64,000 nt of DNA. It comes from Nitrosomonas sp. (GTDB taxonomy: Bacteria > Pseudomonadota > Gammaproteobacteria > Burkholderiales > Nitrosomonadaceae). Position numbers and translations under genes: made by a program. This document shows, piece after piece, positions 1-64,000 of the stretch. The stretch is from positions 1 to 64,000 of the forward strand of contig NZ_JAMWZS010000007.1 in the NCBI RefSeq assembly GCF_024282095.1. The letters run 5' to 3'. A model generated the notes under the pieces. That model saw nothing but the letters and a program-made list of their open reading frames with translations. It was not told where the DNA came from and did no database searches. The stretch's first letter is position 1. Each line of letters opens with the position of its first letter.

Positions 1-1
1 G

Positions 2-835
2 CATCGCCAAGGTATTCAACCTTATGGCTTCCGTGTCGTCGAACCTCATCACGACGGCACCCCACATTGGCACTTACTGTTATTCATGCCAGATAAACAC
101 CGTGAAGCTGTGCGCAGAGTTATGCGCCATTACGCACTTCTTGATAGTGGTGATGAACCAGGTGCGCAAGAACACCGGTTTAAGGCAGTTGCCATTGATC
201 CGGAAAAAGGCACGGCTGCGGGTTACATTGCCAAGTACATCGCCAAAAATATCGACGGCTATGCATTGGATCAAGACTTGTACGGCAATGACTCTGTAAA
301 AGCGGCGGAGCGTATCTCGGCTTGGGCTAATACCTGGGGCATTCGTCAGTTTCAACAAATTGGCGGCCCAAGTGTGACCGTCTGGCGGCAATTAAGAAAA
401 CTGGACAAAACCGACGACCCGGAACTTGAAGCTATCCGCCAATCAGCAACCGCCAGTGATTGGGCGGCGTTCATGTTGGCAATGGGCGAGCCTGAAACCC
501 CGCACCGTTCGCAAGCCATCAAACCTTATTACGAACACAGCCAGCAACTCAATCCAGTAGTTGGTGAAGCGATTTCAATCGTCACTGGACGTTATGGAGA
601 TACTGTTCCATTACGGGTTGCCGGTATCGTCTGGAAAGGAATGAATTTAAGTACCCGCAAGCATGTTTGGATGCTTTTCAAAGTCAACAGCGAGGATGTG
701 ACATTAAGGAGCGAGGCGCAAGCCGAGCGCACGCAATGTCACGCCGGAGCTGTTTCTCTTGGACTTGTATCAATAACTGTACCAACCCCTTTTTATCATC
801 CGGAGGTTATCCATGAGAACCCACCTCAACACTAA
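2..835 (+). CDS. HUH-type replication endonuclease (phage GpA-like), 5' truncated by window
   Basis: Rolling-circle replication initiator: it nicks its origin and becomes covalently joined to DNA through tyrosine. The reading frame is open from base 2, upstream of the first ATG at 86, so the gene starts before the window. It shows the metal-binding HUH motif as PHWHLLLF (about bases 65-88). About 50 codons later is the catalytic tyrosine motif YIAKYIAKNIDGY, with two Tyr separated by three residues. This arrangement fits the bacteriophage replication gene A family. It probably drives replication or transfer of the excised integrative element encoded by the genes downstream. The C-terminal part (from about base 560) has no motif I recognise. 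The next gene starts inside its last codons. Confidence 0.85.
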   Translation, partial: HRQGIQPYGFRVVEPHHDGTPHWHLLLFMPDKHREAVRRVMRHYALLDSGDEPGAQEHRFKAVAIDPEKGTAAGYIAKYIAKNIDGYALDQDLYGNDSVKAAERISAWANTWGIRQFQQIGGPSVTVWRQLRKLDKTDDPELEAIRQSATASDWAAFMLAMGEPETPHRSQAIKPYYEHSQQLNPVVGEAISIVTGRYGDTVPLRVAGIVWKGMNLSTRKHVWMLFKVNSEDVTLRSEAQAERTQCHAGAVSLGLVSITVPTPFYHPEVIHENPPQH

Positions 836-1085
836 AAATGATCCATTAAAAGGCGTTATGAATCCATTTACTTTAGATGAAGCCGTGTCCTTGATCTACC
901 GTTTGGCCGTCCTCAAAAAGGATGCGCTGCAACCCGGAAAGAAATACAGCATCACGCAAATCGGCCATATCTGTGGCGTACTGACAATTAATGATCAGAT
1001 CGAGATCGTCATCAAGTTTCACGGCGAGATGCGGCAATTCACTAAGGAGGAGTTTTATGCGCAGGCGAAGCTTCTCGACGAGTAG
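813..1085 (+). CDS. Small mobile-element protein of unknown function
   Basis: A 90-residue soluble protein, no family recognised. The ATG at 813 is preceded by a strong GGAGGT ribosome site about 6 bases upstream and overlaps the end of the replication gene, which suggests translational coupling; an internal ATG at 858 lacks such a site. The sequence is mixed alpha/beta-like, with a charged C-terminal half ending in AKLLDE. Its place between the replication endonuclease and the xis/int genes suggests an accessory role in element replication or maintenance, but nothing in the sequence proves that. Confidence 0.65.
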   Translation: MRTHLNTKNDPLKGVMNPFTLDEAVSLIYRLAVLKKDALQPGKKYSITQIGHICGVLTINDQIEIVIKFHGEMRQFTKEEFYAQAKLLDE

Positions 1086-1162
1086 GACAAGCATCTTATT
1101 GACTGCCATGACAAGTAGTGTATTATCAGGACATATATTAACTAGCAGGAACACTACTGATC

Positions 1163-1582
1163 ATGGAAACCAATCAGAGAAAACTGTTTGATCTAAATTT
1201 AAGTGAAGAACAAGAGCAAATTCTTTTAAAGAATATCAAAGAATTTAGAGGCGTTGGCACTACGCTCGAAAGCGCATTAGGTGCTTTGATCATGGGGCAA
1301 TACTTCGGCTGGCGCGTTCTTAAAATACTTCATAATCCGCTGACCTATCGCCGATACGAAAATATCCTGGGTATTAAGTTTCAGGATGTTTGCCCGGAGG
1401 CAACGCACTATAGCGAAACAAAGAGTGTGGGTTATGCCATCACGCAAAAACTTGGCAGTTTCTGGGCGGTTGTGATGGGTAAACGCAAAGTAGTGGATAA
1501 GGGTTTGATCGAGGATCAAGCGGAAGTTGAAAAGCATGTAGCCAAGCATATTGCCGGTAATGACGGGGAGGAAAAGAAATGA
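1163..1582 (+). CDS. Mobile-element protein of unknown function
   Basis: A 139-residue protein with an acidic, glutamate-rich N-terminus, a central glycine-containing hydrophobic stretch (GALIMGQYFGW, residues about 40-50) and a charged C-terminal tail rich in Lys, Glu and His. No family recognised. Its stop overlaps the start of the next gene as ATGA, so it belongs to the same transcription unit as the excisionase-like and integrase genes. A role with these genes is plausible but unproven. Confidence 0.6.
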   Translation: METNQRKLFDLNLSEEQEQILLKNIKEFRGVGTTLESALGALIMGQYFGWRVLKILHNPLTYRRYENILGIKFQDVCPEATHYSETKSVGYAITQKLGSFWAVVMGKRKVVDKGLIEDQAEVEKHVAKHIAGNDGEEKK

Positions 1583-1773
1583 ATCACTCCGATCGACAAC
1601 TGGTGACTGTCAAGAAATGTGCGGAACTGACGGGCTTATCTGAAAACGCCATTCGGCAGTATTTGAAAAAGGGGCAATGGAGATTTGGAATACATTGGTT
1701 CAAGTCCGCGAATAAAAAAGTTTTTATAAGCATGTCCGCAGCTAATCTATGGATGCAAGGCAAAGAGGCATAA
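1579..1773 (+). CDS. xis: Excisionase-like small DNA-binding protein
   Basis: A 64-residue protein with a winged-helix/MerR-like helix-turn-helix pattern: VTVKKCAELTGLSENAIRQYLK, then a W-containing wing and a final ISMSAANLWMQGK helix. This is the layout of small Xis proteins that bend DNA at att sites and steer the integrase towards excision. GGAGG lies about 10 bases before its ATG. It overlaps the upstream gene by 4 bases and the integrase gene by 25 bases, as recombination directionality factors often do. The function is inferred from fold pattern and position. Confidence 0.75.
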   Translation: MNHSDRQLVTVKKCAELTGLSENAIRQYLKKGQWRFGIHWFKSANKKVFISMSAANLWMQGKEA

Positions 1774-2834
1774 CGGTTCGTGGCAATAGCATCCAGCTAT
1801 CGTTCACTTTCCAGGGTGTGCGCTGCCGGGAAACTATCCCCATGCCGCCGACCAAAACCGCACTGAAAGAACTAGGCCTTAAGCTGCAAGCCATCAAACA
1901 CGAAATCAGAATCGGCACCTTCGATTATTTCCGGCATTTTCCGTACAGCAAGAAAGCCAAGGAATTCAGGAAAACCCGCCCCGATCTCTACACGATCAAG
2001 GAAGCGCTTGTTAACTGGCTGCGCCGCAACCAAGCCAAGCTGCAAATTAGTACGCTGCAAGACTATAACAGCGCCATCTATCATCATTTGATTCCAACCT
2101 TTGGCGATCTCACCATTGCCGAACTGACCGCCAGCAAAGTTAAGGAATGGTTATCGGAGCTTCCTTGCTCAAACAAACGCAAAGGCAACATCCTGACCCC
2201 GCTGCGTCAAACGTTCGAGGAGCTGTATCACGACGAAATCATCGACAAAAACCCACTGCAAAGGGTTAAGAATCTTCCCAACAAAACTCGTGAACCTGAG
2301 CCGTTCACACAAGATGAAATCGCCAGAATTCTGAACGAACTTACCGGCCAGGCAAAAAACCTGATTCAGTTTGCATTTTATTCAGGTCTTAGAACTTCCG
2401 AATTGATCGCGCTTCGCTGGAAGGATGTCGACTTTGAAAACAACCGAGTATTTGTCAGCAGCGCTTATGTTCGTGGACAAATGAAAGAAACCAAAACCAA
2501 ATCGGGGAAACGAGAAGTCACGCTGCAACCGCAAGCCAAAGAAGCCCTGCTCAATCAGCAAACCTTTACCGGAAAACAGAATGTAACCGTTTTCCACGAT
2601 CAGGACACCAATCAGCCGTGGGCAAACGATCAACCTATCCGCAAAAAAATCTGGATTCCGACATTGGAAATAGCAAATATCAAATACCGCAGCCCCTACC
2701 AAACCCGCCACACCTTCGCATCAATGATGCTATCCAGAGGCGAACACTATATGTGGGTTGCCCAGCAAATGGGACATAAGGATTGGGGAATGATCATCAA
2801 GGTTTATGGACGGTGGATTCCGCAATCGAAATAG
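1749..2834 (+). CDS. int: Tyrosine recombinase (integrase)
   Basis: A 361-residue site-specific recombinase that integrates and excises the element. Residues 8-60 form an arm-type DNA-binding domain, residues 83-170 the SAM-like core-binding domain, and 185-360 the catalytic domain. Catalytic residues visible are Arg215 (SGLRTSELIALRW), a Lys near 248-251, Arg320 in YQTRHTFA (Tyr replaces the first His of the usual HxxR), His343 (QMGHKD) and the nucleophile Tyr353 (VYGRW). Length and order are complete. The ATG at 1749 lies inside xis and has no clear ribosome site, so translation is probably coupled. Confidence 0.93.
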   Translation: MDARQRGITVRGNSIQLSFTFQGVRCRETIPMPPTKTALKELGLKLQAIKHEIRIGTFDYFRHFPYSKKAKEFRKTRPDLYTIKEALVNWLRRNQAKLQISTLQDYNSAIYHHLIPTFGDLTIAELTASKVKEWLSELPCSNKRKGNILTPLRQTFEELYHDEIIDKNPLQRVKNLPNKTREPEPFTQDEIARILNELTGQAKNLIQFAFYSGLRTSELIALRWKDVDFENNRVFVSSAYVRGQMKETKTKSGKREVTLQPQAKEALLNQQTFTGKQNVTVFHDQDTNQPWANDQPIRKKIWIPTLEIANIKYRSPYQTRHTFASMMLSRGEHYMWVAQQMGHKDWGMIIKVYGRWIPQSK

Positions 2835-2841
2835 TTGTCAA

Positions 2842-2858
2842 AGTCCCATTATGGGACT
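2842..2858. promoter_or_regulatory. Palindromic operator of the HigBA-like pair
   Basis: A perfect inverted repeat of AGTCCCA and TGGGACT separated by 3 bases lies between the integrase stop and the toxin ATG at 2872. Type II toxin-antitoxin operons are usually autorepressed through such a site by the antitoxin or the complex. The position fits this; the regulation is inferred. Confidence 0.6.
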
Positions 2859-2871
2859 ATTATTCTGTTCC

Positions 2872-3174
2872 ATGAGAATTATTGCTCTGTCGACCTTGAA
2901 AGCATTTTGGGAAAATGATCCGTCTTACAATGATGCAATTCAACCAACACTTGCTTGGTACAGACACGCACTAAAAGCGAACTGGACAACGCCTGCGGAA
3001 GTAAAAGCGGATTTCAAAAGTACCAGTATTCTCAAAGACGGCAGAGTCGTATTCAATATTGCCGGTAATAAATACCGGCTAGTGGTATGGATTAACTACG
3101 CTTACAGCATTGTTTATATCCGTTTCATAGGCACCCATGCCCTATATGACCAGATCGATGCGCAAACGATTTAG
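2872..3174 (+). CDS. higB: HigB-type mRNA interferase toxin
   Basis: A 100-residue RelE/HigB-superfamily toxin expected to cleave mRNA on the ribosome. It begins MRIIALSTLKAFWE and has the family's mid-region DFKSTSILKDGRVVFNIAGNKYRLV and the C-terminal IRFIGTHALYDQIDA, where the His/Tyr region near the active site is found. The ATG at 2872 was chosen because the family signature starts there and the palindrome lies just upstream; an upstream in-frame ATG at 2806 would begin inside the integrase gene. The antitoxin gene follows 16 bases after its stop, in the toxin-first order typical of higBA. Confidence 0.88.
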   Translation: MRIIALSTLKAFWENDPSYNDAIQPTLAWYRHALKANWTTPAEVKADFKSTSILKDGRVVFNIAGNKYRLVVWINYAYSIVYIRFIGTHALYDQIDAQTI

Positions 3175-3190
3175 TACCAGGAACAACATA

Positions 3191-3565
3191 ATGGACATCA
3201 AACCAATCAAAACTGACACCGATTACCGCGCAGCATTAAAGGAAGTTGAAACACTAATGATGACTAAATCCAACACGCTGGAAGGTGAAAAACTGGATGT
3301 TCTGGTGACGTTGATTGAAGCTTACGAGCATAAACACTTTCCTCTCGACTTACCCGATCCTGTTGAAGCCATTAAATTTGAAATGGAACAGAAAGGCCTA
3401 ACCGTAAAAGACCTGGAGCCGATGATTGGAAAAAGTAACCGAGTGTATGAGGTTTTAAACCGCAAACGCTCCCTGACACTTAAAATGATTTGGAAACTAC
3501 ATCAAGAGCTAGGTATTCCTGCAGAGTCTCTGATAAAACAACCCATACAAACGCATATCAATTAA
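3191..3565 (+). CDS. higA: HigA-type antitoxin, HTH domain
   Basis: A 124-residue antitoxin that should bind and neutralise the upstream HigB and repress the operon. The N-terminal half (IKTDTDYRAALKEVETLM...EGEKLDVLVTLIEAYE) is the toxin-binding part of the YgjM/HigA2 type. The C-terminal half (residues about 60-118) is an XRE-like helix-turn-helix: FEMEQKGLTVKDLEPMIG...VYEVLNRKRSLTLKMIWKLHQELGIPAESLI. The start at 3191 gives the usual MDIKPIKTD beginning. The pair probably stabilises the integrated element. Confidence 0.88.
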   Translation: MDIKPIKTDTDYRAALKEVETLMMTKSNTLEGEKLDVLVTLIEAYEHKHFPLDLPDPVEAIKFEMEQKGLTVKDLEPMIGKSNRVYEVLNRKRSLTLKMIWKLHQELGIPAESLIKQPIQTHIN

Positions 3566-3679
3566 GAAGCTACCCATAAATTCTGCATGAACTGAGAAAA
3601 CAATATTATAGTCACTCCGCAACTTTAATCGAAGAATTTTTAGCGTTACATTTATATCGACAGCCAATTAAGGAATGTT

Positions 3680-4384
3680 ATGAATATCAAGGAATACCTC
3701 ACCAAGCTAGAAAAGGAAACTCACGAGATATTCATAAAATCGCTAAAGTGTCAAAGTAAACTTGGTAAAGTCCATCACTTATCCTCATGTATATATGAGT
3801 TCACAGATCACATTTATGATCAATCAGAAAAAAACATTCTAATCACTGTCAGCTCTCAATTAGAATCTGCGACGCTAAATGCAACAATGGGAATGTACAG
3901 ACAGGCATTTTCCTCACTTCGTCTAGCTTTTGAAATGGGATTAGGTGCAGCTCATTTTTCTGTTCATAAACTCGATCTCATAGAATGGCTTAATGGTCGT
4001 GCTGACATAAAATGGTCTGAATTGATTAATGAAGATAATGGAGTTCTATCATCACGATTTACAAATGCTTTTTTCAAAGAGTTATCTTCAGAAGCAGCAG
4101 AATATAGGGGAAAGGCTATTTCAACATATCGGAATCTTTCTGAATTTGTCCATGGTAATAATGAAACATGGGAAAAAAGTGGTCTACAACTTAGTTACAA
4201 TAAAAAACTTTTAGAAACATATTTCGAAACATTTTCAGATACTGTGGAAATAATACTTTTTGTTCTTACTTGTAGATATGCTAAGTCCCTATCTAAGGAA
4301 TCTTTAGAATCTCTTCAATGCATCCCTGAGGAATTTGTACACATATTACATATTCGAGAAATATTTGGCGGACCTAAGGTGTAA
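3680..4384 (+). CDS. Helical protein with HEPN-like Rx6H signature, partner of ATPase
   Basis: A 234-residue, almost wholly alpha-helical protein; I do not recognise a named family with certainty. Two conserved-looking patches stand out: MYRQAFSSLRLAFEMGLG (residues 72-89) and YRNLSEFVHGN (150-160). The second holds R151 and H158 spaced as Rx6H, within the Rx4-6H catalytic pattern of HEPN ribonucleases; the pairing of an R..E helix with Y..LS..H resembles DUF5677-type HEPN-like proteins. The gene is visibly more AT-rich than the integrase and the host genes. A ribosome site (AAGGAATGTT) precedes the ATG. Its stop lies 2 bases before the ATPase start, so the two are co-translated. The RNase role is inference. 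Confidence 0.75.
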   Translation: MNIKEYLTKLEKETHEIFIKSLKCQSKLGKVHHLSSCIYEFTDHIYDQSEKNILITVSSQLESATLNATMGMYRQAFSSLRLAFEMGLGAAHFSVHKLDLIEWLNGRADIKWSELINEDNGVLSSRFTNAFFKELSSEAAEYRGKAISTYRNLSEFVHGNNETWEKSGLQLSYNKKLLETYFETFSDTVEIILFVLTCRYAKSLSKESLESLQCIPEEFVHILHIREIFGGPKV

Positions 4385-4386
4385 TA

Positions 4387-6000
4387 ATGAGCGAATTCTA
4401 CCTGCGCACTGAAAGTATCAAACAAACTGAAATTTTAAATTTATCTGTAGTAAATTCATCAGACATAAACATAATTAAAGCACTAAAATCGCCAGAACCC
4501 TGTTTGTTAGAAGGTTCACGGGGTACTGGCAAATCATTCTTAATGAAAGTTTCTGAATTAGAAATTGAATCAGAAAGTGAATCTTCAGTAGCTGTTTTTG
4601 TATCTTTCAACAAAAGCTCATTAATAAATACAAACGATCATCTTCAGTTTTATCATTGGATGTTAGCTAAGACACTAAAATCGTTAGTAAATAAACTACG
4701 CAAAAAAGGAATTGTAGTTTCAAGTACAACAGCTAATCTTCTTAGTAATGATGTAAATAATAATGAATTTGAGATTGAAAAAGACCTAAAAAATATCGTT
4801 AAGATCTTTGAAGAATCTTACAAGGGCAATATTTCTTTAGATATTTCATCATTGCCTGATATTGAAGATGTTAAGGAAGCTATAGAGAGTATTTGTGAAG
4901 AAAACTCCTTGGATAGAATTTATTTTTTCTTTGATGAGGCCGCTCATGTATTTAGACCTGAACAGCAAAGACAATTCTTTAATCTATTCAAAGACCTTCG
5001 ATCTCCATACATTACATGTAATGCAGCCATTTATCCTGGAGTTACCTATTTTGGCGATTCGTTTGAACTAACCCACGACTGCATATACAAAAAACTGGAG
5101 CGAAATATTAAAGACTCAGATTATCTTCAATATTTCAAGGACATTGTTTGCAAACAGGCAGATAAAAAACAAATAGATGAGATTGATAGGCAAAGAGAGC
5201 TTTTTAATACACTAGCTTTCGCCTCAGGTGGAAATCCCAGAATGTTGCTTAAAACAATTCAAGATCTAGATAAATTCAGTGTTTCAGACGTAAATAAGCT
5301 GATAAAGTCATTCTATAGGGAACAAGTATGGGCCGAGCATACTGAGCTAGGTGAAAAATATAAGGGCCATAAAAACATAATCGACTGGGGAAGAGATTTC
5401 TTAGAAAACTCAGTCATTCCAGCTATCGAAAATTATAATAATTCTCGTAAAGTAAAGGGAGTTGATGAAGCAACCATATATTTCTGGATACACAAAGATG
5501 CACCTCAAGTTGTTAAAGAAGCACTGAGGCTTCTTACTTATACAGGCATTATTAGAGAAATTGATAAATCTGTAAGAGCAACGAGGGCCGAGCTAGGTAC
5601 ACGCTATGAGGTTAAATACGGTTGCATAATTTCTTTAGAGAGCAATCCTCATGGCGAATCTAAAGACTTTTTTAAATCTTTGTCACTCAAAAAGTTCCCG
5701 GAGTTTGGGAAAAATCATAGTGCTTACACGAAAGCAGCAGAAATAATTGTAATTGATTACAATGATATACAGTATGAGAAATCATTGAAAAACATGTTAG
5801 AGAAATCAATAGACGTGCTAAGCCTCTTAACCCCATGGCAAAAAAGCAAATTAAAAAGTGCCGGCATTAATACTATAGAACAATTACATTCGAATACTGA
5901 AGAAAGCTTAATTGAGAATATATATAATGTTGGGCCAGCTCGTGCTCGGTTAATGAAAAATGCTGCAACCGCTGAGCTACTAGAATATCTTTCTGGGTAA
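4387..6000 (+). CDS. ORC/CDC6-like AAA ATPase with C-terminal helix-hairpin-helix
   Basis: A 537-residue ATPase. Walker A is GSRGTGKS (residues 43-50), Walker B is IYFFFDEA (178-185), and GGNPRML (281-287) resembles the sensor-2 region of STAND/ORC1-type ATPases. Residues 330-440 look like a winged-helix region (ATIYFWIHKDAPQVVKEALRLL). Residues 478-530 form a helix-hairpin-helix pair (LKSAGINTIEQL...IYNVGPARARLM), a nonspecific DNA-binding fold. It is AT-rich like its upstream partner. Such ATPases next to HEPN-like effectors are typical of defence modules, where the ATPase acts as sensor or switch. No nuclease or protease domain of its own is visible. Function is inferred from architecture and position beside an att site. 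Confidence 0.82.
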   Translation: MSEFYLRTESIKQTEILNLSVVNSSDINIIKALKSPEPCLLEGSRGTGKSFLMKVSELEIESESESSVAVFVSFNKSSLINTNDHLQFYHWMLAKTLKSLVNKLRKKGIVVSSTTANLLSNDVNNNEFEIEKDLKNIVKIFEESYKGNISLDISSLPDIEDVKEAIESICEENSLDRIYFFFDEAAHVFRPEQQRQFFNLFKDLRSPYITCNAAIYPGVTYFGDSFELTHDCIYKKLERNIKDSDYLQYFKDIVCKQADKKQIDEIDRQRELFNTLAFASGGNPRMLLKTIQDLDKFSVSDVNKLIKSFYREQVWAEHTELGEKYKGHKNIIDWGRDFLENSVIPAIENYNNSRKVKGVDEATIYFWIHKDAPQVVKEALRLLTYTGIIREIDKSVRATRAELGTRYEVKYGCIISLESNPHGESKDFFKSLSLKKFPEFGKNHSAYTKAAEIIVIDYNDIQYEKSLKNMLEKSIDVLSLLTPWQKSKLKSAGINTIEQLHSNTEESLIENIYNVGPARARLMKNAATAELLEYLSG

Positions 6001-6094
6001 TCATGAAACCCTTAAAATCCTTAGAAATACTCCAGAATGACACAAAAATAGCAGAGGTAAGCAATAAATGACTGATATACCAGAAATAGACCAA

Positions 6095-6115
6095 GGTTCG
6101 ATTCCCGTCGCCTCC
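6095..6115 (+). other. Probable att site: 3' end of tmRNA (ssrA) or tRNA
   Basis: GGTTCGATTCC followed by CGT and CGCCTCC matches a T-psi-C loop plus the 3' acceptor strand of an RNA whose 5' acceptor would read GGAGGCG. The left side of the T stem (ACCAA) does not pair, so only the 3' part is present, as expected when an element has inserted into the gene. The ending CGCCTCC resembles betaproteobacterial tmRNA more than common tRNAs, from memory of those sequences. A tRNA target cannot be excluded. Confidence 0.6.
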
Positions 6116-6126
6116 CAGTAACATCC

Positions 6127-6149
6127 AACACCGTCCAAAAGACGGTGTT
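6127..6149 (+). terminator. Intrinsic terminator after the att RNA fragment
   Basis: A 9-bp perfect stem AACACCGTC/GACGGTGTT with loop CAAAA, followed by TTCATTTG. It lies 12 bases after the RNA 3'-end fragment and was probably the native terminator of the target tmRNA/tRNA gene. Confidence 0.75.
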
Positions 6150-6236
6150 TTCATTTGTATTATCACATATTAATTATCCGTTAAAATTTTTTATGATCCG
6201 ATAAAATCCGCGCATAATCGGAGTATCGGTGGAAGG

Positions 6237-6534
6237 TTGACAGATAAGGCTTGCAAGGCATTCGTGGCTCAAAAAGCGTATGGCAAAGAAGCTTTCAGAC
6301 GGCGGAGGGCTGTACCTCTTTATTACACCTGCTGGCGGAGCGCTTTGGCGCATTAAATACCGCATTGATGGTAAGGAAAAAACTTACTCGATTGACAGTT
6401 ACCCTGCCGTTTCCTTGGCGGCGGCACGTGTTGATCTGGCAGAAGTTAGCTCTTATGGTCATCTTCGACTGATGCAGGAGTGCATAAACGCTCTGCCAGC
6501 TAAAGCACATTCGTCATTTTGTGACGATTGGTAA
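6237..6534 (+). pseudogene. Remnant of a P4-type integrase (N-terminal part, frameshifted)
   Basis: The frame from 6237 reads LTDKACKAFVAQKAYGK, then the match continues one frame over, from 6280, as KKLSDGGGLYLFITPAGGALWR followed by YRIDGKEKTYSIDSYPAVSLAAARV. Together these are the DUF4102 N-terminal domain of P4-family integrases, broken by a one-base frameshift near 6285. After about 6440 the resemblance ends and the frame stops at 6534, so the core and catalytic domains are gone. The normal ATG is also missing. It lies just after the att fragment and terminator, where a P4-type integrase sits, so it marks an earlier island at the same target site. Confidence 0.75.
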
Positions 6535-6539
6535 GAAGA

Positions 6540-7095
6540 GCCATTAGTTGCGCAGCCGGTCAGGCCCCAAATAATCAATGATACGATCACAAAAATTTTC
6601 ACAAGTTTTTTTCATCACATTAAGATTGAAGCTCTATATGCATTTCAGAAAATAATCAGTCACTGTCTCACGAGATGGCACACTTTAAGAGTGTATTTGG
6701 GTGTACATGATTGTAATAACTTCAACCAGAGTGACATGTAAGCATCCTAGCTTAGTCAATACAATAATGTATATTGGGGAAACCTTTGTTTTTTAATCAG
6801 TAAAACCATTAGCTGCAACTGCTCTTGATTCATCACAGTTTTTAACTATCTTGATGGCTTTTAATAACAAATTGACAAAATCGATCCTAGTTCACAGCAG
6901 CACCAGCGCTTTTTTCAACCCGACCTCCCACTATAAGAAATAGAAAGACAGTTCACTTGGCAGTGCGGCAATAAACTGGATTCTTCATAGATCTTTCCTG
7001 TCGAATTTCTTTTGCTTAAGCCAGCTATGCTGTAATGAGCGTTGCGGCTATATGCAAAAGTATTCGCCAAGAAATTGCCATTAGCTATACGGGGT
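6540..7095. other. Non-coding stretch
   Basis: About 550 bases with stops in all frames and no gene I can support. It lies between the integrase remnant and the RidA gene and looks like decayed island DNA. I see no RNA gene or clear repeat in it. Confidence 0.5.
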
Positions 7096-7099
7096 GGAC

Positions 7100-7564
7100 T
7101 CAAGGACTAACTTCAAAAGTGACTTCTATTTCAACAGGCGTGTTAAGCGGCACGCTCAAAACACCAACCACCGAACGAACGGATAGTCTTTCCGCACCAA
7201 AGACATCACGGAAAAGCTCAGAAGCTCCATCTGCCACTTTCGGGTGGTCGATAAAATCATTCGAGACCGCCAAAAAGAAGCTGGTGCGGACGATACGTTT
7301 TACTCTATCGAGTGAACCTAAATGCTTACGAACGACGGCAAGCGCGTTTAGTGCTGCCATACGCGCAGCTTCTCGCCCTTCTTCTGCATTCAGCTCGTTG
7401 CCGAGCTTCCCGATAAATTGCGGCTCACGCCCTTTAATCGGAAGCATGCCGGTGAGGAAAAGCAGATTGTCGGCCTGCACCGCCATTTCGTAAGCTCCGA
7501 GCGGCATCGGCATCGACGGCAGCGTGATGCCGAGAGTCTTGAGTTTCTGTTCCGCGTTTACCAT
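7100..7564 (-). CDS. RidA (YjgF/YER057c/UK114) family protein
   Basis: A 154-residue RidA-like enamine/imine deaminase. Family patterns visible are LFLTGMLPIKG (residues about 34-44), QFIGKLGNELNAEEGREAARMAALNALAVV, and near the C-terminus RSVVGVLSVPLNTPVEIEVTFEV, which holds the Arg and Glu that bind the substrate carboxylate and water in RidA. It overlaps the upstream SDR gene by 7 bases (ATGGTAA), so the two are co-translated. The N-terminal NAEQKLKTLGITLPSMPMPLGAY is the longer form seen in the YjgF-like subgroup. The pair probably processes a small metabolite whose sensor is the divergent LysR regulator. Confidence 0.9.
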   Translation of the reverse strand: MVNAEQKLKTLGITLPSMPMPLGAYEMAVQADNLLFLTGMLPIKGREPQFIGKLGNELNAEEGREAARMAALNALAVVRKHLGSLDRVKRIVRTSFFLAVSNDFIDHPKVADGASELFRDVFGAERLSVRSVVGVLSVPLNTPVEIEVTFEVSP

Positions 7565-8283
7565 TTGCCGACATGTGCGCCGTTATCCACGTACAGCACT
7601 TCCCCAGTAATAGCTTGCGCTTCCGTCAGATAAATGACTGCATCGACGATTTCCTTCGTGTCCGAGATGCGCCCCATGGGAGAAAGTGACTTAAGAAATT
7701 CCTTCGAGTTACCCTTGTGCAGTGGCGTATCGACAATACCGGCAGCAACGGTGTTAAAACGTATACCCTCCTTTGCATATTCGCTGGCAAGATTTAGTGA
7801 AGCTGCCGTTATGCCGCCCTTGGTAATCATTGGAACCGAAGCGCTTAAATCGGCAATCGGATGCGTTACCAACGAACTCGTAATACTAACGACGCTACCC
7901 CCGGATTTCTGCTTCAACATCTGCTTGACAACGAATTGCGTGATGTAGAGGAAGCCTTCCACATTGGTCGAAATCAGAGACCTGAAATCCTCTGCTGTGT
8001 AGTCGGTGAAAGGCTTGGATAAAAAGATACCGGCGTTGTTGACCAGCGCATCAATGGAGCCAAATCTGGCGATTGCAGTTTCGGCGACTTTCTGCGCTGT
8101 AACGGCCTGTCCGATATCCCCGTCGATTAACGCAAGATTGTCAGACTGCACAAGCTTCTTGGATTTGGTTATGGTGCGCGAAGTCGCAACAACATTGTAA
8201 CCACGCTCAAGGAAGGCATTGACAACGCCCGCGCCGATACCCTGCGAGCCTCCGGTGACGATGATGGTTCTTTGCTTAATCAT
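7558..8283 (-). CDS. Short-chain dehydrogenase/reductase lacking the usual catalytic Tyr
   Basis: A 241-residue SDR with the Rossmann cofactor motif TGGSQGIG (residues 9-16), NNAG and a C-terminal LTEAQAITGEVLYVDNGAHVGKW. Where classical SDRs have YxxxK, this protein reads PMITK: the Lys is present but the Tyr position is Pro, so the reaction may differ from ordinary alcohol or carbonyl chemistry. The ATG at 8283 has AAGGAG 6 bases upstream; a longer in-frame start at 8328 lacks one. It forms an operon with the RidA gene and faces a LysR regulator, the classic layout of a regulated catabolic or detoxification pair. Confidence 0.88.
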   Translation of the reverse strand: MIKQRTIIVTGGSQGIGAGVVNAFLERGYNVVATSRTITKSKKLVQSDNLALIDGDIGQAVTAQKVAETAIARFGSIDALVNNAGIFLSKPFTDYTAEDFRSLISTNVEGFLYITQFVVKQMLKQKSGGSVVSITSSLVTHPIADLSASVPMITKGGITAASLNLASEYAKEGIRFNTVAAGIVDTPLHKGNSKEFLKSLSPMGRISDTKEIVDAVIYLTEAQAITGEVLYVDNGAHVGKW

Positions 8284-8394
8284 AAGATTCTCCTTTGCTG
8301 TAATGAGTTGACGAAGAAGATTGTGCATTAAATAGGATTATTTGATTAGATGGAAATTTGTGGAAACTCTTTTCCATTTATGCAAAAATTGAAC

Positions 8395-9336
8395 ATGGTG
8401 AATTTGAACGATATCGCAGTTTTTGTAAAAGTGGCGCAGTTCAAAAGCTTCAGTCGCGCCGCACAGGCTATGAGTATGCCTGTCTCAACGGTGAGCCGTG
8501 CGGTTTCCAACCTTGAAGAGCAGCTGGGCGTGACGCTGCTGCAAAGAACGACACGTAAGTTGAGCCTCACCGGCCAGGGCCGCGATTATTACAATCAGTG
8601 CAACGGGCCGCTGAGCGATCTATATGATGCCGAGAGTGTCTTAACGCAGATCCAGAAAAACCCGGAAGGCATGCTCAGAATCACTGCGCCGGTAATTATG
8701 GGGCAGGAACCGTTTTATAAGTTTCTTTCAGACTTCCAGAGCAATTATCCGAAGATCAAAATCGATCTTTTCATCACCAATTCCTATCTTGACTTGATAG
8801 CGGAAAACCTCGATGTCGGTATCCGCTTTGGAGGACTGAGGGATTCAACGCTCATTACCAAGCGTATCGGTGCGAGTATCCGCTATGTCGTCGCAGCACC
8901 AGATTATTTAAAAGGACGACCACTTCCTTCTAAGCCACGGGATTTAATGCAGCATCAATGCGTCATCCTTGGCGGAAGAAATAATGAGACAGAGTGGGAG
9001 CTGGTAAATGGGCGTAAAACGGCGAAGATACAAGTAGCTGGTCCAATAGCCAGCCGCGATTTTCAGTCGGTCAGCGACTTTACTTATCGGGGACATGGCA
9101 TCGGCTTGTTGCCGATGACGTATTGTGATGAGCAGATCAGAAACGGCACGCTTATTCGCCTTTTGCCCGAATGGTCTTCTCCTGAAATTGTGGTCCATAC
9201 CGTTTATCCAACAAGGAAATTCCTGCCTTCACGACTTCATGTCTTTCTTGAAGCGTTAAAGGCATGGAAAAGTCCATTTTGGCTATTTCTGCCCATCCCC
9301 AAAAAAACAGAAGAACCTGATACGTTAAAAAATTGA
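8395..9336 (+). CDS. LysR-family transcriptional regulator
   Basis: A 313-residue LTTR. Residues 3-62 are the winged helix-turn-helix (DIAVFVKVAQFKSFSRAAQA...VSTVSRAVSNLEEQLG, RTTRKLSLT). Residues 90-290 are the substrate-binding domain (GMLRITAPVIMGQ, LDVGIRFGGLRDSTL). This is the LTTR subgroup of single-operon regulators next to SDR or quinone reductase genes. The start at 8395 (MVNLNDIAVF) gives the normal N-terminus; ATGs at 8380 and 8350 are possible, and none has a strong ribosome site. It is divergent from the SDR-RidA operon with a 111-base intergenic region that probably holds its operator. Confidence 0.9.
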   Translation: MVNLNDIAVFVKVAQFKSFSRAAQAMSMPVSTVSRAVSNLEEQLGVTLLQRTTRKLSLTGQGRDYYNQCNGPLSDLYDAESVLTQIQKNPEGMLRITAPVIMGQEPFYKFLSDFQSNYPKIKIDLFITNSYLDLIAENLDVGIRFGGLRDSTLITKRIGASIRYVVAAPDYLKGRPLPSKPRDLMQHQCVILGGRNNETEWELVNGRKTAKIQVAGPIASRDFQSVSDFTYRGHGIGLLPMTYCDEQIRNGTLIRLLPEWSSPEIVVHTVYPTRKFLPSRLHVFLEALKAWKSPFWLFLPIPKKTEEPDTLKN

Positions 9337-9375
9337 ATCCGCCAAACTATAACCTCAGTTGTATTATTTATTACT

Positions 9376-9394
9376 AGCGCTGTAACTCAGCGCT
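9376..9394 (+). terminator. Hairpin after the LysR gene
   Basis: A 7-bp perfect stem AGCGCTG/CAGCGCT with loop TAACT, 40 bases after the LysR stop. There is no T-run after it, so it is only a possible terminator. Confidence 0.35.
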
Positions 9395-9477
9395 TAAAGC
9401 TCAGAGCTATCCAATCACGCTGGGATTGCAAAGAAAAATACCGAATGAGTTAATGAATATGAATTTCTCATAACTTG

Positions 9478-9955
9478 ATGTCAGCCGCCGCAGGCCGTCC
9501 GGCCTATCCGGGATTACTGCTACTCAAAATGCTATTAGCAGGAATCTGGCATGGTGGTCTCAGCGATGAAGCGGTAGAAGACATGGCTAACTCGAATCTG
9601 CACGTCATGCGCTTTTTGGGTTTGTATCTGGAAGACGATGTGCCGGATCATTCGGTATTGTCCCGTTTCAGGACCCGACTGACCGCAGCTGGCGCATGGG
9701 ATGGATTGCTGGCGATGATCAATGGGCAGATACAGACGCACGGCGTCATGGTAAAACCCAGGGATGTCATGTGGATGCGAGCATCACACACAGTCAACGC
9801 AAGCCTAAGAACAAGCCGTCCTATGAAGTGGTTAACGACCGCGAAGGCCGGGACGATGAAGCAGATGCCCAAGCGGCCATGCGCGTGATCGAAGTGACGC
9901 AACCTAGCGTGAATACCGAAGCACGCTGGGTCAAAAAGAGTGGCAAGTCAGTCTT
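9478..9955 (+). pseudogene. IS5-family transposase remnant, frameshifted and truncated
   Basis: The frame from about 9478 reads GRPAYPGLLLLKMLLAGIW, then ...LSDEAVEDMANSNLHVMRFLGL and DHSVLSRFRTRL, the N-terminal region of IS5-group (IS1031-like) transposases. Near 9760 the match moves to another frame (HVDASITHSQRKPKNKPSYE, ...NTEARWVKKSGKSV), showing a frameshift. The match ends at GKSV, about 9955, before most of the DDE catalytic domain. The N-terminal start is missing too. No terminal inverted repeats or target duplications are seen, so this is a dead fragment. Confidence 0.82.
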
Positions 9956-10027
9956 GGCTATTTGCTTCTTAAATCAATGAGTTGACGACCCGCTAGATCA
10001 GACCCAGATCAGTGTAAACTGACAATA

Positions 10028-10065
10028 AACCCAGTGCGTAAAAGGGGAATAAAACGCACTGGGTT
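10028..10065. repeat. Perfect 12-bp inverted repeat
   Basis: AACCCAGTGCGT and ACGCACTGGGTT separated by 14 bases, in an otherwise gene-free stretch (9981-10346) downstream of the IS5 remnant. It could be an intrinsic hairpin, an IS end or a protein site. No T-run follows on the plus strand. Nothing else is recognised in this 366-base gap. Confidence 0.7.
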
Positions 10066-10346
10066 AGCACTGCACAATCCAACCATCCGACTAAGCCATG
10101 GGGTGAAAGCTCTGGTTGGTGCGGTAGATTCATCATTATAGGAGGATGAATACTCATGATCATTATCATGCAAGCTTCTAAGTTTCTCTGTTCGATAACG
10201 AACATAGCACTCACACCTCCCTGTCGATCATCAATAACCACACTCATCTATTTTTCCTAATTAATTAACAGCAGTTCTGAGCTACCAAGGAAGGTGCTTG
10301 AAAAGCTAGAATTCAACTGCCGCATCCAATCTTAAAAGGTGCTTCC

Positions 10347-10556
10347 ATGAACAAAGAAATTGAAGCTATCGAAATTGCCCTGATCACACTCACAGGATTC
10401 ATCGCACAACAATTTCCTGATGCACAACTTGGAGAATTCCTAGCCCACACCGCTCATGAATTCTCGAAAAACCCAGGGGCAGAAAAAACAGCCACTCTGC
10501 TTACCGCCCTGGCTGACAGCGCCACCCGAGCCGCGGTCATGTCGCGCCGTAACTGA
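10347..10556 (+). CDS. Small protein of unknown function
   Basis: A 69-residue protein: acidic, helical, with Ala-rich heptad-like spacing (IEAIEIALITLTGFIAQQFPD, TATLLTALADSATRAAVM). No transmembrane segment or signal peptide. AAAAGGTGC precedes the ATG as a plausible ribosome site. It stands alone in the degraded island. No family recognised, but codon use and composition look coding. Confidence 0.55.
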   Translation: MNKEIEAIEIALITLTGFIAQQFPDAQLGEFLAHTAHEFSKNPGAEKTATLLTALADSATRAAVMSRRN

Positions 10557-10824
10557 TTCACAATTCCCAATTAGCGAAGCGACGGCAAATGTATTACGAT
10601 AACCCATCAAGATTTTTAAATCTGATGAGCTAAAGTGTCTCTTAATTCAGGCTACCCGCTGTCCATATTGCATTGACGACATACAGGAAACGTCTATTTC
10701 CATATGCAATCTCTCAGTTGTTGGTGATCTTCAGGTGGCGATTCAAGCCTTAGAAACAAGAGCATGCAGATGGCAATCCACGGGCTTGCTAATCGAAAAG
10801 GCGGCGAAAACTGGGGAATAAGTG

Positions 10825-11064
10825 ATGATTGAACTATTAGGATGGATTGGTCTGTCAGCTGCTTTTGCGATGACGATTTATCATCGCTACATGTATTCAA
10901 ATTATGAGCAAGTATATCAATATATTAATAAAAAATATGGTGATGATACTAATAACATTGAATTCCCGTCTAAAGATGATCACTTACGAGATGCAAAAAA
11001 ATATTCGTATTACACAGCTTTCTTTGCAGTCGTGCTGATAATTATCAACATGTATTTTCGATGA
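10825..11064 (+). CDS. Small two-helix membrane protein
   Basis: A 79-residue protein with two predicted membrane helices (ELLGWIGLSAAFAMTIYHRY, residues 3-22, and YYTAFFAVVLIIINMYF at the C-terminus), joined by a charged, Asp/Lys-rich loop of about 35 residues. GGGGA lies about 8 bases before the ATG at 10825; a GTG at 10822 is the alternative. No family recognised. It is the first of a run of very small membrane-protein genes on the same strand. Confidence 0.6.
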   Translation: MIELLGWIGLSAAFAMTIYHRYMYSNYEQVYQYINKKYGDDTNNIEFPSKDDHLRDAKKYSYYTAFFAVVLIIINMYFR

Positions 11065-11259
11065 TATGCCTGTACCAAACTGTCAGTGCAGGAAGATCAA
11101 ATGGCATCAATCAATAAAACAATATTCATAGGTAACTCATGTGCACACTGGGTATTTTCTTATGGGCAGATTTGTATGGAAAGAATTCTGACTTTGATGA
11201 GATGATAATAAGTATATATTCAAGTCACAAATTAATTAACCTAAGATTGGGGTAAGAAC

Positions 11260-11385
11260 ATGTTTGAGAAAACATTTCGGAACATCTTATATGTTTGTGC
11301 AATTCTGTTCATGGTTCTTATAACAGCCTGGGGAGCAACTTGGCTATACAAAGCAATATTAGAACAATTCACAAAATTGGGGTAA
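11260..11385 (+). CDS. 41-residue single-helix membrane peptide
   Basis: A very small gene with a ribosome-like GGGGTAAGA just before the ATG. The product MFEKTFRNILYVCAILFMVL... has one strong membrane helix (residues about 8-30) and a short charged C-terminal tail. Its stop forms TAATG with a further 25-codon frame (11385-11462), which is too short to judge. No family recognised; supported only by the ribosome site, helix and neighbours. Confidence 0.45.
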   Translation: MFEKTFRNILYVCAILFMVLITAWGATWLYKAILEQFTKLG

Positions 11386-11465
11386 TGACTAAACAATATG
11401 GCATTCGCAGGTTCTGTGATAAAGAAATGCGCCAGGAACATATTGGCCAAATATTGAGGTGAATC

Positions 11466-11645
11466 ATGAGCGAAAACACAAAAGTTATTTTATATCTGCT
11501 ACTTATATTTGTAATACTGATAGCTTCGTTAATATATTCCAATAACGAAAAAGAATCTTGCCAATCAAATGGTGGTGTTTATGCTAGGCAACACATGAGT
11601 TGGTCGTATGAATGTACAACACCAACACCTAAAGTTAAGCCATGA
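11466..11645 (+). CDS. 59-residue membrane-anchored peptide with two cysteines
   Basis: GAGGTGAATC precedes the ATG. The product has an N-terminal membrane helix (VILYLLLIFVILIASLIYS, residues 7-25) followed by a short, presumably periplasmic segment SCQSNGGVYARQ and SYECTTPTP; the two Cys could form a disulphide. The pattern C-x-GG-x-Y/V...Y-x-C is seen in many small exported proteins. It ends 47 bases before a strong hairpin. No named family recognised. Confidence 0.6.
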   Translation: MSENTKVILYLLLIFVILIASLIYSNNEKESCQSNGGVYARQHMSWSYECTTPTPKVKP

Positions 11646-11692
11646 GCGAATGGCAATCAACCCCTGGCAAGCATTACCAGAAGAATAAAGCA

Positions 11693-11714
11693 CCCCGCGC
11701 CGCAAGTAGCGGGG
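11693..11714 (+). terminator. GC-rich hairpin after the small-protein run
   Basis: Stem CCCCGC/GCGGGG around GCCGCAAGTA, followed by AATTGAATCC. The hairpin at 58454 has nearly the same loop and 3' flank (GCAAATAGCGGGGAATTGAATC), so the two copies look related. Confidence 0.55.
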
Positions 11715-12057
11715 AATTGAATCCATAGCGATTATATTGAAAGAGATTCAGTCGGTATGGGAAGATATGACGTAAAAATAGCGAATCTCGCAGAAAAACT
11801 GGAAGGTTAGTGTAAAAAAGTAAAATGCCTTCAAGTAACTTCTCTGAATGTTTTTGCACAAAGATTGCGTATGAGCGTTCTGAAATAAAAAAATGGTTCT
11901 AGCAGGCGTTGAATCGGCATCAGATATTTTAGGTTTTTTCTAATAAAACAATGACACCAATCACAACTTATCCGATCCTGTTACCTGTACGCCGGCTGAT
12001 GAATGGGAAAAAAATCAGATTGGAGTTGCCGTGCAGATTGCACAAATAGATAACGAT
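11715..12057. other. Non-coding stretch
   Basis: About 340 bases with no gene or structure that I can support, between the hairpin and the DUF1840 gene. Confidence 0.45.
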
Positions 12058-12351
12058 TTATTTCCACATTACGTTACACTCAGCCTCGGCTGCGGCGGTC
12101 AGAAGATTAATCAGTGGCAACGCTCTATCAGCCATACTCACCATCGGTTCAGCATCTTCATTCTCAACTGACGGTGAGGTTTTTTCTGCGCTTATGGCTG
12201 CTCTTAATCGATTCAACGCCATAGGAACGTCCGCTGCCAAAATAGCGCCGGGTACAGTCTTGCTGTGTCCCATCATTTGCAGCATGGCAAGTGCGATGTC
12301 TCCAAACATGATGATGTCGGCATAAGCATCGGTTGTAAATGTCACGAGCAT
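12058..12351 (-). CDS. DUF1840 family protein
   Basis: A 97-residue protein. The N-terminus MLVTFTTDAYADIIMFGDIA, followed by MMGHS, PGAILAADVPMALNRLRAAI and a Glu-rich linker, is the pattern of DUF1840, a small cytoplasmic family of unknown function common in beta- and gammaproteobacteria. AAGGAG lies 7 bases before the ATG at 12351. The C-terminal ADRALPLINLLTAAAEAECNVMWK is the usual family end. It is transcribed alone; upstream lies a copy of the MITE-like repeat. Confidence 0.85.
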   Translation of the reverse strand: MLVTFTTDAYADIIMFGDIALAMLQMMGHSKTVPGAILAADVPMALNRLRAAISAEKTSPSVENEDAEPMVSMADRALPLINLLTAAAEAECNVMWK

Positions 12352-12440
12352 ATCATTCTCCTTGAACGAATCAAAAGTGCGCAAATCCACGTATTCATTG
12401 CCGCTATACCGCAGCCGCCATAACTATCATCAGCAGGCTC

Positions 12441-12550
12441 GTTGAAAAATCTATCAGCGAGCGTTACCGCTACAGTGTTAAAAACAGGCTCAGAATGGTC
12501 ATTAAGTATCAAGAAAAAAACGCACACATACCGACTAACGTGTTTTTCAT
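12441..12550 (+). repeat. MITE-like repeat, diverged copy E
   Basis: It starts GTTGAAAAAT and ends GTTTTTCAT, and contains TTACCGCTACAGTGTTAAAAACAGGCT in pieces, matching the left half of copy A at 17351. The central part is diverged. It lies between two minus-strand genes. Confidence 0.6.
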
Positions 12551-12586
12551 AATCCCTATTGCAACCCCTCTTCCTGATTTAGTGAA

Positions 12587-12757
12587 CTAGTCGCAACCAC
12601 GTAACAGAAAGATGACAAATAAGATCGGTATGGGGACGCCTACAAGCCACAGCAAAATGTAACCTATTTTTCCCTCTTGCTGCTTCTTCAAAGCTGCTGT
12701 GATTCGTAATGAACTGACGCCTTTCGTGAGGCGACTAAAGTGATTGGTTTTCAGCAT
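12587..12757 (-). CDS. Small membrane protein
   Basis: A 56-residue protein: a basic N-terminal half (LKTNHFSRLTKGVSSLRITAALKKQQEGK) and one C-terminal membrane helix (IGYILLWLVGVPIPILFVIFLLRGC). AAAGGAG lies 7 bases before the ATG at 12757; a longer frame up to 12808 lacks one. Small proteins ending in this GVPIPIL...LLRGC pattern are common in proteobacteria; their function is unknown to me. Cationic N-terminus inside, helix inserted, is the likely topology. Confidence 0.7.
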   Translation of the reverse strand: MLKTNHFSRLTKGVSSLRITAALKKQQEGKIGYILLWLVGVPIPILFVIFLLRGCD

Positions 12758-13127
12758 CGCGATCTCCTTTTTAATTTCAGCCCGTTGGGTTGAGGCTGAT
12801 GATGGCAAAGTAACAGTAATAATCTCGTGCGTTATTGTTTAAGCCAAAAAATGTTTCTCGTTGCTTGATCTTGTTGAATGCATTCCCCAGTTACACAATC
12901 TGCCATCTATCATCGCAAGAGAGACTGATCATGTCCGTCTCACGCGCACGAGGTGCAAATTCTTCGGCAGCAGATAATTGTAGACGCTGTGTACATTCAA
13001 AAATCTCCTGAGTCTTTTCGCTCAAGCCTGACCAGTTGCCAGTTGATCTACCCACCGTCCAGCCAAAACCTGCTGCCACTTCGAACTGATCTTTGAATTG
13101 AAAGACATAATCAAAGGCAATCCAGAC
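12758..13127. other. Stretch without a supported gene
   Basis: About 370 bases. On the minus strand the frame of the peroxiredoxin gene stays open for about 78 codons after its stop (13127 to about 12891), but there is no good start codon or known domain. Otherwise nothing is seen. Confidence 0.45.
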
Positions 13128-13655
13128 TCATTTGCTATGTTTTAAATAATCCAGCATGGTATCAACATCACTGACAGTAAATGGATCATCCGGGTAATTG
13201 TCAGCTTTACCGGGTTCGCTGAATAATTGGCTAATCTCTTTATCCTCGACAACCATTGAATAGCGCCATGAGCGGCTGCCAAAACCAAGGTTTTCTTTTT
13301 TAACCAGCATGCCCATTGCTCTGGAAAAATCGCCGTTTCCATCAGGCAGCATTTTTACGTGCTTGATGTCCAGATGCTTACTCCATTGATACATGACAAA
13401 GGCATCATTAACGCTCAAGCAATAAACTTCATCAACACCCTGAGCAATGAGTTCCTGATATTGCGCATCATATCCAGGCAAATGTTTATTTGAACAGGTA
13501 GGTGTATAGGCGCCGGGAAGAGCCAAAACAACAATTTTTTTCCCTTTAAAAATGTCATCGGTACTGACACCCTGCCAGCGAAATGGGTTATCGCCACCGA
13601 TACTCTCGTCGCGAACACGTGTTTTAAAGATCACATCCGGCACAGTTGCAATCAT
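13128..13655 (-). CDS. Prx5-type peroxiredoxin
   Basis: A 175-residue thiol peroxidase of the AhpC/TSA Prx5 group that reduces hydroperoxides. The peroxidatic site is PGAYTPTCSNKHLPGY, with the conserved P-x3-T-x2-C. Further family patterns are VDEVYCLSVNDAFVMYQW and LPDGNGDFSRAMGM, the latter before GFGSRSWRYS. A second Cys (YCLSVND) could act as resolving Cys or not. AAGGAG precedes the ATG at 13655; the frame extends upstream to 13724 without a better start. It is divergent from the NAD(P)H-dependent reductase gene, with 388 bases between them. Confidence 0.93.
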   Translation of the reverse strand: MIATVPDVIFKTRVRDESIGGDNPFRWQGVSTDDIFKGKKIVVLALPGAYTPTCSNKHLPGYDAQYQELIAQGVDEVYCLSVNDAFVMYQWSKHLDIKHVKMLPDGNGDFSRAMGMLVKKENLGFGSRSWRYSMVVEDKEISQLFSEPGKADNYPDDPFTVSDVDTMLDYLKHSK

Positions 13656-14043
13656 GTTAAGACTCCTTGGTTTATTAGAATTTTGTTCAAGCGACTCACT
13701 TGAAATTAATTTAGCCATGACCACAGCATAAGGTGACGCTTCCCATCATTAGTTTTAATTATTACACGCAAAAATAAACACAGTCCGTGCGGTAGCGAAC
13801 AAATTAAGATTGATGCTACGCAACCACTTATTTCCTTTTTATCCTGTAAGCATCTAATCGTTAGGATGAATCGCATCCAGTCAGCATTCCAGTTATACAA
13901 GTTGTGTGGTGGCTGACGCAGTGCAAGTTTGTGTTTGTTACCGTACAGACGACAATTTCCGAGCCCATTAATCTTGATCTAATCAATCATTGGGTGTAAT
14001 CCACCCTATCCGTCGTCGCTTTTCCTTCATTAAGGAGCATGTT
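13656..14043. promoter_or_regulatory. Divergent intergenic region
   Basis: It holds the promoters of the peroxiredoxin (minus) and reductase (plus) genes. I see no reliable operator or RNA gene in these 388 bases. Confidence 0.35.
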
Positions 14044-15171
14044 ATGGAAAAACAGAAAGCCAACAATACCAATCCGACGAATCAAGCGGGAGAATCGACG
14101 GTGATCGAGATTCGCAAAGGCCAGACGTCAGGTCGGCTTGATCGCGCTGAATTTAGTGTTAGGTTCCGTGCCACATTCATTGACCCATCGTTCCGCAATG
14201 AGGATGAATCCATTGCGCGACTTGAAGAAATCGCTTGGCAAGCCTACATGGATGGCCGCAAGGCGCCCTTCACACAACAGGCGGGGCCAGGATATGTTGA
14301 TCCGGATTACAAATTATCAGTCGAATGGATGGACACAAAACAACGCATAGAAGAAGCCAAACGGCTTTGGAATGAGCCTTCAACTCCGTCAAAAGTATTG
14401 GTGATCTGTGGCTCGGCACGCAACGATGGAACCTGCCCAGGCGAGATGTCCAAATCCTTCCGTCTTGCGGAGATTGTTCGCGAAACACTAGAGCAGGCTG
14501 ATATTCAGGTTGATTTACTCGATCTTAGCCTGATTACCTCGGAATACGGCCGCAATATCTATCCGTGCAAAGGTTGTGTGTCGACGGCGATGCCTTTGTG
14601 TCACTGGCCATGCAGTTGCTATCCCAATCACTCTCTCAATCAAAACAATGACTGGATGGCCGAAATCTATGAGCGCTGGACGGCCGCTCATGCAGTGATC
14701 ATCGTAACCCCAGTGTATTGGTACCAGAGTCCAGGCCCTCTGAAACTGATGATAGACCGCATGGTCTGCGCTGACGGCGGGAACCCTGATCCTACCTCGA
14801 CTTCGGGTAAGAATGCAGGTAAAGCGAAAGCACTCGAGATGGCCGGATGGGATTATCCACAGCACCTGGCCGGACGTGCCTACGGCGTGATTATTCACGG
14901 CGATGTGGCGGGTATTGAAGGCTCACGCCGTTCTTTATCCGACTGGCTCGACTGGATGGGTTTTATCGACGCTGGCGCTCAGGCACGACTGGATCGCTAC
15001 ATCGGATATTTTGAACCCTATGCGACCAGTCACGATGTCCTGGACAAGGATATTGCGATGCAGGAAGAAACACGCAATGTCGCACTTGCCGTGGCAAAAG
15101 CCGTTGTCGAATTGCGTGCTGGGCGGCTCAATGAGGTTCAGGCAAAACTGCCACGCACGCGACCAAAGTAG
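14044..15171 (+). CDS. NAD(P)H-dependent flavodoxin-fold reductase with N-terminal extension
   Basis: A 375-residue protein. Residues about 115-330 form a flavodoxin-like FMN reductase domain (VLVICGSARNDGTC phosphate loop, VIIVTPVYWYQSPGPLKLMIDRM, GVIIHGDVAGIEGSRRSL). The N-terminal 110 residues (IEIRKGQTSGRLDRAEFSVRFRATFIDPSFRNEDESIARLEEIAWQAY) are an extension seen in some homologues. Between domains a Cys-rich insert (YPCKGCVSTAMPLCHWPCSCYPN, given in part) could bind metal or form disulphides. AAGGAG lies just before ATG 14044. Likely quinone or azo-type reduction in oxidative stress, by analogy with NADPH-dependent FMN reductases. Confidence 0.88.
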   Translation: MEKQKANNTNPTNQAGESTVIEIRKGQTSGRLDRAEFSVRFRATFIDPSFRNEDESIARLEEIAWQAYMDGRKAPFTQQAGPGYVDPDYKLSVEWMDTKQRIEEAKRLWNEPSTPSKVLVICGSARNDGTCPGEMSKSFRLAEIVRETLEQADIQVDLLDLSLITSEYGRNIYPCKGCVSTAMPLCHWPCSCYPNHSLNQNNDWMAEIYERWTAAHAVIIVTPVYWYQSPGPLKLMIDRMVCADGGNPDPTSTSGKNAGKAKALEMAGWDYPQHLAGRAYGVIIHGDVAGIEGSRRSLSDWLDWMGFIDAGAQARLDRYIGYFEPYATSHDVLDKDIAMQEETRNVALAVAKAVVELRAGRLNEVQAKLPRTRPK

Positions 15172-15209
15172 ATGGTCATTCTTTCTTCCCGGCCTTCAGC
15201 GTGTGTCAA

Positions 15210-16481
15210 TTATTGTAAATTTCTCAAAATTTCTGCCCCTACGTTAATATCAGTTGTCTCACAGGAGTGAGTCTGTCCGGCATCCTCAATGACAGGTAGT
15301 TTTATTCGATTACCACATGCTCGGAAAAGAATATCAATCGTGGTGGATTTCTGTTGCAGAGGAAGATTCCCGGTTATCGCTGCCAGGTTCTGGGAAACAT
15401 CTGATACGATTCCATCGCCTGCTTGAAAATCAACCAAGCTGGACAAAGTGGGTTGCCCCGTTCCAATGATCGAAATATACGATACATTGGTTGGAAGGGG
15501 ATGAGTGGTCACGTCATTAAGTACATTCAAAGCCGAGCTGTTAGGTTGTAAATCCTCGATTGCAACACTGTTTGAATCGATACCCCCAGGCAGAAGATCG
15601 CAAATCCCGACTTTATTGAAAATGTCGAAAATATCGAAGTTAACGTGACATGCCTCGGCCCAAAAACTCCCTTGATGCGGAGTTCCAATGGTAATGAGTT
15701 TCGCAACATCGTCCCGATACGGAATGGTCGTGGTTGCATCGAACACGCGCGCTAATCCCTGCAGATATTCTCTTGCAGCAAGACCACCTGAGCTATGGCC
15801 AATCAGAAGAACCTTTGTTGCGCCGGGGTTCTTATCTAAAACCGCTTGAATGATTTCTGCAAGCTCACCTCCCAAAACATCAAGAAATAACCCCTGATTA
15901 TCAGAGAAATTCAATGTGTAGAAGTCGCCAGCGCTACCCGTACACCCAGTCAGCAAGTTTGGGTCTGTCGGGCAATTCATATTCACTGTTTTTGTATCCT
16001 GATTGTAAGTAGGTATTCCGCCGAATGCCCAGCCAGCATTATGTATCAGATAGTCTCGATAGGCTGCCCATGTGTCTGCGGAAGAGGCTATCCCATGAAC
16101 AAATATGACGGGATACGGCCTCGCCCCACACCCTGATTCTTCCAGCAAAGCGGATAAATCACCGATATCCTTGGGCGAGGCATCGTTCGGTCCCTGGTAA
16201 TATACATGGTCGTCGGCGGAGGAAACGCCCACATAAGCATTGGTGTCGGGGTAATAGCGATAGGTATAGGGCGCAGATAATTGCACACCTGACACCGACG
16301 GTGAAAACAGGTTAGGGTAGAAAGTTTGCGCCCAGTTCAACAAGCACTCTACATTAGATGGCGTTGCGGTATCCTCTTTTACCGAGGAGTCGGCTGCTGC
16401 TGTGTTACAAATCATCATTAAAAATACGGCTCCTAGTGCGTGCACTAGTAAGGAATCGCTTCTGCATTGTTGATTGTTCAT
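15210..16481 (-). CDS. Secreted triacylglycerol lipase/esterase
   Basis: A 423-residue alpha/beta hydrolase exported by a signal peptide (residues 1-31, ending TAAADS). Residues 45-118 are a small Cys-bounded domain (ECLLNWAQTFYPNLFSP, PYTYRYYPDTNAYVGVSS, SGCG). The lipase domain starts at PVIFVHGIASSADTW (oxyanion HG), with the nucleophile elbow GHSSGG at 228-233 (Ser230). GTPHQGSFWAEACH resembles the GTPHxGS of bacterial lipases, and a late His (THSCE) may complete the triad. The start at 16481 gives the signal peptide; the ribosome site is weak. Several Cys suggest periplasmic or extracellular disulphides. Confidence 0.88.
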   Translation of the reverse strand: MNNQQCRSDSLLVHALGAVFLMMICNTAAADSSVKEDTATPSNVECLLNWAQTFYPNLFSPSVSGVQLSAPYTYRYYPDTNAYVGVSSADDHVYYQGPNDASPKDIGDLSALLEESGCGARPYPVIFVHGIASSADTWAAYRDYLIHNAGWAFGGIPTYNQDTKTVNMNCPTDPNLLTGCTGSAGDFYTLNFSDNQGLFLDVLGGELAEIIQAVLDKNPGATKVLLIGHSSGGLAAREYLQGLARVFDATTTIPYRDDVAKLITIGTPHQGSFWAEACHVNFDIFDIFNKVGICDLLPGGIDSNSVAIEDLQPNSSALNVLNDVTTHPLPTNVSYISIIGTGQPTLSSLVDFQAGDGIVSDVSQNLAAITGNLPLQQKSTTIDILFRACGNRIKLPVIEDAGQTHSCETTDINVGAEILRNLQ

Positions 16482-16795
16482 AGTATTTTCCCAAAGTAAA
16501 GAAACAAGATAACCGGCGATGAGCAAGTTATCTTTCCCAATAACCAGATTACGAGACGATACGGGTATCGCCTCAAAGCTTTGGAGTAATATAATCATGA
16601 AACCAAACGCAGTCTGTACGGCAGTGCACATAACAGAACAGCCTGTTAAAGCAAAAATTTCAGATGTTAAATTTTGCTTAGTGACTCACAGCATCGTCAA
16701 ATTCTCGTCATCGCGATGACACGATTATTTTTCCGAGACACTGATGAATGCTTACCGCTATACTATAGAACCCTTAGTCTGCAGCTGGAGGAAAA

Positions 16796-17344
16796 ATGAA
16801 TCTTGATCGTGTTGGTTCCGGAACTGATATTCCGAACGACTTTAATGTCATTATCGAAATTCCGATGAATGCGGATCCCATCAAATATGAAGTCGATAAA
16901 GAAACCGGCGCCATGTTTGTGGATCGTTTCATGTCGACCTGCATGCATTATCCCTGTAACTATGGCTATATTCCGCACACTCTTTCGGACGATGGCGATC
17001 CTGTCGATGTTTTGGTGATATCGCCAGTGCCGCTGATCACCGGCGTTGTGGTACGTTGTCGGCCTCTCGGCATGCTGAGAATGTCTGATGAAGCCGGAGA
17101 GGATGCAAAATTGCTGGCAGTGCCCATCAACAAATTATGTAATCTTTATCAGGATATTGAGTCCTGCGAAGACTTGCCACAACTGACTCGCTCTCAAATT
17201 GCGCATTTTTTTGCACATTACAAAGATTTGGAAGAGGGAAAATGGGTCAAAATTCAAGGATGGGATGGCGTTGAATCCGCAAAATCGGAGATCCTCGCCG
17301 GCATACAACGTTTTAACTCAACCATCGATAAGCCGATGTTCTGA
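16796..17344 (+). CDS. ppa: Inorganic pyrophosphatase
   Basis: A 182-residue family I soluble pyrophosphatase that hydrolyses PPi to phosphate, pulling biosynthetic reactions forward. The signature [10 protein letters not shown] (residues about 62-71) holds the metal-binding aspartates, and [25 protein letters not shown] and [13 protein letters not shown] are further family motifs; [17 protein letters not shown] is the C-terminal match. GGAGGAAA precedes the ATG, with a TATACT -10-like box about 35 bases upstream. It is single-gene, and its stop is followed 6 bases later by MITE-like copy A. Confidence 0.97.
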
Positions 17345-17350
17345 CAGGCC

Positions 17351-17475
17351 GTTGAAAAACTATCTGCATTGCCGCTACGGTGTTAAAAACACAGGCTTGC
17401 TCATTTATTACGCATAAACTGCGCTTTCTCGCCTGTTTTTACCAGATATCGGCTGCTTAGAAAACGTTTTTCAAT
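17351..17475 (+). repeat. MITE-like repeat, copy A
   Basis: A 125-bp unit bounded by GTTGAAAAAC and GTTTTTCAAT. An inner inverted repeat (AAAAACACAGGC, GCCTGTTTTT) flanks GCATAAACTGCGC. It starts 6 bases after the ppa stop and lies between ppa and the convergent zinc-ribbon gene. Confidence 0.85.
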
Positions 17476-17540
17476 CCCCTGCCAGTTAATTGCAATAACC
17501 GATCATCCGATTAAGCTGACTATCGCATTCTTCTGATCAG

Positions 17541-17921
17541 CTATTTCTTCATCAAATTGATTAATAGGATCTCCACTAAAAACACAATCAATCCAAGTAC
17601 CAACCAATTTCTTCCTGCTTTCCTTGCATCGGGATGATCCTTCTTGAGATAGGTGTATCCCATAGCTACACCTACGACCGGGAAAATGATCGTGCCGATA
17701 ATAATCGCAATATTGACTCCCATTGAAACCACCGGTTTTTCTTTATCCGATGCATGCGCTGACTCCTTCGCGCGCACCGTTAAAGTATCCGATGCTTGAG
17801 TTTCACTTTTCTGCTGATTGGTATCCGCATTAACGAGTGGTTGATGTAACAAACTCTCGTGACACTGGATGCAAGATTCCGCTTGATCGGTATTTTCCGT
17901 GCCGCATTTTGGACAAAGCAT
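17541..17921 (-). CDS. Zinc-ribbon membrane protein
   Basis: A 126-residue protein. The N-terminus MLCPKCGTENTDQAESCIQCHESL is a CxxC...CxxC zinc ribbon. A hydrophilic linker (residues 25-65) precedes two membrane helices (VNIAIIIGTIIFPVVGVAMGYTYL and NWLVLGLIVFLVEILLINLM). Between them KKDHPDARKAGRNW is charged and probably cytoplasmic. Small proteins of this plan occur widely; the role is unknown. It follows the secreted protease gene with 36 bases between, so the two may be co-transcribed. Confidence 0.85.
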   Translation of the reverse strand: MLCPKCGTENTDQAESCIQCHESLLHQPLVNADTNQQKSETQASDTLTVRAKESAHASDKEKPVVSMGVNIAIIIGTIIFPVVGVAMGYTYLKKDHPDARKAGRNWLVLGLIVFLVEILLINLMKK

Positions 17922-17957
17922 AATAAACCCTTCTGAATGATATGATTAGTCGATCAG

Positions 17958-19349
17958 TTATGGATTGATCGTAAAAATAACCGCATGTTTAAACGTAGCA
18001 TTATAAATCTGGTCCCTATTGTCATCCACCGCGAAAGTAACGGAATAGGTGCCCCAAGGTAAATCTTGCGTGGTGCTGTCAAAAAATGTAAATGATGGGA
18101 TATTCATCAAAGCGCCGCCATAAACACTGATTGGTGTATCCGACGCCACGAATTGTAATCGATCGTTGAGCCAGAAAGTTCCTATTGGCGTCATTGCCTT
18201 TACCCAATAATCTGCCGGATTCCCGTTTCTGGCGCCAGGATCAAGCGCGACACGCAACACCAGATTGTCACCTTGCCTTAATAGCATTGAATCCGTTCTG
18301 TCATTGACAGATATCGAGACGTCAGGAATGGACTGAGCGACAGTTAGTTCTTGATTAAAGAACCACAAAACACCAGGATTGAATGAAATCTCACCGGACT
18401 GAATGGCAATATGATCCTCATCGCGATTGATATGATTGCCAACAATTCTACAGGCCGAAAAGCTTACTTTGTCATCAAAAGCCAAAACGATATGGGCGTT
18501 CTCAGTGATCCCTTGATACTGCAATTCAACGGTATAATCATCAGGTGTTCCCGCGATCATATCAATACCGCTCATACCCAAGCGCAGCGTCGCCACATCA
18601 TCAGCGGTTAGCGTACGTTGCGACTCACCCGCCTGTATGCCTTGTTGCATGACCGCTTCAGTTTTTTCGATATTAAACAGCTTGGAAACACCACGGTCAC
18701 CATTGGTAACGTATTGATGGCCTGCTGGAAGATCGTTGAGATTACGACTATAGGTTGTTTTATCAATCACTTCAGGTAGCAAGAAAGGATTATTAACCCC
18801 TTTGAAGAACCAGTGCAAATTGACATCATCACCACGCATATCATCGCTGGAGCCGATAATGCCATCAGCACCGCGATCTAAATCAAATACAGTGTTGGCA
18901 CCTTTGGTAGCAGCCGTATAGTCTTTATCACCACCGGCAAGACCCGATTCCGACGCCAAGTTGGGATGCGCAAGACCCATACAATGTCCCAGCTCATGCA
19001 AAGCAACCGATTCAAAATCAAAGTGGTCACTCGGCACATTGTTTCCTGTGGTCATGACATTGGCTATCGTAGGTACCAGCCGGTTCCAGGTATTAATGGC
19101 ATTCTGCACTGATATCTCCATCTCGCCCGCATGCGCAGAAGCAGGCGAAATACCCACCGTCACGATCAGTTTTCCTCCCGTACCATCATAGCCTGTTGGG
19201 TGGGTGATCATATCGACACTGTTGGTTCCACCGGCAGAATTGGTCTCACCGGCAAATTCAAACACCCCTGCTGCGGTTGGCGCAACCCATAGCAACGCCA
19301 TGAATGGCAGTGAAATTGCATGAATAGGATAAAGGCGATTAAAGCGCAT
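17958..19349 (-). CDS. Secreted metzincin-type zinc protease
   Basis: A 463-residue protein with a signal peptide (residues 1-27, ending PTAAG). The zinc motif HELGHCMGLAHP (His118, Glu119, His122, His128) is the full HExxHxxGxxH of metzincins/matrixins. A downstream segment (GVSKLFNIEKTEAVMQQGIQAGESQRTL) would carry the Met-turn, with M of EAVMQQ as candidate. The C-terminal 180 residues look like beta-sandwich domains (ADYWVKAMTPIGTFWLNDRLQF, ...YSVTFAVDDNRDQIYNATF). It probably degrades extracellular protein. It is upstream of, and likely co-transcribed with, the zinc-ribbon gene. The substrate is unknown. Confidence 0.88.
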   Translation of the reverse strand: MRFNRLYPIHAISLPFMALLWVAPTAAGVFEFAGETNSAGGTNSVDMITHPTGYDGTGGKLIVTVGISPASAHAGEMEISVQNAINTWNRLVPTIANVMTTGNNVPSDHFDFESVALHELGHCMGLAHPNLASESGLAGGDKDYTAATKGANTVFDLDRGADGIIGSSDDMRGDDVNLHWFFKGVNNPFLLPEVIDKTTYSRNLNDLPAGHQYVTNGDRGVSKLFNIEKTEAVMQQGIQAGESQRTLTADDVATLRLGMSGIDMIAGTPDDYTVELQYQGITENAHIVLAFDDKVSFSACRIVGNHINRDEDHIAIQSGEISFNPGVLWFFNQELTVAQSIPDVSISVNDRTDSMLLRQGDNLVLRVALDPGARNGNPADYWVKAMTPIGTFWLNDRLQFVASDTPISVYGGALMNIPSFTFFDSTTQDLPWGTYSVTFAVDDNRDQIYNATFKHAVIFTINP

Positions 19350-19362
19350 TGTGTAATGTCAT

Positions 19363-20583
19363 TTAAACCACTTGCCCCGCTGCATGACCCGATGACCAGG
19401 CCCACTGAAAATTAAATCCGCCCAGATGACCGGTGACGTCGACCACTTCCCCGATAAAATACAAGCCCGGTATGCGTTTGGATTCCATCGTTTTGGATGA
19501 TAATTCATGCGTATCCACCCCCCCCAGCGTCACTTCCGCTTTCTTATAGCCGACGGTGCCGCTGGGAACGATTTGCCAATCGTGAAGCTTATCGGCAATC
19601 TGACGTAATTCGCCGTCACGATATTGATTCATGGGTTTTGCCGTCATGACCAGCTGCGCCAGCATTACTGTACACCAGGCTTGCACAAAACGTTTAGGCA
19701 AATAACGCGTCAGTAGATTGGGTAACATGATAGCGCTTTGTTTATGCGTTAAGAGGATCTGCCATGCATCCTGCTGCGGCAATAAATTGACATGCAGCGA
19801 TTCGCCCGGTTGCCAGTAGGAAGAAATCTGCAAAATCGCCGGGCCACTTAAACCACGGTGGGTAAATAACAGATTTTCACGAAATGCAGCGCCTGTGCAA
19901 CTGACCTCAGCATCTATCGCTACTCCGGAGATATCCTTGAAAGCAGTAAAATCCTCAGCAGCAAACGTTAAACCGACTAGACCGGGGCGCAAAGGCGTCA
20001 CACCGATGCCAAATTGATTGGCAATTTGATAACCCAGTGCACTGGCGCCAATTTGTGGAATCGATAAACCACCGGTGGCAATCACTAATGAGCTTGTCAT
20101 GATGGTATTGCGCTCTGTAGTCAGCATGAATTTCCGCCCGGCATGTTGCGATGCTTGATCCGCGGATAAATATTCAACCTGCTTTACTTGGGAAGGTATT
20201 TGCCAGTCCACACCGGCAATTTCACATTCGTGTTGCAGCATATCAATGACTTGTTGTGAACTGTCATCACAAAACAATTGCCCTGATTTTTTCTCATGAT
20301 AGTGAATACCATGCTTCTCAATCAACGCAATGAAATCCTGAGGGGTAAAACGAGCCAGCGCAGAACGGCAAAAATGCGGATTATTGGAAAGAAAGTTTTC
20401 CGCCTTGGCATAACGATTGGTAAAGTTACAACGACCGCCGCCGGAAATACGGATTTTTTCCGCCAGTTTGTGGGCATGATCCACCAATAATACATCGCGC
20501 CCCCGTTTACCCGCTTCGATCGCACACATCATCCCTGCAGCACCAGCCCCAATGATGGCGACATCTTTGGATATTTTTTTCAA
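19363..20583 (-). CDS. HI0933-type FAD-dependent oxidoreductase (YhiN/BaiN family)
   Basis: A 406-residue flavoprotein. GAGAAGMMCAIEAGKRG (residues 12-28) is the dinucleotide-binding fold, IRISGGGRCNFTN (about 45-57) is the family hallmark, and LVIATGGLSIPQIGASALGY and PGLYFIGEVVDVTGHLGGFN (C-terminal FAD contact) are also typical. Homologues reduce substrates or act in heme/bile-acid chemistry; the function here is not clear. It ends 13 bases before the metalloprotease gene start, so co-transcription is possible. Length is normal. Confidence 0.93.
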   Translation of the reverse strand: MKKISKDVAIIGAGAAGMMCAIEAGKRGRDVLLVDHAHKLAEKIRISGGGRCNFTNRYAKAENFLSNNPHFCRSALARFTPQDFIALIEKHGIHYHEKKSGQLFCDDSSQQVIDMLQHECEIAGVDWQIPSQVKQVEYLSADQASQHAGRKFMLTTERNTIMTSSLVIATGGLSIPQIGASALGYQIANQFGIGVTPLRPGLVGLTFAAEDFTAFKDISGVAIDAEVSCTGAAFRENLLFTHRGLSGPAILQISSYWQPGESLHVNLLPQQDAWQILLTHKQSAIMLPNLLTRYLPKRFVQAWCTVMLAQLVMTAKPMNQYRDGELRQIADKLHDWQIVPSGTVGYKKAEVTLGGVDTHELSSKTMESKRIPGLYFIGEVVDVTGHLGGFNFQWAWSSGHAAGQVV

Positions 20584-20634
20584 GAATGCTGATCGTACTG
20601 CATACAGTTAATGCTTCTTGAAGCAATGAATATC

Positions 20635-20823
20635 TTACTCGGATACCATATCCAAACGATATGATATCATCATGACAATAAACAGAAAAAGCGATAGACC
20701 GATGCGGATGCTCAAAGACCTGACCATGCGGGTCGATTGGCCTTTATCTTTGTACATGTAATACAGTGCTGAGCCTAAGCTATACAATATGACCAGAAAC
20801 AATAGGGCTGCAAAGGTTTTCAA
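20635..20823 (-). CDS. DUF2909 twin-helix membrane protein
   Basis: A 62-residue protein with two membrane helices: FAALLFLVILYSLGSALYYMY (4-24) and IRIGLSLFLFIVMMISYRL, joined by the charged loop KDKGQSTRMVRSL. This KDKG..RMVRSLSIRIGLS pattern is the DUF2909 family of small inner-membrane proteins found near cytochrome oxidase or SURF1 genes in proteobacteria. Here it is next to an HI0933-type flavoprotein gene. Its function is unknown. Confidence 0.85.
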   Translation of the reverse strand: MKTFAALLFLVILYSLGSALYYMYKDKGQSTRMVRSLSIRIGLSLFLFIVMMISYRLDMVSE

Positions 20824-20976
20824 TGTCTTATTCCTACGAGAAGTTGATTTTGCCGAAGTTTAGCCGAGTTTCTCTGATTGTCCAATGACTATTTCATCAT
20901 AAAATTCTCATAGTGCAAGAGATCGACCTAGTCATTGTTAATACAATACTTTCTAACATTCACTTATCATTGCGTC

Positions 20977-21930
20977 ATGCAACATCTCATGCACTTACCG
21001 CCCGCTATTTTTTTAATGGGCCCTACCGCGAGCGGTAAAAGCCGGATCGCTTTGGATATTGCGGCGCATTCTCCGGTCGAAATTATCAGCGTTGATTCTG
21101 CTCAAGTTTATCGCCACATGGATATCGGAACAGCCAAGCCCGATCAAGCAACGCTATCCCACACACCCCACCATTTGATTGATCTTATTGATCCCAACGA
21201 ACAGTATTCTGCAGCGCAATTTCGCAATGATGCACTGAATGTCATGCAAGAGATTACCCAACGCAATAAGATTCCATTATTGGTCGGTGGCACCATGCTA
21301 TATTTCCGGGCACTGCAGCAGGGTTTGTCGGCATTACCGTCAGCGGATCAGGATCTTCGCCGGATGCTGGAAGATATGGCCGAACAACTGGGCTGGCCGG
21401 CCATGCATCAAAAACTCGAAGCATTGGATCAGGAAACCGCAGCGCGCATCAAACCAACGGATAGCCAGCGCATTCAGCGCGCTTTGGAAGTATGTTATCT
21501 GACGCAGCAACCCATGTCGGCGCTGTTAAAAACGCCCAAACAAGCGGAATTTCCTTATCGCGCCATCAGCATTGCACTCATTCCCAACGAACGCAGTCAG
21601 TTGCATCAGCGCATTGCTGAACGCTTTGAATCCATGCTGAACTGTGGATTAATCGATGAAGTGCAGTCCATCCGTCAACAATTTCCCGACCTCAGTATCG
21701 AATCTCCATCGATGCGTTGCGTCGGTTACCGACAGACCTGCCTTTATTTGGATGACAAAATCAATGCGACTGAATTGCACGACATGGGCATTGCCGCCAC
21801 TCGTCAATTGGCCAAACGGCAACTGACCTGGCTGCGCCACATGAAAACTGATGCCGTGCAAGAACTTGATTGCCTGGCAGATGATCTGACCACGCAAGTA
21901 CAGTGCTTTTTACAAAAAACCATGTCTTGA
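20977..21930 (+). CDS. miaA: tRNA dimethylallyltransferase
   Basis: A 317-residue enzyme that transfers a dimethylallyl group to A37 of tRNAs reading codons starting with U. The P-loop GPTASGKSRIALDIA (about residue 14) is followed by EIISVDSAQVYRHMDIGTAKP, HHLIDLIDPNEQYSAAQFRNDA, LVGGTMLYFRAL and CVGYRQTCLYLD, all family motifs. The ATG at 20977 was chosen; a start at 20989 is possible and a TTG at 20935 unlikely. In many relatives miaA is followed by hfq; here a BON-domain lipoprotein gene follows instead. Confidence 0.96.
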   Translation: MQHLMHLPPAIFLMGPTASGKSRIALDIAAHSPVEIISVDSAQVYRHMDIGTAKPDQATLSHTPHHLIDLIDPNEQYSAAQFRNDALNVMQEITQRNKIPLLVGGTMLYFRALQQGLSALPSADQDLRRMLEDMAEQLGWPAMHQKLEALDQETAARIKPTDSQRIQRALEVCYLTQQPMSALLKTPKQAEFPYRAISIALIPNERSQLHQRIAERFESMLNCGLIDEVQSIRQQFPDLSIESPSMRCVGYRQTCLYLDDKINATELHDMGIAATRQLAKRQLTWLRHMKTDAVQELDCLADDLTTQVQCFLQKTMS

Positions 21931-22078
21931 GTCTGGCTTGTCTATATCCCATTGGTAGGGTTATGATTCAAGACATCTCACAAAACAAAAACCAGAGCTA
22001 ACAAATGCAATCAAATGGCAGACGTTTATATTGCAATAATTAGCTTCATTAGAAAAACATTGATAGGGAAGAAACACT

Positions 22079-22414
22079 ATGCAAATTCGTTATAAATTAT
22101 TTACTTTAGCCATGCTATTCATGACTGCGCTGATGCTGATCGGTTGCGAAAATTATGCTGAAAGAACGCATAAATCCTGGGTACCTCCACCTTCCGCACC
22201 GGTCTATGATGATTCGACTATTTTTGCGCGCATCGCTTCTGCGGTGCAGTCGGATCCGGTTTTACAAGGCACCAAAATCGACATCAAAGTGAACGATGGC
22301 AATGTCGTCCTGAGTGGCACGGTTAAAAATGATGATCAACTTACCCGCGTCAATATGCATACCTGGATCGTGGACGGCGTGAAGAAAGTGGATAACCAGA
22401 TTGTTAAAAATTAA
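22079..22414 (+). CDS. BON-domain lipoprotein
   Basis: A 111-residue periplasmic lipoprotein. The signal peptide ends in lipobox LIGC (Cys23), where the lipid would attach. Residues 45-110 are a BON domain (IASAVQSDPVLQGTKIDIKVNDGNVVLSGTVKN, given in parts; ...ARVNMHTWIVDGVKKVDNQI-like end), the OsmY/Kon type that binds phospholipid or other envelope ligands. GGGAAG precedes the ATG. It ends just before a strong bidirectional terminator. A role in envelope integrity or osmotic stress is inferred from the domain. Confidence 0.9.
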   Translation: MQIRYKLFTLAMLFMTALMLIGCENYAERTHKSWVPPPSAPVYDDSTIFARIASAVQSDPVLQGTKIDIKVNDGNVVLSGTVKNDDQLTRVNMHTWIVDGVKKVDNQIVKN

Positions 22415-22436
22415 TCAAACCTCGTCACGCCAAATA

Positions 22437-22461
22437 AAAAATCCCCATTTCGGGGATTTTT
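22437..22461. terminator. Bidirectional intrinsic terminator
   Basis: A 10-bp perfect stem AAAAATCCCC/GGGGATTTTT around ATTTC, with T-runs on both strands. It serves the BON lipoprotein gene (plus) and dapD (minus), which converge here. Confidence 0.93.
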
Positions 22462-22484
22462 TATTTATCGCGTTCGCAATCCGA

Positions 22485-23306
22485 TCAGATACCGCGCAGT
22501 AACTCATTAATACCTGTTTTTGAACGGGTTTTGGCATCCACCTGTTTGACGATTACCGCGCAATACAAACTGTATTTGCCATTCTCAGCCGGCAAATTGC
22601 CCGACACGACAACCGAACCCGGTGGGATACGGCCATAGCTGACTTCTCCGGTTTCACGGTTATAAATTTTTGTGCTTTGGCCAATATAAACACCCATCGA
22701 AATCACTGAATTCTCACCGACGATGACGCCTTCCACAACTTCTGAGCGCGCGCCGATAAAACAGTTATCCTCAATAATCGTCGGATTCGCCTGTACCGGC
22801 TCCAGCACGCCGCCAATCCCCACGCCGCCGGATAAATGCACATTCTTGCCGATTTGCGCACACGATCCTACCGTCGCCCAGGTATCGACCATCGTGCCTT
22901 CATCGACATACGCGCCAATATTGACATACGACGGCATCAACACCACATTGTTGGCAATAAATGAGCCCTTACGTACGGCTGCCGGCGGCACCACACGGAA
23001 ACCGCCATCACGAAAATCACGAGAGCTGTAATCAGCGAATTTTGACGGTACCTTGTCAAAATAATTGGAAAAACCGCCCTTGATAAAGCTGTTGTCTTCG
23101 ATCCGGAATGACAGCAACACGGCTTTTTTGATCCATTGGTGCGTCGTCCAATCACCATCGATTTTCTCGGCCACGCGTAATTTGCCACTATCCAGCATGG
23201 CAAGAACCTGCGCGACGGATTCCTTCAAGCTGGCATCAACATTGCGCGGTGTAATGTCTGCACGGCGATCAAAAGCTTCTTCAATGATGGTTCTCAATTC
23301 ATTCAT
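22485..23306 (-). CDS. dapD: 2,3,4,5-tetrahydropyridine-2,6-dicarboxylate N-succinyltransferase
   Basis: A 273-residue trimeric acyltransferase of lysine and diaminopimelate biosynthesis (succinylase route). It has the N-terminal helical domain ([14 protein letters not shown]) and a left-handed beta-helix with hexapeptide repeats ([45 protein letters not shown], parts given), then [27 protein letters not shown] precedes the ATG. It lies 32 bases downstream of dapC on the same strand, the next-but-one step of the same pathway, so the two form an operon. Confidence 0.97.
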
Positions 23307-23338
23307 AATTTTTCCTAATAATTAAAATTCAGCCCGGC

Positions 23339-24535
23339 TCAACCCAAATGAGTCATCAGGTTCTTGATTCTGTTCATCGCTTCGATACACTCCTGCGGTG
23401 AAGCAACCAGTGCAATCCGTACATAATTCTTCCCCGGATTGATGCCATGCGCATCGCGTGCCAGATAGCTGCCTGGCAACACCGTCACATTATAATCTTG
23501 ATATAACCGTTTGGTGAATTCGGTATCGCTGATGAGCGTTTTAAGCCACAAATAAAAACCCGCATCCGGCATCTGCACTGCTGTCGCATCCGACAACAAT
23601 GCGATAGCATCAGAGAATTTCTGTGCGTACAAACGACGATTTTGCACCACATGTGCTGCGTCATTCCAGGCCACAGCACTCGCAGCCTGAGCGACGGGGC
23701 TCATCGCGGAACCATGATACGTGCGATATAACAGGAATTTTTCCAATAGTTTGGCATCTCCGGCTGCAAAACCGGAACGTAGCCCCGGCACATTGGAGCG
23801 TTTTGACAGGCTATTGAATACCACCAAACGCGGAAAACCGGAACGGCCCAGTTGCTGCGCGGCATCCAGTGCCCCTAACGGGGGATTGGCTTCGTCAAAA
23901 TAAATTTCCGAATAACATTCATCCGCAGCGACCACAAAACCATAACGATCCGACAACGCAAACAACTCCCGCCATTCCTGCAGCGTCATCACGCCACCGG
24001 TAGGATTGTTCGGCGAGCACACATAAATCAATTGTGTGCGTGACCATACATCATCGCTCAACTGTGAAAAATCCAGCTTAAAGCGGTTATCCGGTAAGGT
24101 GTTAATAAAATATGGCGTCGCTCCCGCCAATAGCGCAGCCCCCTCGTAAATCTGATAAAACGGATTGGGACAAACCACTACCGGGTGAGCAGCGCTGGTA
24201 TCCACCACCGCCTGCGCAAACGAAAATAACGCTTCACGGCTACCGTTGACGGGAATGATTTCCGTATCCGGGTTGATTTCCGGCAAGTTAAAACGCTGTT
24301 TTATCCATGCCGCGATGCTATTGCGCAACGTGGATGTCCCCAGCGTCGTCGGGTACGCGGACAAACCACCCAGATTATCTATCAGCGCCTGGCGAATAAA
24401 ATCAGGCGTTGCGTGCTTGGGCTCACCAATCTGCAATTCGATCGGATTAAACGCAGTATTGCGCGTCACCCCTTCGAACAATTGGCGCAACTTCTGAAAC
24501 GGATAAGGCTGCAGTTGATTTAAATTTGGATTCAT
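23339..24535 (-). CDS. dapC: Succinyldiaminopimelate transaminase
   Basis: A 398-residue class I/II PLP aminotransferase that makes N-succinyl-LL-2,6-diaminopimelate. Motifs: ELQIGEPKHATPDFI, PNPFYQIYEGAALLAG, SPNNPTGGV (the Asn contacting PLP), ADECYSEIY, and FNSLSKRSNVPGLRSGF, where the Lys forms the Schiff base. Adjacency to dapD supports DapC rather than a general aspartate aminotransferase. Starting residues MNPNLNQLQPYPFQKLRQLFEG match the family start. Confidence 0.96.
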   Translation of the reverse strand: MNPNLNQLQPYPFQKLRQLFEGVTRNTAFNPIELQIGEPKHATPDFIRQALIDNLGGLSAYPTTLGTSTLRNSIAAWIKQRFNLPEINPDTEIIPVNGSREALFSFAQAVVDTSAAHPVVVCPNPFYQIYEGAALLAGATPYFINTLPDNRFKLDFSQLSDDVWSRTQLIYVCSPNNPTGGVMTLQEWRELFALSDRYGFVVAADECYSEIYFDEANPPLGALDAAQQLGRSGFPRLVVFNSLSKRSNVPGLRSGFAAGDAKLLEKFLLYRTYHGSAMSPVAQAASAVAWNDAAHVVQNRRLYAQKFSDAIALLSDATAVQMPDAGFYLWLKTLISDTEFTKRLYQDYNVTVLPGSYLARDAHGINPGKNYVRIALVASPQECIEAMNRIKNLMTHLG

Positions 24536-24676
24536 ACCATATTAGATACCGTGTACAGTGCCCGGAAGATTGGATTAATGTTGTGTGCGGATTATAAAAC
24601 GGGTGGACAAGAATGACCAACTGAAATAATCCTGTTTATATCAGCATCAAGTTTTGCTGGAAAAAGGAGAATTGCC

Positions 24677-25075
24677 ATGGACGACATCAACAAACTGGGC
24701 CTTCCCATTGTGCTATTGGCTGCCTTATGGGGGGCTGTCAACACTACCCTGAGTTTCTTTGAGATCATTAATGCTCGGCGTGACATGATGTTCGCACTGG
24801 TCGACAGTTGTGGGTATTGCGCTGAAAAAACACTTGGCCCGATAGAAATCTATCTCACCAATCTCCTCCCGCTTACCATCGGAAATATCATCTTTCTTGG
24901 TCTGATCTGTTACGTGATTTTATCCATTCCACGTCACATGAAGATTGCAGACGATATGGAAGCCAAGCGTTTGAAGGCAGCTTGCAGGGCTATCGCATTA
25001 CTTCCCGCTTTTGGTGTGTTAGGTTTTGTCGGCGGCGGCATATTTGATATGGTCATGCTCATTCGGTCGCTTTAA
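24677..25075 (+). CDS. Membrane protein of unknown function
   Basis: A 132-residue protein with three predicted membrane helices (LGLPIVLLAALWGAVNTTLSF, LLPLTIGNIIFLGLICYVILSIP, IALLPAFGVLGFVGGGIFDMVMLI). A pair of Cys (DSCGYCAE, residues 42-49) sits between the first two helices. AAAAAGGAG precedes the ATG. The alpha/beta hydrolase lipoprotein gene starts 2 bases after its stop, so the two are co-transcribed and may work together at the membrane. No family recognised. Confidence 0.75.
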   Translation: MDDINKLGLPIVLLAALWGAVNTTLSFFEIINARRDMMFALVDSCGYCAEKTLGPIEIYLTNLLPLTIGNIIFLGLICYVILSIPRHMKIADDMEAKRLKAACRAIALLPAFGVLGFVGGGIFDMVMLIRSL

Positions 25076-25077
25076 TC

Positions 25078-26037
25078 ATGAAGAATCCCTTGAAGAAAGC
25101 GCCTGCATCCGTGTTTCTGTTTGTGATCCTCAGTCTGAGTGGCTGTGCAGTCATGGATAAAAATATTCCGGGCTGGTCACAATATCGTAGTCCGGACCAG
25201 GCAAACGAACTGCAGCTGGCATCCAGCAGCACGGGGAAAGGCGATCCAGTGCTGCTCATCCACGGCTTCGGTGCCAGCAGCTATAGTTGGCGGCATATCA
25301 TTGAGCCACTGGCCCGGAAATACCGTGTCATCACCGTTGATCTGAAAGGCTTTGGTGAGTCACCCAAACCGCGCGATGATTTATATTCCGTTTACGAACA
25401 GGCCAAGTTGGTAAGAAATTTTATCCTCGAAAACAATTTGAACAACCTCCACATCATTGGACACTCATACGGTGGCGGAGTGGCTTTGGTCACTTCGATA
25501 TACTTATCCGCATCGCATCCGCATCTGCAGAAAAGCCTGGTATTGATAGACAGCATCGCCTATCCACAGGATCTTCCGGATTTCGTAGAGGTATTAGCGA
25601 CTCCGGTACTGGGACCACTGGTGATTCACGCTATCCCAAACGCCCTGCAAGTAAAGAGTCTGCTGAAAAAAGTGTATTTCAATGATGCACTGATTCCGCA
25701 AGATGCCATAGACCATTATGCCGGCAATCTGGACAAGCCGAATGCAAAATACGCCACACTAACCAGCGCGCGGCAGATGCTGCCGACAGATCTGCAACAG
25801 TTCTCGGACAATTATGCCAACCTGGCCATTCCCGCCTTGATTATATGGAGCAGGAACGATGAAATTATCCCGTTGGCGATTGGCGAGCGCCTGCATAAGG
25901 ATCTGCCCAATTCAAAATTGGTTGTCCTCAGTGATGTTGGTCACGCGGTTCAAGAAGAAAAACCGTTACTCGTATTACCGCACTTGCAACAATTTCTGGA
26001 TGCGGAAGCGCTCCGCCCTGCACCAGGTAGCAAGTAA
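25078..26037 (+). CDS. Alpha/beta hydrolase lipoprotein
   Basis: A 319-residue lipoprotein: the signal peptide ends with lipobox LSGC (residues 20-23). The hydrolase fold shows LLIHGFGASSYSW (oxyanion HGFG), GFGESPKP, the nucleophile elbow GHSYGGG, a late acid (WSRNDEIIP) and DVGHAVQEEKP, whose His completes the triad. These are typical of esterase/epoxide-hydrolase-like enzymes; the substrate is unknown. Start immediately after the upstream membrane-protein gene implies coupled translation. Confidence 0.92.
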   Translation: MKNPLKKAPASVFLFVILSLSGCAVMDKNIPGWSQYRSPDQANELQLASSSTGKGDPVLLIHGFGASSYSWRHIIEPLARKYRVITVDLKGFGESPKPRDDLYSVYEQAKLVRNFILENNLNNLHIIGHSYGGGVALVTSIYLSASHPHLQKSLVLIDSIAYPQDLPDFVEVLATPVLGPLVIHAIPNALQVKSLLKKVYFNDALIPQDAIDHYAGNLDKPNAKYATLTSARQMLPTDLQQFSDNYANLAIPALIIWSRNDEIIPLAIGERLHKDLPNSKLVVLSDVGHAVQEEKPLLVLPHLQQFLDAEALRPAPGSK

Positions 26038-26245
26038 TATGATTTGCTGCAGAAAATAAGAGATGTAAAGTGTATTCAGCGGTATGAATTTAGACATAAT
26101 TCACTGAAGCTTGGAATGTTGGAGTACCGTCTTCAGGCGGTTTGCGAAGTCCATCGGCAATACCGAAAAGATTATCTACCATCAATTAAAGCTTGTAATC
26201 GCTAGCCAAAAAGCGCACTAAAAGGTATGATTCGCCCTTCAACAA

Positions 26246-26335
26246 GGAGGTGTGGCCGAGCGGTTTAAGGCAGCAGTCTTGAAAACTGCCGTAGGGGTGA
26301 CTCTACCGTGAGTTCGAATCTCACCGCCTCCGCCA
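26246..26335 (+). tRNA. tRNA-Ser (anticodon UGA)
   Basis: A 90-base class II tRNA with encoded CCA. The acceptor strands GGAGGTG and CGCCTCC pair over 7 bp, with G as discriminator. The anticodon loop CTTGAAA gives UGA within stem GCAGT/ACTGC. A long variable arm (GTAGGGGTGACTCTAC) and T loop TTCGAAT are present. Confidence 0.97.
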
Positions 26336-26395
26336 CCCACCCATCCGCACAAATCTGCAGCAATCCATAGAATCAAATAAAGCGCCCCGCCAGAA

Positions 26396-26465
26396 GATCC
26401 AATCGGTGAGCATGGCCTTCTCAAGCAATTCACCAAAGCACTGATTGAGTGTGCCCTGCAAGCTG
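26396..26465 (+). pseudogene. Fragment of an IS256-family transposase N-terminus
   Basis: The frame reads GEHGLLKQFTKALIECALQA, like the LLKQLTKALLERALEAE region near the N-terminus of IS256-type (mutator) transposases. Only about 20 codons match before the frame diverges. A possible IS end of the same family lies at 40771. Small and tentative. Confidence 0.45.
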
Positions 26466-26538
26466 TAAAGATTTTTACCCCCACTTGCCCTCATGCACAA
26501 TAAAGCGCATCATGCGATGACCTATTCGGAGATAAATC

Positions 26539-26733
26539 ATGAGAACCACCATCGTATTGGATGACGAATTACTGGAAAAAGCGCAAGCCTTGACTCATGT
26601 ACAGGAAAAATCCGCTTTGGTTAAAGAAGCCTTGAAAGCCCTGATCGAGCGGGAAAGTGCTAAGAGATTGGCGAGTCTGGGCGGCACTGAACCGCAATTG
26701 GAAACCATTCCCCGCCGGCAAATTAACGAATAA
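26539..26733 (+). CDS. vapB: VapB-type antitoxin
   Basis: A 64-residue antitoxin. The N-terminus MRTTIVLDDELLEKAQ is the ribbon-helix-helix DNA-binding motif of the AHH/VapB (DUF2191) type, followed by the helix KSALVKEALKALIERESAKRLASLGG and the tail that wraps the toxin. GGAG precedes the ATG. The toxin gene follows 8 bases later. It should repress the operon and neutralise VapC. Confidence 0.9.
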   Translation: MRTTIVLDDELLEKAQALTHVQEKSALVKEALKALIERESAKRLASLGGTEPQLETIPRRQINE

Positions 26734-26741
26734 CTGTCGGA

Positions 26742-27116
26742 ATGATTCTGGTCGATACCTCGGTCTGGATTAACCATCTGCGCAACAGCGATCCACATTT
26801 AGTCCGCCTGCTGACTGATAACAGCGTATTAGGTCATCCTTTTGTTCGTGGCGAACTGGCGTTGGGCAATCTGCGCCAGCGTGAAGAGATTCTAGCCGCA
26901 CTGGATCACCTGCCCCAAGTCTCCATTGCTTTTACCGATGAAGTGAATTATTTCATTGAAAAACATGCTTTATATGGCTTGGGCATCGGACTGATCGACG
27001 CGCATCTGTTAGCTTCAACACAGTTATCCGGCAATACCAAGCTTTGGACACAGGATAAGCGGCTGCTGGCAGCCGCATTACGCCTTAATTTGGCAGCATC
27101 GGTTCACAATGACTAA
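26742..27116 (+). CDS. vapC: VapC-type PIN ribonuclease toxin
   Basis: A 124-residue PIN-domain toxin that cleaves RNA, often tRNA or rRNA. It begins MILVDTSVWINHLR (Asp5, first catalytic acid), continues with RGELALGNLR (Glu), and ends GLIDAHLLAS (Asp) and LWTQDKRLLAAA (Asp), giving the four-acid metal site. Length fits the family. Together with vapB it forms a complete pair next to tRNA-Ser and IS debris. Confidence 0.92.
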   Translation: MILVDTSVWINHLRNSDPHLVRLLTDNSVLGHPFVRGELALGNLRQREEILAALDHLPQVSIAFTDEVNYFIEKHALYGLGIGLIDAHLLASTQLSGNTKLWTQDKRLLAAALRLNLAASVHND

Positions 27117-27136
27117 ACTTCGAAGGATAAACAACC

Positions 27137-27153
27137 CCGTGGCAAGACCACGG
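27137..27153 (+). terminator. Hairpin after vapC
   Basis: Perfect 6-bp stem CCGTGG/CCACGG with loop CAAGA, 20 bases after the vapC stop. No T-run follows. Confidence 0.4.
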
Positions 27154-27163
27154 AGAATCGCAA

Positions 27164-27295
27164 GTTGATGGCATCGAAACCATCGATTTTACGGGTAGTG
27201 GAAACAGTACACTGAGTGCAAACCTGTTGGATTTACTTAAATTGTCTGATACCAGCAATACTTTAAAAATAGACGGCAAAAACCAGCAGCGGTAA
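27164..27295 (+). pseudogene. Remnant of a large repeat-type surface/secreted protein
   Basis: A 43-codon open stretch without a start: DGIETIDFTGSGNSTLSANL, then LDLLKLSDTSNTLKIDGKNQQR and a stop. The GIETIDFTG...L...SDTSNTLKIDG pattern recurs in the C-terminal regions of RTX-like/VCBS adhesins exported by type I systems. Only this scrap remains. Confidence 0.6.
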
Positions 27296-27510
27296 GCTAG
27301 GGGGAGTCGGCAAACCTCAGCAATTAATACGGGAAAGATGTGGGATTCCTATTGTCATCCCAATCTACCTTGCTAGATCCACAAATAAATAAGATGCATC
27401 AATCACTAACAAATAGCCCCCCGTTTTTCGCATCAGACACGAGACAAATTCAGCTTGAATCATTTGGAAGAATATTCGCCTTTTTAGGAGCCCCAGAACA
27501 ACGCGCATTT

Positions 27511-27578
27511 GTCATTCCGAACGTAATAGGAATCTTGTGGAATTAACATTATAGATTTCTCGCTATGCTCGAAATGAC
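27511..27578. repeat. Imperfect 68-bp palindrome (GTCATTYCGA...CGAAATGAC)
   Basis: Arms begin GTCATTCCGAACGTAAT and, on the other strand, GTCATTTCGAGCATAGC; about 70% of positions agree by eye. Such structures are common intergenic repeats in several phyla. No gene is visible in 27300-27609. Confidence 0.55.
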
Positions 27579-27609
27579 AGTTATTCAGAAACTCTGTAAG
27601 AGAATACTA

Positions 27610-28497
27610 TTACGTCAACAACCGCAACGCTTCCTGATACTTTGCCATCGTCTGTTGCAAGATTTGATCGGGTAACTCAGGCGCTGGGGCTTTTTTGTTC
27701 CAATCCTGTTTTTCCAACCAATCGCGCACGAATTGTTTATCGAAGCTGGGCGGGTTTTGTCCGGCCTGGTATTGATCGGCGGGCCAGAAACGGGATGAAT
27801 CCGGTGTCAACACTTCATCGATCAGATAAAGTTGGCCTGCGTCATCCAAACCGAATTCAAATTTGGTATCCGCGATGATAATACCGCGTTGCGCTGCGTA
27901 ATCCGCCGCTTCGGTGTATAGCTGGATGGCTTTTTCACTGACTTTTGCAGTCAGTGCTTTCCCGAGTTGTTTTTCCACTTCCGCCAGAGAAATATTCTCA
28001 TCATGCGCACCCGCGGCGGCTTTGGTTGACGGTGTAAAAATGGCTCCACACGGCAGTTTCTCAGCCAGTTTCAATCCAGCAGGGAGTTGAATGCCGCAAA
28101 TGGCGCCGGTTTGTTGATAATCCTTCCACCCCGACCCAACCACGTAGCCGCGCACAATCACTTCAATCGGCAATGGCTTTAAGCGCCTGATGACAAATGC
28201 GCGATCACGCACTTGTTCGCGTTCGTTCTCCGCAACCACGGACTCCGGTGCAATGCCGGTCAGATGATTGGGCATGACATGTGCCAGTTTCTTGAACCAG
28301 AAATCGGACAACGCTGTCAGCAGCTTCCCCTTCCCTGGTACGGCGGTCGGTAGAATCACATCAAATGCCGATAAGCGATCGGTTTGCACGATCAACAGCT
28401 TATCGGCACCGACGGCGTAGATATCCCTTACCTTGCCGCGATGCAACAATGGCAGGCTTTTTATATTGGTTTCGAATAAAGCGGATGAATGCGTCAT
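27610..28497 (-). CDS. purC: Phosphoribosylaminoimidazole-succinocarboxamide synthase
   Basis: A 295-residue SAICAR synthetase, ATP-dependent ligation of CAIR and aspartate in purine biosynthesis. Motifs: [70 protein letters not shown] (metal and nucleotide contacts). It is the last gene of a purE-purK-purC operon, 10 bases after purK. The long form of about 295 residues, with the C-terminal helix, is usual in betaproteobacteria. Confidence 0.97.
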
Positions 28498-28507
28498 TGG
28501 TTTCGGA

Positions 28508-29647
28508 TTAAATTTTGTTCAAGGTGTTTTTAATGTGGATCGCTTCTTGTAATGCCGTGTCAATGTCAATGTCAGTGTTCAATACCGTGAAATGCCCCAT
28601 TTTACGGCCTGGGCGTGCTGCGGTTTTGCCGTATAAATGTAATTTGGTCGATGTATGTTGCAAAACCAGGCTCCAGTCGGGTTCGCCGCTTTGCCACAAG
28701 TCACCTAACAAATTGACCATCACGGCAGCGCTATGCTGTGTGGTTTCTCCCAATGGCATGCCGCACAGTGTGCGCACTTGCTGTTCAAACTGTGACGTGA
28801 TGCAGGCATTGATGGAATAATGTCCGCTGTTATGCGGACGCGGCGCGATTTCATTGATCAACAGCTCATCATCCTGCAACACAAAAAACTCCACGCACAG
28901 CACGCCCTGATAACTTAGATTTTTAACAATCTGACAGGCAATGTTTTGCGCTTGCTGCGCTAATTGCTGCGAAATTCTTGCCGGCACGATACTGATATCG
29001 AGAATGCCGTTGACATGCTGGTTCTCAGAAACCGGGAAAGTTTTTAACTCTCCATCGGTGCCGCGCGCCACCACAACAGATATCTCATTTCTGAGCGGCA
29101 TGAATTTTTCCAGTACGCAAACCGGGTGATTCAATTGCGCATAGGCGGCCAGTAACGCTGCTTCATCAGCAACGGCTTTCTGTCCCTTGCCATCGTAACC
29201 AAACTGGCTCACTTTCAGGATGCCGGGAAGCAAGTCCGCGACATCTTGCGTCGCAATGTCATCCTGTTGTTGAATGACCGCGAATGGTGCGACGGCAAAA
29301 CCATTGATACCCAAAAATTGTTTTTCTGCAATCCTGTTCTGTGCAATGGAAACACTGTATGCATCCGGGCTGACGACACAAGATTTAGCGAGCGTTCGTA
29401 GTGATTTCGCCGGAATATTTTCAAATTCGGTGGTAATGGCGGCACATTGGCTGCTGAGTTTTTCCAGCGCTGCTTGATCCGCATAATCTGCACAGATGAA
29501 ATCATCAGCAACCCGCCCGGCAGGACTATCACTGGCGGGATCCAATACCGTCACCCGGTATCCCATTTGCTGAGCCGCCATCACAAACATGCGTCCAAGC
29601 TGCCCGCCTCCAAGGACACCGAGCATGGCTCCAGGCATGATGCGCAT
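28508..29647 (-). CDS. purK: 5-(carboxyamino)imidazole ribonucleotide synthase
   Basis: A 379-residue ATP-grasp enzyme that carboxylates AIR to N5-CAIR. The N-terminus [21 protein letters not shown] and [18 protein letters not shown] are typical; [13 protein letters not shown] and EISVVVARG lie in the ATP-grasp domain, and [19 protein letters not shown] binds metal. It overlaps purE by one base (TAATG), giving coupled translation. The start could be the ATG 9 bases later (MPGAM). Confidence 0.97.
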
Positions 29648-30135
29648 TATTGCGGCAACTCGGAAGCCAGCACCGCTTCGGTCTGCTTCTGCCGGTATTC
29701 GTTCAGTTGCACGCTCAATTCGCTATTATTTACCGCCAATAGTTCAACCGCAAATAACCCCGCATTGGCAGCACCCGCTTCCCCAATGGCAAACGTCGCG
29801 ACAGGCACGCCTTTAGGCATCTGAACAATCGACAGCAGTGAATCAAGTCCTTGTAAGTGCTTGGAATTCACCGGAACGCCCAAAACCGGTAGCGTAGTTT
29901 TTGCAGCAATCATGCCGGGCAGATGCGCAGCCCCTCCCGCCCCTGCAATAATGCATTTGATGCCGCGCGCCTTGGCTCCTTCGGCAAATTGAAACATCAA
30001 ATCCGGCGTACGGTGCGCCGAAACCACTTTGGCTTCATAAGCGACATGAAATTCATCCAATATCGCAACCGCATGTTGCATCACATCCCAGTCGCTTTTA
30101 CTACCCATCACTACGCTAATCAATGGTTTAATCAT
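29647..30135 (-). CDS. purE: N5-carboxyaminoimidazole ribonucleotide mutase
   Basis: A 162-residue class I PurE that moves the carboxyl group of N5-CAIR to make [21 protein letters not shown] binds phosphate, and [17 protein letters not shown] holds the catalytic His. [26 protein letters not shown] is the core. It heads the purEKC operon. Confidence 0.97.
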
Positions 30136-30370
30136 TTAACTTCAGTCTGCTATAAGTTTGAGAATCACGATGAACAGAATCTTGCACAATCAAGCTACAA
30201 AAACACGACTGGCTATTTTATAAGTCTGTGCAATAATCGTGTGATTTATTTTGATAGCTTCGATAAAAATGCAATTGGTATTATACTAGCCGCACTCAGT
30301 ATCATCCTGTTGAATGGCCTATATTTCAGCGTAATCAGTTTTTATTAAATTATCTACAAAAACGGTTTTT

Positions 30371-30802
30371 ATGAATTTTCAGCGCGGAAAACAAAACGAC
30401 GAGCCAGAAATCAACCTGGTTCCGATGATTGATGTGTTATTGGTGATACTCATTTTCTTGATCGTTACCACCACGTATTCAAAATTTGCCGAACTCGAAA
30501 TCAACTTGCCGCAAGCCAGTGCGGAAGAAGTCGACAAAAATGTCGAAAAACCCAATAGTATCGATATCACTGTCAATGCTGCGGGTGACTATACGATCAA
30601 CCGGATACCCGTTAAATTTTCCAGTATAGAAAGCCTGCGCAATGCATTACAATCTGCAGCCCAGAATCTATCGGATCCATTTATCATTATCAATGCGGAT
30701 GCAAAAGCTACCCATCAATCTGTCATCACTATTATGGAAGCTGCTCGTTTGGCGGGATACAATAAAATCACCTTTACCACTGAAACAAACAGTGCCCAAT
30801 AA
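30371..30802 (+). CDS. exbD: ExbD/TolR-type biopolymer transporter
   Basis: A 143-residue inner-membrane protein that, with an ExbB/TolQ motor, passes proton-motive force to TonB-like partners. The N-terminus EPEINLVPMIDVLLVILIFLIVTTT has the single helix and the essential Asp of the family; the rest (EINLPQASAEEVDK, IDITVNAAGDYTINRIPV) is periplasmic. No exbB lies next to it; the upstream 235 bases hold no supported gene, and sodB follows. An orphan or distant partner is likely. Confidence 0.94.
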   Translation: MNFQRGKQNDEPEINLVPMIDVLLVILIFLIVTTTYSKFAELEINLPQASAEEVDKNVEKPNSIDITVNAAGDYTINRIPVKFSSIESLRNALQSAAQNLSDPFIIINADAKATHQSVITIMEAARLAGYNKITFTTETNSAQ

Positions 30803-30886
30803 CCAGTCAAATCAAATACAATTTATCAACATAACATGACATCACTCATTCGTCGTATCAGCAATGTATTCTTTAAGGAGAAAATA

Positions 30887-31528
30887 ATGTCTAGCAGCAA
30901 TCTTGAAAACTTTTCTAAAAGTGCTCAATCGGGCTCACAATATATACTGGCACCGCTGCCGTATGCGAATAACGCGCTGGAACCCGTGATATCAGCCAAC
31001 ACACTCAGCTTTCACTATGGCAAGCACCACAAAACTTATGTGGATAATTTAAATAACCTGGTAGCCAATACCGATCTGGCAGGTCAATCACTGGAACAAA
31101 TTATCAAGGCAACCGCCGGACAAGCTGACAAAGCCGCCATTTTCAACAATGCTGCGCAAGTATGGAACCACATGTTTTATTGGCATAGCTTGAAACCGAA
31201 CGGCGGCGGCGAACCACCCGCAGCACTGAAGCAAAAAATTGAAGCCTCGTTTGGCAGTATCGATGCGTGCAAAAAGGAATTTGCCCAAGCAGCCATGACG
31301 CAATTCGGCAGCGGCTGGGCATGGCTGGCGCTGGATGGAGACAAGATCGTTGTCGCTAAAACAGGCAATGCCGATTCTCCAATCACCAAAAATATCCGGC
31401 CATTATTGACCATCGACGTATGGGAACACGCCTATTATCTGGATTACCAAAATCGCCGCGCAGACTATGTGAATACGATATTGGATAAACTGATCAATTG
31501 GGATTTTGCCGCAGCTAATCTCGGATAA
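30887..31528 (+). CDS. sodB: Superoxide dismutase, Fe-type
   Basis: A 213-residue cytosolic superoxide dismutase. [15 protein letters not shown] and [14 protein letters not shown] give two metal His ligands, and [17 protein letters not shown] gives Asp and His. The [14 protein letters not shown] segment with Q and G is of the iron-type pattern. The ATG at 30887 has AAGGAG 7 bases upstream; a longer frame exists to 30836 but without a site. About 20 extra N-terminal residues before [13 protein letters not shown] are unusual for SodB but not long enough to be a clear signal peptide. Confidence 0.95.
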
Positions 31529-31539
31529 TCTCCTGATTT

Positions 31540-32184
31540 ATGACTGATATCACCATCGCCCTGTCAAAAGGGCGAATTTTTGAAGACACAGCACCGCTGT
31601 TAAAGGCAGCGGGAATTGTCGCGCTGGACGACCCGGAATCGTCGCGCAAATTAATTCTCGCCACCAATCGCGCCAATGTGCGTTTGATCATTGTGCGTGC
31701 CTCGGATGTACCGACGTATGTGCAATATGGCGCAGCGGATCTTGGTATCGCCGGAAAAGATGTGTTACATGAGCATGGCGGTGCCGGTCTTTATCAACCG
31801 CTGGATCTGAACATTGCGCGTTGCCGGATGATGGTGGCCGTACCTGAAGGCTTTGATTATGACTCTGCCGTGCGTCAAGGTGCGCGGTTACGTATCGCGA
31901 CCAAATATGTGCAGACCGCTCGCGAACACTTTGCCGACAAAGGCGTCCATGTCGATCTGATTAAATTGTACGGATCAATGGAATTGGCGCCATTAGTGGG
32001 TTTAGCTGATGCGATCGTTGATCTGGTATCGAGCGGCAATACATTAAAAGCCAATCATCTTAAAGCGGTGGAAGAAATCATGCCGATCTCGGCAAGATTG
32101 ATTATTAACCAGGCCGCATTGAAGCTTAAGAGAGAAATCATTCAACCGGTGTTGGATGCGTTTTCTGATGCTATCAAACAATAG
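31540..32184 (+). CDS. hisG: ATP phosphoribosyltransferase, short form
   Basis: A 214-residue catalytic subunit of the first step of histidine synthesis. [30 protein letters not shown] and [22 protein letters not shown] are the family motifs. At 214 residues it lacks the C-terminal ACT-like regulatory domain, so it needs HisZ, which is not in this window. It is followed by hisD 38 bases later. Confidence 0.97.
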
Positions 32185-32222
32185 GTTGCCAGTGTCGCTT
32201 CAGCAGGAATTCACTTCACACC

Positions 32223-33524
32223 ATGATCCCGATAAAACGATTTAATTCAACCGACTCTGATTTTAATGCAAATCTTGACAAGCTATTGGCTTTTGAAAAT
32301 GCACAAGACGATGCGATCGATTCGACAGTAGCCAAAATTCTTGCCGATATCCGTACCCGCAAGGATGCTGCGTTAATCGAATATACCAACCGCTTTGACA
32401 AACTTTCCGCAGCATCCGCCAAAGATCTCGAGCTCACACAAGACCATTTGCAGCGATCCTTGGCAGCTTTACCGTCGCCCCAGCGGATTGCACTGGAACA
32501 AGCCGCTGAACGAGTCCGCAGCTATCACGAAAAACAACAGCTCAGTTCATGGCAATACACAGATTCAGACGATACCCTACTCGGCCAGAAAGTCACACCG
32601 TTGGATCGTGTGGGCTTATATGTACCGGGCGGCAAAGCCTCCTATCCTTCCTCTGTGTTGATGAACGCCATTCCCGCCAAAGTAGCGGGGGTAAAAGAAT
32701 TGATCATGGTTGTTCCCACACCGAATGGGGAAAGAAGCGACATGGTTCTGGCAGCCGCGGCAATCAGCAAGGTTGATCGGGTTTTTACGATCGGCGGCGC
32801 GCAGGCCGTCGGTGCATTGGCGTATGGCACTGAAACAATACCGCAAGTTGACAAGATTGTTGGCCCCGGGAACGCCTACGTCGCCGCCGCCAAGCGCCGG
32901 GTATTCGGCATCGTCGGCATCGATATGGTTGCCGGCCCTTCTGAAATTCTCGTGATTTGTGACGGCAAAACCAACCCTGACTGGATTGCCATGGATCTGT
33001 TCTCTCAGGCGGAACACGATGAACTAGCCCAATCCATTTTGTTATCACCCGACGCAGCATTCCTCGATCAGGTGATGCAAAGCATTAATCGTCTGCTGGA
33101 CGAAATGCCGCGCAAAGATGTCATTCGCGCTTCGCTGGAAAATCGCGGCGCTTTGATTCAGGTACAAAACCTGGATGAGGCCTGCGCAATCGCCAACAAA
33201 ATTGCACCCGAACATCTGGAATTATCGGTTGATCAACCGGAACACTGGGTCGATAAAATCAGACATGCCGGCGCTATTTTTCTCGGCCGCTATGCGTGTG
33301 AAGCGCTGGGTGATTATTGCGCCGGTCCCAACCATGTCCTACCCACATCTCGCACAGCGCGATTCTCCTCTCCTTTGGGTGTTTATGATTTTCAGAAGCG
33401 CAGCAGTCTCATTCAGGTTTCTCAGCAAGGTGCTGCAAAACTTGGGAAAATTGCCTCTGTTCTGGCCTATGGAGAAGGATTGCAGGCGCATGCCCTATCA
33501 GCAGAATATCGTTATAAAGATTGA
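32223..33524 (+). CDS. hisD: Histidinol dehydrogenase
   Basis: A 433-residue zinc enzyme oxidising histidinol to histidine in two NAD-dependent steps. [41 protein letters not shown], and [15 protein letters not shown] are motifs; [15 protein letters not shown] and [21 protein letters not shown] carry zinc and catalytic residues. The frame starts [14 protein letters not shown]. The downstream gene is a methyltransferase, not hisC, so the his locus is split here. Confidence 0.97.
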
Positions 33525-33577
33525 TAAGGTCCTGAATCATTAATGCGATAATTTATCGATGACTGCGGGATTGAATC

Positions 33578-34402
33578 ATGACGATTATTACCTCACGTGA
33601 TCACCCCCTCATTAAGCAACTGATTAAGTTGGAAGGGTCATTACAATATCGTAAGAAAACAGGGTTAACACTGCTGGATGGCATACATCTCGTTCAGATT
33701 TACAGTTCAGTGCTGGGCACACCTAAAAGTTTGATTGTCAGTCAGGCCTACTTTGAAGCTTCCGAAAATAAACGCTTTCTCAATATACTGTTTGGCAATA
33801 CGCTGCCTAAAATAATCGTCGCCAGCAATGGACTATTTCGTGCCATATCCCCTGTCAAAACACCGACAGGCATTCTCGCGCTTATTGCAACGCCGGAATT
33901 GCAGAACGAATCCGACAATGGCAAAGAAACCTCGAGTGTCTTGTTGGAAACAATCCAGGATCCTGGAAATCTCGGCTCTATTTTACGTTCGGCTGCCGCG
34001 GCGAATATCAAAAATATCTATTTATCAAAACAATGTACCGACGCTTGGTCGCCCAAGACACTACGTGCTGCCATGGGGGCACATTTTTTCTTGCATATCC
34101 ATGAAAACTGCGATTTACAACAGATTGCACAACAGTTTCCCGGAACGGTCATTGCCACATCCATCCAGGCCAGTAAAAATCTGTTTGAAATTTCACTGGT
34201 GGGGCCGGTAGCATTTGTATTCGGAAACGAAGGAACAGGACTATCTAAAGAAATAATACAAGCAGCTGACGAGAATATCTCCATTCCCATGCCCGGCAAA
34301 ACCGAATCATTGAATGCCGCCGCCGCCGCCGCTATTTGTTTTTTTGAAAAAGTACGCCAGGATAGAGTGTCAGCAATGCATCCCGGTATTGGAACTAAAT
34401 AA
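33578..34402 (+). CDS. SpoU/TrmH-family RNA 2'-O-ribose methyltransferase
   Basis: A 274-residue SAM-dependent methyltransferase with the deep trefoil knot. The N-terminal substrate-binding domain (SRDHPLIKQLIKLEGSLQYRKKTGLTLLDGIHLVQ) is followed by motif 1 (ETIQDPGNLGSILRSAAAANI), motif 2 (FVFGNEGTGLSKEII) and motif 3 (ISIPMPGKTESLNAAAAAAICFF). It probably modifies rRNA or tRNA; the exact target is not clear. It lies 53 bases after hisD and may be co-transcribed. Confidence 0.93.
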   Translation: MTIITSRDHPLIKQLIKLEGSLQYRKKTGLTLLDGIHLVQIYSSVLGTPKSLIVSQAYFEASENKRFLNILFGNTLPKIIVASNGLFRAISPVKTPTGILALIATPELQNESDNGKETSSVLLETIQDPGNLGSILRSAAAANIKNIYLSKQCTDAWSPKTLRAAMGAHFFLHIHENCDLQQIAQQFPGTVIATSIQASKNLFEISLVGPVAFVFGNEGTGLSKEIIQAADENISIPMPGKTESLNAAAAAAICFFEKVRQDRVSAMHPGIGTK

Positions 34403-34452
34403 TATAGCGGTGTATCATACTGCACCGAACAACACAGTATCTTTGGAGTACC

Positions 34453-34800
34453 ATGAAAATTTCGTTTTTATCTTTGATCATCCTGCTTGGATGCTTGCTA
34501 TTCAATTCCACCAATGTCATGGCGCTGCACCATGAACCACAGAATGCACAAGAGTCCGGTGGAAAAATGCCCAACAATGAAGGAAAAGTCATCGACATTA
34601 TTGACACCACCGGTTATACCTATATGGAATTAGAAAACGGTGGCAATAGATTCTGGATTGCCGCCCCCACGACCAAAGTCAATAAAGGCGATCATATCCG
34701 TTTCATTGAAAATATGGTAATGACCAACTTCACCAGCAAAACACTGAATCGCACCTTCAGCACACTGATTTTCGTCACTTCTACGGAAGTAAAAAAATAA
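34453..34800 (+). CDS. Periplasmic NrfJ-like protein
   Basis: A 115-residue protein with a signal peptide (residues 1-24, ending NVMALHH). The mature part is an OB-fold-like domain: GKVIDIIDTTGYTYMELENGGNRFWIAAPTTKVNKGDHI (parts), the pattern of NrfJ-type periplasmic proteins found beside nitrite-reductase or cytochrome genes. No heme motif is present. Function unknown. It stands alone after the methyltransferase gene. Confidence 0.75.
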   Translation: MKISFLSLIILLGCLLFNSTNVMALHHEPQNAQESGGKMPNNEGKVIDIIDTTGYTYMELENGGNRFWIAAPTTKVNKGDHIRFIENMVMTNFTSKTLNRTFSTLIFVTSTEVKK

Positions 34801-34881
34801 TTTCTGAGAAAATTAAGCCGCAAATACTGTCATTTTTATTCATGGCGTACGCGTTAATTCAGATTTAATCAAAGAATTAAG

Positions 34882-34910
34882 AAGAACAGCAACCTGACAT
34901 TGCTGTTCTT
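34882..34910. terminator. Strong 11-bp hairpin
   Basis: A perfect stem AAGAACAGCAA/TTGCTGTTCTT around CCTGACA, 80 bases after the NrfJ-like gene. It has partial T-runs on both strands and is a likely terminator. Confidence 0.6.
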
Positions 34911-35101
34911 CGCGCAAGATATGCCGCTCGAAATTTGATGTCCTATCACACAAATTTGGTTGCTCACTCTCCATAATTCTCCATTTATTCTTCGTTATCT
35001 TCCAGCTAACGATAAAGCCACCGATACCATTCTTCATGGGGTTATACAGACAATAAACCCCGCCATCTGATCATCTAACCAAGCGTTTTTATAGCTCTAC
35101 G

Positions 35102-35314
35102 CTACTCCTTCTTCTGGTCACTGGCTGGTTTTTCTTTCGAGGCTGGCTTTTCTTCCTGTTCCTTTGTGACTGGATTCCGCAATGTGTATCCCTCTTCCTT
35201 CGCTTTATAGCCGCCGTAAGCCCCTGCACCTCCCGCTGCGAGCAGCCAACAACCCGATAGCACCGGAATTATAAGCAAAAGCACCCCCACACGCAGTAAT
35301 TGACTTATCTTCAT
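35102..35314 (-). CDS. Small glycine-zipper lipoprotein
   Basis: A 70-residue lipoprotein. The signal peptide LLRVGVLLLIIPVLSGC has lipobox LSGC (Cys22). The mature start WLLAAGGAGAYGGYKAKEEGY is glycine-zipper-like, and the C-terminus is a charged EEKPASKEKPASDQKKE tail. GGAGG lies 7 bases before the ATG at 35314; the frame extends further upstream without support. No named family. Confidence 0.72.
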   Translation of the reverse strand: MKISQLLRVGVLLLIIPVLSGCWLLAAGGAGAYGGYKAKEEGYTLRNPVTKEQEEKPASKEKPASDQKKE

Positions 35315-35530
35315 GGCAACCTCCGAAAAGTTAGTTAATTTTGCAGTAAACATCACGGCAAACGTATGACGTATCATCATTACAAATATAGTTTTTCATA
35401 TCAGCCTGATCACATCAATAGGCACTCATTTTAGATCATTGGATTAATTTACAATTCAGTACAAACAAATATTATTTTAGAATCAAATTATGTATGCTAC
35501 GACAGGGCAATTGCTAAAAGGAGCTGATTA

Positions 35531-35680
35531 ATGAAAGTCGAAGTCACGATTGAATTAGACACAAATCTATATAAAACCAGTATTGCAGACATAAAAAAAT
35601 TATTGGAAGAGATGATGGATCCAAAAAAATTCGATGCTTTGGAAGCAATCAGTATAAAAGATATAAAAATAGGAAAATAG
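35531..35680 (+). CDS. 49-residue protein of unknown function
   Basis: AAAAGGAGC precedes the ATG with good spacing. The product MKVEVTIELDTNLYKTSIADI... is charged, beta-alpha in pattern (MKVEVTIEL strand, then the helix ADIKKLLEEMMDP). No family recognised. Too short to be certain, but the ribosome site is strong. Confidence 0.5.
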   Translation: MKVEVTIELDTNLYKTSIADIKKLLEEMMDPKKFDALEAISIKDIKIGK

Positions 35681-35936
35681 CTTATCCCTCAAAATTTGAG
35701 ATCCTATCGAAACTGAAAATCCTTCTAAAAAAACAGTCAGACTATGAAACAATGATTGTAGATTTCATGGATGATTGGTTTGAGTGGGTAACATGCGCGG
35801 GGATGTCTGTTGTCATGTGGCGTATCCAGCTACCGGCAATCGGAGTAATACTGCAGAAAAATGGGCGTTACGGCTGAACATTGGTGTGTTTTTTACAATA
35901 TGTAATTTTTACGAAACCTTTCTAAAGGGAAAAATC

Positions 35937-36185
35937 ATGGAAAAGCATTTAAAAGCAGTGGTAGGTAGTATAGGTACCTATCAGGTAATCTTTAAATCAG
36001 GTGCTACTGTCATTCTTGAGAACGTTGAGTTAGTGCAATACGGCTCCTCTACTGAGGAATCAAATAGCTGGGTTTTCGAACGAAATGGCAGAAGAATAAG
36101 CTACACGCCCCACTTTAAAGCATCCACATCAAGCGGCGAAAAACCACTCGATGATGTCATCGATGCAATCCTACATCTCAAATAA
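35937..36185 (+). CDS. Protein of unknown function
   Basis: An 82-residue soluble protein: MEKHLKAVVGSIGTYQVIFK, then SGATVILENVELVQYGS, an Sm/OB-like beta pattern, and the tail KPLDDVIDAILHLK. The ATG at 35937 has AAAGGGA upstream; the frame stays open up to 35784 but that part looks non-coding. The region 35681-35936 holds nothing else I can support. Its end is 11 bases from the uvrB stop, convergent. Confidence 0.55.
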   Translation: MEKHLKAVVGSIGTYQVIFKSGATVILENVELVQYGSSTEESNSWVFERNGRRISYTPHFKASTSSGEKPLDDVIDAILHLK

Positions 36186-36196
36186 AGCGTGCTAGC

Positions 36197-38227
36197 TTAT
36201 GTCATGTCAGTAAAACCGATCAGCAGCTTATTCTTGAGGCTTTTCAGTTCATCCCGGTATTGCGCTGCCTGTTCAAATTCCAGATTCTTGGCAGCACTCA
36301 GCATTTGCTTCTCAACTCGCTGAATTTCTTTGGCCAGCTGCGTTTCGTTCATGACGTCATAGCGTGCCTGGACTTGCGCGGCTTTAAGGTTCTGCTGCGC
36401 AGATTCATAATTATAAACGCCGTCGATCAGATCTTTAATGCGTTTGTGCACAGACCGCGGTGTGATGTGATTTTGTAGGTTATATTGTGTTTGCTTATCA
36501 CGCCGGCGTTTTGTTTCATCGATTGCAAAACGCATTGATTTGGTTATTCTGTCGGCGTAAAGAATTGCGGTACCGTTGATATGGCGCGCGGCGCGGCCGA
36601 TGGTTTGAATCAGCGATCTTTCCGAGCGCAGGAAACCTTCCTTGTCGGCATCCAGTATGGCGACTAGCGAGACTTCCGGAATGTCCAACCCCTCTCGCAG
36701 CAAATTAATCCCGACCAGCACGTCAAATTGACCCAGGCGCAAATCGCGGATGATTTCAACGCGCTCGACGGTGTCGATATCCGAATGCAGATAACGGACC
36801 TTGATTTTGTGATCAGAAAAATAATCCGTCAAATCCTCGGCCATGCGCTTAGTCAGCGTGGTGACTAGCACGCGCTCATTCTTGGCTGTACGCAAATTGA
36901 CTTCGGACATTAAATCATCCACCTGGGTTGTCACCGGTCGCACTTCAATGATTGGATCGACCAGACCCGTGGGTCGAACCACCTGCTCCACCACCTGCCC
37001 ACTATGTAATTTTTCATAATCGGCTGGCGTTGCTGATACAAACACCGTTTGCGGCATCCTTTTTTCAAATTCCTCGAATCTTAGCGGGCGATTATCCAAG
37101 GCAGATGGCAAGCGAAAACCATAATTCACCAGATTTTCCTTACGCGCACGATCGCCTTTATACATGCCACCAACTTGCGGCACGGTAACATGACTTTCAT
37201 CAATGATCATCAATGCATTTTTCGGTAGATAATCGAGCAGAGTTGGCGGCGGCTCACCGGGTTGCTTACCGGAAAGATGACGTGAATAATTTTCAATGCC
37301 TTTGCAAAAACCCAATTCATTCAACATCTCCAGATCAAATCGTGTGCGCTGTTCCAGGCGCTGCGCTTCAACCAATCGGTGCTCCTGATAGAAATATTCC
37401 AGGCGTTCACGCAGTTCGGCTTTGATGGTTTCCATTGCGCGTAGCGTAGTACTTCGCGGCGTGACATAGTGACTGGAAGGATAGACGGTAAAACGCGATA
37501 ATTTTTGCAGCATACGGCCGGTCAGTGGATCAAATAACGACATGCTGTCGACTTCATCATCAAATAATGACACCCGCACCGCCGCTTCAGCACTTTCGGC
37601 GGGAAAGATATCCACCACATCGCCTCTGACGCGAAATACACCGCGTTTAAATTCCAATTCATTGCGATCGTATTGCATCTCGGCCAAGCGCTTAATGATG
37701 TCACGCTGAGAAATTTTTTCGCCAGTGCGCAAATGCAAAATCATGCCATGATAATCCACCGGATCGCCAATACCGTATATACACGATACCGAAGCCACTA
37801 TGATGGCATCATCGCGCTCCAGCAAAGATTTTGTAGCGGATAAGCGCATCTGTTCAATATGCTCGTTGATGCTGGAGTCTTTCTCGATAAACAGATCTCG
37901 TGACGGCACATACGCTTCAGGTTGATAATAATCATAATAAGAAACAAAATATTCAATCGCGTTTTCAGGAAAGAATTCGCGCATTTCAGCATACAACTGC
38001 GCCGCCAGCGTTTTATTCGGTGCCATTAAAATTGCCGGGCGGCCAAGACGTGCGATCATGTTGGCAATCGTGTAGGTTTTTCCTGAGCCGGTCACTCCCA
38101 ATAAGGTCTGATAGGCAAGGCCATCACTAATACCTTCAACCAGTTGTGCGATGGCTGCCGGTTGATCTCCTGCCGGTTCAAATGTCTGATGTAGTTGATA
38201 CGGACTATTGGGGAAGGTTACGATCAC
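36197..38227 (-). CDS. uvrB: Excinuclease ABC subunit B
   Basis: A 676-residue DNA damage-recognition subunit. Motif [17 protein letters not shown] binds [22 protein letters not shown] is the beta-hairpin that clamps DNA, IDESHV is motif II, and [31 protein letters not shown] and QTIGRAARH are motifs V-VI. The UVR domain is at the C-terminus ([23 protein letters not shown]). GTG at 38227 is the likely start. It is divergent from the aminotransferase gene. Confidence 0.97.
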
Positions 38228-38305
38228 GAGTATAATTCCATTATTGAATTGCTTCTTCGAGTCATTTTAACATGCTGATCACCCTATTTTAGTGCGAGGA
38301 TTTTT

Positions 38306-39499
38306 GTGAAACTTTCTAACCGCGTTCAAACCATCAAACCATCCCCTACCCTTGCTGTGACCGCTCGTGCTGCCAAACTCAAAGCCGAAGGTAAAGATAT
38401 CATTGGATTGGGGGCAGGCGAACCTGATTTTGATACACCTCAGCACATTAAAGATGCTGCCATAACTGCGATCAATAAAGGCTTGACCAAATATACCGCC
38501 GTCGGCGGGACACCCGGCTTAAAAAATGCCATTGTGGCAAAGTTTAAACGTGAAAATAATTTTGATTTTGAAGCCAAGCAAATTCTGGTTTCTTGTGGTG
38601 GTAAACAGAGTTTCTTTAATTTAGTCTTATCAGTGATCGATCCAGGCGATGAAGTCATTATTCCAGCGCCTTACTGGGTTTCTTATCCTGATATCGTCTT
38701 AATCGCCGAAGGCAAACCGGTTTTTATTAATACCGGTATCGAACAGCATTTCAAAATTTCGGCAAAGCAACTGGAAGCAGCAATTACTCCCAAAACCAAA
38801 ATGTTTGTCATCAACAGCCCCAGCAACCCATCCGGCGCTGTCTATACCATGGATGAACTCAAAGCGCTGGGTGAAGTTTTACGCAAACATCCACAAATTC
38901 TGATCGCCACCGATGACATGTATGAACATATTCTGTTATCGGATCAAAGATTTATTAATATTGTCAATGCCTGTCCGGATTTGTTTCCGCAAACTGTCGT
39001 CCTGAACGGCGTATCCAAAGCTTATTCAATGACTGGATGGCGCATCGGTTATTGTGGCGGGCCTGCGCACATTATCACTGCAATGGAAAACATTCAGTCG
39101 CAAAGTACATCAAATCCCAGTTCCATCTCCCAAGCAGCTGCTGAAGCAGCACTCAATGGTGATCAGTCTTGTATTAATCCAATGGTATCTGCGTTTAAAG
39201 AACGCAATGCTTTTGTGACTGAGCAATTGAATCAGATAAGCGGTGTTCGTTGCCTATCCTCTGATGGTGCGTTTTATGCGTTTGCGGATGTCCGCCAAGC
39301 GATGGATGATCTTTATAAAAGAAAATTAATTAGCACGCAGAACGATATCGCGTTTAGCGAATACCTCTTGGAGAATGCCGGTGTCGCCGTTGTCCCAGGC
39401 TCCGCATTCGGGTGTGAAGGATATATGCGTTTATCCTTCGCTACTTCACTAGAAAACCTAAAGCAGGCATTAACTCGTATTAAAAACCTACTCAAATAA
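38306..39499 (+). CDS. Class I aspartate aminotransferase
   Basis: A 397-residue PLP aminotransferase of the AAT-Ib type (aspC/aatA of Thermus and Rhizobium). Motifs: DIIGLGAGEPDFDTP, APYWVSYPDIV, NSPSNPSGAVY (Asn), and NGVSKAYSMTGWRIGYCGGP, whose Lys holds PLP. The start is GTG at 38306 (GAGG upstream). The pair uvrB/aspartate aminotransferase, divergent, is a conserved arrangement in many betaproteobacteria, from memory. No other gene follows on this strand. Confidence 0.94.
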   Translation: MKLSNRVQTIKPSPTLAVTARAAKLKAEGKDIIGLGAGEPDFDTPQHIKDAAITAINKGLTKYTAVGGTPGLKNAIVAKFKRENNFDFEAKQILVSCGGKQSFFNLVLSVIDPGDEVIIPAPYWVSYPDIVLIAEGKPVFINTGIEQHFKISAKQLEAAITPKTKMFVINSPSNPSGAVYTMDELKALGEVLRKHPQILIATDDMYEHILLSDQRFINIVNACPDLFPQTVVLNGVSKAYSMTGWRIGYCGGPAHIITAMENIQSQSTSNPSSISQAAAEAALNGDQSCINPMVSAFKERNAFVTEQLNQISGVRCLSSDGAFYAFADVRQAMDDLYKRKLISTQNDIAFSEYLLENAGVAVVPGSAFGCEGYMRLSFATSLENLKQALTRIKNLLK

Positions 39500-39519
39500 T
39501 TACTTAATTCTCGGGATTG

Positions 39520-40053
39520 CTAATGAAAGTCTACAGCAGCTTTCTTGGTTTTCCCGGCTCGCGAAGGTATATTGCATAGACCGCACACATGATTAGAGTG
39601 AATTTCCAAAGAGTGCACAACAAACTGACCATGACAACTGACACATGGCGCTATACACAATACACCGCTATCGACAAAACGTATTAAAGTCCATGCTCGG
39701 GTCAAACTTAAGACTCTTTCTTGTTGGTTTACTTTGATATGTTCCATATATAACCGGTAGCTTTTAATCAATGCATCAATGCCATCAATACTGGTATTCG
39801 TCGTAACATAATGATATATGTTAATAAACAACGAGGAATGCATATTGGGTTGCCAGCTCATGAACCAATCTTCCGAGTAAGGCAACATACCTTTAGGAGG
39901 AGATACTCCTCTGATTTCCTTATATAGCTTAACAAGTCGTTCGCGACTCAGGTCGGTATTCATTTCCAGAACCTGTAATCGCGCGCCCAATGTGATGAGC
40001 TCGGTTGCCAATTGAATTTGCTTGGCTTCGGTTAGAATGCTTTTATTGCGCAT
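39520..40053 (-). CDS. flhC: Flagellar transcriptional activator subunit
   Basis: A 177-residue subunit of the FlhD4C2 master regulator that activates class II flagellar promoters. The N-terminal LATELITLGARLQVLEMNTDLSRERLVKLYKEIRG, ...SPPKGMLPYSEDWFMSW (parts) is typical. The zinc site uses Cys from CIAPCVSCHGQFVV and HVCGLCNIPSRA. It lies 27 bases downstream of flhD. The flagellar genes it controls are not in this window. Confidence 0.96.
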   Translation of the reverse strand: MRNKSILTEAKQIQLATELITLGARLQVLEMNTDLSRERLVKLYKEIRGVSPPKGMLPYSEDWFMSWQPNMHSSLFINIYHYVTTNTSIDGIDALIKSYRLYMEHIKVNQQERVLSLTRAWTLIRFVDSGVLCIAPCVSCHGQFVVHSLEIHSNHVCGLCNIPSRAGKTKKAAVDFH

Positions 40054-40080
40054 TATAGACCTCTCATTTGGATATCAATC

Positions 40081-40398
40081 TTATACTATCGCTTCTGCTG
40101 GTTTTCCAGCCATTAAAATAGCTGCGTGTGATTTTGTTACCGCTTGATCGCGAGTGTCATTGGATAACATTTCTGCAATCAGGCGATCATCAAAGCGGAA
40201 ACGACAAAGAAGCATATTTGAAGCGGCCATTTTAATGAGTTGAGCGGAAGTTAATTTTTCCAAGATTGCGGCGATATCTTGATTAATACCTAATCGATAC
40301 ATTGCGGACACCTTATCTTCTCGTAACATCTGCTTAGCAAGCAGCAGATAGCTCAAATTGATATCTTTAATTTCATCTAGAATTTGATCTGATTCCAT
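40081..40398 (-). CDS. flhD: Flagellar transcriptional activator subunit
   Basis: A 105-residue FlhD. The N-terminal DEIKDINLSYLLLAKQMLREDKVSAMYRLGI and ...LEKLTSAQLIKMAASNMLLCRFRFDD (parts) are family motifs. The start has AAAGGAG 8 bases upstream. It heads the flhDC operon and is preceded by a 550-base region with two inverted repeats that is likely to be its control region. Confidence 0.96.
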   Translation of the reverse strand: MESDQILDEIKDINLSYLLLAKQMLREDKVSAMYRLGINQDIAAILEKLTSAQLIKMAASNMLLCRFRFDDRLIAEMLSNDTRDQAVTKSHAAILMAGKPAEAIV

Positions 40399-40951
40399 TT
40401 TAATACTCCTTTAGATTAAAAAATCTTTACATCAAAAACACATAAATCGTATGTGTAGATTTTCAATCATCACGAAGTCGAAGTAAATGGAAGTTAGGCC
40501 TAAATGAGGTTAGGTAATATTCTTATCACGATGTAAGAATATCGCCTACAAATACAAAAGCTAGATTTCTAAATCTAGCTTTATAGGATGAATCCCCTTG
40601 GATGCGGAGGCTTCTTAAATTTCTGAATTGTCAGAGTCGGCAATACTATCATGCGCAAGGAAGCGATCTATCTGTAGAATATCAACAGGAAAAGGCCTTA
40701 AACTAATGCAATGAAGAATAATTGACCTTACATGGACGCCCACAAACATTCCGCCAAGCATCCATTCGGTTGAGAGGGGTTTCCTAGATTTTGTGTAAAC
40801 GGGGTTTAATAGCGGAGCGGGATTCTCTCCTCGAATTGAATAGTAAATCTGTTATTACCACAGATTGCAGCCCCATGAGCGTTTAATCGAAAAAACGAGA
40901 TAATCTCTCCTGGTCATCGAGATTGTTTCCATCACATCAAATTACACATTT
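40399..40951. promoter_or_regulatory. Region upstream of flhDC
   Basis: A 553-base gene-free stretch. It contains two inverted repeats: ATATTCTTA/TAAGAATAT (40517-40542, 8-base centre) and AAAGCTAGATTT/AAATCTAGCTTT (40557-40582). These may bind regulators or, for the second, end transcription. A possible IS256-type end lies at 40771-40803. The control role is inferred from position. Confidence 0.5.
40771..40803 (-). repeat. Possible solo IS256-type terminal inverted repeat
   Basis: Read on the minus strand, GTTTACACAAAATCTAGG then AAACCCCTC resembles the ends of IS256-family elements, whose ends often hold TTTACACAAAA. No transposase is next to it. Tentative. Confidence 0.35.
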
Positions 40952-41845
40952 TTAAACTTTGCAGTAAGAAGGAACCCAGCTTTTCTCGATAATGTAGTCA
41001 GGTAATTGATTGAAATCAAAAGATTCCCCATCAGTGATCATTTGCTTCACATCAAATAGTATGCCAACTTCTGGGATATCATTAAAAAACATTGTATAAA
41101 ATGGTTTAACTAACCATTTAGAAACTCGGATCCCGATAGGACCAATGAAATTTCTACGCTGTCCAACGTGTGCTACTTCATCAATAGTGATTTCATCCAG
41201 CAGTTCTTTGAGACGCGTCCGGACTTCTGGTTCATTTACAAATAGTTCATCAATTAAACGATTTAAATGGCGATAGTAGGTAACTCCCATTAATTCCGTC
41301 ACAAAAGCAGGTGTATCCAGTAAGAAATCGGGAAACTTTGGAAACTGCTCATAAATTTTTTCTTTAATCGGACTTAACGGCACCCACTCTACTTTATCCA
41401 AACCGCAGGTACGCAACATTTCATCGAACAAACGAACATGACAGAACTCTTCTGCCAAATGTACACGACTAATCTTGTCTTCAATTGAATGTGAATTATC
41501 CATAGTTGGCACGGCATCCCAAGCACCTTTAATACCAACCCACTCATGCCGAGCAAATTTATACATACCCGTTAACATTAGCGTCATATGATCCAGAGTC
41601 TTGGGATCATCCTGCATATCCACATAATTACGATAGAAAGCATCAGGATTGGCTAGTGGCACCCTTAACTGAATCGGGTTATCTTTAAAGGAGTTGAATT
41701 TATTACGTTTCTTTACTAAATCTTTATCTTCTTCCAGCAATTCACCATTATGATGCTGGGTAAAGAGCCAATAATTTTCAAAATTGTTAGTTCGTTCTTG
41801 TTTGGATGCGGGTGTGAAAATAGAGCGAAACTTAGGTACATTCAT
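40952..41845 (-). CDS. Ferritin-like diiron protein
   Basis: A 297-residue, mostly helical protein. E133 and H136 (AEEFCH) and E223 and H226 (DEVAH) are spaced as the two ExxH iron ligands, and E101 and E184 could give the other carboxylates of a diiron site. This is the layout of ferritin-like oxygenases/oxidases (AurF or ribonucleotide-reductase-like folds). No known name fits. It is transcribed alone, upstream of flhDC on the same strand. Substrate unknown. Confidence 0.7.
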   Translation of the reverse strand: MNVPKFRSIFTPASKQERTNNFENYWLFTQHHNGELLEEDKDLVKKRNKFNSFKDNPIQLRVPLANPDAFYRNYVDMQDDPKTLDHMTLMLTGMYKFARHEWVGIKGAWDAVPTMDNSHSIEDKISRVHLAEEFCHVRLFDEMLRTCGLDKVEWVPLSPIKEKIYEQFPKFPDFLLDTPAFVTELMGVTYYRHLNRLIDELFVNEPEVRTRLKELLDEITIDEVAHVGQRRNFIGPIGIRVSKWLVKPFYTMFFNDIPEVGILFDVKQMITDGESFDFNQLPDYIIEKSWVPSYCKV

Positions 41846-42145
41846 CGCGTAGTCTTTAAATGATTAGTCTATAGTTGATACTGAATGATGTGGATACTTA
41901 AAGCAAGCACATTCTTAAAATCTCAAATCAAGATTCTATGAACCCAATCTCCGGAGGCGTTCTTTGCTTCAATTCTCCCGATTTGTCAAATTGAAGGCAG
42001 ACTTATGCTCTGTAAGGCGCTATATAATTCGGGCAACCCCAGATTATTAGCTGCTTACTATTTGGCGGGGTTGTACCGGAATTTCCCAGCAAAGCACTTT
42101 GCAACCTATTCCCGCGCAGCATGTCTCATCGGCTAATACTCTACA

Positions 42146-43678
42146 ATGCCTGTTTTGACAAATAATACTCACCTCATGACATACGATATGGTGCACATAA
42201 AAACAAATACAAAATCTGCGGACGATCGCATTGGCTGGCGATTTGATAACAGTTACGCCCGCTTGCCCAAATCTTTCTATGTGCAGCTTCTTCCGGTACC
42301 AGTGCGCGCACCGCGAATAGCGGTATTGAATCATGCACTGGCAGAATCGCTGGGATTGGATCTCCACGCACTGTCCGAGGAAGAAGCCGCCCTGCTGTTT
42401 GCCGGCAATGTACTGCCTGATTCGGCCCACCCCATTGCGCAAGCCTATGCCGGCCATCAGTTCGGCAACTTTACAATGCTGGGCGATGGACGTGCGATAT
42501 TACTGGGCGAGCATCTCACTCCGGCGGGAGAACGGTTTGATATTCAGCTGAAAGGCTCCGGTCAAACGCCCTTCTCACGGCGTGGCGATGGCCGTGCGGC
42601 GCTTGCACCCATGCTGCGCGAGTACATCATTAGTGAGGCAATGCACGCGTTTAACATTCCCACCACACGCAGCCTTGCTGTCGTCACCACCGGTGAATCT
42701 GTAATACGGGAAACCATGCTCCCCGGCGCGATTCTCACCCGTGTAGCGGCCAGTCATATTCGTGTCGGTACGTTTGAATATATCGCGGGAACGGGAGATA
42801 AAGAAGGCGTTAAAACTCTGGCCGATTATGTTATCCAACGCCATTACCCGGATCTTAGTTCAGCCGAGAATCCCTATCTCGCACTCTTAAAAAGGGTGAT
42901 TGAACGCCAGGCATCGCTCGTGGCAAAGTGGTTGCTGGTTGGTTTTATTCACGGCGTGATGAATACGGATAATATGACCATTAGTGGCGAAACGATTGAT
43001 TATGGTCCTTGTGCATTCATGGATGCGTACGACCCGCATACTGTTTTCAGCTCGATCGATCATCATGGCCGCTATGGCTATCGTAATCAACCCCATATGG
43101 CGCAATGGAATCTTGCACGCTTCGCTGAAACATTGCTGCCGTTACTCCACCCTGTACAAGCGCAGGCAGTGGCGTTAGCGGAAGAAGCCATCCACGCTTT
43201 CCCGGATATTCATCAAACCCACTGGCTGAACGGGATGCGCAAGAAATTGGGATTATTCACTGAAGAAACCGAAGATATGCAACTCATCGAAACCCTGCTG
43301 ACATGGATGCAAGCGCATCAGGCCGATTACACCAACAGCTTCCGTGCACTGGCATCGGAAACCTTGCCCACCGATGCGGTGTTTCATGATGCAGCATTTA
43401 TTGCGTGGCACGCACATTGGCAAGCAAGACTGTCACGTCAATCCGAATCCAGGCAGTCATCGCTCTGCCTGATGCAGCAGCATAACCCTGCGATCATCCC
43501 GCGCAATCATCGCGTTGAAGAAGCACTGGCAGCAGCCACTGAGCATGGGGATTACTCACCGATGCAACGACTGCTTGCGGCACTGACAAATCCATATGCC
43601 GATGTTCCCGAATATTACGATTACCGTACCCCACCGGCACCTTCAGAGCGTGTGTATCAAACGTTTTGTGGCACGTAA
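42146..43678 (+). CDS. selO: SelO-type protein adenylyltransferase
   Basis: A 510-residue YdiU/SelO pseudokinase that transfers AMP to Ser/Thr/Tyr of target proteins, linked to redox stress. Motifs: [60 protein letters not shown] (parts), [32 protein letters not shown], where the HGVMNTDN residues bind metal and ATP. The start is uncertain between 42146, 42176 and 42188. The shorter length (510) is usual in betaproteobacteria. The C-terminal Sec/Cys seen in some homologues: here FCGT ends the protein, with a Cys two residues before the last. Confidence 0.92.
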
Positions 43679-43853
43679 TTCTGGCGCAAACTGATACTCA
43701 TAGGCAACTGTGATCAATCATCAAGCACCCACCCGGATTTCGGCATCTTTTCCGCTTTGCCCGATCATGCGGCACTTCTGCTGGATGTTTACCATCGCCA
43801 CCGATACAATCTGAAACAAGTCTCCACTGAATTTAATTTTCCATCCAATAAAC

Positions 43854-45194
43854 ATGCTGAATATCTCCCCTACACCGCCGTCACCCGCCTCCGCACAACT
43901 CCAGACAAGAAGCCTCAAAACGGTATGGCACCCTTGCACACAAATGAAGCAACACGAAACCTACCCGCTCGTTCCGATTGTCAGCGGCAAAGGTGTGTGG
44001 CTTTATGATGCTGCCGGCAAGCGCTATCTTGATTCGATCAGTTCCTGGTGGGTCAATCTCTTTGGGCACGCCAATCCTGCGATTAATGCGGCAATTCGCG
44101 ATCAGCTTGAGAAAATAGAGCATGTCATGTTGGCGGGCTTTACTCATGAACCGGTTGTAGCATTATCGGAGCGACTCAAGACCATCGCACCCGGCTCGCT
44201 CGGACATTGCTTTTACGCCAGCGATGGTGCTTCGGCAATTGAAATCGCGTTAAAAATGAGTTTCCACTATTGGCTTTTGTGTGGGCAGCCGCAGAAAAAC
44301 CATTTCATCAGTTTGCAGAATGATTACCATGGTGAAACATTGGGTGCGTTATCGGTGACCGATGTGGCCATCTTCAAAGAAACCTATGCACCGCTGCTGC
44401 GCCCGTGCACGCACGTTCCCACGCCGGATTGGCGTTATGCGGACCCGGGTGAATCGGCGGAAGCGTATGCCCTCCGTGCCGCAGCAGCGCTGGAACGTCA
44501 CCTGGCTGATAACCATGCACAGATTGCCGCACTCATTCTTGAACCGCTGGTTCAAGGCGCAACGGGCATGGGCATGTATCATCCGGTTTATCTGCAACGC
44601 GCCCGAGAAATCTGCACCCGTTACCAGGTTCATTTAATCGCCGATGAAATTGCCGTGGGCTTTGGCCGCACGGGCACCCTATTTGCCTGTAACCAGGCTG
44701 ACATCGCGCCGGATTTCTTGTGCTTATCCAAAGGCTTAAGCGGCGGCTATTTGCCACTTTCGGTCGTCATGACACCGGATGCGATTTTTCAGGCTTTCTA
44801 TGATGACAAAACAGCGCGCGCTTTTTTACACTCGCATTCGCATACCGGCAATGCATTGGCTTGCCGGGCGGCATTGGCCACGCTGGACATTTTCGAGCGG
44901 GACAGCATCATCGAAACAAACAAAACCAGAGCAGCGTATCTGAATGCAATTGCAGCACCGCTTGCGACCCACCCCAAAGTGAAAAATTTCCGTAACTGCG
45001 GCATGATCTGGGCTTTCGAAGTCGAAACGGAAGATCGCGATTTTGCAGCAAAATGTTTTCAAGCGGGTTTGGAACAACAATTGCTATTACGCCCATTGGG
45101 AAAAACCATTTATTTCATGCCGCCTTATATCATCAGTGAACAGGAAATGGACTTGCTGGTCGGTGGTACACTGCATGTGCTGAATACACGCTAA
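43854..45194 (+). CDS. bioA: Adenosylmethionine-8-amino-7-oxononanoate transaminase
   Basis: A 446-residue PLP enzyme that makes 7,8-diaminopelargonate for biotin, using S-adenosylmethionine as amino donor. Motifs: VWHPCTQMKQHETYPLVPI (substrate recognition), SSWWVNLFGHANP (the Trp pair typical of BioA), LIADEIAVGFGRTGTLFAC, and FLCLSKGLSGGYLPLSV with the PLP Lys. Other bio genes are not adjacent. Start at 43854 gives a normal length. The next gene starts 34 bases later. Confidence 0.94.
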   Translation: MLNISPTPPSPASAQLQTRSLKTVWHPCTQMKQHETYPLVPIVSGKGVWLYDAAGKRYLDSISSWWVNLFGHANPAINAAIRDQLEKIEHVMLAGFTHEPVVALSERLKTIAPGSLGHCFYASDGASAIEIALKMSFHYWLLCGQPQKNHFISLQNDYHGETLGALSVTDVAIFKETYAPLLRPCTHVPTPDWRYADPGESAEAYALRAAAALERHLADNHAQIAALILEPLVQGATGMGMYHPVYLQRAREICTRYQVHLIADEIAVGFGRTGTLFACNQADIAPDFLCLSKGLSGGYLPLSVVMTPDAIFQAFYDDKTARAFLHSHSHTGNALACRAALATLDIFERDSIIETNKTRAAYLNAIAAPLATHPKVKNFRNCGMIWAFEVETEDRDFAAKCFQAGLEQQLLLRPLGKTIYFMPPYIISEQEMDLLVGGTLHVLNTR

Positions 45195-45228
45195 CAGGCT
45201 GCTAAATCAATGCCAGGGCTTTAATACA

Positions 45229-46626
45229 ATGCAACTTACTTTCTTAGGTGCAGTCGGTGAAGTGACCGGGTCCAGTTATCTTATTGAAACCGGAACCATC
45301 CGCTTTTTAGTTGACTGCGGCATGTTTCAAGGTGGACGGGAAGCGGATAGAAAGAACCGCACCGCATTTAGATTCGATCCGAAAACCATCGATTTTGTCT
45401 TGCTAACCCATGCCCATATTGATCATTCCGGTTTACTGCCGCGTTTGAGCGCATGGGGCTTCCGCGGCCCGGTTTATTGCACGGCGGCAACTGCGGATTT
45501 ACTCCAGGTCATGCTCAAAGACAGTGCGCATATTCAGGAAAAAGAAATCGAGTGGCGCAATAAATCGCGCCATCGCAGCCGATCAACGCAGGAGCTCGCA
45601 CCGCTCTATACCGTCACGCAGGCCGAAGCGCTCCTGAAGCAATTAAACCGTGTGGATTACGATACGGACATTTCACCCCACCCTTCCATACACTGCTGTT
45701 TCCGTGATGCCGGACATATTCTGGGTTCATCCATCATTGAACTCTGGGTCAAGCAACATTCAGGGCACAAAAAAATTGTATTCTCCGGTGATCTGGGCCA
45801 ACCCGGTCATCCGATTGTGCGCGATCCCACACCCATTGAACAAGCGGATATCCTGTTGATCGAATCAACCTACGGTAACCGCTTGCACCGCAATATGTCC
45901 GACACGACCGACGAATTGGTTTATGCCATCAACGATACACTGGTGCATAAAGGCGGCAACGTGATCATCCCGGCTTTTACCGTGGGCAGAACTCAAGATC
46001 TATTGTTCCTGCTGACCGATCTGTATCGTCAGGGTAAGCTGGGCGACATGGATATTTATGTGGATTCACCGATGGCTCGGGCAGCAACAGAAATCACGCT
46101 CAAACATATTGCACTGCTGGATCAGGAAACTTCGGAAGCATTGCAGTGGATAAATCAAAGTGTGCAAAAACCCCGCATTCACTTTGTGCAGGATATTGAA
46201 GAATCCATGCAGCTCAACCAGATGAAGCACGGCATCATCATCATTTCAGCCAGCGGCATGTGCGATGCCGGACGCATCAAACATCACCTCAAATATAATC
46301 TTGACAGACCCGAGTGCAGCATATTGATCACCGGGTTTCAGGCTGCGAGAACGCTGGGAAGGCGATTAGTGGATGGTGCCAGGCAAGTCAAAATTTATGG
46401 CCAGGATGTTCGCGTAAGAGCCACTATTTATACCATTGGCGGACTGTCAGCACACGCCGATCAAGCGGATTTAATCCACTGGTTGAGTCACTTCCGGACA
46501 ATGCCCGAGAAAATTTTTGTGGTACACGGCGAGCCTGGTAACGCTTCTGCTCTGGTTACCGCCATTGAGCAAAAACTGCACTGGAATGCGTGCGTTCCGG
46601 AACAGCTATCAACCATCTCTTGCTAG
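45229..46626 (+). CDS. Beta-CASP metallo-beta-lactamase RNase
   Basis: A 465-residue nuclease of the CPSF73-like bacterial group. LTHAHIDHSGLLPRLSAWGF is the HxHxDH zinc motif, CCFRDAGHILGSSIIELWV and FSGDLGQPGHPIVRDP are further MBL motifs. PAFTVGRTQDLLFLL starts the beta-CASP domain, IISASGMCDAGRIKHHL and IGGLSAHADQADLIHWL (RMMBL) follow. It probably processes or degrades RNA. No partner domain, no signal peptide. Confidence 0.93.
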   Translation: MQLTFLGAVGEVTGSSYLIETGTIRFLVDCGMFQGGREADRKNRTAFRFDPKTIDFVLLTHAHIDHSGLLPRLSAWGFRGPVYCTAATADLLQVMLKDSAHIQEKEIEWRNKSRHRSRSTQELAPLYTVTQAEALLKQLNRVDYDTDISPHPSIHCCFRDAGHILGSSIIELWVKQHSGHKKIVFSGDLGQPGHPIVRDPTPIEQADILLIESTYGNRLHRNMSDTTDELVYAINDTLVHKGGNVIIPAFTVGRTQDLLFLLTDLYRQGKLGDMDIYVDSPMARAATEITLKHIALLDQETSEALQWINQSVQKPRIHFVQDIEESMQLNQMKHGIIIISASGMCDAGRIKHHLKYNLDRPECSILITGFQAARTLGRRLVDGARQVKIYGQDVRVRATIYTIGGLSAHADQADLIHWLSHFRTMPEKIFVVHGEPGNASALVTAIEQKLHWNACVPEQLSTISC

Positions 46627-46657
46627 CGGATCGCTGAAATCCGGACTGAAATAAATC

Positions 46658-47881
46658 TCACACGCCTTGTATTGTATTGACATCAAGCTGCCACTTAAGC
46701 GGATCTTCAATACTCTCAATACTATCCGTGCCTTTTGATAAATCTAGAATTTCCATGGGGATATGTGTATTGGCGCGAGTGGAAAAGAAAACCTTGATAA
46801 TGGGCGTGGTTAAGCTTTTTTTCGATTGTTCAATGACGACACCAAGCCTGCCGGATTTGAGTCTTAACAAAGTACCGTTGGGATAAATACCGATTGTTTT
46901 AACAAAAGCATGAAAAATAACCTCATCAAAATGACCGTCTTTCCATGACGCCATTTTGCGTATTGATTCAGCAGGCCCCCAGGCTTTTTTGTAGCAACGA
47001 TCCGAGCTGATCGCATCGTATACATCACAAACCGCCCCCATACGCGCATATAAAGTCAGTGCATCGTTTGATAATTTTTCCGGATACCCTCGCCCATCCA
47101 CACGTTCATGGTGATGCAAACAGACATCCAGGGCTACTTCGTCAACTTGATAACATGATTTCAGTATTTCCCAACCGCGTTGCGGGTGCTGCTTAACCAG
47201 ATTAAATTCTTCGTCCGTCAGCTTATCGGGTTTATTCAATACATCGCTCGGTATCGCCATTTTCCCGATATCATGCAGCAATCCGGCAACGCCAACCTGT
47301 TTGAGCTGATCGCCACTCAAATCCAATTGCCTGCCCAGCGCAACCATGAGCATACACACTGCAACCGAATGCAGGTAGGTATATTCATCTGAATTTTTTA
47401 ATCGAATCAGACTGAGTAGCGCGTTGGTATTTCGTTCCAGCGATTGATTAATCTCATCAACCAACAAGGCAACCTCTTCGATTGCAACCGCTTTACCCAT
47501 GCGAACATCGCTAAACAGGGTCGTCACCACTTCTTTTGCTTTGTTATGTATTTTCTTTGCGGAATTTAATTCGTCTTCCATCGAGACCGGCGAGACAGGT
47601 TTTTTGGCCGGTCGCGGTGCCTCAACAGGTAGTTGAATTGCATCAGCATCCAACGCATCTGAAGATGCTGTCGGCTTTTCATCGACAGCAACAGCAACAT
47701 CCAGACCTTTGCTGGTATCAATCCATATCCCATCCAGATTGCAATTCAGCAGTTTGTCGAAATCTTTTTGATTGTCCAGTTTGAATGATTTTCGCCAGAA
47801 TGGATGTTCCAACCAATTCCCGCGGATCTCATGAATATACATGCCGAGTCGAACATCATCAGTTTTTATCTTTTTTATCAT
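46658..47881 (-). CDS. HD-GYP c-di-GMP phosphodiesterase
   Basis: A 407-residue enzyme. The N-terminal DUF3391 domain (KTDDVRLGMYIHEIRGNWLEHPFWRKSFKL) covers about 1-130. The HD-GYP domain has SVAVCMLMVALGRQL, LLHDIGKMAIPSDVL (HD), LHHHERVDGRGYPEKL (HHE and GYP) and MGAVCDVYDAISSDRCYK, all metal and substrate positions. It should hydrolyse c-di-GMP. It is one of three c-di-GMP-related genes in the window. Convergent with the beta-CASP gene. Confidence 0.95.
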   Translation of the reverse strand: MIKKIKTDDVRLGMYIHEIRGNWLEHPFWRKSFKLDNQKDFDKLLNCNLDGIWIDTSKGLDVAVAVDEKPTASSDALDADAIQLPVEAPRPAKKPVSPVSMEDELNSAKKIHNKAKEVVTTLFSDVRMGKAVAIEEVALLVDEINQSLERNTNALLSLIRLKNSDEYTYLHSVAVCMLMVALGRQLDLSGDQLKQVGVAGLLHDIGKMAIPSDVLNKPDKLTDEEFNLVKQHPQRGWEILKSCYQVDEVALDVCLHHHERVDGRGYPEKLSNDALTLYARMGAVCDVYDAISSDRCYKKAWGPAESIRKMASWKDGHFDEVIFHAFVKTIGIYPNGTLLRLKSGRLGVVIEQSKKSLTTPIIKVFFSTRANTHIPMEILDLSKGTDSIESIEDPLKWQLDVNTIQGV

Positions 47882-47987
47882 AGAACTGACTCAATATAGA
47901 AAAATAACTTTGTTAGTCGATTATCCACTATGCCAATTGATTCTGATGCATTCAACCACTGCGATCTCTTTCAGATCCACCCAGCGA

Positions 47988-50750
47988 TTATCTCAACTTA
48001 CTGAGTTGCTCTTTCAGCTTATCCAATTTCGCATCGAAACCCGCTAATCGCTCCTGTTCCTGCGCCACGACATTTGCGGGTGCACGTTCCACAAAGCTGG
48101 GGTTAGTCAGTTTTGATCTTGCTTTAGTAACTTCTATTTCAATCCGCGCGATTTCTTTCATCAAACGCTCGCGTTCAACTTTCACATCAATTTCAACTTT
48201 CAGCATGAGCCGAAATTCACCCACGATAGAAACCGGCGCATCGACATTGGGTAATTCGTCCTGCTTAAAATCAATTTCCGCTAATTTTGCCAGCGCCAGC
48301 AAATAAGGTGAAAATTCCGTCAAAACCGAGTGATTGCCTGTTGCCAATAATGGCACCCGTAGCGCCGGAGACAGATTCATTTCACTGCGCAGTGTACGAC
48401 ACGCATTGATGATGTCTTTCAGCAAAGCAATCGACTGTATGGCATTGTTATCTATTTTAGCCGCATCAGTTTTTGGATAGGGCTGACACATAATGCTCTC
48501 ACCTGTTTTCCCTGCCAGGGGCGCAACTTTCTGCCACAGTTCCTCGGTAATGAATGGAATGACCGGATGCGCAAGCCGCAGCATGGCTTCCAATACCCGC
48601 ACCAGGGTACGGCGTGTCGCGCGCTGCACCGAATCCTGGTCGCTATTTAACTGCACTTTAGCAAATTCAACATACCAATCACAATATTCATCCCATACCA
48701 GTTCGTAAATTTCACGCGCCACCAGATCAAAACGATAATTGCCGAATGCCTGTTCAACGGCATGCTCCGCCTGCTGCAGGCGACTGATCATCCATTGATC
48801 GGGAGCGGAATAACGCAATGGCAATGTATCATCCAGCCCGGTATCTTTGCCTTCGCAATTCATCAACACATAGCGGGTTGCGTTCCACAGTTTGTTACAA
48901 AAATTCCGGTAACCTTCGCACCGTTGCATATCAAATTTGATATCACGACCGTGCGAAGCCAGACTGGCGAAAGTAAAACGCAAGGCATCGGTTCCAAAAG
49001 CCGGAATTCCATCGGGGAAATGTTTACGGGTATTTTTTTCAATGGACTCGGCCTGTTTGGGATTCATCAATCCTGTCGTGCGCTTTGCCAGCAAATCGGA
49101 TAGCGTGATGCCATCGATCAGATCCAGCGGATCCAGCACATTACCCTTGGATTTACTCATTTTCTGGCCTTCGGCATCGCGAATCAGGCCGGTGATATAC
49201 ACCTCCTTAAAGGGCACTTTGCCGGTGAAATGCAGCGACATCATCACCATACGCGCCACCCAGAAGAAAATGATGTCAAAACCGGTGATGAGCACCGAAG
49301 TCGGCAGGAATGTTTTCAGTTCCGGCGTTTCATCCGGCCAGCCCAATGTCGAGAATGGCCACAGTGCGGATGAAAACCACGTATCCAGTACATCGTCGTC
49401 TTGTGTCAGGTCATTTTTACCGGAGAGTTGCTGCGCTTCTTCCAGCGTATGCGCTACAGTGACGTTGCCGTCTTCGTCGTACCATGCCGGAATGCGGTGT
49501 CCCCACCACAGTTGGCGCGAAATGCACCAATCCTGAATATTCTCCAGCCATTGATTGTAAACATGCGCCCAGTTATCCGGCGTGAATTTAACCTCGCCAT
49601 GCGCAACCACTTCCAGTCCACGTCTGGCCAGGCCTTCCATCGCGACATACCATTGATCGGTCAGCATCGGTTCAATAATGGTATTGGTACGATCACCGCG
49701 CGGCGCCATCAGTTTATGCGGCTTGGTTTCAACCAGAAAGCCCTGCGCCTGCAGGTCGGCGATAATCTTTTTCCTGGCATCAAAACGATCCATGCCCTGA
49801 TACTCGGTTGGCGCCAGCTCATTGATTTTTCCGTCCAAAGTGAAAATATTGATCGGAACCAAATGATGCCGCTGTCCGACCTGGTAATCATTAAAGTCGT
49901 GCGCCGGCGTAATCTTCACACAACCGGTGCCAAATTCCAGATCGACATAGGTATCCGCAATAATCGGAATGGTGCGTTCGCACAGCGGCAATCGCACATG
50001 ACGCCCAATCAGGTGCTGATAACGTGGATCGTCAGGATGCACCGCAACCGCCACATCCCCCAGCATGGTTTCAGGGCGGGTAGTCGCAACGATCAAAGCT
50101 TCTGCCTGATTTGTCTGGGCGCCATCGGCTTGTTCGACGGGGTAACGGATATGCCACATGGAGCCATTTTCTTCGGTCGATACCACTTCCAGATCGGACA
50201 CTGCGGTTTGCAATACCGGGTCCCAATTTACCAACCGTTTGCCGCGATAAATGAGTCCTTCACGATACAGGCGCACAAACACTTCAGTCACCGCACGTGA
50301 CAAAGCGGCATCCATGGTGAAACGTTCGCGTGTCCAGTCGCAGGAAGTACCCAGGCGCCGCATTTGCCGGGTGATGGTGGAACCGGATTCTTCCTTCCAT
50401 TGCCACACCCGCTGCAGAAACGCTTCCCGCCCCATTTCGCGGCGATCAAGATTTTGTTGATCCAGTTGGCGCTCAACCACGATTTGCGTAGCGATACCGG
50501 CATGATCGGTACCCGGTTGCCATAACGTGTTATCGCCCAACATGCGATGATAGCGCGTCAACGCATCCATCAAAGTATGTTGGAACGCATGGCCCATATG
50601 CAACGTGCCCGTCACATTGGGCGGCGGCAGCATAATGCAATACGCGGATTGGCCTGTTGCAGCTATTGGCTTGAAATAACCTGTTGATTCCCAGATCGAA
50701 TACCAACGGTCTTCAATATGTTTCGGGTCAAAACTTTTTTCGAGTTCCAT
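47988..50750 (-). CDS. valS: Valyl-tRNA synthetase
   Basis: A 920-residue class I synthetase. [18 protein letters not shown] holds the HIGH motif, [16 protein letters not shown] the KMSKS motif, and the editing domain lies between ([19 protein letters not shown]). The C-terminal coiled coil ([26 protein letters not shown]...) is the usual tRNA-binding arm. ATG at 50750 (MELEKSFDP) is likely; the frame extends to 50792. Length fits. Confidence 0.96.
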
Positions 50751-50911
50751 GGAATTTAAAGTTGGATTAAATGGTACAAACAAGGCTGTCATTATAGCGG
50801 ATGACCTATCGGCACGTATGCTAAGCGGCAGATTCTATTTTCAATCTACACCACTTTACCGGTGATATCTGTCAGATGGAACACATAAAGAACGTAAGTT
50901 TTTGAGTGCAA

Positions 50912-51268
50912 CTATTTGACTTGACCAGTCAGACGAACCTCCAACGCATTCGCTAAAGCTTTTCTATCCGACGTATCCATTTCTATATGGACATCTTCCA
51001 GCGCAGCATCCAGTATCTGTTGGATAGATTTCCGGCGCTTCGGTTGCGGCTGTATCACCGACGGGTGAAGTATCACGATTTCAGTGAGTGTAGGTATGTC
51101 ATCCGACTCCGCTGCCGGCAAAATTCCATCCGCTGGGGAAATGTCCGGTGCAGTAGCCGCGCCCGGATGCGTTATTCTGCCCTGACTTTGGTATTTATTC
51201 AGTAAATTACTAAACTTAGCCAATATCTTGGCATCATCGAGATTTGTTGTATCGTTATCTTCGTTCAT
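50912..51268 (-). CDS. Protein of unknown function between holC and valS
   Basis: A 118-residue protein, mostly disordered in its middle part (Pro/Ala/Asp-rich residues 35-65), with a short predicted helix at the N-terminus (DDAKILAKFSNLLNKYQ) and a C-terminal helix region (SIQQILDAALEDVHIEMDTSDRKALANALEVRL). No family recognised. It follows holC by 27 bases, so probably in the pepA-holC-valS region operon. Confidence 0.65.
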   Translation of the reverse strand: MNEDNDTTNLDDAKILAKFSNLLNKYQSQGRITHPGAATAPDISPADGILPAAESDDIPTLTEIVILHPSVIQPQPKRRKSIQQILDAALEDVHIEMDTSDRKALANALEVRLTGQVK

Positions 51269-51295
51269 GATAAAAAGACCGTCATTGCCACGGTT

Positions 51296-51736
51296 TTACT
51301 CAACAGGCCGTTCATCATCAAGATTGTAATGCTGGATCTCGTAGCCGGCATCTTTGTAGAAACGGTAGCGCTCACGGGCAGCCAGCTTGTCTTCGTGCGC
51401 AACACCTGCAATCTCGATCAGTCTGTCAAATTGATCAAACAAAGGTGGCAATTGATAATGCAGATTAAGCAGCACATCAAAATGCTCACCCGGATCTATC
51501 CGGTCGCTCAAAATCACCGGTGTCATACCGATCATTTGTTCGTCACCCTGCTTAGCACAATGTGGAATAAAGCTGGTAGCGGAAAACGTCCACAGCAATT
51601 CATCGAGCTGCTTAATTAACGCCGTATCCGGTGTATAGATCATTATGCTCATTTTTTGTTGTACCGCCTTAGCACATAGCCGACAAGCCGTTTTCAACTT
51701 ATCATCGGACCCTGAATAGAAGAAAATTTGCGTCAT
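51296..51736 (-). CDS. holC: DNA polymerase III subunit chi
   Basis: A 146-residue chi subunit linking the clamp-loader to SSB. Motifs: MTQIFFYSGSDDKLKTACRLCAKAVQQKMSIMIYTPD (parts), LDELLWTFSATSFIPH, and the C-terminal ERYRFYKDAGYEIQHYNLD. The ATG at 51736 gives the family's normal start; the frame extends to 51823. It lies between pepA and valS, as in many proteobacteria. Confidence 0.95.
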   Translation of the reverse strand: MTQIFFYSGSDDKLKTACRLCAKAVQQKMSIMIYTPDTALIKQLDELLWTFSATSFIPHCAKQGDEQMIGMTPVILSDRIDPGEHFDVLLNLHYQLPPLFDQFDRLIEIAGVAHEDKLAARERYRFYKDAGYEIQHYNLDDERPVE

Positions 51737-51853
51737 CGAATCATCAATATGCATTGCATACAAGAAAGAATCACACTTGCTGATTAATTTACAAACGCAT
51801 GGAATGATTCCATTGACCCTCACCCACTAATCAGCAAGCTTTCAGAACCCCAT

Positions 51854-53353
51854 CTAGTTAGCCGCAGCTTTAGCCTGCGCAATCAAAAACTGCGTTAACA
51901 GCGGCACAGGACGCCCGGTTGAGCCTTTCTCCTTACCGGATTTCCATGCTGTGCCTGCGATATCCAGATGCGCCCAGCGATATTTCTTGGTAAATCGCGA
52001 CAAAAAGCAGGCAGCCGTAATGGTTCCGGCAGCCCGCCCACCGATATTGGCGATATCTGCGAAGTTACTTCTCAATAGATCCTGATATTCATCCCACAAA
52101 GGTAACTGCCAGGCACGATCACCCGCTTGCTCGCCAGCAGATAGCAGTTCTGCGGCCAACGCATCATCATTACTCATCAGTCCCGTCGTAAAATTCCCCA
52201 GCGCAATCACACATGCGCCGGTCAATGTAGCGATATCAATCACTGCTTTCGGGTTATAGCGCTCCGCATAAGTTAATGCATCGCATAGAATCAGCCGTCC
52301 TTCTGCATCGGTATTCAGAATCTCGATCGTTTGACCGGACATACTGGTTACCACGTCGCCTGGTTTAGCCGCCTTACCACTGGGCATATTCTCAGTGGTA
52401 GGAATGATTCCGACCACATTGATCGGCAATTTCATTTCAGCGATCGCATGCAGTGTTCCCAGCACACTGCCGGCACCGCTCATATCAAATTTCATCTCAT
52501 CCATATCGGCACCGGGTTTGAGTGAAATACCGCCGGTATCAAAAGTCACTCCCTTCCCTACCAATACGATGGGATGCTCTTTTTTTCCTGATCCGTGATA
52601 TTCCAGCACAATCAGCTTGGCCGGCTGTTCACTGCCGCTCGCCACAGCCAGCAGCGAGCCCATGCCCAGTTTTTCCATATCTTTTTCTTCCAATACCGAT
52701 GCTTTCATTTTATGGGTTTTGGCAAGATCTTTAGCCTGTTTGGCAAGATATGTCGGGGTGCAAATATTCGGTGCAAGATTACCGAGGTCTTTTGCCAGAC
52801 TCATACCTTGTGCAATCGCCAAACCTTGCTGCATAGCGACTTCACAAGCGGCCAATTCAGCACGGTCATCAATGCATAACACCATCTTGCGTAAATTGCC
52901 CGGGGCGTTATCCGGCTTACTTTTCAACTGATCAAATCGGTAGCTACTGCCGGTTGCGGCGATAACAGTTTGTGTAACCTTCCATTCGTTGCTCCGTCCC
53001 TTAACAGGAAAATCGGACAAAAACACCGTTGCGTCAGCAACCGCTATTTTTTGTAAAGCACTGAATATAGTATTGAGTGCCGTCAAGAACGTTTTTTCCT
53101 TGAACTCCTGCTCCTTACCCAATCCAATCAACAAAACCCTTTTGAATTGAGTATCCGGTACATTATGCAATAACAATGACGTATTGGTCTTGCCATCCAT
53201 GTCACCGAGTGCAAGGATATTTTTAATATACCCTTGCGTGATTTTATCCAGGATCTTAGCCGAATCCGTCTGTTTTTTTGATTCAAAAATACCGATCACC
53301 GCACAGGCTCCGCGTTGTTTCTCCGGGGTTCCTATTTTTATTCCAAAATCCAC
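51854..53353 (-). CDS. pepA: Leucyl aminopeptidase
   Basis: A 499-residue M17 dimetal aminopeptidase. VGKGVTFDTGGISLKPGADMDEMKFDMSGAGSV and NTDAEGRLILCDALTYAE hold the metal ligands and catalytic residues. The GTG at 53353, with AAAGGAG a few bases upstream, gives MDFGIKIGTPEKQRG; an ATG at 53389 would add 12 residues without a site. It lies upstream of holC, and in some bacteria also acts as a DNA-binding regulator. Confidence 0.95.
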   Translation of the reverse strand: MDFGIKIGTPEKQRGACAVIGIFESKKQTDSAKILDKITQGYIKNILALGDMDGKTNTSLLLHNVPDTQFKRVLLIGLGKEQEFKEKTFLTALNTIFSALQKIAVADATVFLSDFPVKGRSNEWKVTQTVIAATGSSYRFDQLKSKPDNAPGNLRKMVLCIDDRAELAACEVAMQQGLAIAQGMSLAKDLGNLAPNICTPTYLAKQAKDLAKTHKMKASVLEEKDMEKLGMGSLLAVASGSEQPAKLIVLEYHGSGKKEHPIVLVGKGVTFDTGGISLKPGADMDEMKFDMSGAGSVLGTLHAIAEMKLPINVVGIIPTTENMPSGKAAKPGDVVTSMSGQTIEILNTDAEGRLILCDALTYAERYNPKAVIDIATLTGACVIALGNFTTGLMSNDDALAAELLSAGEQAGDRAWQLPLWDEYQDLLRSNFADIANIGGRAAGTITAACFLSRFTKKYRWAHLDIAGTAWKSGKEKGSTGRPVPLLTQFLIAQAKAAAN

Positions 53354-53686
53354 ATCAGACTCCTTTATCAAGAATTTTCTTTTAAGCAACTCGCTTATAC
53401 AGATTTATACCATTTAATCTATGGAATATTAGTCATCTTATAACCGCTTTGTTCCAAATAATCAAAACAATTTCACGAAAAAACCAACAGCGTAGCATTC
53501 GCTTAACCAAAAGAATAAGTAATGAATTCCTACCATACCAATAGGGATAAGACGGATAATCCCCATCAGTTCTCACAAATAATTCTCTTGAAAATGAGTG
53601 AGAATGCTATCTTTATAATATAATAGAAAATAATCATTCAATTATTCAATACTATATAAGTGTTATCTAATTTTAAGGATAATAAA

Positions 53687-55147
53687 GTGCTTGACGATAA
53701 ATTGAAATCACGACTTAATTTTTGCACAACACTTCCAAGTCTGCCCGCAGTTGCTATCAGAATCATTGAATTGGCGAATGATCCTGATGCAGATATAGGA
53801 GCTGCCTGCCAATATATTTCATTGGATCCGGTGCTTGCCGCAAAATTACTTAAAACAGCGAATGCACCTTTATATAAATCCCGCCGCGTCGCAACCAATA
53901 TCCGGCAGGCGGTCAGCATTCTTGGCACGCATTCGGTCATCGTCATTGCCCTGTCTTTTACATTAGCCAATTCACTGATGAAGAAACCGGTGTCGAGCAA
54001 TCTACCGGATTTTGATAACGATATGTTTTGGCGTCGGTCTATTACGTCAGCACTTGCCTGCCGCGCACTCGGAGAAAAGCTGAGTCTAAACTTTCTGGAT
54101 GATTTGTTTCTAGCCGGATTAGTACAAGAAATCGGCATCCTGGCCTTCTCATCCATCATGCCCGAAGAATATGGCAAAATCTTTTCGTCGACTGCTGATC
54201 ACGACTTACTACTTAAAAAAGAGCGTGAAACATTTGGTGCCGGACACGATGAACTGGGTTGCGCACTGTTGCAAAAATGGCACATTCCTGATTATATCGC
54301 CCTGGCTTGCATCGCCAGTCATAACCAACCGGAACCCAAAGATTTGGGACCCAACCTTCAGTCTTGTGTCGCGGTATCTCGTTACCTGGCGGATTATTTT
54401 CTTGCTCCGCAAGAAACTGAAAAAATGACGGCCTTGACAGAAGCGGCCAAAAATTGGCTTGGGCTTGACGATGCTGCGCTGGTGGATGTGATTAAACTCA
54501 TGGAAGTTGGCTTAAAATCCGTCGAGGAATTATTTGATATCCGTATTCATCATTCCGCCGGAGCGGCAGAAATCATGGCTGCAGCCAAAGAATTGCTGAT
54601 AATACACAGTCTGTCGAGAGTGAAGGAGTTGGAAGAGAAGTCGCAACGCGACGGCTTGACCGGCGCTCATAATCGAATCTATTTTGATGAAACATTGCGG
54701 CGTGAATTTAATTTATCCGTGCAATATAATCTCCCGCTCACCATTGCCATCATCGACCTGGATCATTTTAAGCAAGTGAACGATACCCACGGACATCTCG
54801 CAGGCGACTCGCTGTTGGTCACTGTCGTCAGTACAATTTACGAGCAAATGCGCCAGGACGATACACTCAGCCGCTATGGCGGTGAAGAGTTTGCCTTAAT
54901 CTTACCAGGCACAACACTGGCTGCTTCAAGAAATCTTATTTCCCGATTAAAAGACGCGATTGCAGCCATTGACTATAAATTGGATGATCATTACACCATT
55001 CATATTACCGCTTCTATTGGTGTCGCCTCCAATGAAAAAGACGCAGCGCATTTTCACGCACCGCTGGATATGATTAAAGCCGCTGACTCCGCACTGTATG
55101 CCGCAAAACATGCGGGCCGCAATCAGATCATCGAATGGAGCCCATGA
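53687..55147 (+). CDS. HDOD-GGDEF diguanylate cyclase
   Basis: A 486-residue cytoplasmic signalling protein. Residues 8-210 are an HDOD domain (LPSLPAVAIRIIELANDPDADIGA, ISLDPVLAAKLLKTANAPLY, FLAGLVQEIGILA), and 310-485 a GGDEF domain: RDGLTGAHNRIYFDE, IDLDHFKQVNDTHGHLAGD and YGGEEFALILPGT (GGEEF active site). No RxxD inhibitory site is obvious. GTG at 53687 has AAGGA upstream; GTG 53660 is an alternative. It should make c-di-GMP in response to an HDOD-sensed signal. serB follows, with 52 bases between. Confidence 0.93.
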   Translation: MLDDKLKSRLNFCTTLPSLPAVAIRIIELANDPDADIGAACQYISLDPVLAAKLLKTANAPLYKSRRVATNIRQAVSILGTHSVIVIALSFTLANSLMKKPVSSNLPDFDNDMFWRRSITSALACRALGEKLSLNFLDDLFLAGLVQEIGILAFSSIMPEEYGKIFSSTADHDLLLKKERETFGAGHDELGCALLQKWHIPDYIALACIASHNQPEPKDLGPNLQSCVAVSRYLADYFLAPQETEKMTALTEAAKNWLGLDDAALVDVIKLMEVGLKSVEELFDIRIHHSAGAAEIMAAAKELLIIHSLSRVKELEEKSQRDGLTGAHNRIYFDETLRREFNLSVQYNLPLTIAIIDLDHFKQVNDTHGHLAGDSLLVTVVSTIYEQMRQDDTLSRYGGEEFALILPGTTLAASRNLISRLKDAIAAIDYKLDDHYTIHITASIGVASNEKDAAHFHAPLDMIKAADSALYAAKHAGRNQIIEWSP

Positions 55148-55199
55148 TGAATTCTCCATTTTCATCCGGCCCTTGCACATTACAAATTATTATCTACTT

Positions 55200-56039
55200 A
55201 TGAATCTAGTTATCCAAGGATTGGAAGTTAGTAACAGTGATTTACGGGCTCTCGCAAAACTCTCCCACGCAGATGGAATTGAACGAATTACCGGTCAAGC
55301 CTTTCGGCTGACAAACGCCACCGATACAACCGATGTAGCGGATTATTGTGCTGAAGCGACATTGGATTTTGCTTTTGTAAATCCCGATCGCAAACTCTCT
55401 GATTTCAGATTGATCGCAATGGATATGGACTCAACACTACTGGCAATTGAATCCATTGACGAAATTGCCGACATGCACAATATCAAACCACAAGTTGCTG
55501 CCATCACACTGCAAACCATGCGGGGTGAAATCAGCTTTGAAGAGAGCCTCACACGCCGCACCGCATTATTGCAAGGCCTGCCTCAAGAGGCGCTGCAGAG
55601 GGTTTATGATGAGCGTGTCCGGCTCAGCCCCGGTGCGGAAAAAATGTTGCAACAGGCTAAAATCGCCGGCTTAAAAACCATGGTCATTTCAGGCGGCTTT
55701 ACATTCTTTACTGAGCGGATTAAAGCACGGTTGGGATTCGATTATGCCGCCGCCAACGTATTGGAAATTGAGAATAACCGCTTAACCGGAAAAGTGATCG
55801 GGAAAATTATCGGCAGGGAAGGAAAAGCACAGGTATTAAAACAAGTGCGCGATGAGCTGGGAATTCAACGTGAACAGATTATCGCTATCGGCGATGGCGC
55901 CAATGATCTGGGCATGATGGGTGAAGCCGGAATCAGTATTGCTTATCACGCCAAACCGATCGTCAAAGACTATGCAACCTACTCGATCAATCATGTAGGG
56001 CTGGATGGTGTCACCAACCTATTTAGTCGCCCCGATTAG
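55200..56039 (+). CDS. serB: Phosphoserine phosphatase
   Basis: A 279-residue HAD-family phosphatase, last step of serine synthesis. DMDSTLLAIESIDEIADM holds the catalytic Asp; ERVRLSPGAEKML, MVISGGFTFFTERI and AIGDGANDLGMMGEAGISIAYHAKP are motifs II-IV. The N-terminal 60 residues form the ACT-like part. ATG at 55200 was chosen (MNLVIQGLE). The stop is followed 5 bases later by MITE-like copy B. Confidence 0.95.
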   Translation: MNLVIQGLEVSNSDLRALAKLSHADGIERITGQAFRLTNATDTTDVADYCAEATLDFAFVNPDRKLSDFRLIAMDMDSTLLAIESIDEIADMHNIKPQVAAITLQTMRGEISFEESLTRRTALLQGLPQEALQRVYDERVRLSPGAEKMLQQAKIAGLKTMVISGGFTFFTERIKARLGFDYAAANVLEIENNRLTGKVIGKIIGREGKAQVLKQVRDELGIQREQIIAIGDGANDLGMMGEAGISIAYHAKPIVKDYATYSINHVGLDGVTNLFSRPD

Positions 56040-56044
56040 CAGGC

Positions 56045-56173
56045 GTTGAGAAACGCTTTCGAGGCAGCCGATACCAGGCAAAAACAGGCGAAAAAGCGCA
56101 GTTTATGCGCGATGTAATGAGCATCTTGAACCTGTTTCTAACACCGTAGCGGCAACGCAAATAGTTTTTCAAC
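56045..56173 (-). repeat. MITE-like repeat, copy B
   Basis: 129 bp bounded by GTTGAGAAAC and GTTTTTCAAC. It runs in the opposite orientation to copy A (CAGGCGAAAAAGCGCAGTTTATGCGC). It begins 5 bases after serB and ends 5 bases before the malic enzyme stop, between convergent genes. Confidence 0.85.
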
Positions 56174-56178
56174 GACCT

Positions 56179-57789
56179 TCAGTAATCCGGTTCATACATC
56201 AGCGACTGAATATAGCCCTCCAAATCGTCAGGCAAGTTGGCATCGGTCAGCCTTTCATCAATTGCTATATTGCAAACAGCTACCGCGATGGCATGCGACA
56301 CTTTGCGCACACGCGTCAATGCAGGATAAATTGCTCCAGTATCAATTTCTTGTTCGGTAACAATGTCTGCCAACACTTGGGCAGCTGCTAAAAACATACG
56401 CTGTGTGACAATACGCGCAGCGCTGGCGTAAATACCCAAACCAATCCCTGGGAAAATATACGCATTATTACCCTGAGCCGGTTTAAATAACCGATCGCCA
56501 TATTGCACCGCATCAAAAGGACTACCGCTGGCGAAAATAACTCGTCCATCGCTCCACCGATACGCCTGTTCAGCAGTGCATTCAGTATGCGAAGTTGGAT
56601 TTGATAGAGCAATAATCACCGGATGCTCGTTGACTGCTGCCATTTTACGCACAACGGCCTCATCAAACGTTCCTGCCACACCGGTGGCGCCAATCAGTAC
56701 GTCAGGTTTGATATCTCCGATAGCATCGACAAAACTGCATGCGACGTGTTCATGCGCAAAAGGCTTGATGCGCGGTTTGATATTGTCGTTGCTCGATGTC
56801 ACCAATCCCTTTCTGTCAATAAACCACAGCCGCTGCTGTGCTTGTGATTCACTTAATCCCGCCGCACAGAATGCATCCACCACCAATTCCGCAATACCAC
56901 CAGCCGCGGAACCAGTGCCTAAGAACATGATGTTCAAATCGGAAAATCTCTTCCGGGTAATCCGGCATGAAGTATAGATGCCCGCCAATGTAACTGCGGC
57001 AGTGCCTTGTATGTCATCATTAAAACAGCGGACTTGCCCGCTGTAACGGTCTAAAAATTCAAACGCATGGGGTGTCAGAAAATCCTCAAACTGTATTAAT
57101 GCATGCGGGAAACGTAATTGAACGGCTTTGACAAATTCATCAACCAACGACCGGTAAGCATCGCCACTGATCCGCGGATACGGATATCCCAGATAGAGCG
57201 GATCCTCGCGCAAAGGAACATTATTAGTGCCAACATCGAGCATAACCGGCATGCATTGTGCCGGATTAATTCCAGCACAGGCTACATACAAAGCAACTTT
57301 GCCGATGGGTATTCCCATCCCATTGGCACCTAAATCCCCCAGCCCCAGAATCCGTTCACCGTCAGTCACGACAATTACGCGAACATCTTCTTCGGGCCAG
57401 TTCTTTAGAATGGTTGCAATTTCTCCGCGGTCTTCAGGGGTAATATAGAATCCTTGCGGCCTTCTAAAAATATGTGCAAATTCTTTACACGCCTCACCAA
57501 CTGTCGGGGTATAAACCAATGGCATGATTTCTTCAATATGATCAATCATGGTCCGGTAGAAAAGTCGCTGATTGCGCTCCAGCAAAGCATTTAAAAAAAT
57601 ATATTTTTCAATGGCAGTACTTTTGCAGCGCATGCTACCTAATACACGTTCTATTTGCTTATTGATGCTTGCAACATCGTACGGTAGCAATCCACGTAAT
57701 CCATAGCGCTCACGCTCTTCACGCGTAAATCCCGTTGACTTGGTAAGCGCCGAGTCAACCAGTAGTGCTTTTCCATATAAATTTTTCAT
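56179..57789 (-). CDS. maeA: NAD-dependent malic enzyme
   Basis: A 536-residue decarboxylating malate dehydrogenase (SfcA type), linking malate to pyruvate. FTREERERYGLRGLLP, PLVYTPTVGEACKEF (Tyr), VTDGERILGLGDLGANGMGIPIGKVALYVACAGI, and FNDDIQGTAAVTLAGI (metal) are motifs. IMFLGTGSAAGGIAELVV is the NAD-binding fold. Length is that of the large bacterial form. Divergent from the truncated haemoglobin gene. Confidence 0.95.
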   Translation of the reverse strand: MKNLYGKALLVDSALTKSTGFTREERERYGLRGLLPYDVASINKQIERVLGSMRCKSTAIEKYIFLNALLERNQRLFYRTMIDHIEEIMPLVYTPTVGEACKEFAHIFRRPQGFYITPEDRGEIATILKNWPEEDVRVIVVTDGERILGLGDLGANGMGIPIGKVALYVACAGINPAQCMPVMLDVGTNNVPLREDPLYLGYPYPRISGDAYRSLVDEFVKAVQLRFPHALIQFEDFLTPHAFEFLDRYSGQVRCFNDDIQGTAAVTLAGIYTSCRITRKRFSDLNIMFLGTGSAAGGIAELVVDAFCAAGLSESQAQQRLWFIDRKGLVTSSNDNIKPRIKPFAHEHVACSFVDAIGDIKPDVLIGATGVAGTFDEAVVRKMAAVNEHPVIIALSNPTSHTECTAEQAYRWSDGRVIFASGSPFDAVQYGDRLFKPAQGNNAYIFPGIGLGIYASAARIVTQRMFLAAAQVLADIVTEQEIDTGAIYPALTRVRKVSHAIAVAVCNIAIDERLTDANLPDDLEGYIQSLMYEPDY

Positions 57790-57970
57790 GTTGGTTCATA
57801 TTCCTGGTCAGATAGCCTTTATGGACATGGATCTTGATATAACAATAGCTCAAATTACATCACAATTGGACAATCCACAGAACGAAAGATAAACTTCTTT
57901 GTCTCATACAGAAAAGCAATCCCGCGTATTTATCCTTATTATTAATGAGTGTTATCCAGAATAAAAAATT

Positions 57971-58396
57971 ATGAATCAGTCACCATTTCCAACACCTAAT
58001 CCAAGTTTATACACTGAAGAAGAAATTGCAAAACTTGTTCATACATTCTATGCAAAGGCTAGAAAAGATCCTGGACTAGGCCCTATTTTTGAGGCGCATG
58101 TCATTGACTGGGATGCACATTTTGTACAAATGATTAATTTCTGGTCCGCTCAATTACGTGGAACCAGCCGATTTCGTGGTGCACCCATGCCCAAACACAT
58201 TGCATTGCCGGAACTGACAGCAGGATTATTTGAACGCTGGTTACAACTTTTCCGTCAAACAACTGAAGAACTTGGCAATCCAAACTTACAACACCATGCA
58301 GACGCAGTTGCTTCATTTATTGCCACCAGACTGTGGCAAGGCTATCAAATGAATAATTACCCGGATAAACAACCGATAGCACTTCATATCGCTTAA
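57971..58396 (+). CDS. Group III truncated haemoglobin
   Basis: A 141-residue trHb. YTEEEIAKLVHTFYAKARKDPGLGPIF, DWDAHFVQMINFWSAQLRGTSRFRG and PMPKHIALPELTAGLFERWLQLF (H76 candidate for the heme-binding His) follow the group III (trHbP) pattern. Such proteins bind O2 or NO and, in ammonia oxidisers, could manage nitric oxide. Upstream 181 bases separate it from the divergent malic enzyme gene. A GGDEF protein gene follows, with the terminator hairpin between. Confidence 0.9.
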   Translation: MNQSPFPTPNPSLYTEEEIAKLVHTFYAKARKDPGLGPIFEAHVIDWDAHFVQMINFWSAQLRGTSRFRGAPMPKHIALPELTAGLFERWLQLFRQTTEELGNPNLQHHADAVASFIATRLWQGYQMNNYPDKQPIALHIA

Positions 58397-58453
58397 ATTG
58401 ACTTGAGATACCCATTTTGCCTTTTAACTCTATGAATAATTACCACAAATAAA

Positions 58454-58482
58454 AATTCCCCGCCCGCAAATAGCGGGGAATT
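58454..58482 (+). terminator. Intrinsic terminator after truncated haemoglobin
   Basis: A 10-bp perfect stem AATTCCCCGC/GCGGGGAATT around CCGCAAATA, followed by GAATC. Its loop and 3' half nearly match the hairpin at 11693. Confidence 0.75.
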
Positions 58483-58568
58483 GAATCTGTAAAAATTAAA
58501 AAGGGGCAAAAAAGTACGCTTATTCGGTCATATTCTTACACTGGCCACACTGTAATATTCTTTCTGCT

Positions 58569-60239
58569 ATGAGGATATTCGCGTTGAAAAGTATCAAAAG
58601 CAAAATTATCATTTTCTCTATTCTGGCCACCTTAATCCCTTCATTAGGATTAGGGATCTTGGCATTTCAGCAGAATGAACAGATGATTAGCGAAAATGTG
58701 ACACGCGAGTTACGCGCCTTGGCAAATCATGCGAGCCGTGAATTAGATCTATGGACAAAAGATCAAATTTATATTGTTCGAGAACTCTCAACCTCAAAAG
58801 TGCTTATTGAAGGTCTCTCGTTAACTAGCCAACCCCAGAAAAATAAGCTTATAACGCGGCAAAAAGTATTAGAACACTACCTAAAATCGGTACACAAAAA
58901 ACTCGAGACAGTACTCGAACTCACTGTCATCAATACAGAAAGTGAAGTAATTGCCAGCAGCATTGAATCACCTACCCCGGTACCGCTCCCACAGAATTGG
59001 CCGGAGAACTCATCGATTCAAGGAAGTGTAGTCATTCCGCCGCATTGGAATGCACATTACACCACTGCGACACTGAGTATTTCAGTTCCCGTACTATCGA
59101 TTGATGATTTTATCTTAGGCGCATTGATTGTAACTTTTGACTTACGCAATATTCAATCCAGTTTAAAAGATTCAATAAAATCACCGCCCGGTGAAGTTCT
59201 CTTATTGGATAAAGATGACAACATCATGCTGGCTAGTAATATTTCAGTCTCCAATGCTGATAATCCTGTATCACTTGATCACGAACTAGTACAGCGATTA
59301 CAAGATAATCCAGGTGAGTCCGAAATCTTTCCAGGATTACATCAACAAAAAGTGATTGGCCTAGCTTATGCATCGGAAAAACCACCCATCACAATCATCG
59401 CCAACAGAGATTATGAATCCATATATGCGGCTTGGATACAGCAACGTAATTTATTCATCGGGTTAATCAGTGTAATTCTGCTTATCGTCACCACAATCGC
59501 TTTTAGGATGGGGCACGCCATTGTGATTCCTTTGCAAAGACTCATTTGTGCAACTGAGAAAATTGTAAAGGGAGATTTGAATGTTGAATTGACCACAACA
59601 CAGCGCAATGAAATGGGCCAACTCACGCTGATGTTTAACCAGATGACCGATAAGTTACGTCAGAATCAGGCTGAAATTGATGCTGCCAGCACCGCGATGC
59701 AACTGAAAAATCAATTATTAGAGACACTATCGATAACAGATAGTCTTACAGGGCTTTATAATCGCAATAAACTTAACTTGATCATTAATGACCAACTTGC
59801 CCGCTATGCCCGTAACAAACGCCCCTTTGCTGTACTTATGATCGATGTTGATTATTTTAAAACACTAAACGATAGTCTGGGACATATCGCCGGTGATGAA
59901 ATATTAACTACTGTAGCCAAAAAGATTTTTCATTGCATCCGTAGTGTCGATTTTGCTGCGCGCTATGGCGGCGATGAATTCATCCTCATTCTAACCGAAA
60001 CAACCGTTGATGAAGCTGTTAAAACCGCCGAACGCATTCGATCTCACGTGGCCAATATCTATTGCACTGCAATTCATGAAACAGTCAATGTGACGCTGAG
60101 CATCGGTATTATACAAAGTGAACCGGAAGATACATCGTTAACGCTCCTACTTTCCAGAGTAGATAGTGCACTGTATGAAGCCAAACACGCCGGACGCAAT
60201 CAGGCTTACTGCATGCAACCCAAACCTACTGCTGCTTAG
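58569..60239 (+). CDS. Membrane sensor diguanylate cyclase (CACHE-like, HAMP, GGDEF)
   Basis: A 556-residue membrane protein. The first helix (IIIFSILATLIPSLGLGILAF, residues 12-32) is followed by a periplasmic sensor region (33-290, dCACHE-like size), a second helix (NLFIGLISVILLIVTTIAF), HAMP (LICATEKIVKGDLNVELTT...), a short coiled coil, and GGDEF at 390-550: TDSLTGLYNRNKLN, MIDVDYFKTLNDSLGHIAGDE, ARYGGDEFILIL (GGDEF active site). It should make c-di-GMP on sensing an outer signal. The stop is 11 bases before MITE-like copy C. Confidence 0.92.
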   Translation: MRIFALKSIKSKIIIFSILATLIPSLGLGILAFQQNEQMISENVTRELRALANHASRELDLWTKDQIYIVRELSTSKVLIEGLSLTSQPQKNKLITRQKVLEHYLKSVHKKLETVLELTVINTESEVIASSIESPTPVPLPQNWPENSSIQGSVVIPPHWNAHYTTATLSISVPVLSIDDFILGALIVTFDLRNIQSSLKDSIKSPPGEVLLLDKDDNIMLASNISVSNADNPVSLDHELVQRLQDNPGESEIFPGLHQQKVIGLAYASEKPPITIIANRDYESIYAAWIQQRNLFIGLISVILLIVTTIAFRMGHAIVIPLQRLICATEKIVKGDLNVELTTTQRNEMGQLTLMFNQMTDKLRQNQAEIDAASTAMQLKNQLLETLSITDSLTGLYNRNKLNLIINDQLARYARNKRPFAVLMIDVDYFKTLNDSLGHIAGDEILTTVAKKIFHCIRSVDFAARYGGDEFILILTETTVDEAVKTAERIRSHVANIYCTAIHETVNVTLSIGIIQSEPEDTSLTLLLSRVDSALYEAKHAGRNQAYCMQPKPTAA

Positions 60240-60250
60240 TTTAGAACTTA

Positions 60251-60350
60251 GTTAGAAACAAAACAGGCTCAACATACTCATTTACCGCGCATAAACTGCA
60301 CTTTCCCGCCTGTTTTTGTCTTGTATCAGCTGCTTCGAAAACGTATCTGA
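60251..60350 (+). repeat. MITE-like repeat, copy C
   Basis: About 100 bp, ends diverged (GTTAGAAAC on the left). The core AAAACAGGC...GCATAAACTGC...CCCGCCTGTTTTT is well kept, in the same orientation as copy A. It lies between convergent genes, 11 bases after the upstream stop. Confidence 0.75.
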
Positions 60351-60356
60351 GCCCTG

Positions 60357-61172
60357 CTAGGGATTGCGGCTTTCTTCTCTTTCCACCATTGTATGCAACA
60401 CCCAACCTTGCAATTTATCAGTTTGGATTCTTAACCAAGGGCCCTGATTAGCATTAGCCACGAGTATGGTATCTTTCTTCAAGGTACTCAGAACTTGGGC
60501 ATGTGCATTGGGTTCTTTGCGTAAATTAGCATTCTTGCTAATGCGTAACCTCACTGGTATATGGAACTCAAGCAGAAAATGATCGATATGCGATACTTTC
60601 TTGCGATTCTGATCCAATATCAAACTAATAAAATTATTTGCCTGCGCAACATGATTCATCGCTGCAGCATACTGATCTTTTGAGTAAAACAATGTAGCAG
60701 TTTCTAGCAATCGCTGTGCTTGGATTTGCAGTATTTGATCAAATGAGGAAATTTTCATTTGTTTCAAATGCTCCAACCCCGCTTCTACCTCGGCAATAGC
60801 AGAAGCTGTGCTTGGTTTGGTGGCTAAACGATGTAATTTTACTTGAGCGCGGGTAGCTTCCTTATTCGTTTCCCGAAGCACGTGCGCTTGGCTTTGCTGA
60901 CGAATTTGCTGGTTTTTAATCAATTCGTCTTTTTCTGCAATTATTTTTTCCAGGCGCGCAATTTCATTTTTTAATTCTTCATCATGTGATATTGGTGCCG
61001 GTACTGGTTCAACTACTGAAATAACCACGGGTTCTTTGGAAACACATCCCGATAAAGTTAAGGCAAGCAAGATAACAAGTAGTGGATACACTATCAGGCT
61101 AGAAATCCTAAATAAAGAAAACGATGTTGCTGGTATCAATAATTTCATTATCTTATTCTCTACATTTCCCAA
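60357..61172 (-). CDS. SH3-domain lipoprotein
   Basis: A 271-residue lipoprotein with lipobox LSGC (LALTLSGC, about residues 36-43). A coiled coil (EELKNEIARLEKIIAEKDELIKN) follows, then a helical TPR-like region (AQRLLETATLFYSKDQYAAAMNHVAQANNF), and a C-terminal SH3b domain (LRISKNANLRKEPNAHAQVLSTLKKDTIL, GPWLRIQTDKLQGWVLHTMV) that may bind peptidoglycan or peptide. Start at 61172 or 61148. The exact role is unknown; an envelope or cell-wall role is inferred. Confidence 0.82.
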   Translation of the reverse strand: MGNVENKIMKLLIPATSFSLFRISSLIVYPLLVILLALTLSGCVSKEPVVISVVEPVPAPISHDEELKNEIARLEKIIAEKDELIKNQQIRQQSQAHVLRETNKEATRAQVKLHRLATKPSTASAIAEVEAGLEHLKQMKISSFDQILQIQAQRLLETATLFYSKDQYAAAMNHVAQANNFISLILDQNRKKVSHIDHFLLEFHIPVRLRISKNANLRKEPNAHAQVLSTLKKDTILVANANQGPWLRIQTDKLQGWVLHTMVEREESRNP

Positions 61173-61331
61173 ACTATTCGCCCTATAGCGACTCTTGCAA
61201 TCGTTCTCATTGCTTTATTATTCACAGGTATAAGATCACGGCCTTAAGTTAGTCAAATGCCACACAACACCATAATTCCACTATAAAATATCTTTAACAT
61301 CGACACCAAACCCAATGCCAAATAGCAGGTA

Positions 61332-62171
61332 TTAACGATTTAATATAATTTCTAACACAAACTTACTACCGATATATGCCAGCAATAATGTCACAAATCC
61401 GGCCAATGTCCAACGAATCGCTACCCTACCCCGCCATCCATACAGTTGTCTGCCAATGAGTAGCGCAGCAAAAACACCCCATGAGATGAAACCAAAGAGG
61501 GTTTTATGTGAAAATGTTAATGACTGACCAAATACTTCTTTTGAAAAAACAACACCGCTTAACAGCGTCAGGGTCAGCAGGACAAACCCAGCCCAGATAA
61601 TACGGAATAACAATTTTTCCATCACAAGAAGTGGCGGCAAGTTTGTTAATAATGAATGTGCTGCCGGGTGATGTAAATGACGTTCCACCGCGGTCATTAA
61701 CAAGGCATGTAATGCTGCTATGGCTAACAGGCTGTAAGCCATCATAGCAACCAGCAAGTGTGCTTTAAATGCAGGCAACTCAGTATTCTCGAGAGGTTTC
61801 ACGGACGGAAAAACTAATGGCAGTAAAATTGCAATTGCGGCGGCTGCTGCAATGGGTGCAACCAAAGTCTGCAATCCTTGCAGACGACTAAAGAATCCTG
61901 AGAACCAATAGATAAATGCTGTCAGCCAGACAATTGACGAAATTGCGTTACCTAGACCAAAACTCAATCCAGCGCCAATAAACATTGATTGATAAAGCGT
62001 TATTGCATGCAACGCCAAAGGAGCAAGCATGGCATAGTGCACCCAGTTAACCGTAACAAATTCACGCTCATCAATCTTTGATGGTAATGAATTCCACATG
62101 TTTCGCCAAAAATACCAACCGATCAGTATATAAAGCAAAAAAGCTGCAAGATAAGTTAAAATGCTGGTCAT
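61332..62171 (-). CDS. CcsA/HemX-type cytochrome c assembly protein
   Basis: A 279-residue membrane protein with about eight helices. ELPAFKAHLLVAMMAYSLLAIAALHALLMTAVERHLHH and SHKTLFGFISWGVFAALLIGRQLYGWRGRVAIRW are the patterns of the cytochrome c assembly family, with conserved His in the helices (KAHLL, LHHP, SHKT). It lies divergent from ffh, an arrangement common in beta- and gammaproteobacteria. ATG at 62171; 62180 is an alternative. It likely serves heme or cytochrome c biogenesis. Confidence 0.88.
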   Translation of the reverse strand: MTSILTYLAAFLLYILIGWYFWRNMWNSLPSKIDEREFVTVNWVHYAMLAPLALHAITLYQSMFIGAGLSFGLGNAISSIVWLTAFIYWFSGFFSRLQGLQTLVAPIAAAAAIAILLPLVFPSVKPLENTELPAFKAHLLVAMMAYSLLAIAALHALLMTAVERHLHHPAAHSLLTNLPPLLVMEKLLFRIIWAGFVLLTLTLLSGVVFSKEVFGQSLTFSHKTLFGFISWGVFAALLIGRQLYGWRGRVAIRWTLAGFVTLLLAYIGSKFVLEIILNR

Positions 62172-62314
62172 CGATATCACGATTTTTTCAAGAAACAGAA
62201 ATAACTGATTAGTCTACATGGCACTTCAACAAATTCAAAGTGCCAACCTGGGTAATTATTTAAAATTGCATAATCGCGCTATTCTACATCCATCTAATTT
62301 TTGAGGTTTTAAGT

Positions 62315-63664
62315 ATGTTTGAGAATTTAACCGGCCGGCTCGCCGGTGTCATAAAAACATTACGAGGTGAAGCAAGACTTACTGAAGATAATATCCAGCA
62401 AGCACTGCGCGAAATTCGCTTGGCATTGTTGGAAGCTGATGTCGCCTTACCGGTAGTTAAAGATTTCATTGCACGTGTCAAGGAAAAAGCGATTGGCCAC
62501 GAAGTGATGACTAATCTCACGCCTGGTCAAGCGTTAGTGGGCGTGGTTCATCAAGAACTCATCACCATTATGGGTGGAGAAAAAGCTGATCTGAATCTCA
62601 CCACGGTACCGCCTGCCGTTATTCTCATGGCAGGATTACAAGGTGCCGGCAAAACCACCAGCAGCGGCAAGCTGGCAAAATGGCTAATGGAACAGAGGAA
62701 AAAGAAAGTATTATTAGTCTCATGCGATATTTATCGTCCAGCTGCTATTCACCAACTAGAGCTTCTGGCGAATCAAACAGGCGCTGACTTTTTCCCCGTT
62801 AAAGACGGACAGAAACCTGGAGAAATCGGCGCAGCCGCATTGGATTATGCGCGCAGACATCACCACGATGTGATGATCGTTGATACTGCCGGCCGATTAG
62901 GTATTGATGAAGCCATGATGCAAGAAATCAGCGAGCTCGAGGCGCTGTTAAAACCGATTGAAACGCTGTTTGTGGTCGATGCAATGCAAGGACAGGATGC
63001 TGTTAATACCGCCAAAGCATTTGCCGATGCATTACCCCTGACCGGTGTCATTCTCACTAAACTCGATGGGGATGCGCGTGGTGGTGCGGCATTATCGGTC
63101 AAACACATTACCGGCAAACCAATCAAATTTACCGGTGTTGCAGAAAAATTAACGGGTTTGGAAGCATTCCACCCCGACCGGATGGCATCACGTATCTTAG
63201 GCATGGGTGATGTGCTCGGCTTGATTGAAGAAGCGCATCGCAGCGCTGATCAGCAAGAAGCTGAAAAGCTGATGAAAAAAATGAAATCAGGCAAGGCGTT
63301 TGACCTGGATGATTTCAAGGCGCAATTTCAACAAATGCGCAATATGGGGGGCATGAGCGCTTTAATGGACAAACTTCCTGCGCAATTCAGTCAAGCCGCA
63401 CAAAATGTAAAGGTGGATGACAAAATAATTAGCCGGACAGAAGGTATTATTAATTCCATGACAAAGCAAGAACGCACCAAACCCGAGATCCTCAAAGCTT
63501 CGCGTAAACGCCGCATTGCCGCAGGCGCTGGAGTGTCCGTGCAAGAGGTCAATCGCTTATTGGCGCAATTCGAACAGGCCAAGAAAATGATGAAAATGAT
63601 GAATAAAGGCGGAATATCGAAAATGATGCGTGGACTGAAGGGAATGCTTCCTCGTCTTCATTAA
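62315..63664 (+). CDS. ffh: Signal recognition particle protein
   Basis: A 449-residue SRP54. The N domain (MFENLTGRLAGVIKTLRGEARLTEDNIQQALREIRLALLEADVALPVVKDFI, in parts) precedes the G domain: GLQGAGKTTSSGKLAKWL (G1), DTAGRLGIDEAMM (G3), TKLDGDARGGAALS (G4). The M domain at 330-449 is Met-rich (MRNMGGMSALMDKL, KKMMKMMNKGGISKMMRGLKGML) and binds signal peptides and 4.5S RNA. Its end is 5 bases before MITE-like copy D. Confidence 0.97.
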   Translation: MFENLTGRLAGVIKTLRGEARLTEDNIQQALREIRLALLEADVALPVVKDFIARVKEKAIGHEVMTNLTPGQALVGVVHQELITIMGGEKADLNLTTVPPAVILMAGLQGAGKTTSSGKLAKWLMEQRKKKVLLVSCDIYRPAAIHQLELLANQTGADFFPVKDGQKPGEIGAAALDYARRHHHDVMIVDTAGRLGIDEAMMQEISELEALLKPIETLFVVDAMQGQDAVNTAKAFADALPLTGVILTKLDGDARGGAALSVKHITGKPIKFTGVAEKLTGLEAFHPDRMASRILGMGDVLGLIEEAHRSADQQEAEKLMKKMKSGKAFDLDDFKAQFQQMRNMGGMSALMDKLPAQFSQAAQNVKVDDKIISRTEGIINSMTKQERTKPEILKASRKRRIAAGAGVSVQEVNRLLAQFEQAKKMMKMMNKGGISKMMRGLKGMLPRLH

Positions 63665-63669
63665 CAGAG

Positions 63670-63793
63670 CATCTAAGAATATTTTGAGACAGTCGATACA
63701 AAGCAAAAACAGGCGGGAAAGCGCAGTTTATGTGCGACAAATGAGCATCTTTTGCCTGCTCCCAACCATAGCGTCAATGGGTAGTTTTTCGAC
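63670..63793 (-). repeat. MITE-like repeat, copy D
   Basis: About 124 bp, left end diverged, right end GTTTTTCGAC. The core GCAAAAACAGGCGGGAAAGCGCAGTTTATG matches copy B in orientation. It lies between ffh and the convergent dut. Confidence 0.75.
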
Positions 63794-63899
63794 GGAACTA
63801 TCAATAGCGGCCGCGGGGGCTTTCTCCAATCCAACAACTTGCGCACTTGCGGCTATTTTTTTGCCGAAAACCGCCCCCTATTCATTGCAAGAATACGTA

Positions 63900-64000
63900 T
63901 CAATGTTTACCCGTGCTACCAAAACCATCCTCACCCCGATGGCTCTGATCAAAACTATCCACTCGATTGAATTCGACCTGAATCACGGGAACTATAACAA
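63900..64000 (-). CDS. dut: dUTPase, C-terminal end (cut by window)
   Basis: The minus-strand frame ends [20 protein letters not shown] and [12 protein letters not shown], then TGA at 63902-63900. RGxxGFGSTG is motif 5 of the trimeric dUTPase, which closes over the active site, and PV.QVEFN..D is the region before it. The enzyme cleaves dUTP to dUMP and PPi. The gene extends past 64000. The stretch 63794-63899 holds no gene that I can see. Confidence 0.85.

Follow-up and report, generated by a model that had tools for sequence, protein, structure and literature searches.

The window, a stretch of 64,000 nucleotides from the start of a Nitrosomonas sp. contig, carries two genes that lie head to tail on the forward strand. 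P1 (3680-4384, ATG start, 234 aa) encodes a protein that is all-helical and HEPN-like according to its predicted fold, and P2 (4387-6000, ATG start, 537 aa) encodes an ORC/CDC6-like ATPase with Walker A and B motifs, a GGNPR motif and a possible C-terminal helix-hairpin-helix (HhH). The gap between them is 2 bp, and the GC content of the pair is 0.34 vs 0.454 for the window. Both values agree with the original prediction, made from the sequence before this analysis, of two AT-rich genes 2 bp apart.

Several genes lie upstream of the pair. The contig start truncates a P2-like gpA replication protein gene (2-835, forward strand; phrog_91 E = 2.5e-94, PF05840 positions 232-321 only), and a search of the assembly did not recover the remaining half. 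It is followed by a Cox-like excisionase (1579-1773), the tyrosine integrase of an integrative element (1749-2834, forward strand; PF00589 E = 5.6e-20, phrog_1 E = 9e-59), and the toxin-antitoxin genes HigB (frame 2806-3174; an in-frame ATG lies near 2872) and HigA (3191-3565), also on the forward strand (PF09907 E = 1.5e-29). HigB and HigA (2806-3565) also score as PADLOC PD-Lambda-2_A and PD-Lambda-2_B (E = 7.5e-35 and 6.2e-44), the latter match being confined to positions 1-123 of the 402 in the profile. The pair had been placed in a cargo slot between these genes and an att site. The integrase and HigBA are indeed upstream; the att site finds no such confirmation. Its likely counterpart is a candidate 23-mer at 6093-6115 (forward strand) that resembles a tRNA 3′ end by sequence likeness. 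Allowing up to one mismatch, the assembly as a whole has a single copy of it, and exact matches to its 21-base core occur in 0 of 30 other congeneric genomes. Furthermore, no direct repeats of at least 13 bases link 5950-6700 with 1-3700, and an Rfam search of 1-7000 returned 0 matches. Since the contig starts at window base 1, the far end of the element is out of view. A stable hairpin with a run of T after it, resembling an intrinsic terminator, lies just past the supposed att at about 6128-6151. The short ORF at 6280-6534 matches phrog_3423 (E = 6.8e-19) and appears by eye to be an N-terminal piece of a second integrase, so more than one element may have used the site.

For a survey of the pair, one-genome-per-species contigs, plasmids, IMG/VR and whole genomes were searched, and P1 and P2 relatives were called by hmmsearch over the ORFs of each locus. 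Seventeen additional distinct loci carrying a P1 relative were found. The ATPase gene is directly downstream in 16 of them, intact in 13 (L003, L004, L005, L006, L012, L013, L014, L018, L019, L029, L033, L040 and L041) and cut or broken in three. The L002 ATPase is reduced to a 75-codon frame that closes 61 bases ahead of the contig end, that of L034 is interrupted by the contig end, and that of L042 is a short frame with an IS5-like transposase (by eye) on its 3′ side. The stop of the L019 ATPase is the last codon of its contig. With the window included, 17 of 18 P1-like genes have an adjacent ATPase; P1 homologs are thus not mostly partnerless, as befits the proposal of a conserved gene pair. 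The unpaired exception (L011/L037) is a weak P1 relative. At L037 (6541-8570) this P1-like protein, which has neither the arginine nor an ORC-like ATPase, is encoded two genes past a ParA-like gene (by eye).

Among the 14 intact pairs the intergenic gap ranges from -4 to +24 bp, and the pairwise distances of P1 and P2 correlate closely (Mantel r = 0.982, a value reached in 0 of 5000 permutations). The P1-P2 pair is a conserved unit, patchily spread over distant bacteria, and the sources include Desulfocicer, Marinagarivorans, Sulfuricurvum, Desulfobacula and Planktothrix. It is also rare. The first P1 profile matches 3 of 299 genomes of the phylum (the genome of the window, G223 and the unpaired G043), and the ATPase profile matches 5 of 249 genomes; within the family, 3 of 100 are positive. 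The window's own genome is among the matches each time. In another order 1 of 196 genomes is positive, this being the centre genome G223 itself. No match was found in E. coli genomes for the L014 pair (distant mode) or the L041 pair (near mode), nor in phage records, and of three further scans of viral contigs two found no relative and one gave only L019 again. Repeat identifiers were counted once (L001/L009/L020, L017, L016, L015, L039, L010/L021, L026, L027, L037 and L050), and others were merged: L023 and L025 into L031, of which they are pieces, L024 into L032, and L022 into L030. L035/L028, a C-terminal ATPase piece at a contig end and perhaps the rest of L034, was excluded from the 23 ATPase loci considered below.

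The Rx6H motif that the original prediction read in P1 is present, with R151 and H158 situated in the segment RNLSEFVH. As evidence on its own this motif was rejected, given that Rx4-6H is common by chance and occurs in 34 of 58 window ORFs and in 61% of shuffled P1 sequences. Judged from the aligned relatives, the above-chance feature of the motif is its conservation, not its presence. Across 18 distinct P1-like sequences, which are 17-59% identical to P1, H158 is kept in all and R151 in 16, the exceptions being Gly in the ATPase-paired L019 and Ser in the unpaired L011. The residue that follows the arginine is Asn only in the window copy; it is Gln, Lys or Glu elsewhere, and Ile in L040-L042. 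Residues R81, E85, Y150, L153, S154 and G159 are found in all 17 ATPase-paired P1 proteins.

An AlphaFold2 model of P1, based on an alignment of 13 sequences, has a pLDDT of 89.3 and a pTM of 0.88. It features helices at 3-42, 48-69 and 73-95, short elements to residue 131, and helices at 133-158 and 175-203. H158 terminates the 133-158 helix, and R81 and E85 are within the 73-95 helix. HEPN RNases, as described in the available text of Anantharaman et al. 2013 (PMC3710099), are all-helical: the long helix at core position three ends in the Rx6H motif, core position two has a conserved acidic residue, and a variable insert lies between the two. Judged by its helix limits, the P1 model fits this description, so that its acidic residue, its variable insert and an Rx6H that closes a long helix may correspond to those of HEPN domains.

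At the sequence level no such kinship emerges. Neither P1 nor the relatives scanned have a significant match in family libraries. The best sub-threshold match of P1 is HEPN_AbiA_CTD (E = 0.03, under the cut-off), and two relatives reach DUF5677 with non-significant E-values of 0.05 and 0.09 over a region spanning the motif. With hhalign, the P1 profile gives probabilities of 0.3% for HEPN_RiboL-PSP and 3% for DUF5677, hence no profile link. PADLOC has no match for P1, PHROGs none for P1 or P2, and sequence and profile searches of solved structures yield no credible P1 match. P1 further departs from HEPN RNases in the residue after the arginine, which is mostly not Asn, Asp or His, and in the arginine-less L019 protein. 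The earlier description of P1 as HEPN-like is supported by predicted fold and motif position, with no significant sequence match to a HEPN family.

For P2, the three ATPase motifs recognized previously are all in place: Walker A GSRGTGKS (43-50), Walker B FFFDEA (180-185) and GGNPR (281-285). Residues G43, R45, G46, G48, K49, D183, E184 and R285 occur in 14 of 14 paired P2 sequences, leaving Walker A and B intact throughout. The ORC-CDC6-like family PF24389 scores 26.6 bits on the window P2 vs a cut-off of 27, that is, 0.4 bits under, and exceeds the cut-off for the relatives L019 (43.7 bits), L007 (33.2 bits) and L008 (44.8 bits). P2 is read as an ORC/CDC6-like ATPase. It resembles PF24389/ORC-CDC6 and STAND AAA+ ATPases in Walker A/B and GNPR, and differs from them in its dedicated small helical partner gene and its HhH-like C-terminal tail. 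The C-terminal HhH of the original prediction survives as a weak resemblance of residues 469-529 to HhH domains. Both family matches of the tail are under the cut-off (PF14520, E = 0.17; RNAP alpha-CTD PF03118, E = 0.0069), a profile search of the PDB finds RNAP alpha-CTD (E = 0.009) and RAD51 (E = 0.02), and the HhH glycine G516 is missing in 4 of 14 paired sequences. In distant members of the ATPase family a zinc ribbon precedes the C-terminal tail.

A PADLOC scan covering P1, P2, HigB and HigA of the window matches P2 weakly to mad8 (E = 2.2e-5, residues 29-197 only). The mad8 ATPase belongs to MADS, an eight-gene locus. Searches of open-access full text, from which supplements, preprints and most subscription journals are absent, turned up no paper that names this pair in its title or abstract. 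The pairing had not been recognized as a named system, and the PADLOC and literature searches concur.

More distant relatives of the ATPase have other partners. At L007, L008, L030 and L051 the ATPase gene is followed by a different downstream protein with an RHxxVH motif, and in their alignment all four of these partners share E75..R79 and R162..H167. Compared with HEPN_RiboL-PSP members, the partners reach 85% in hhalign (P = 6e-6), with reference sets in which the central ORF was chosen by length and the motif-less RiboL-PSP rows L070 and L074, probably wrong frames, were kept. The only single-protein Pfam match to HEPN_RiboL-PSP is that of L008 (E = 0.0012, under the cut-off). On the strength of the profile and of an Rx4H motif combined with Ex3R, these four downstream partners are related to HEPN_RiboL-PSP (PF18735), to which P1 is not detectably related. 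A single profile for P1 and the RHxxVH partners was rejected (hhalign 0.3%), and the two were consequently handled as separate families. A methyltransferase is encoded directly upstream at L007 and L051 (annotated or similar) and at L030 (by eye). At L031 and L032 the partner is upstream and contains YSxLSKGxH, with no arginine; its hhalign score against P1 is 6.9% on two sequences, too low to establish a link. Altogether, a small HEPN or HEPN-like neighbor is found at 23 of 23 ATPase loci with a readable flank, 2 of which were assigned by a short motif, by eye. For the loci recruited by the ATPase query alone (L007, L008, L018, L019, L030-L034, L040-L042, L051 and the fragment L035), 13 of 14 adjoin a HEPN or HEPN-like gene, the 14th being the contig-end fragment.

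Prophage, integrase or plasmid genes are present at 9 of the 17 paired loci. Besides the window, with its integrase and P2-like gpA, these are L002 (partial integrase), L003 (tail gene about 7 kb upstream), L006 (plasmid), L012 (flanked by P2-like gpA and portal), L013 (a DNA primase interpreted as P4-type), L040 (genes resembling O and Q), L041 (matches to partition genes and weak ones to terminase) and L042 (prophage-like ORFs, by eye). The L012 pair occupies exactly the gpA-portal position described as a defence hotspot of P2-like phage in the available text of PMC9122126. We note that the mobile share is biased by the source of the loci, eight of which come from viral contigs (L012, L013, L014, L018, L019 and L040-L042) and one, L006, from the plasmid set. 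Among the eight paired loci from sources other than viral contigs, with the window excluded and L006 included, five have mobile or defence neighbors (L002, L003, L006, L029 and L033). L004, L005 and L034 are set among ordinary genes, by eye, and the surroundings of L019 show nothing clear. The mobile or defence setting claimed for the pair is frequent, with L004, L005 and L034 as exceptions.

Several pairs adjoin DNA-modification genes. The L006 pair lies between SspB-SspC-SspD and a PbeA-like helicase, all on one strand. The L029 pair is within 3 kb of SspH and a Fic-type protein, on the strand opposite to the Ssp genes, with other Ssp-like ORFs seen by eye. A C5 methyltransferase and DUF4928 precede the L014 pair, a similar gene pair precedes L012 (by eye), and at L018 a DNA methyltransferase gene lies about 3 kb upstream of the pair, which also has a TIR protein nearby. 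After SspBCD and the pair, L006 7679-12695 encodes the PbeA-like helicase together with an ATPase that is partly MzaB-like and a DUF2779 protein resembling Cas4, a restriction side that is unusual for an Ssp locus. L014 7862-9592, downstream of the pair, encodes a 576-aa cytidine/dCMP deaminase-domain protein, possibly a defence gene. Upstream of the L003 pair (2389-6850), an nSTAND-like ATPase, DUF4145 and AIPR form a row, possibly a defence cluster, and directly upstream of the L033 pair (5396-6925) is an ORF in which a long N-terminal part precedes a Cas1 domain at the C-terminus (PF01867 E = 6e-38).

Components of this kind have been linked before. HEPN domains as auxiliary effectors, HEPN-DUF499 fusions and ORC/CDC6 neighborhoods with other partners all appear in the available text of PMC12839542 and PMC10853773. 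In the DUF499-centred BREX-related systems, as presented there, a HEPN domain is fused to an ORC/STAND ATPase, and a methyltransferase and a helicase are core parts (PMC12839542). The pair resembles these systems in coupling a HEPN-type protein to an ATPase of the ORC/CDC6 clade, and differs in consisting of two genes, usually with neither methyltransferase nor helicase next door. The Orc/CDC6 conflict neighborhoods (HerA/FtsK, REase, TIR, ASCH) likewise have an ORC/CDC6 hub with exchangeable effectors; in contrast, the pair comes without HerA or a recognized nuclease domain, and the available text on these neighborhoods describes no separate HEPN partner (PMC10853773). P4-like satellites carry HEPN-containing systems according to the accessible part of PMC9122126, which does not name their partner, and an experimentally studied relative of the pair may be among them.

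We regard the pair as real and conserved, and probably as a defensive module. More specifically, we favor a mobile two-gene anti-invader module, with the ATPase as sensor and switch and a HEPN-like RNase effector acting by abortive infection, at a probability of about 0.5. This reading draws on the adjacency of the genes, their parallel divergence, the intact ATPase motifs, the predicted fold and motif position of P1, the defence and prophage context, and the HEPN-type partners of distant ATPases. The P2 ATPase would sense invader DNA and serve as the switch, and P1, encoded just ahead of it and probably in direct contact with it, would be the effector that it releases. Upon activation, P1 would cut RNA via H158 and R151, and the cleavage would arrest growth ahead of phage release. 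Sensing, release and RNA cleavage are modeled on the behavior of HEPN and ORC/STAND proteins elsewhere. Counting against this scheme, P1 has no significant family match, R151 is lost in L019 and L011, Asn follows the arginine only in the window, and the putative HhH is weak.

An alternative is a P1 that is HEPN-like in fold and non-catalytic, acting as sensor, adaptor or inhibitor for an ATPase or host factor that does the work. The two arginine-less proteins, the non-canonical residue after the arginine, the absence of significant HMM matches to any catalytic HEPN family and the YSxLSKGxH partners of two distant ATPases, which have no arginine, all point this way. We nevertheless hold it to be unlikely; H158 and R151 persist in 18 and 16 of 18 sequences that are as little as 17% and at most 59% identical to P1. 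Moreover, HEPN proteins of the Parep1/8 type are reported to be without the arginine and yet keep the histidine (PMC3710099, available text).

A further possibility, which we rank below the non-catalytic one, attaches the pair to DNA-modification systems as an accessory or backup arm. The ATPase would read phosphorothioate or methyl state and, on meeting unmodified DNA or after failure of the main restriction arm, would fire its HEPN-type partner. In the stretches read, DNA-modification or linked genes lie near 9 of 23 ATPase loci: Ssp genes at L006 and L029, a C5 methyltransferase with DUF4928 at L014 and, by eye, L012, and methyltransferases at L018, L040 (a methyltransferase-like ORF about 1 kb downstream, by eye), L007, L051 and L030. 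However, no modification gene was seen near the other 14, the window among them, in flanks that are sometimes short and ORFs that were partly scanned. The L029 pair and Ssp genes are on opposite strands, and defence genes cluster in any case. Least probable of all is that the pair serves the mobile element itself, in its stability or regulation (like a toxin-antitoxin module or in replication control), rather than acting against phages. Carriage by prophages, by a plasmid and by a contig that has partition genes and terminase-like ones would fit it, as would the HigBA pair adjoining P1-P2 in the window. It sits poorly with the patchy presence on several unrelated element types, with neighbors that are defence genes and with the three chromosomal copies (L004, L005 and L034) that have no visible element; a 537-aa ATPase would also be unusual as an antitoxin.

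Beyond the anti-invader module itself, we offer tentatively, and with low confidence, a broader idea that we still place above these alternatives. One bacterial ORC/CDC6-like lineage might serve as a general sensor of invader DNA with exchangeable HEPN-type effectors (the P1, RiboL-PSP and YSxLSKGxH types), repeatedly attached to Ssp, 5mC and adenine methyltransferase systems, for which it would read modification state and target RNA.

If the favored reading is true, a compact mobile defence module would be added to those of prophage hotspots. It would feature an ATPase of the ORC clade, related to proteins of replication origins and to STAND immune receptors, that works with separate, swappable RNase effectors. 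The recurrent proximity to Ssp and methyltransferase genes would then raise a testable question, namely whether RNA cleavage can be gated by the modification state of the DNA.
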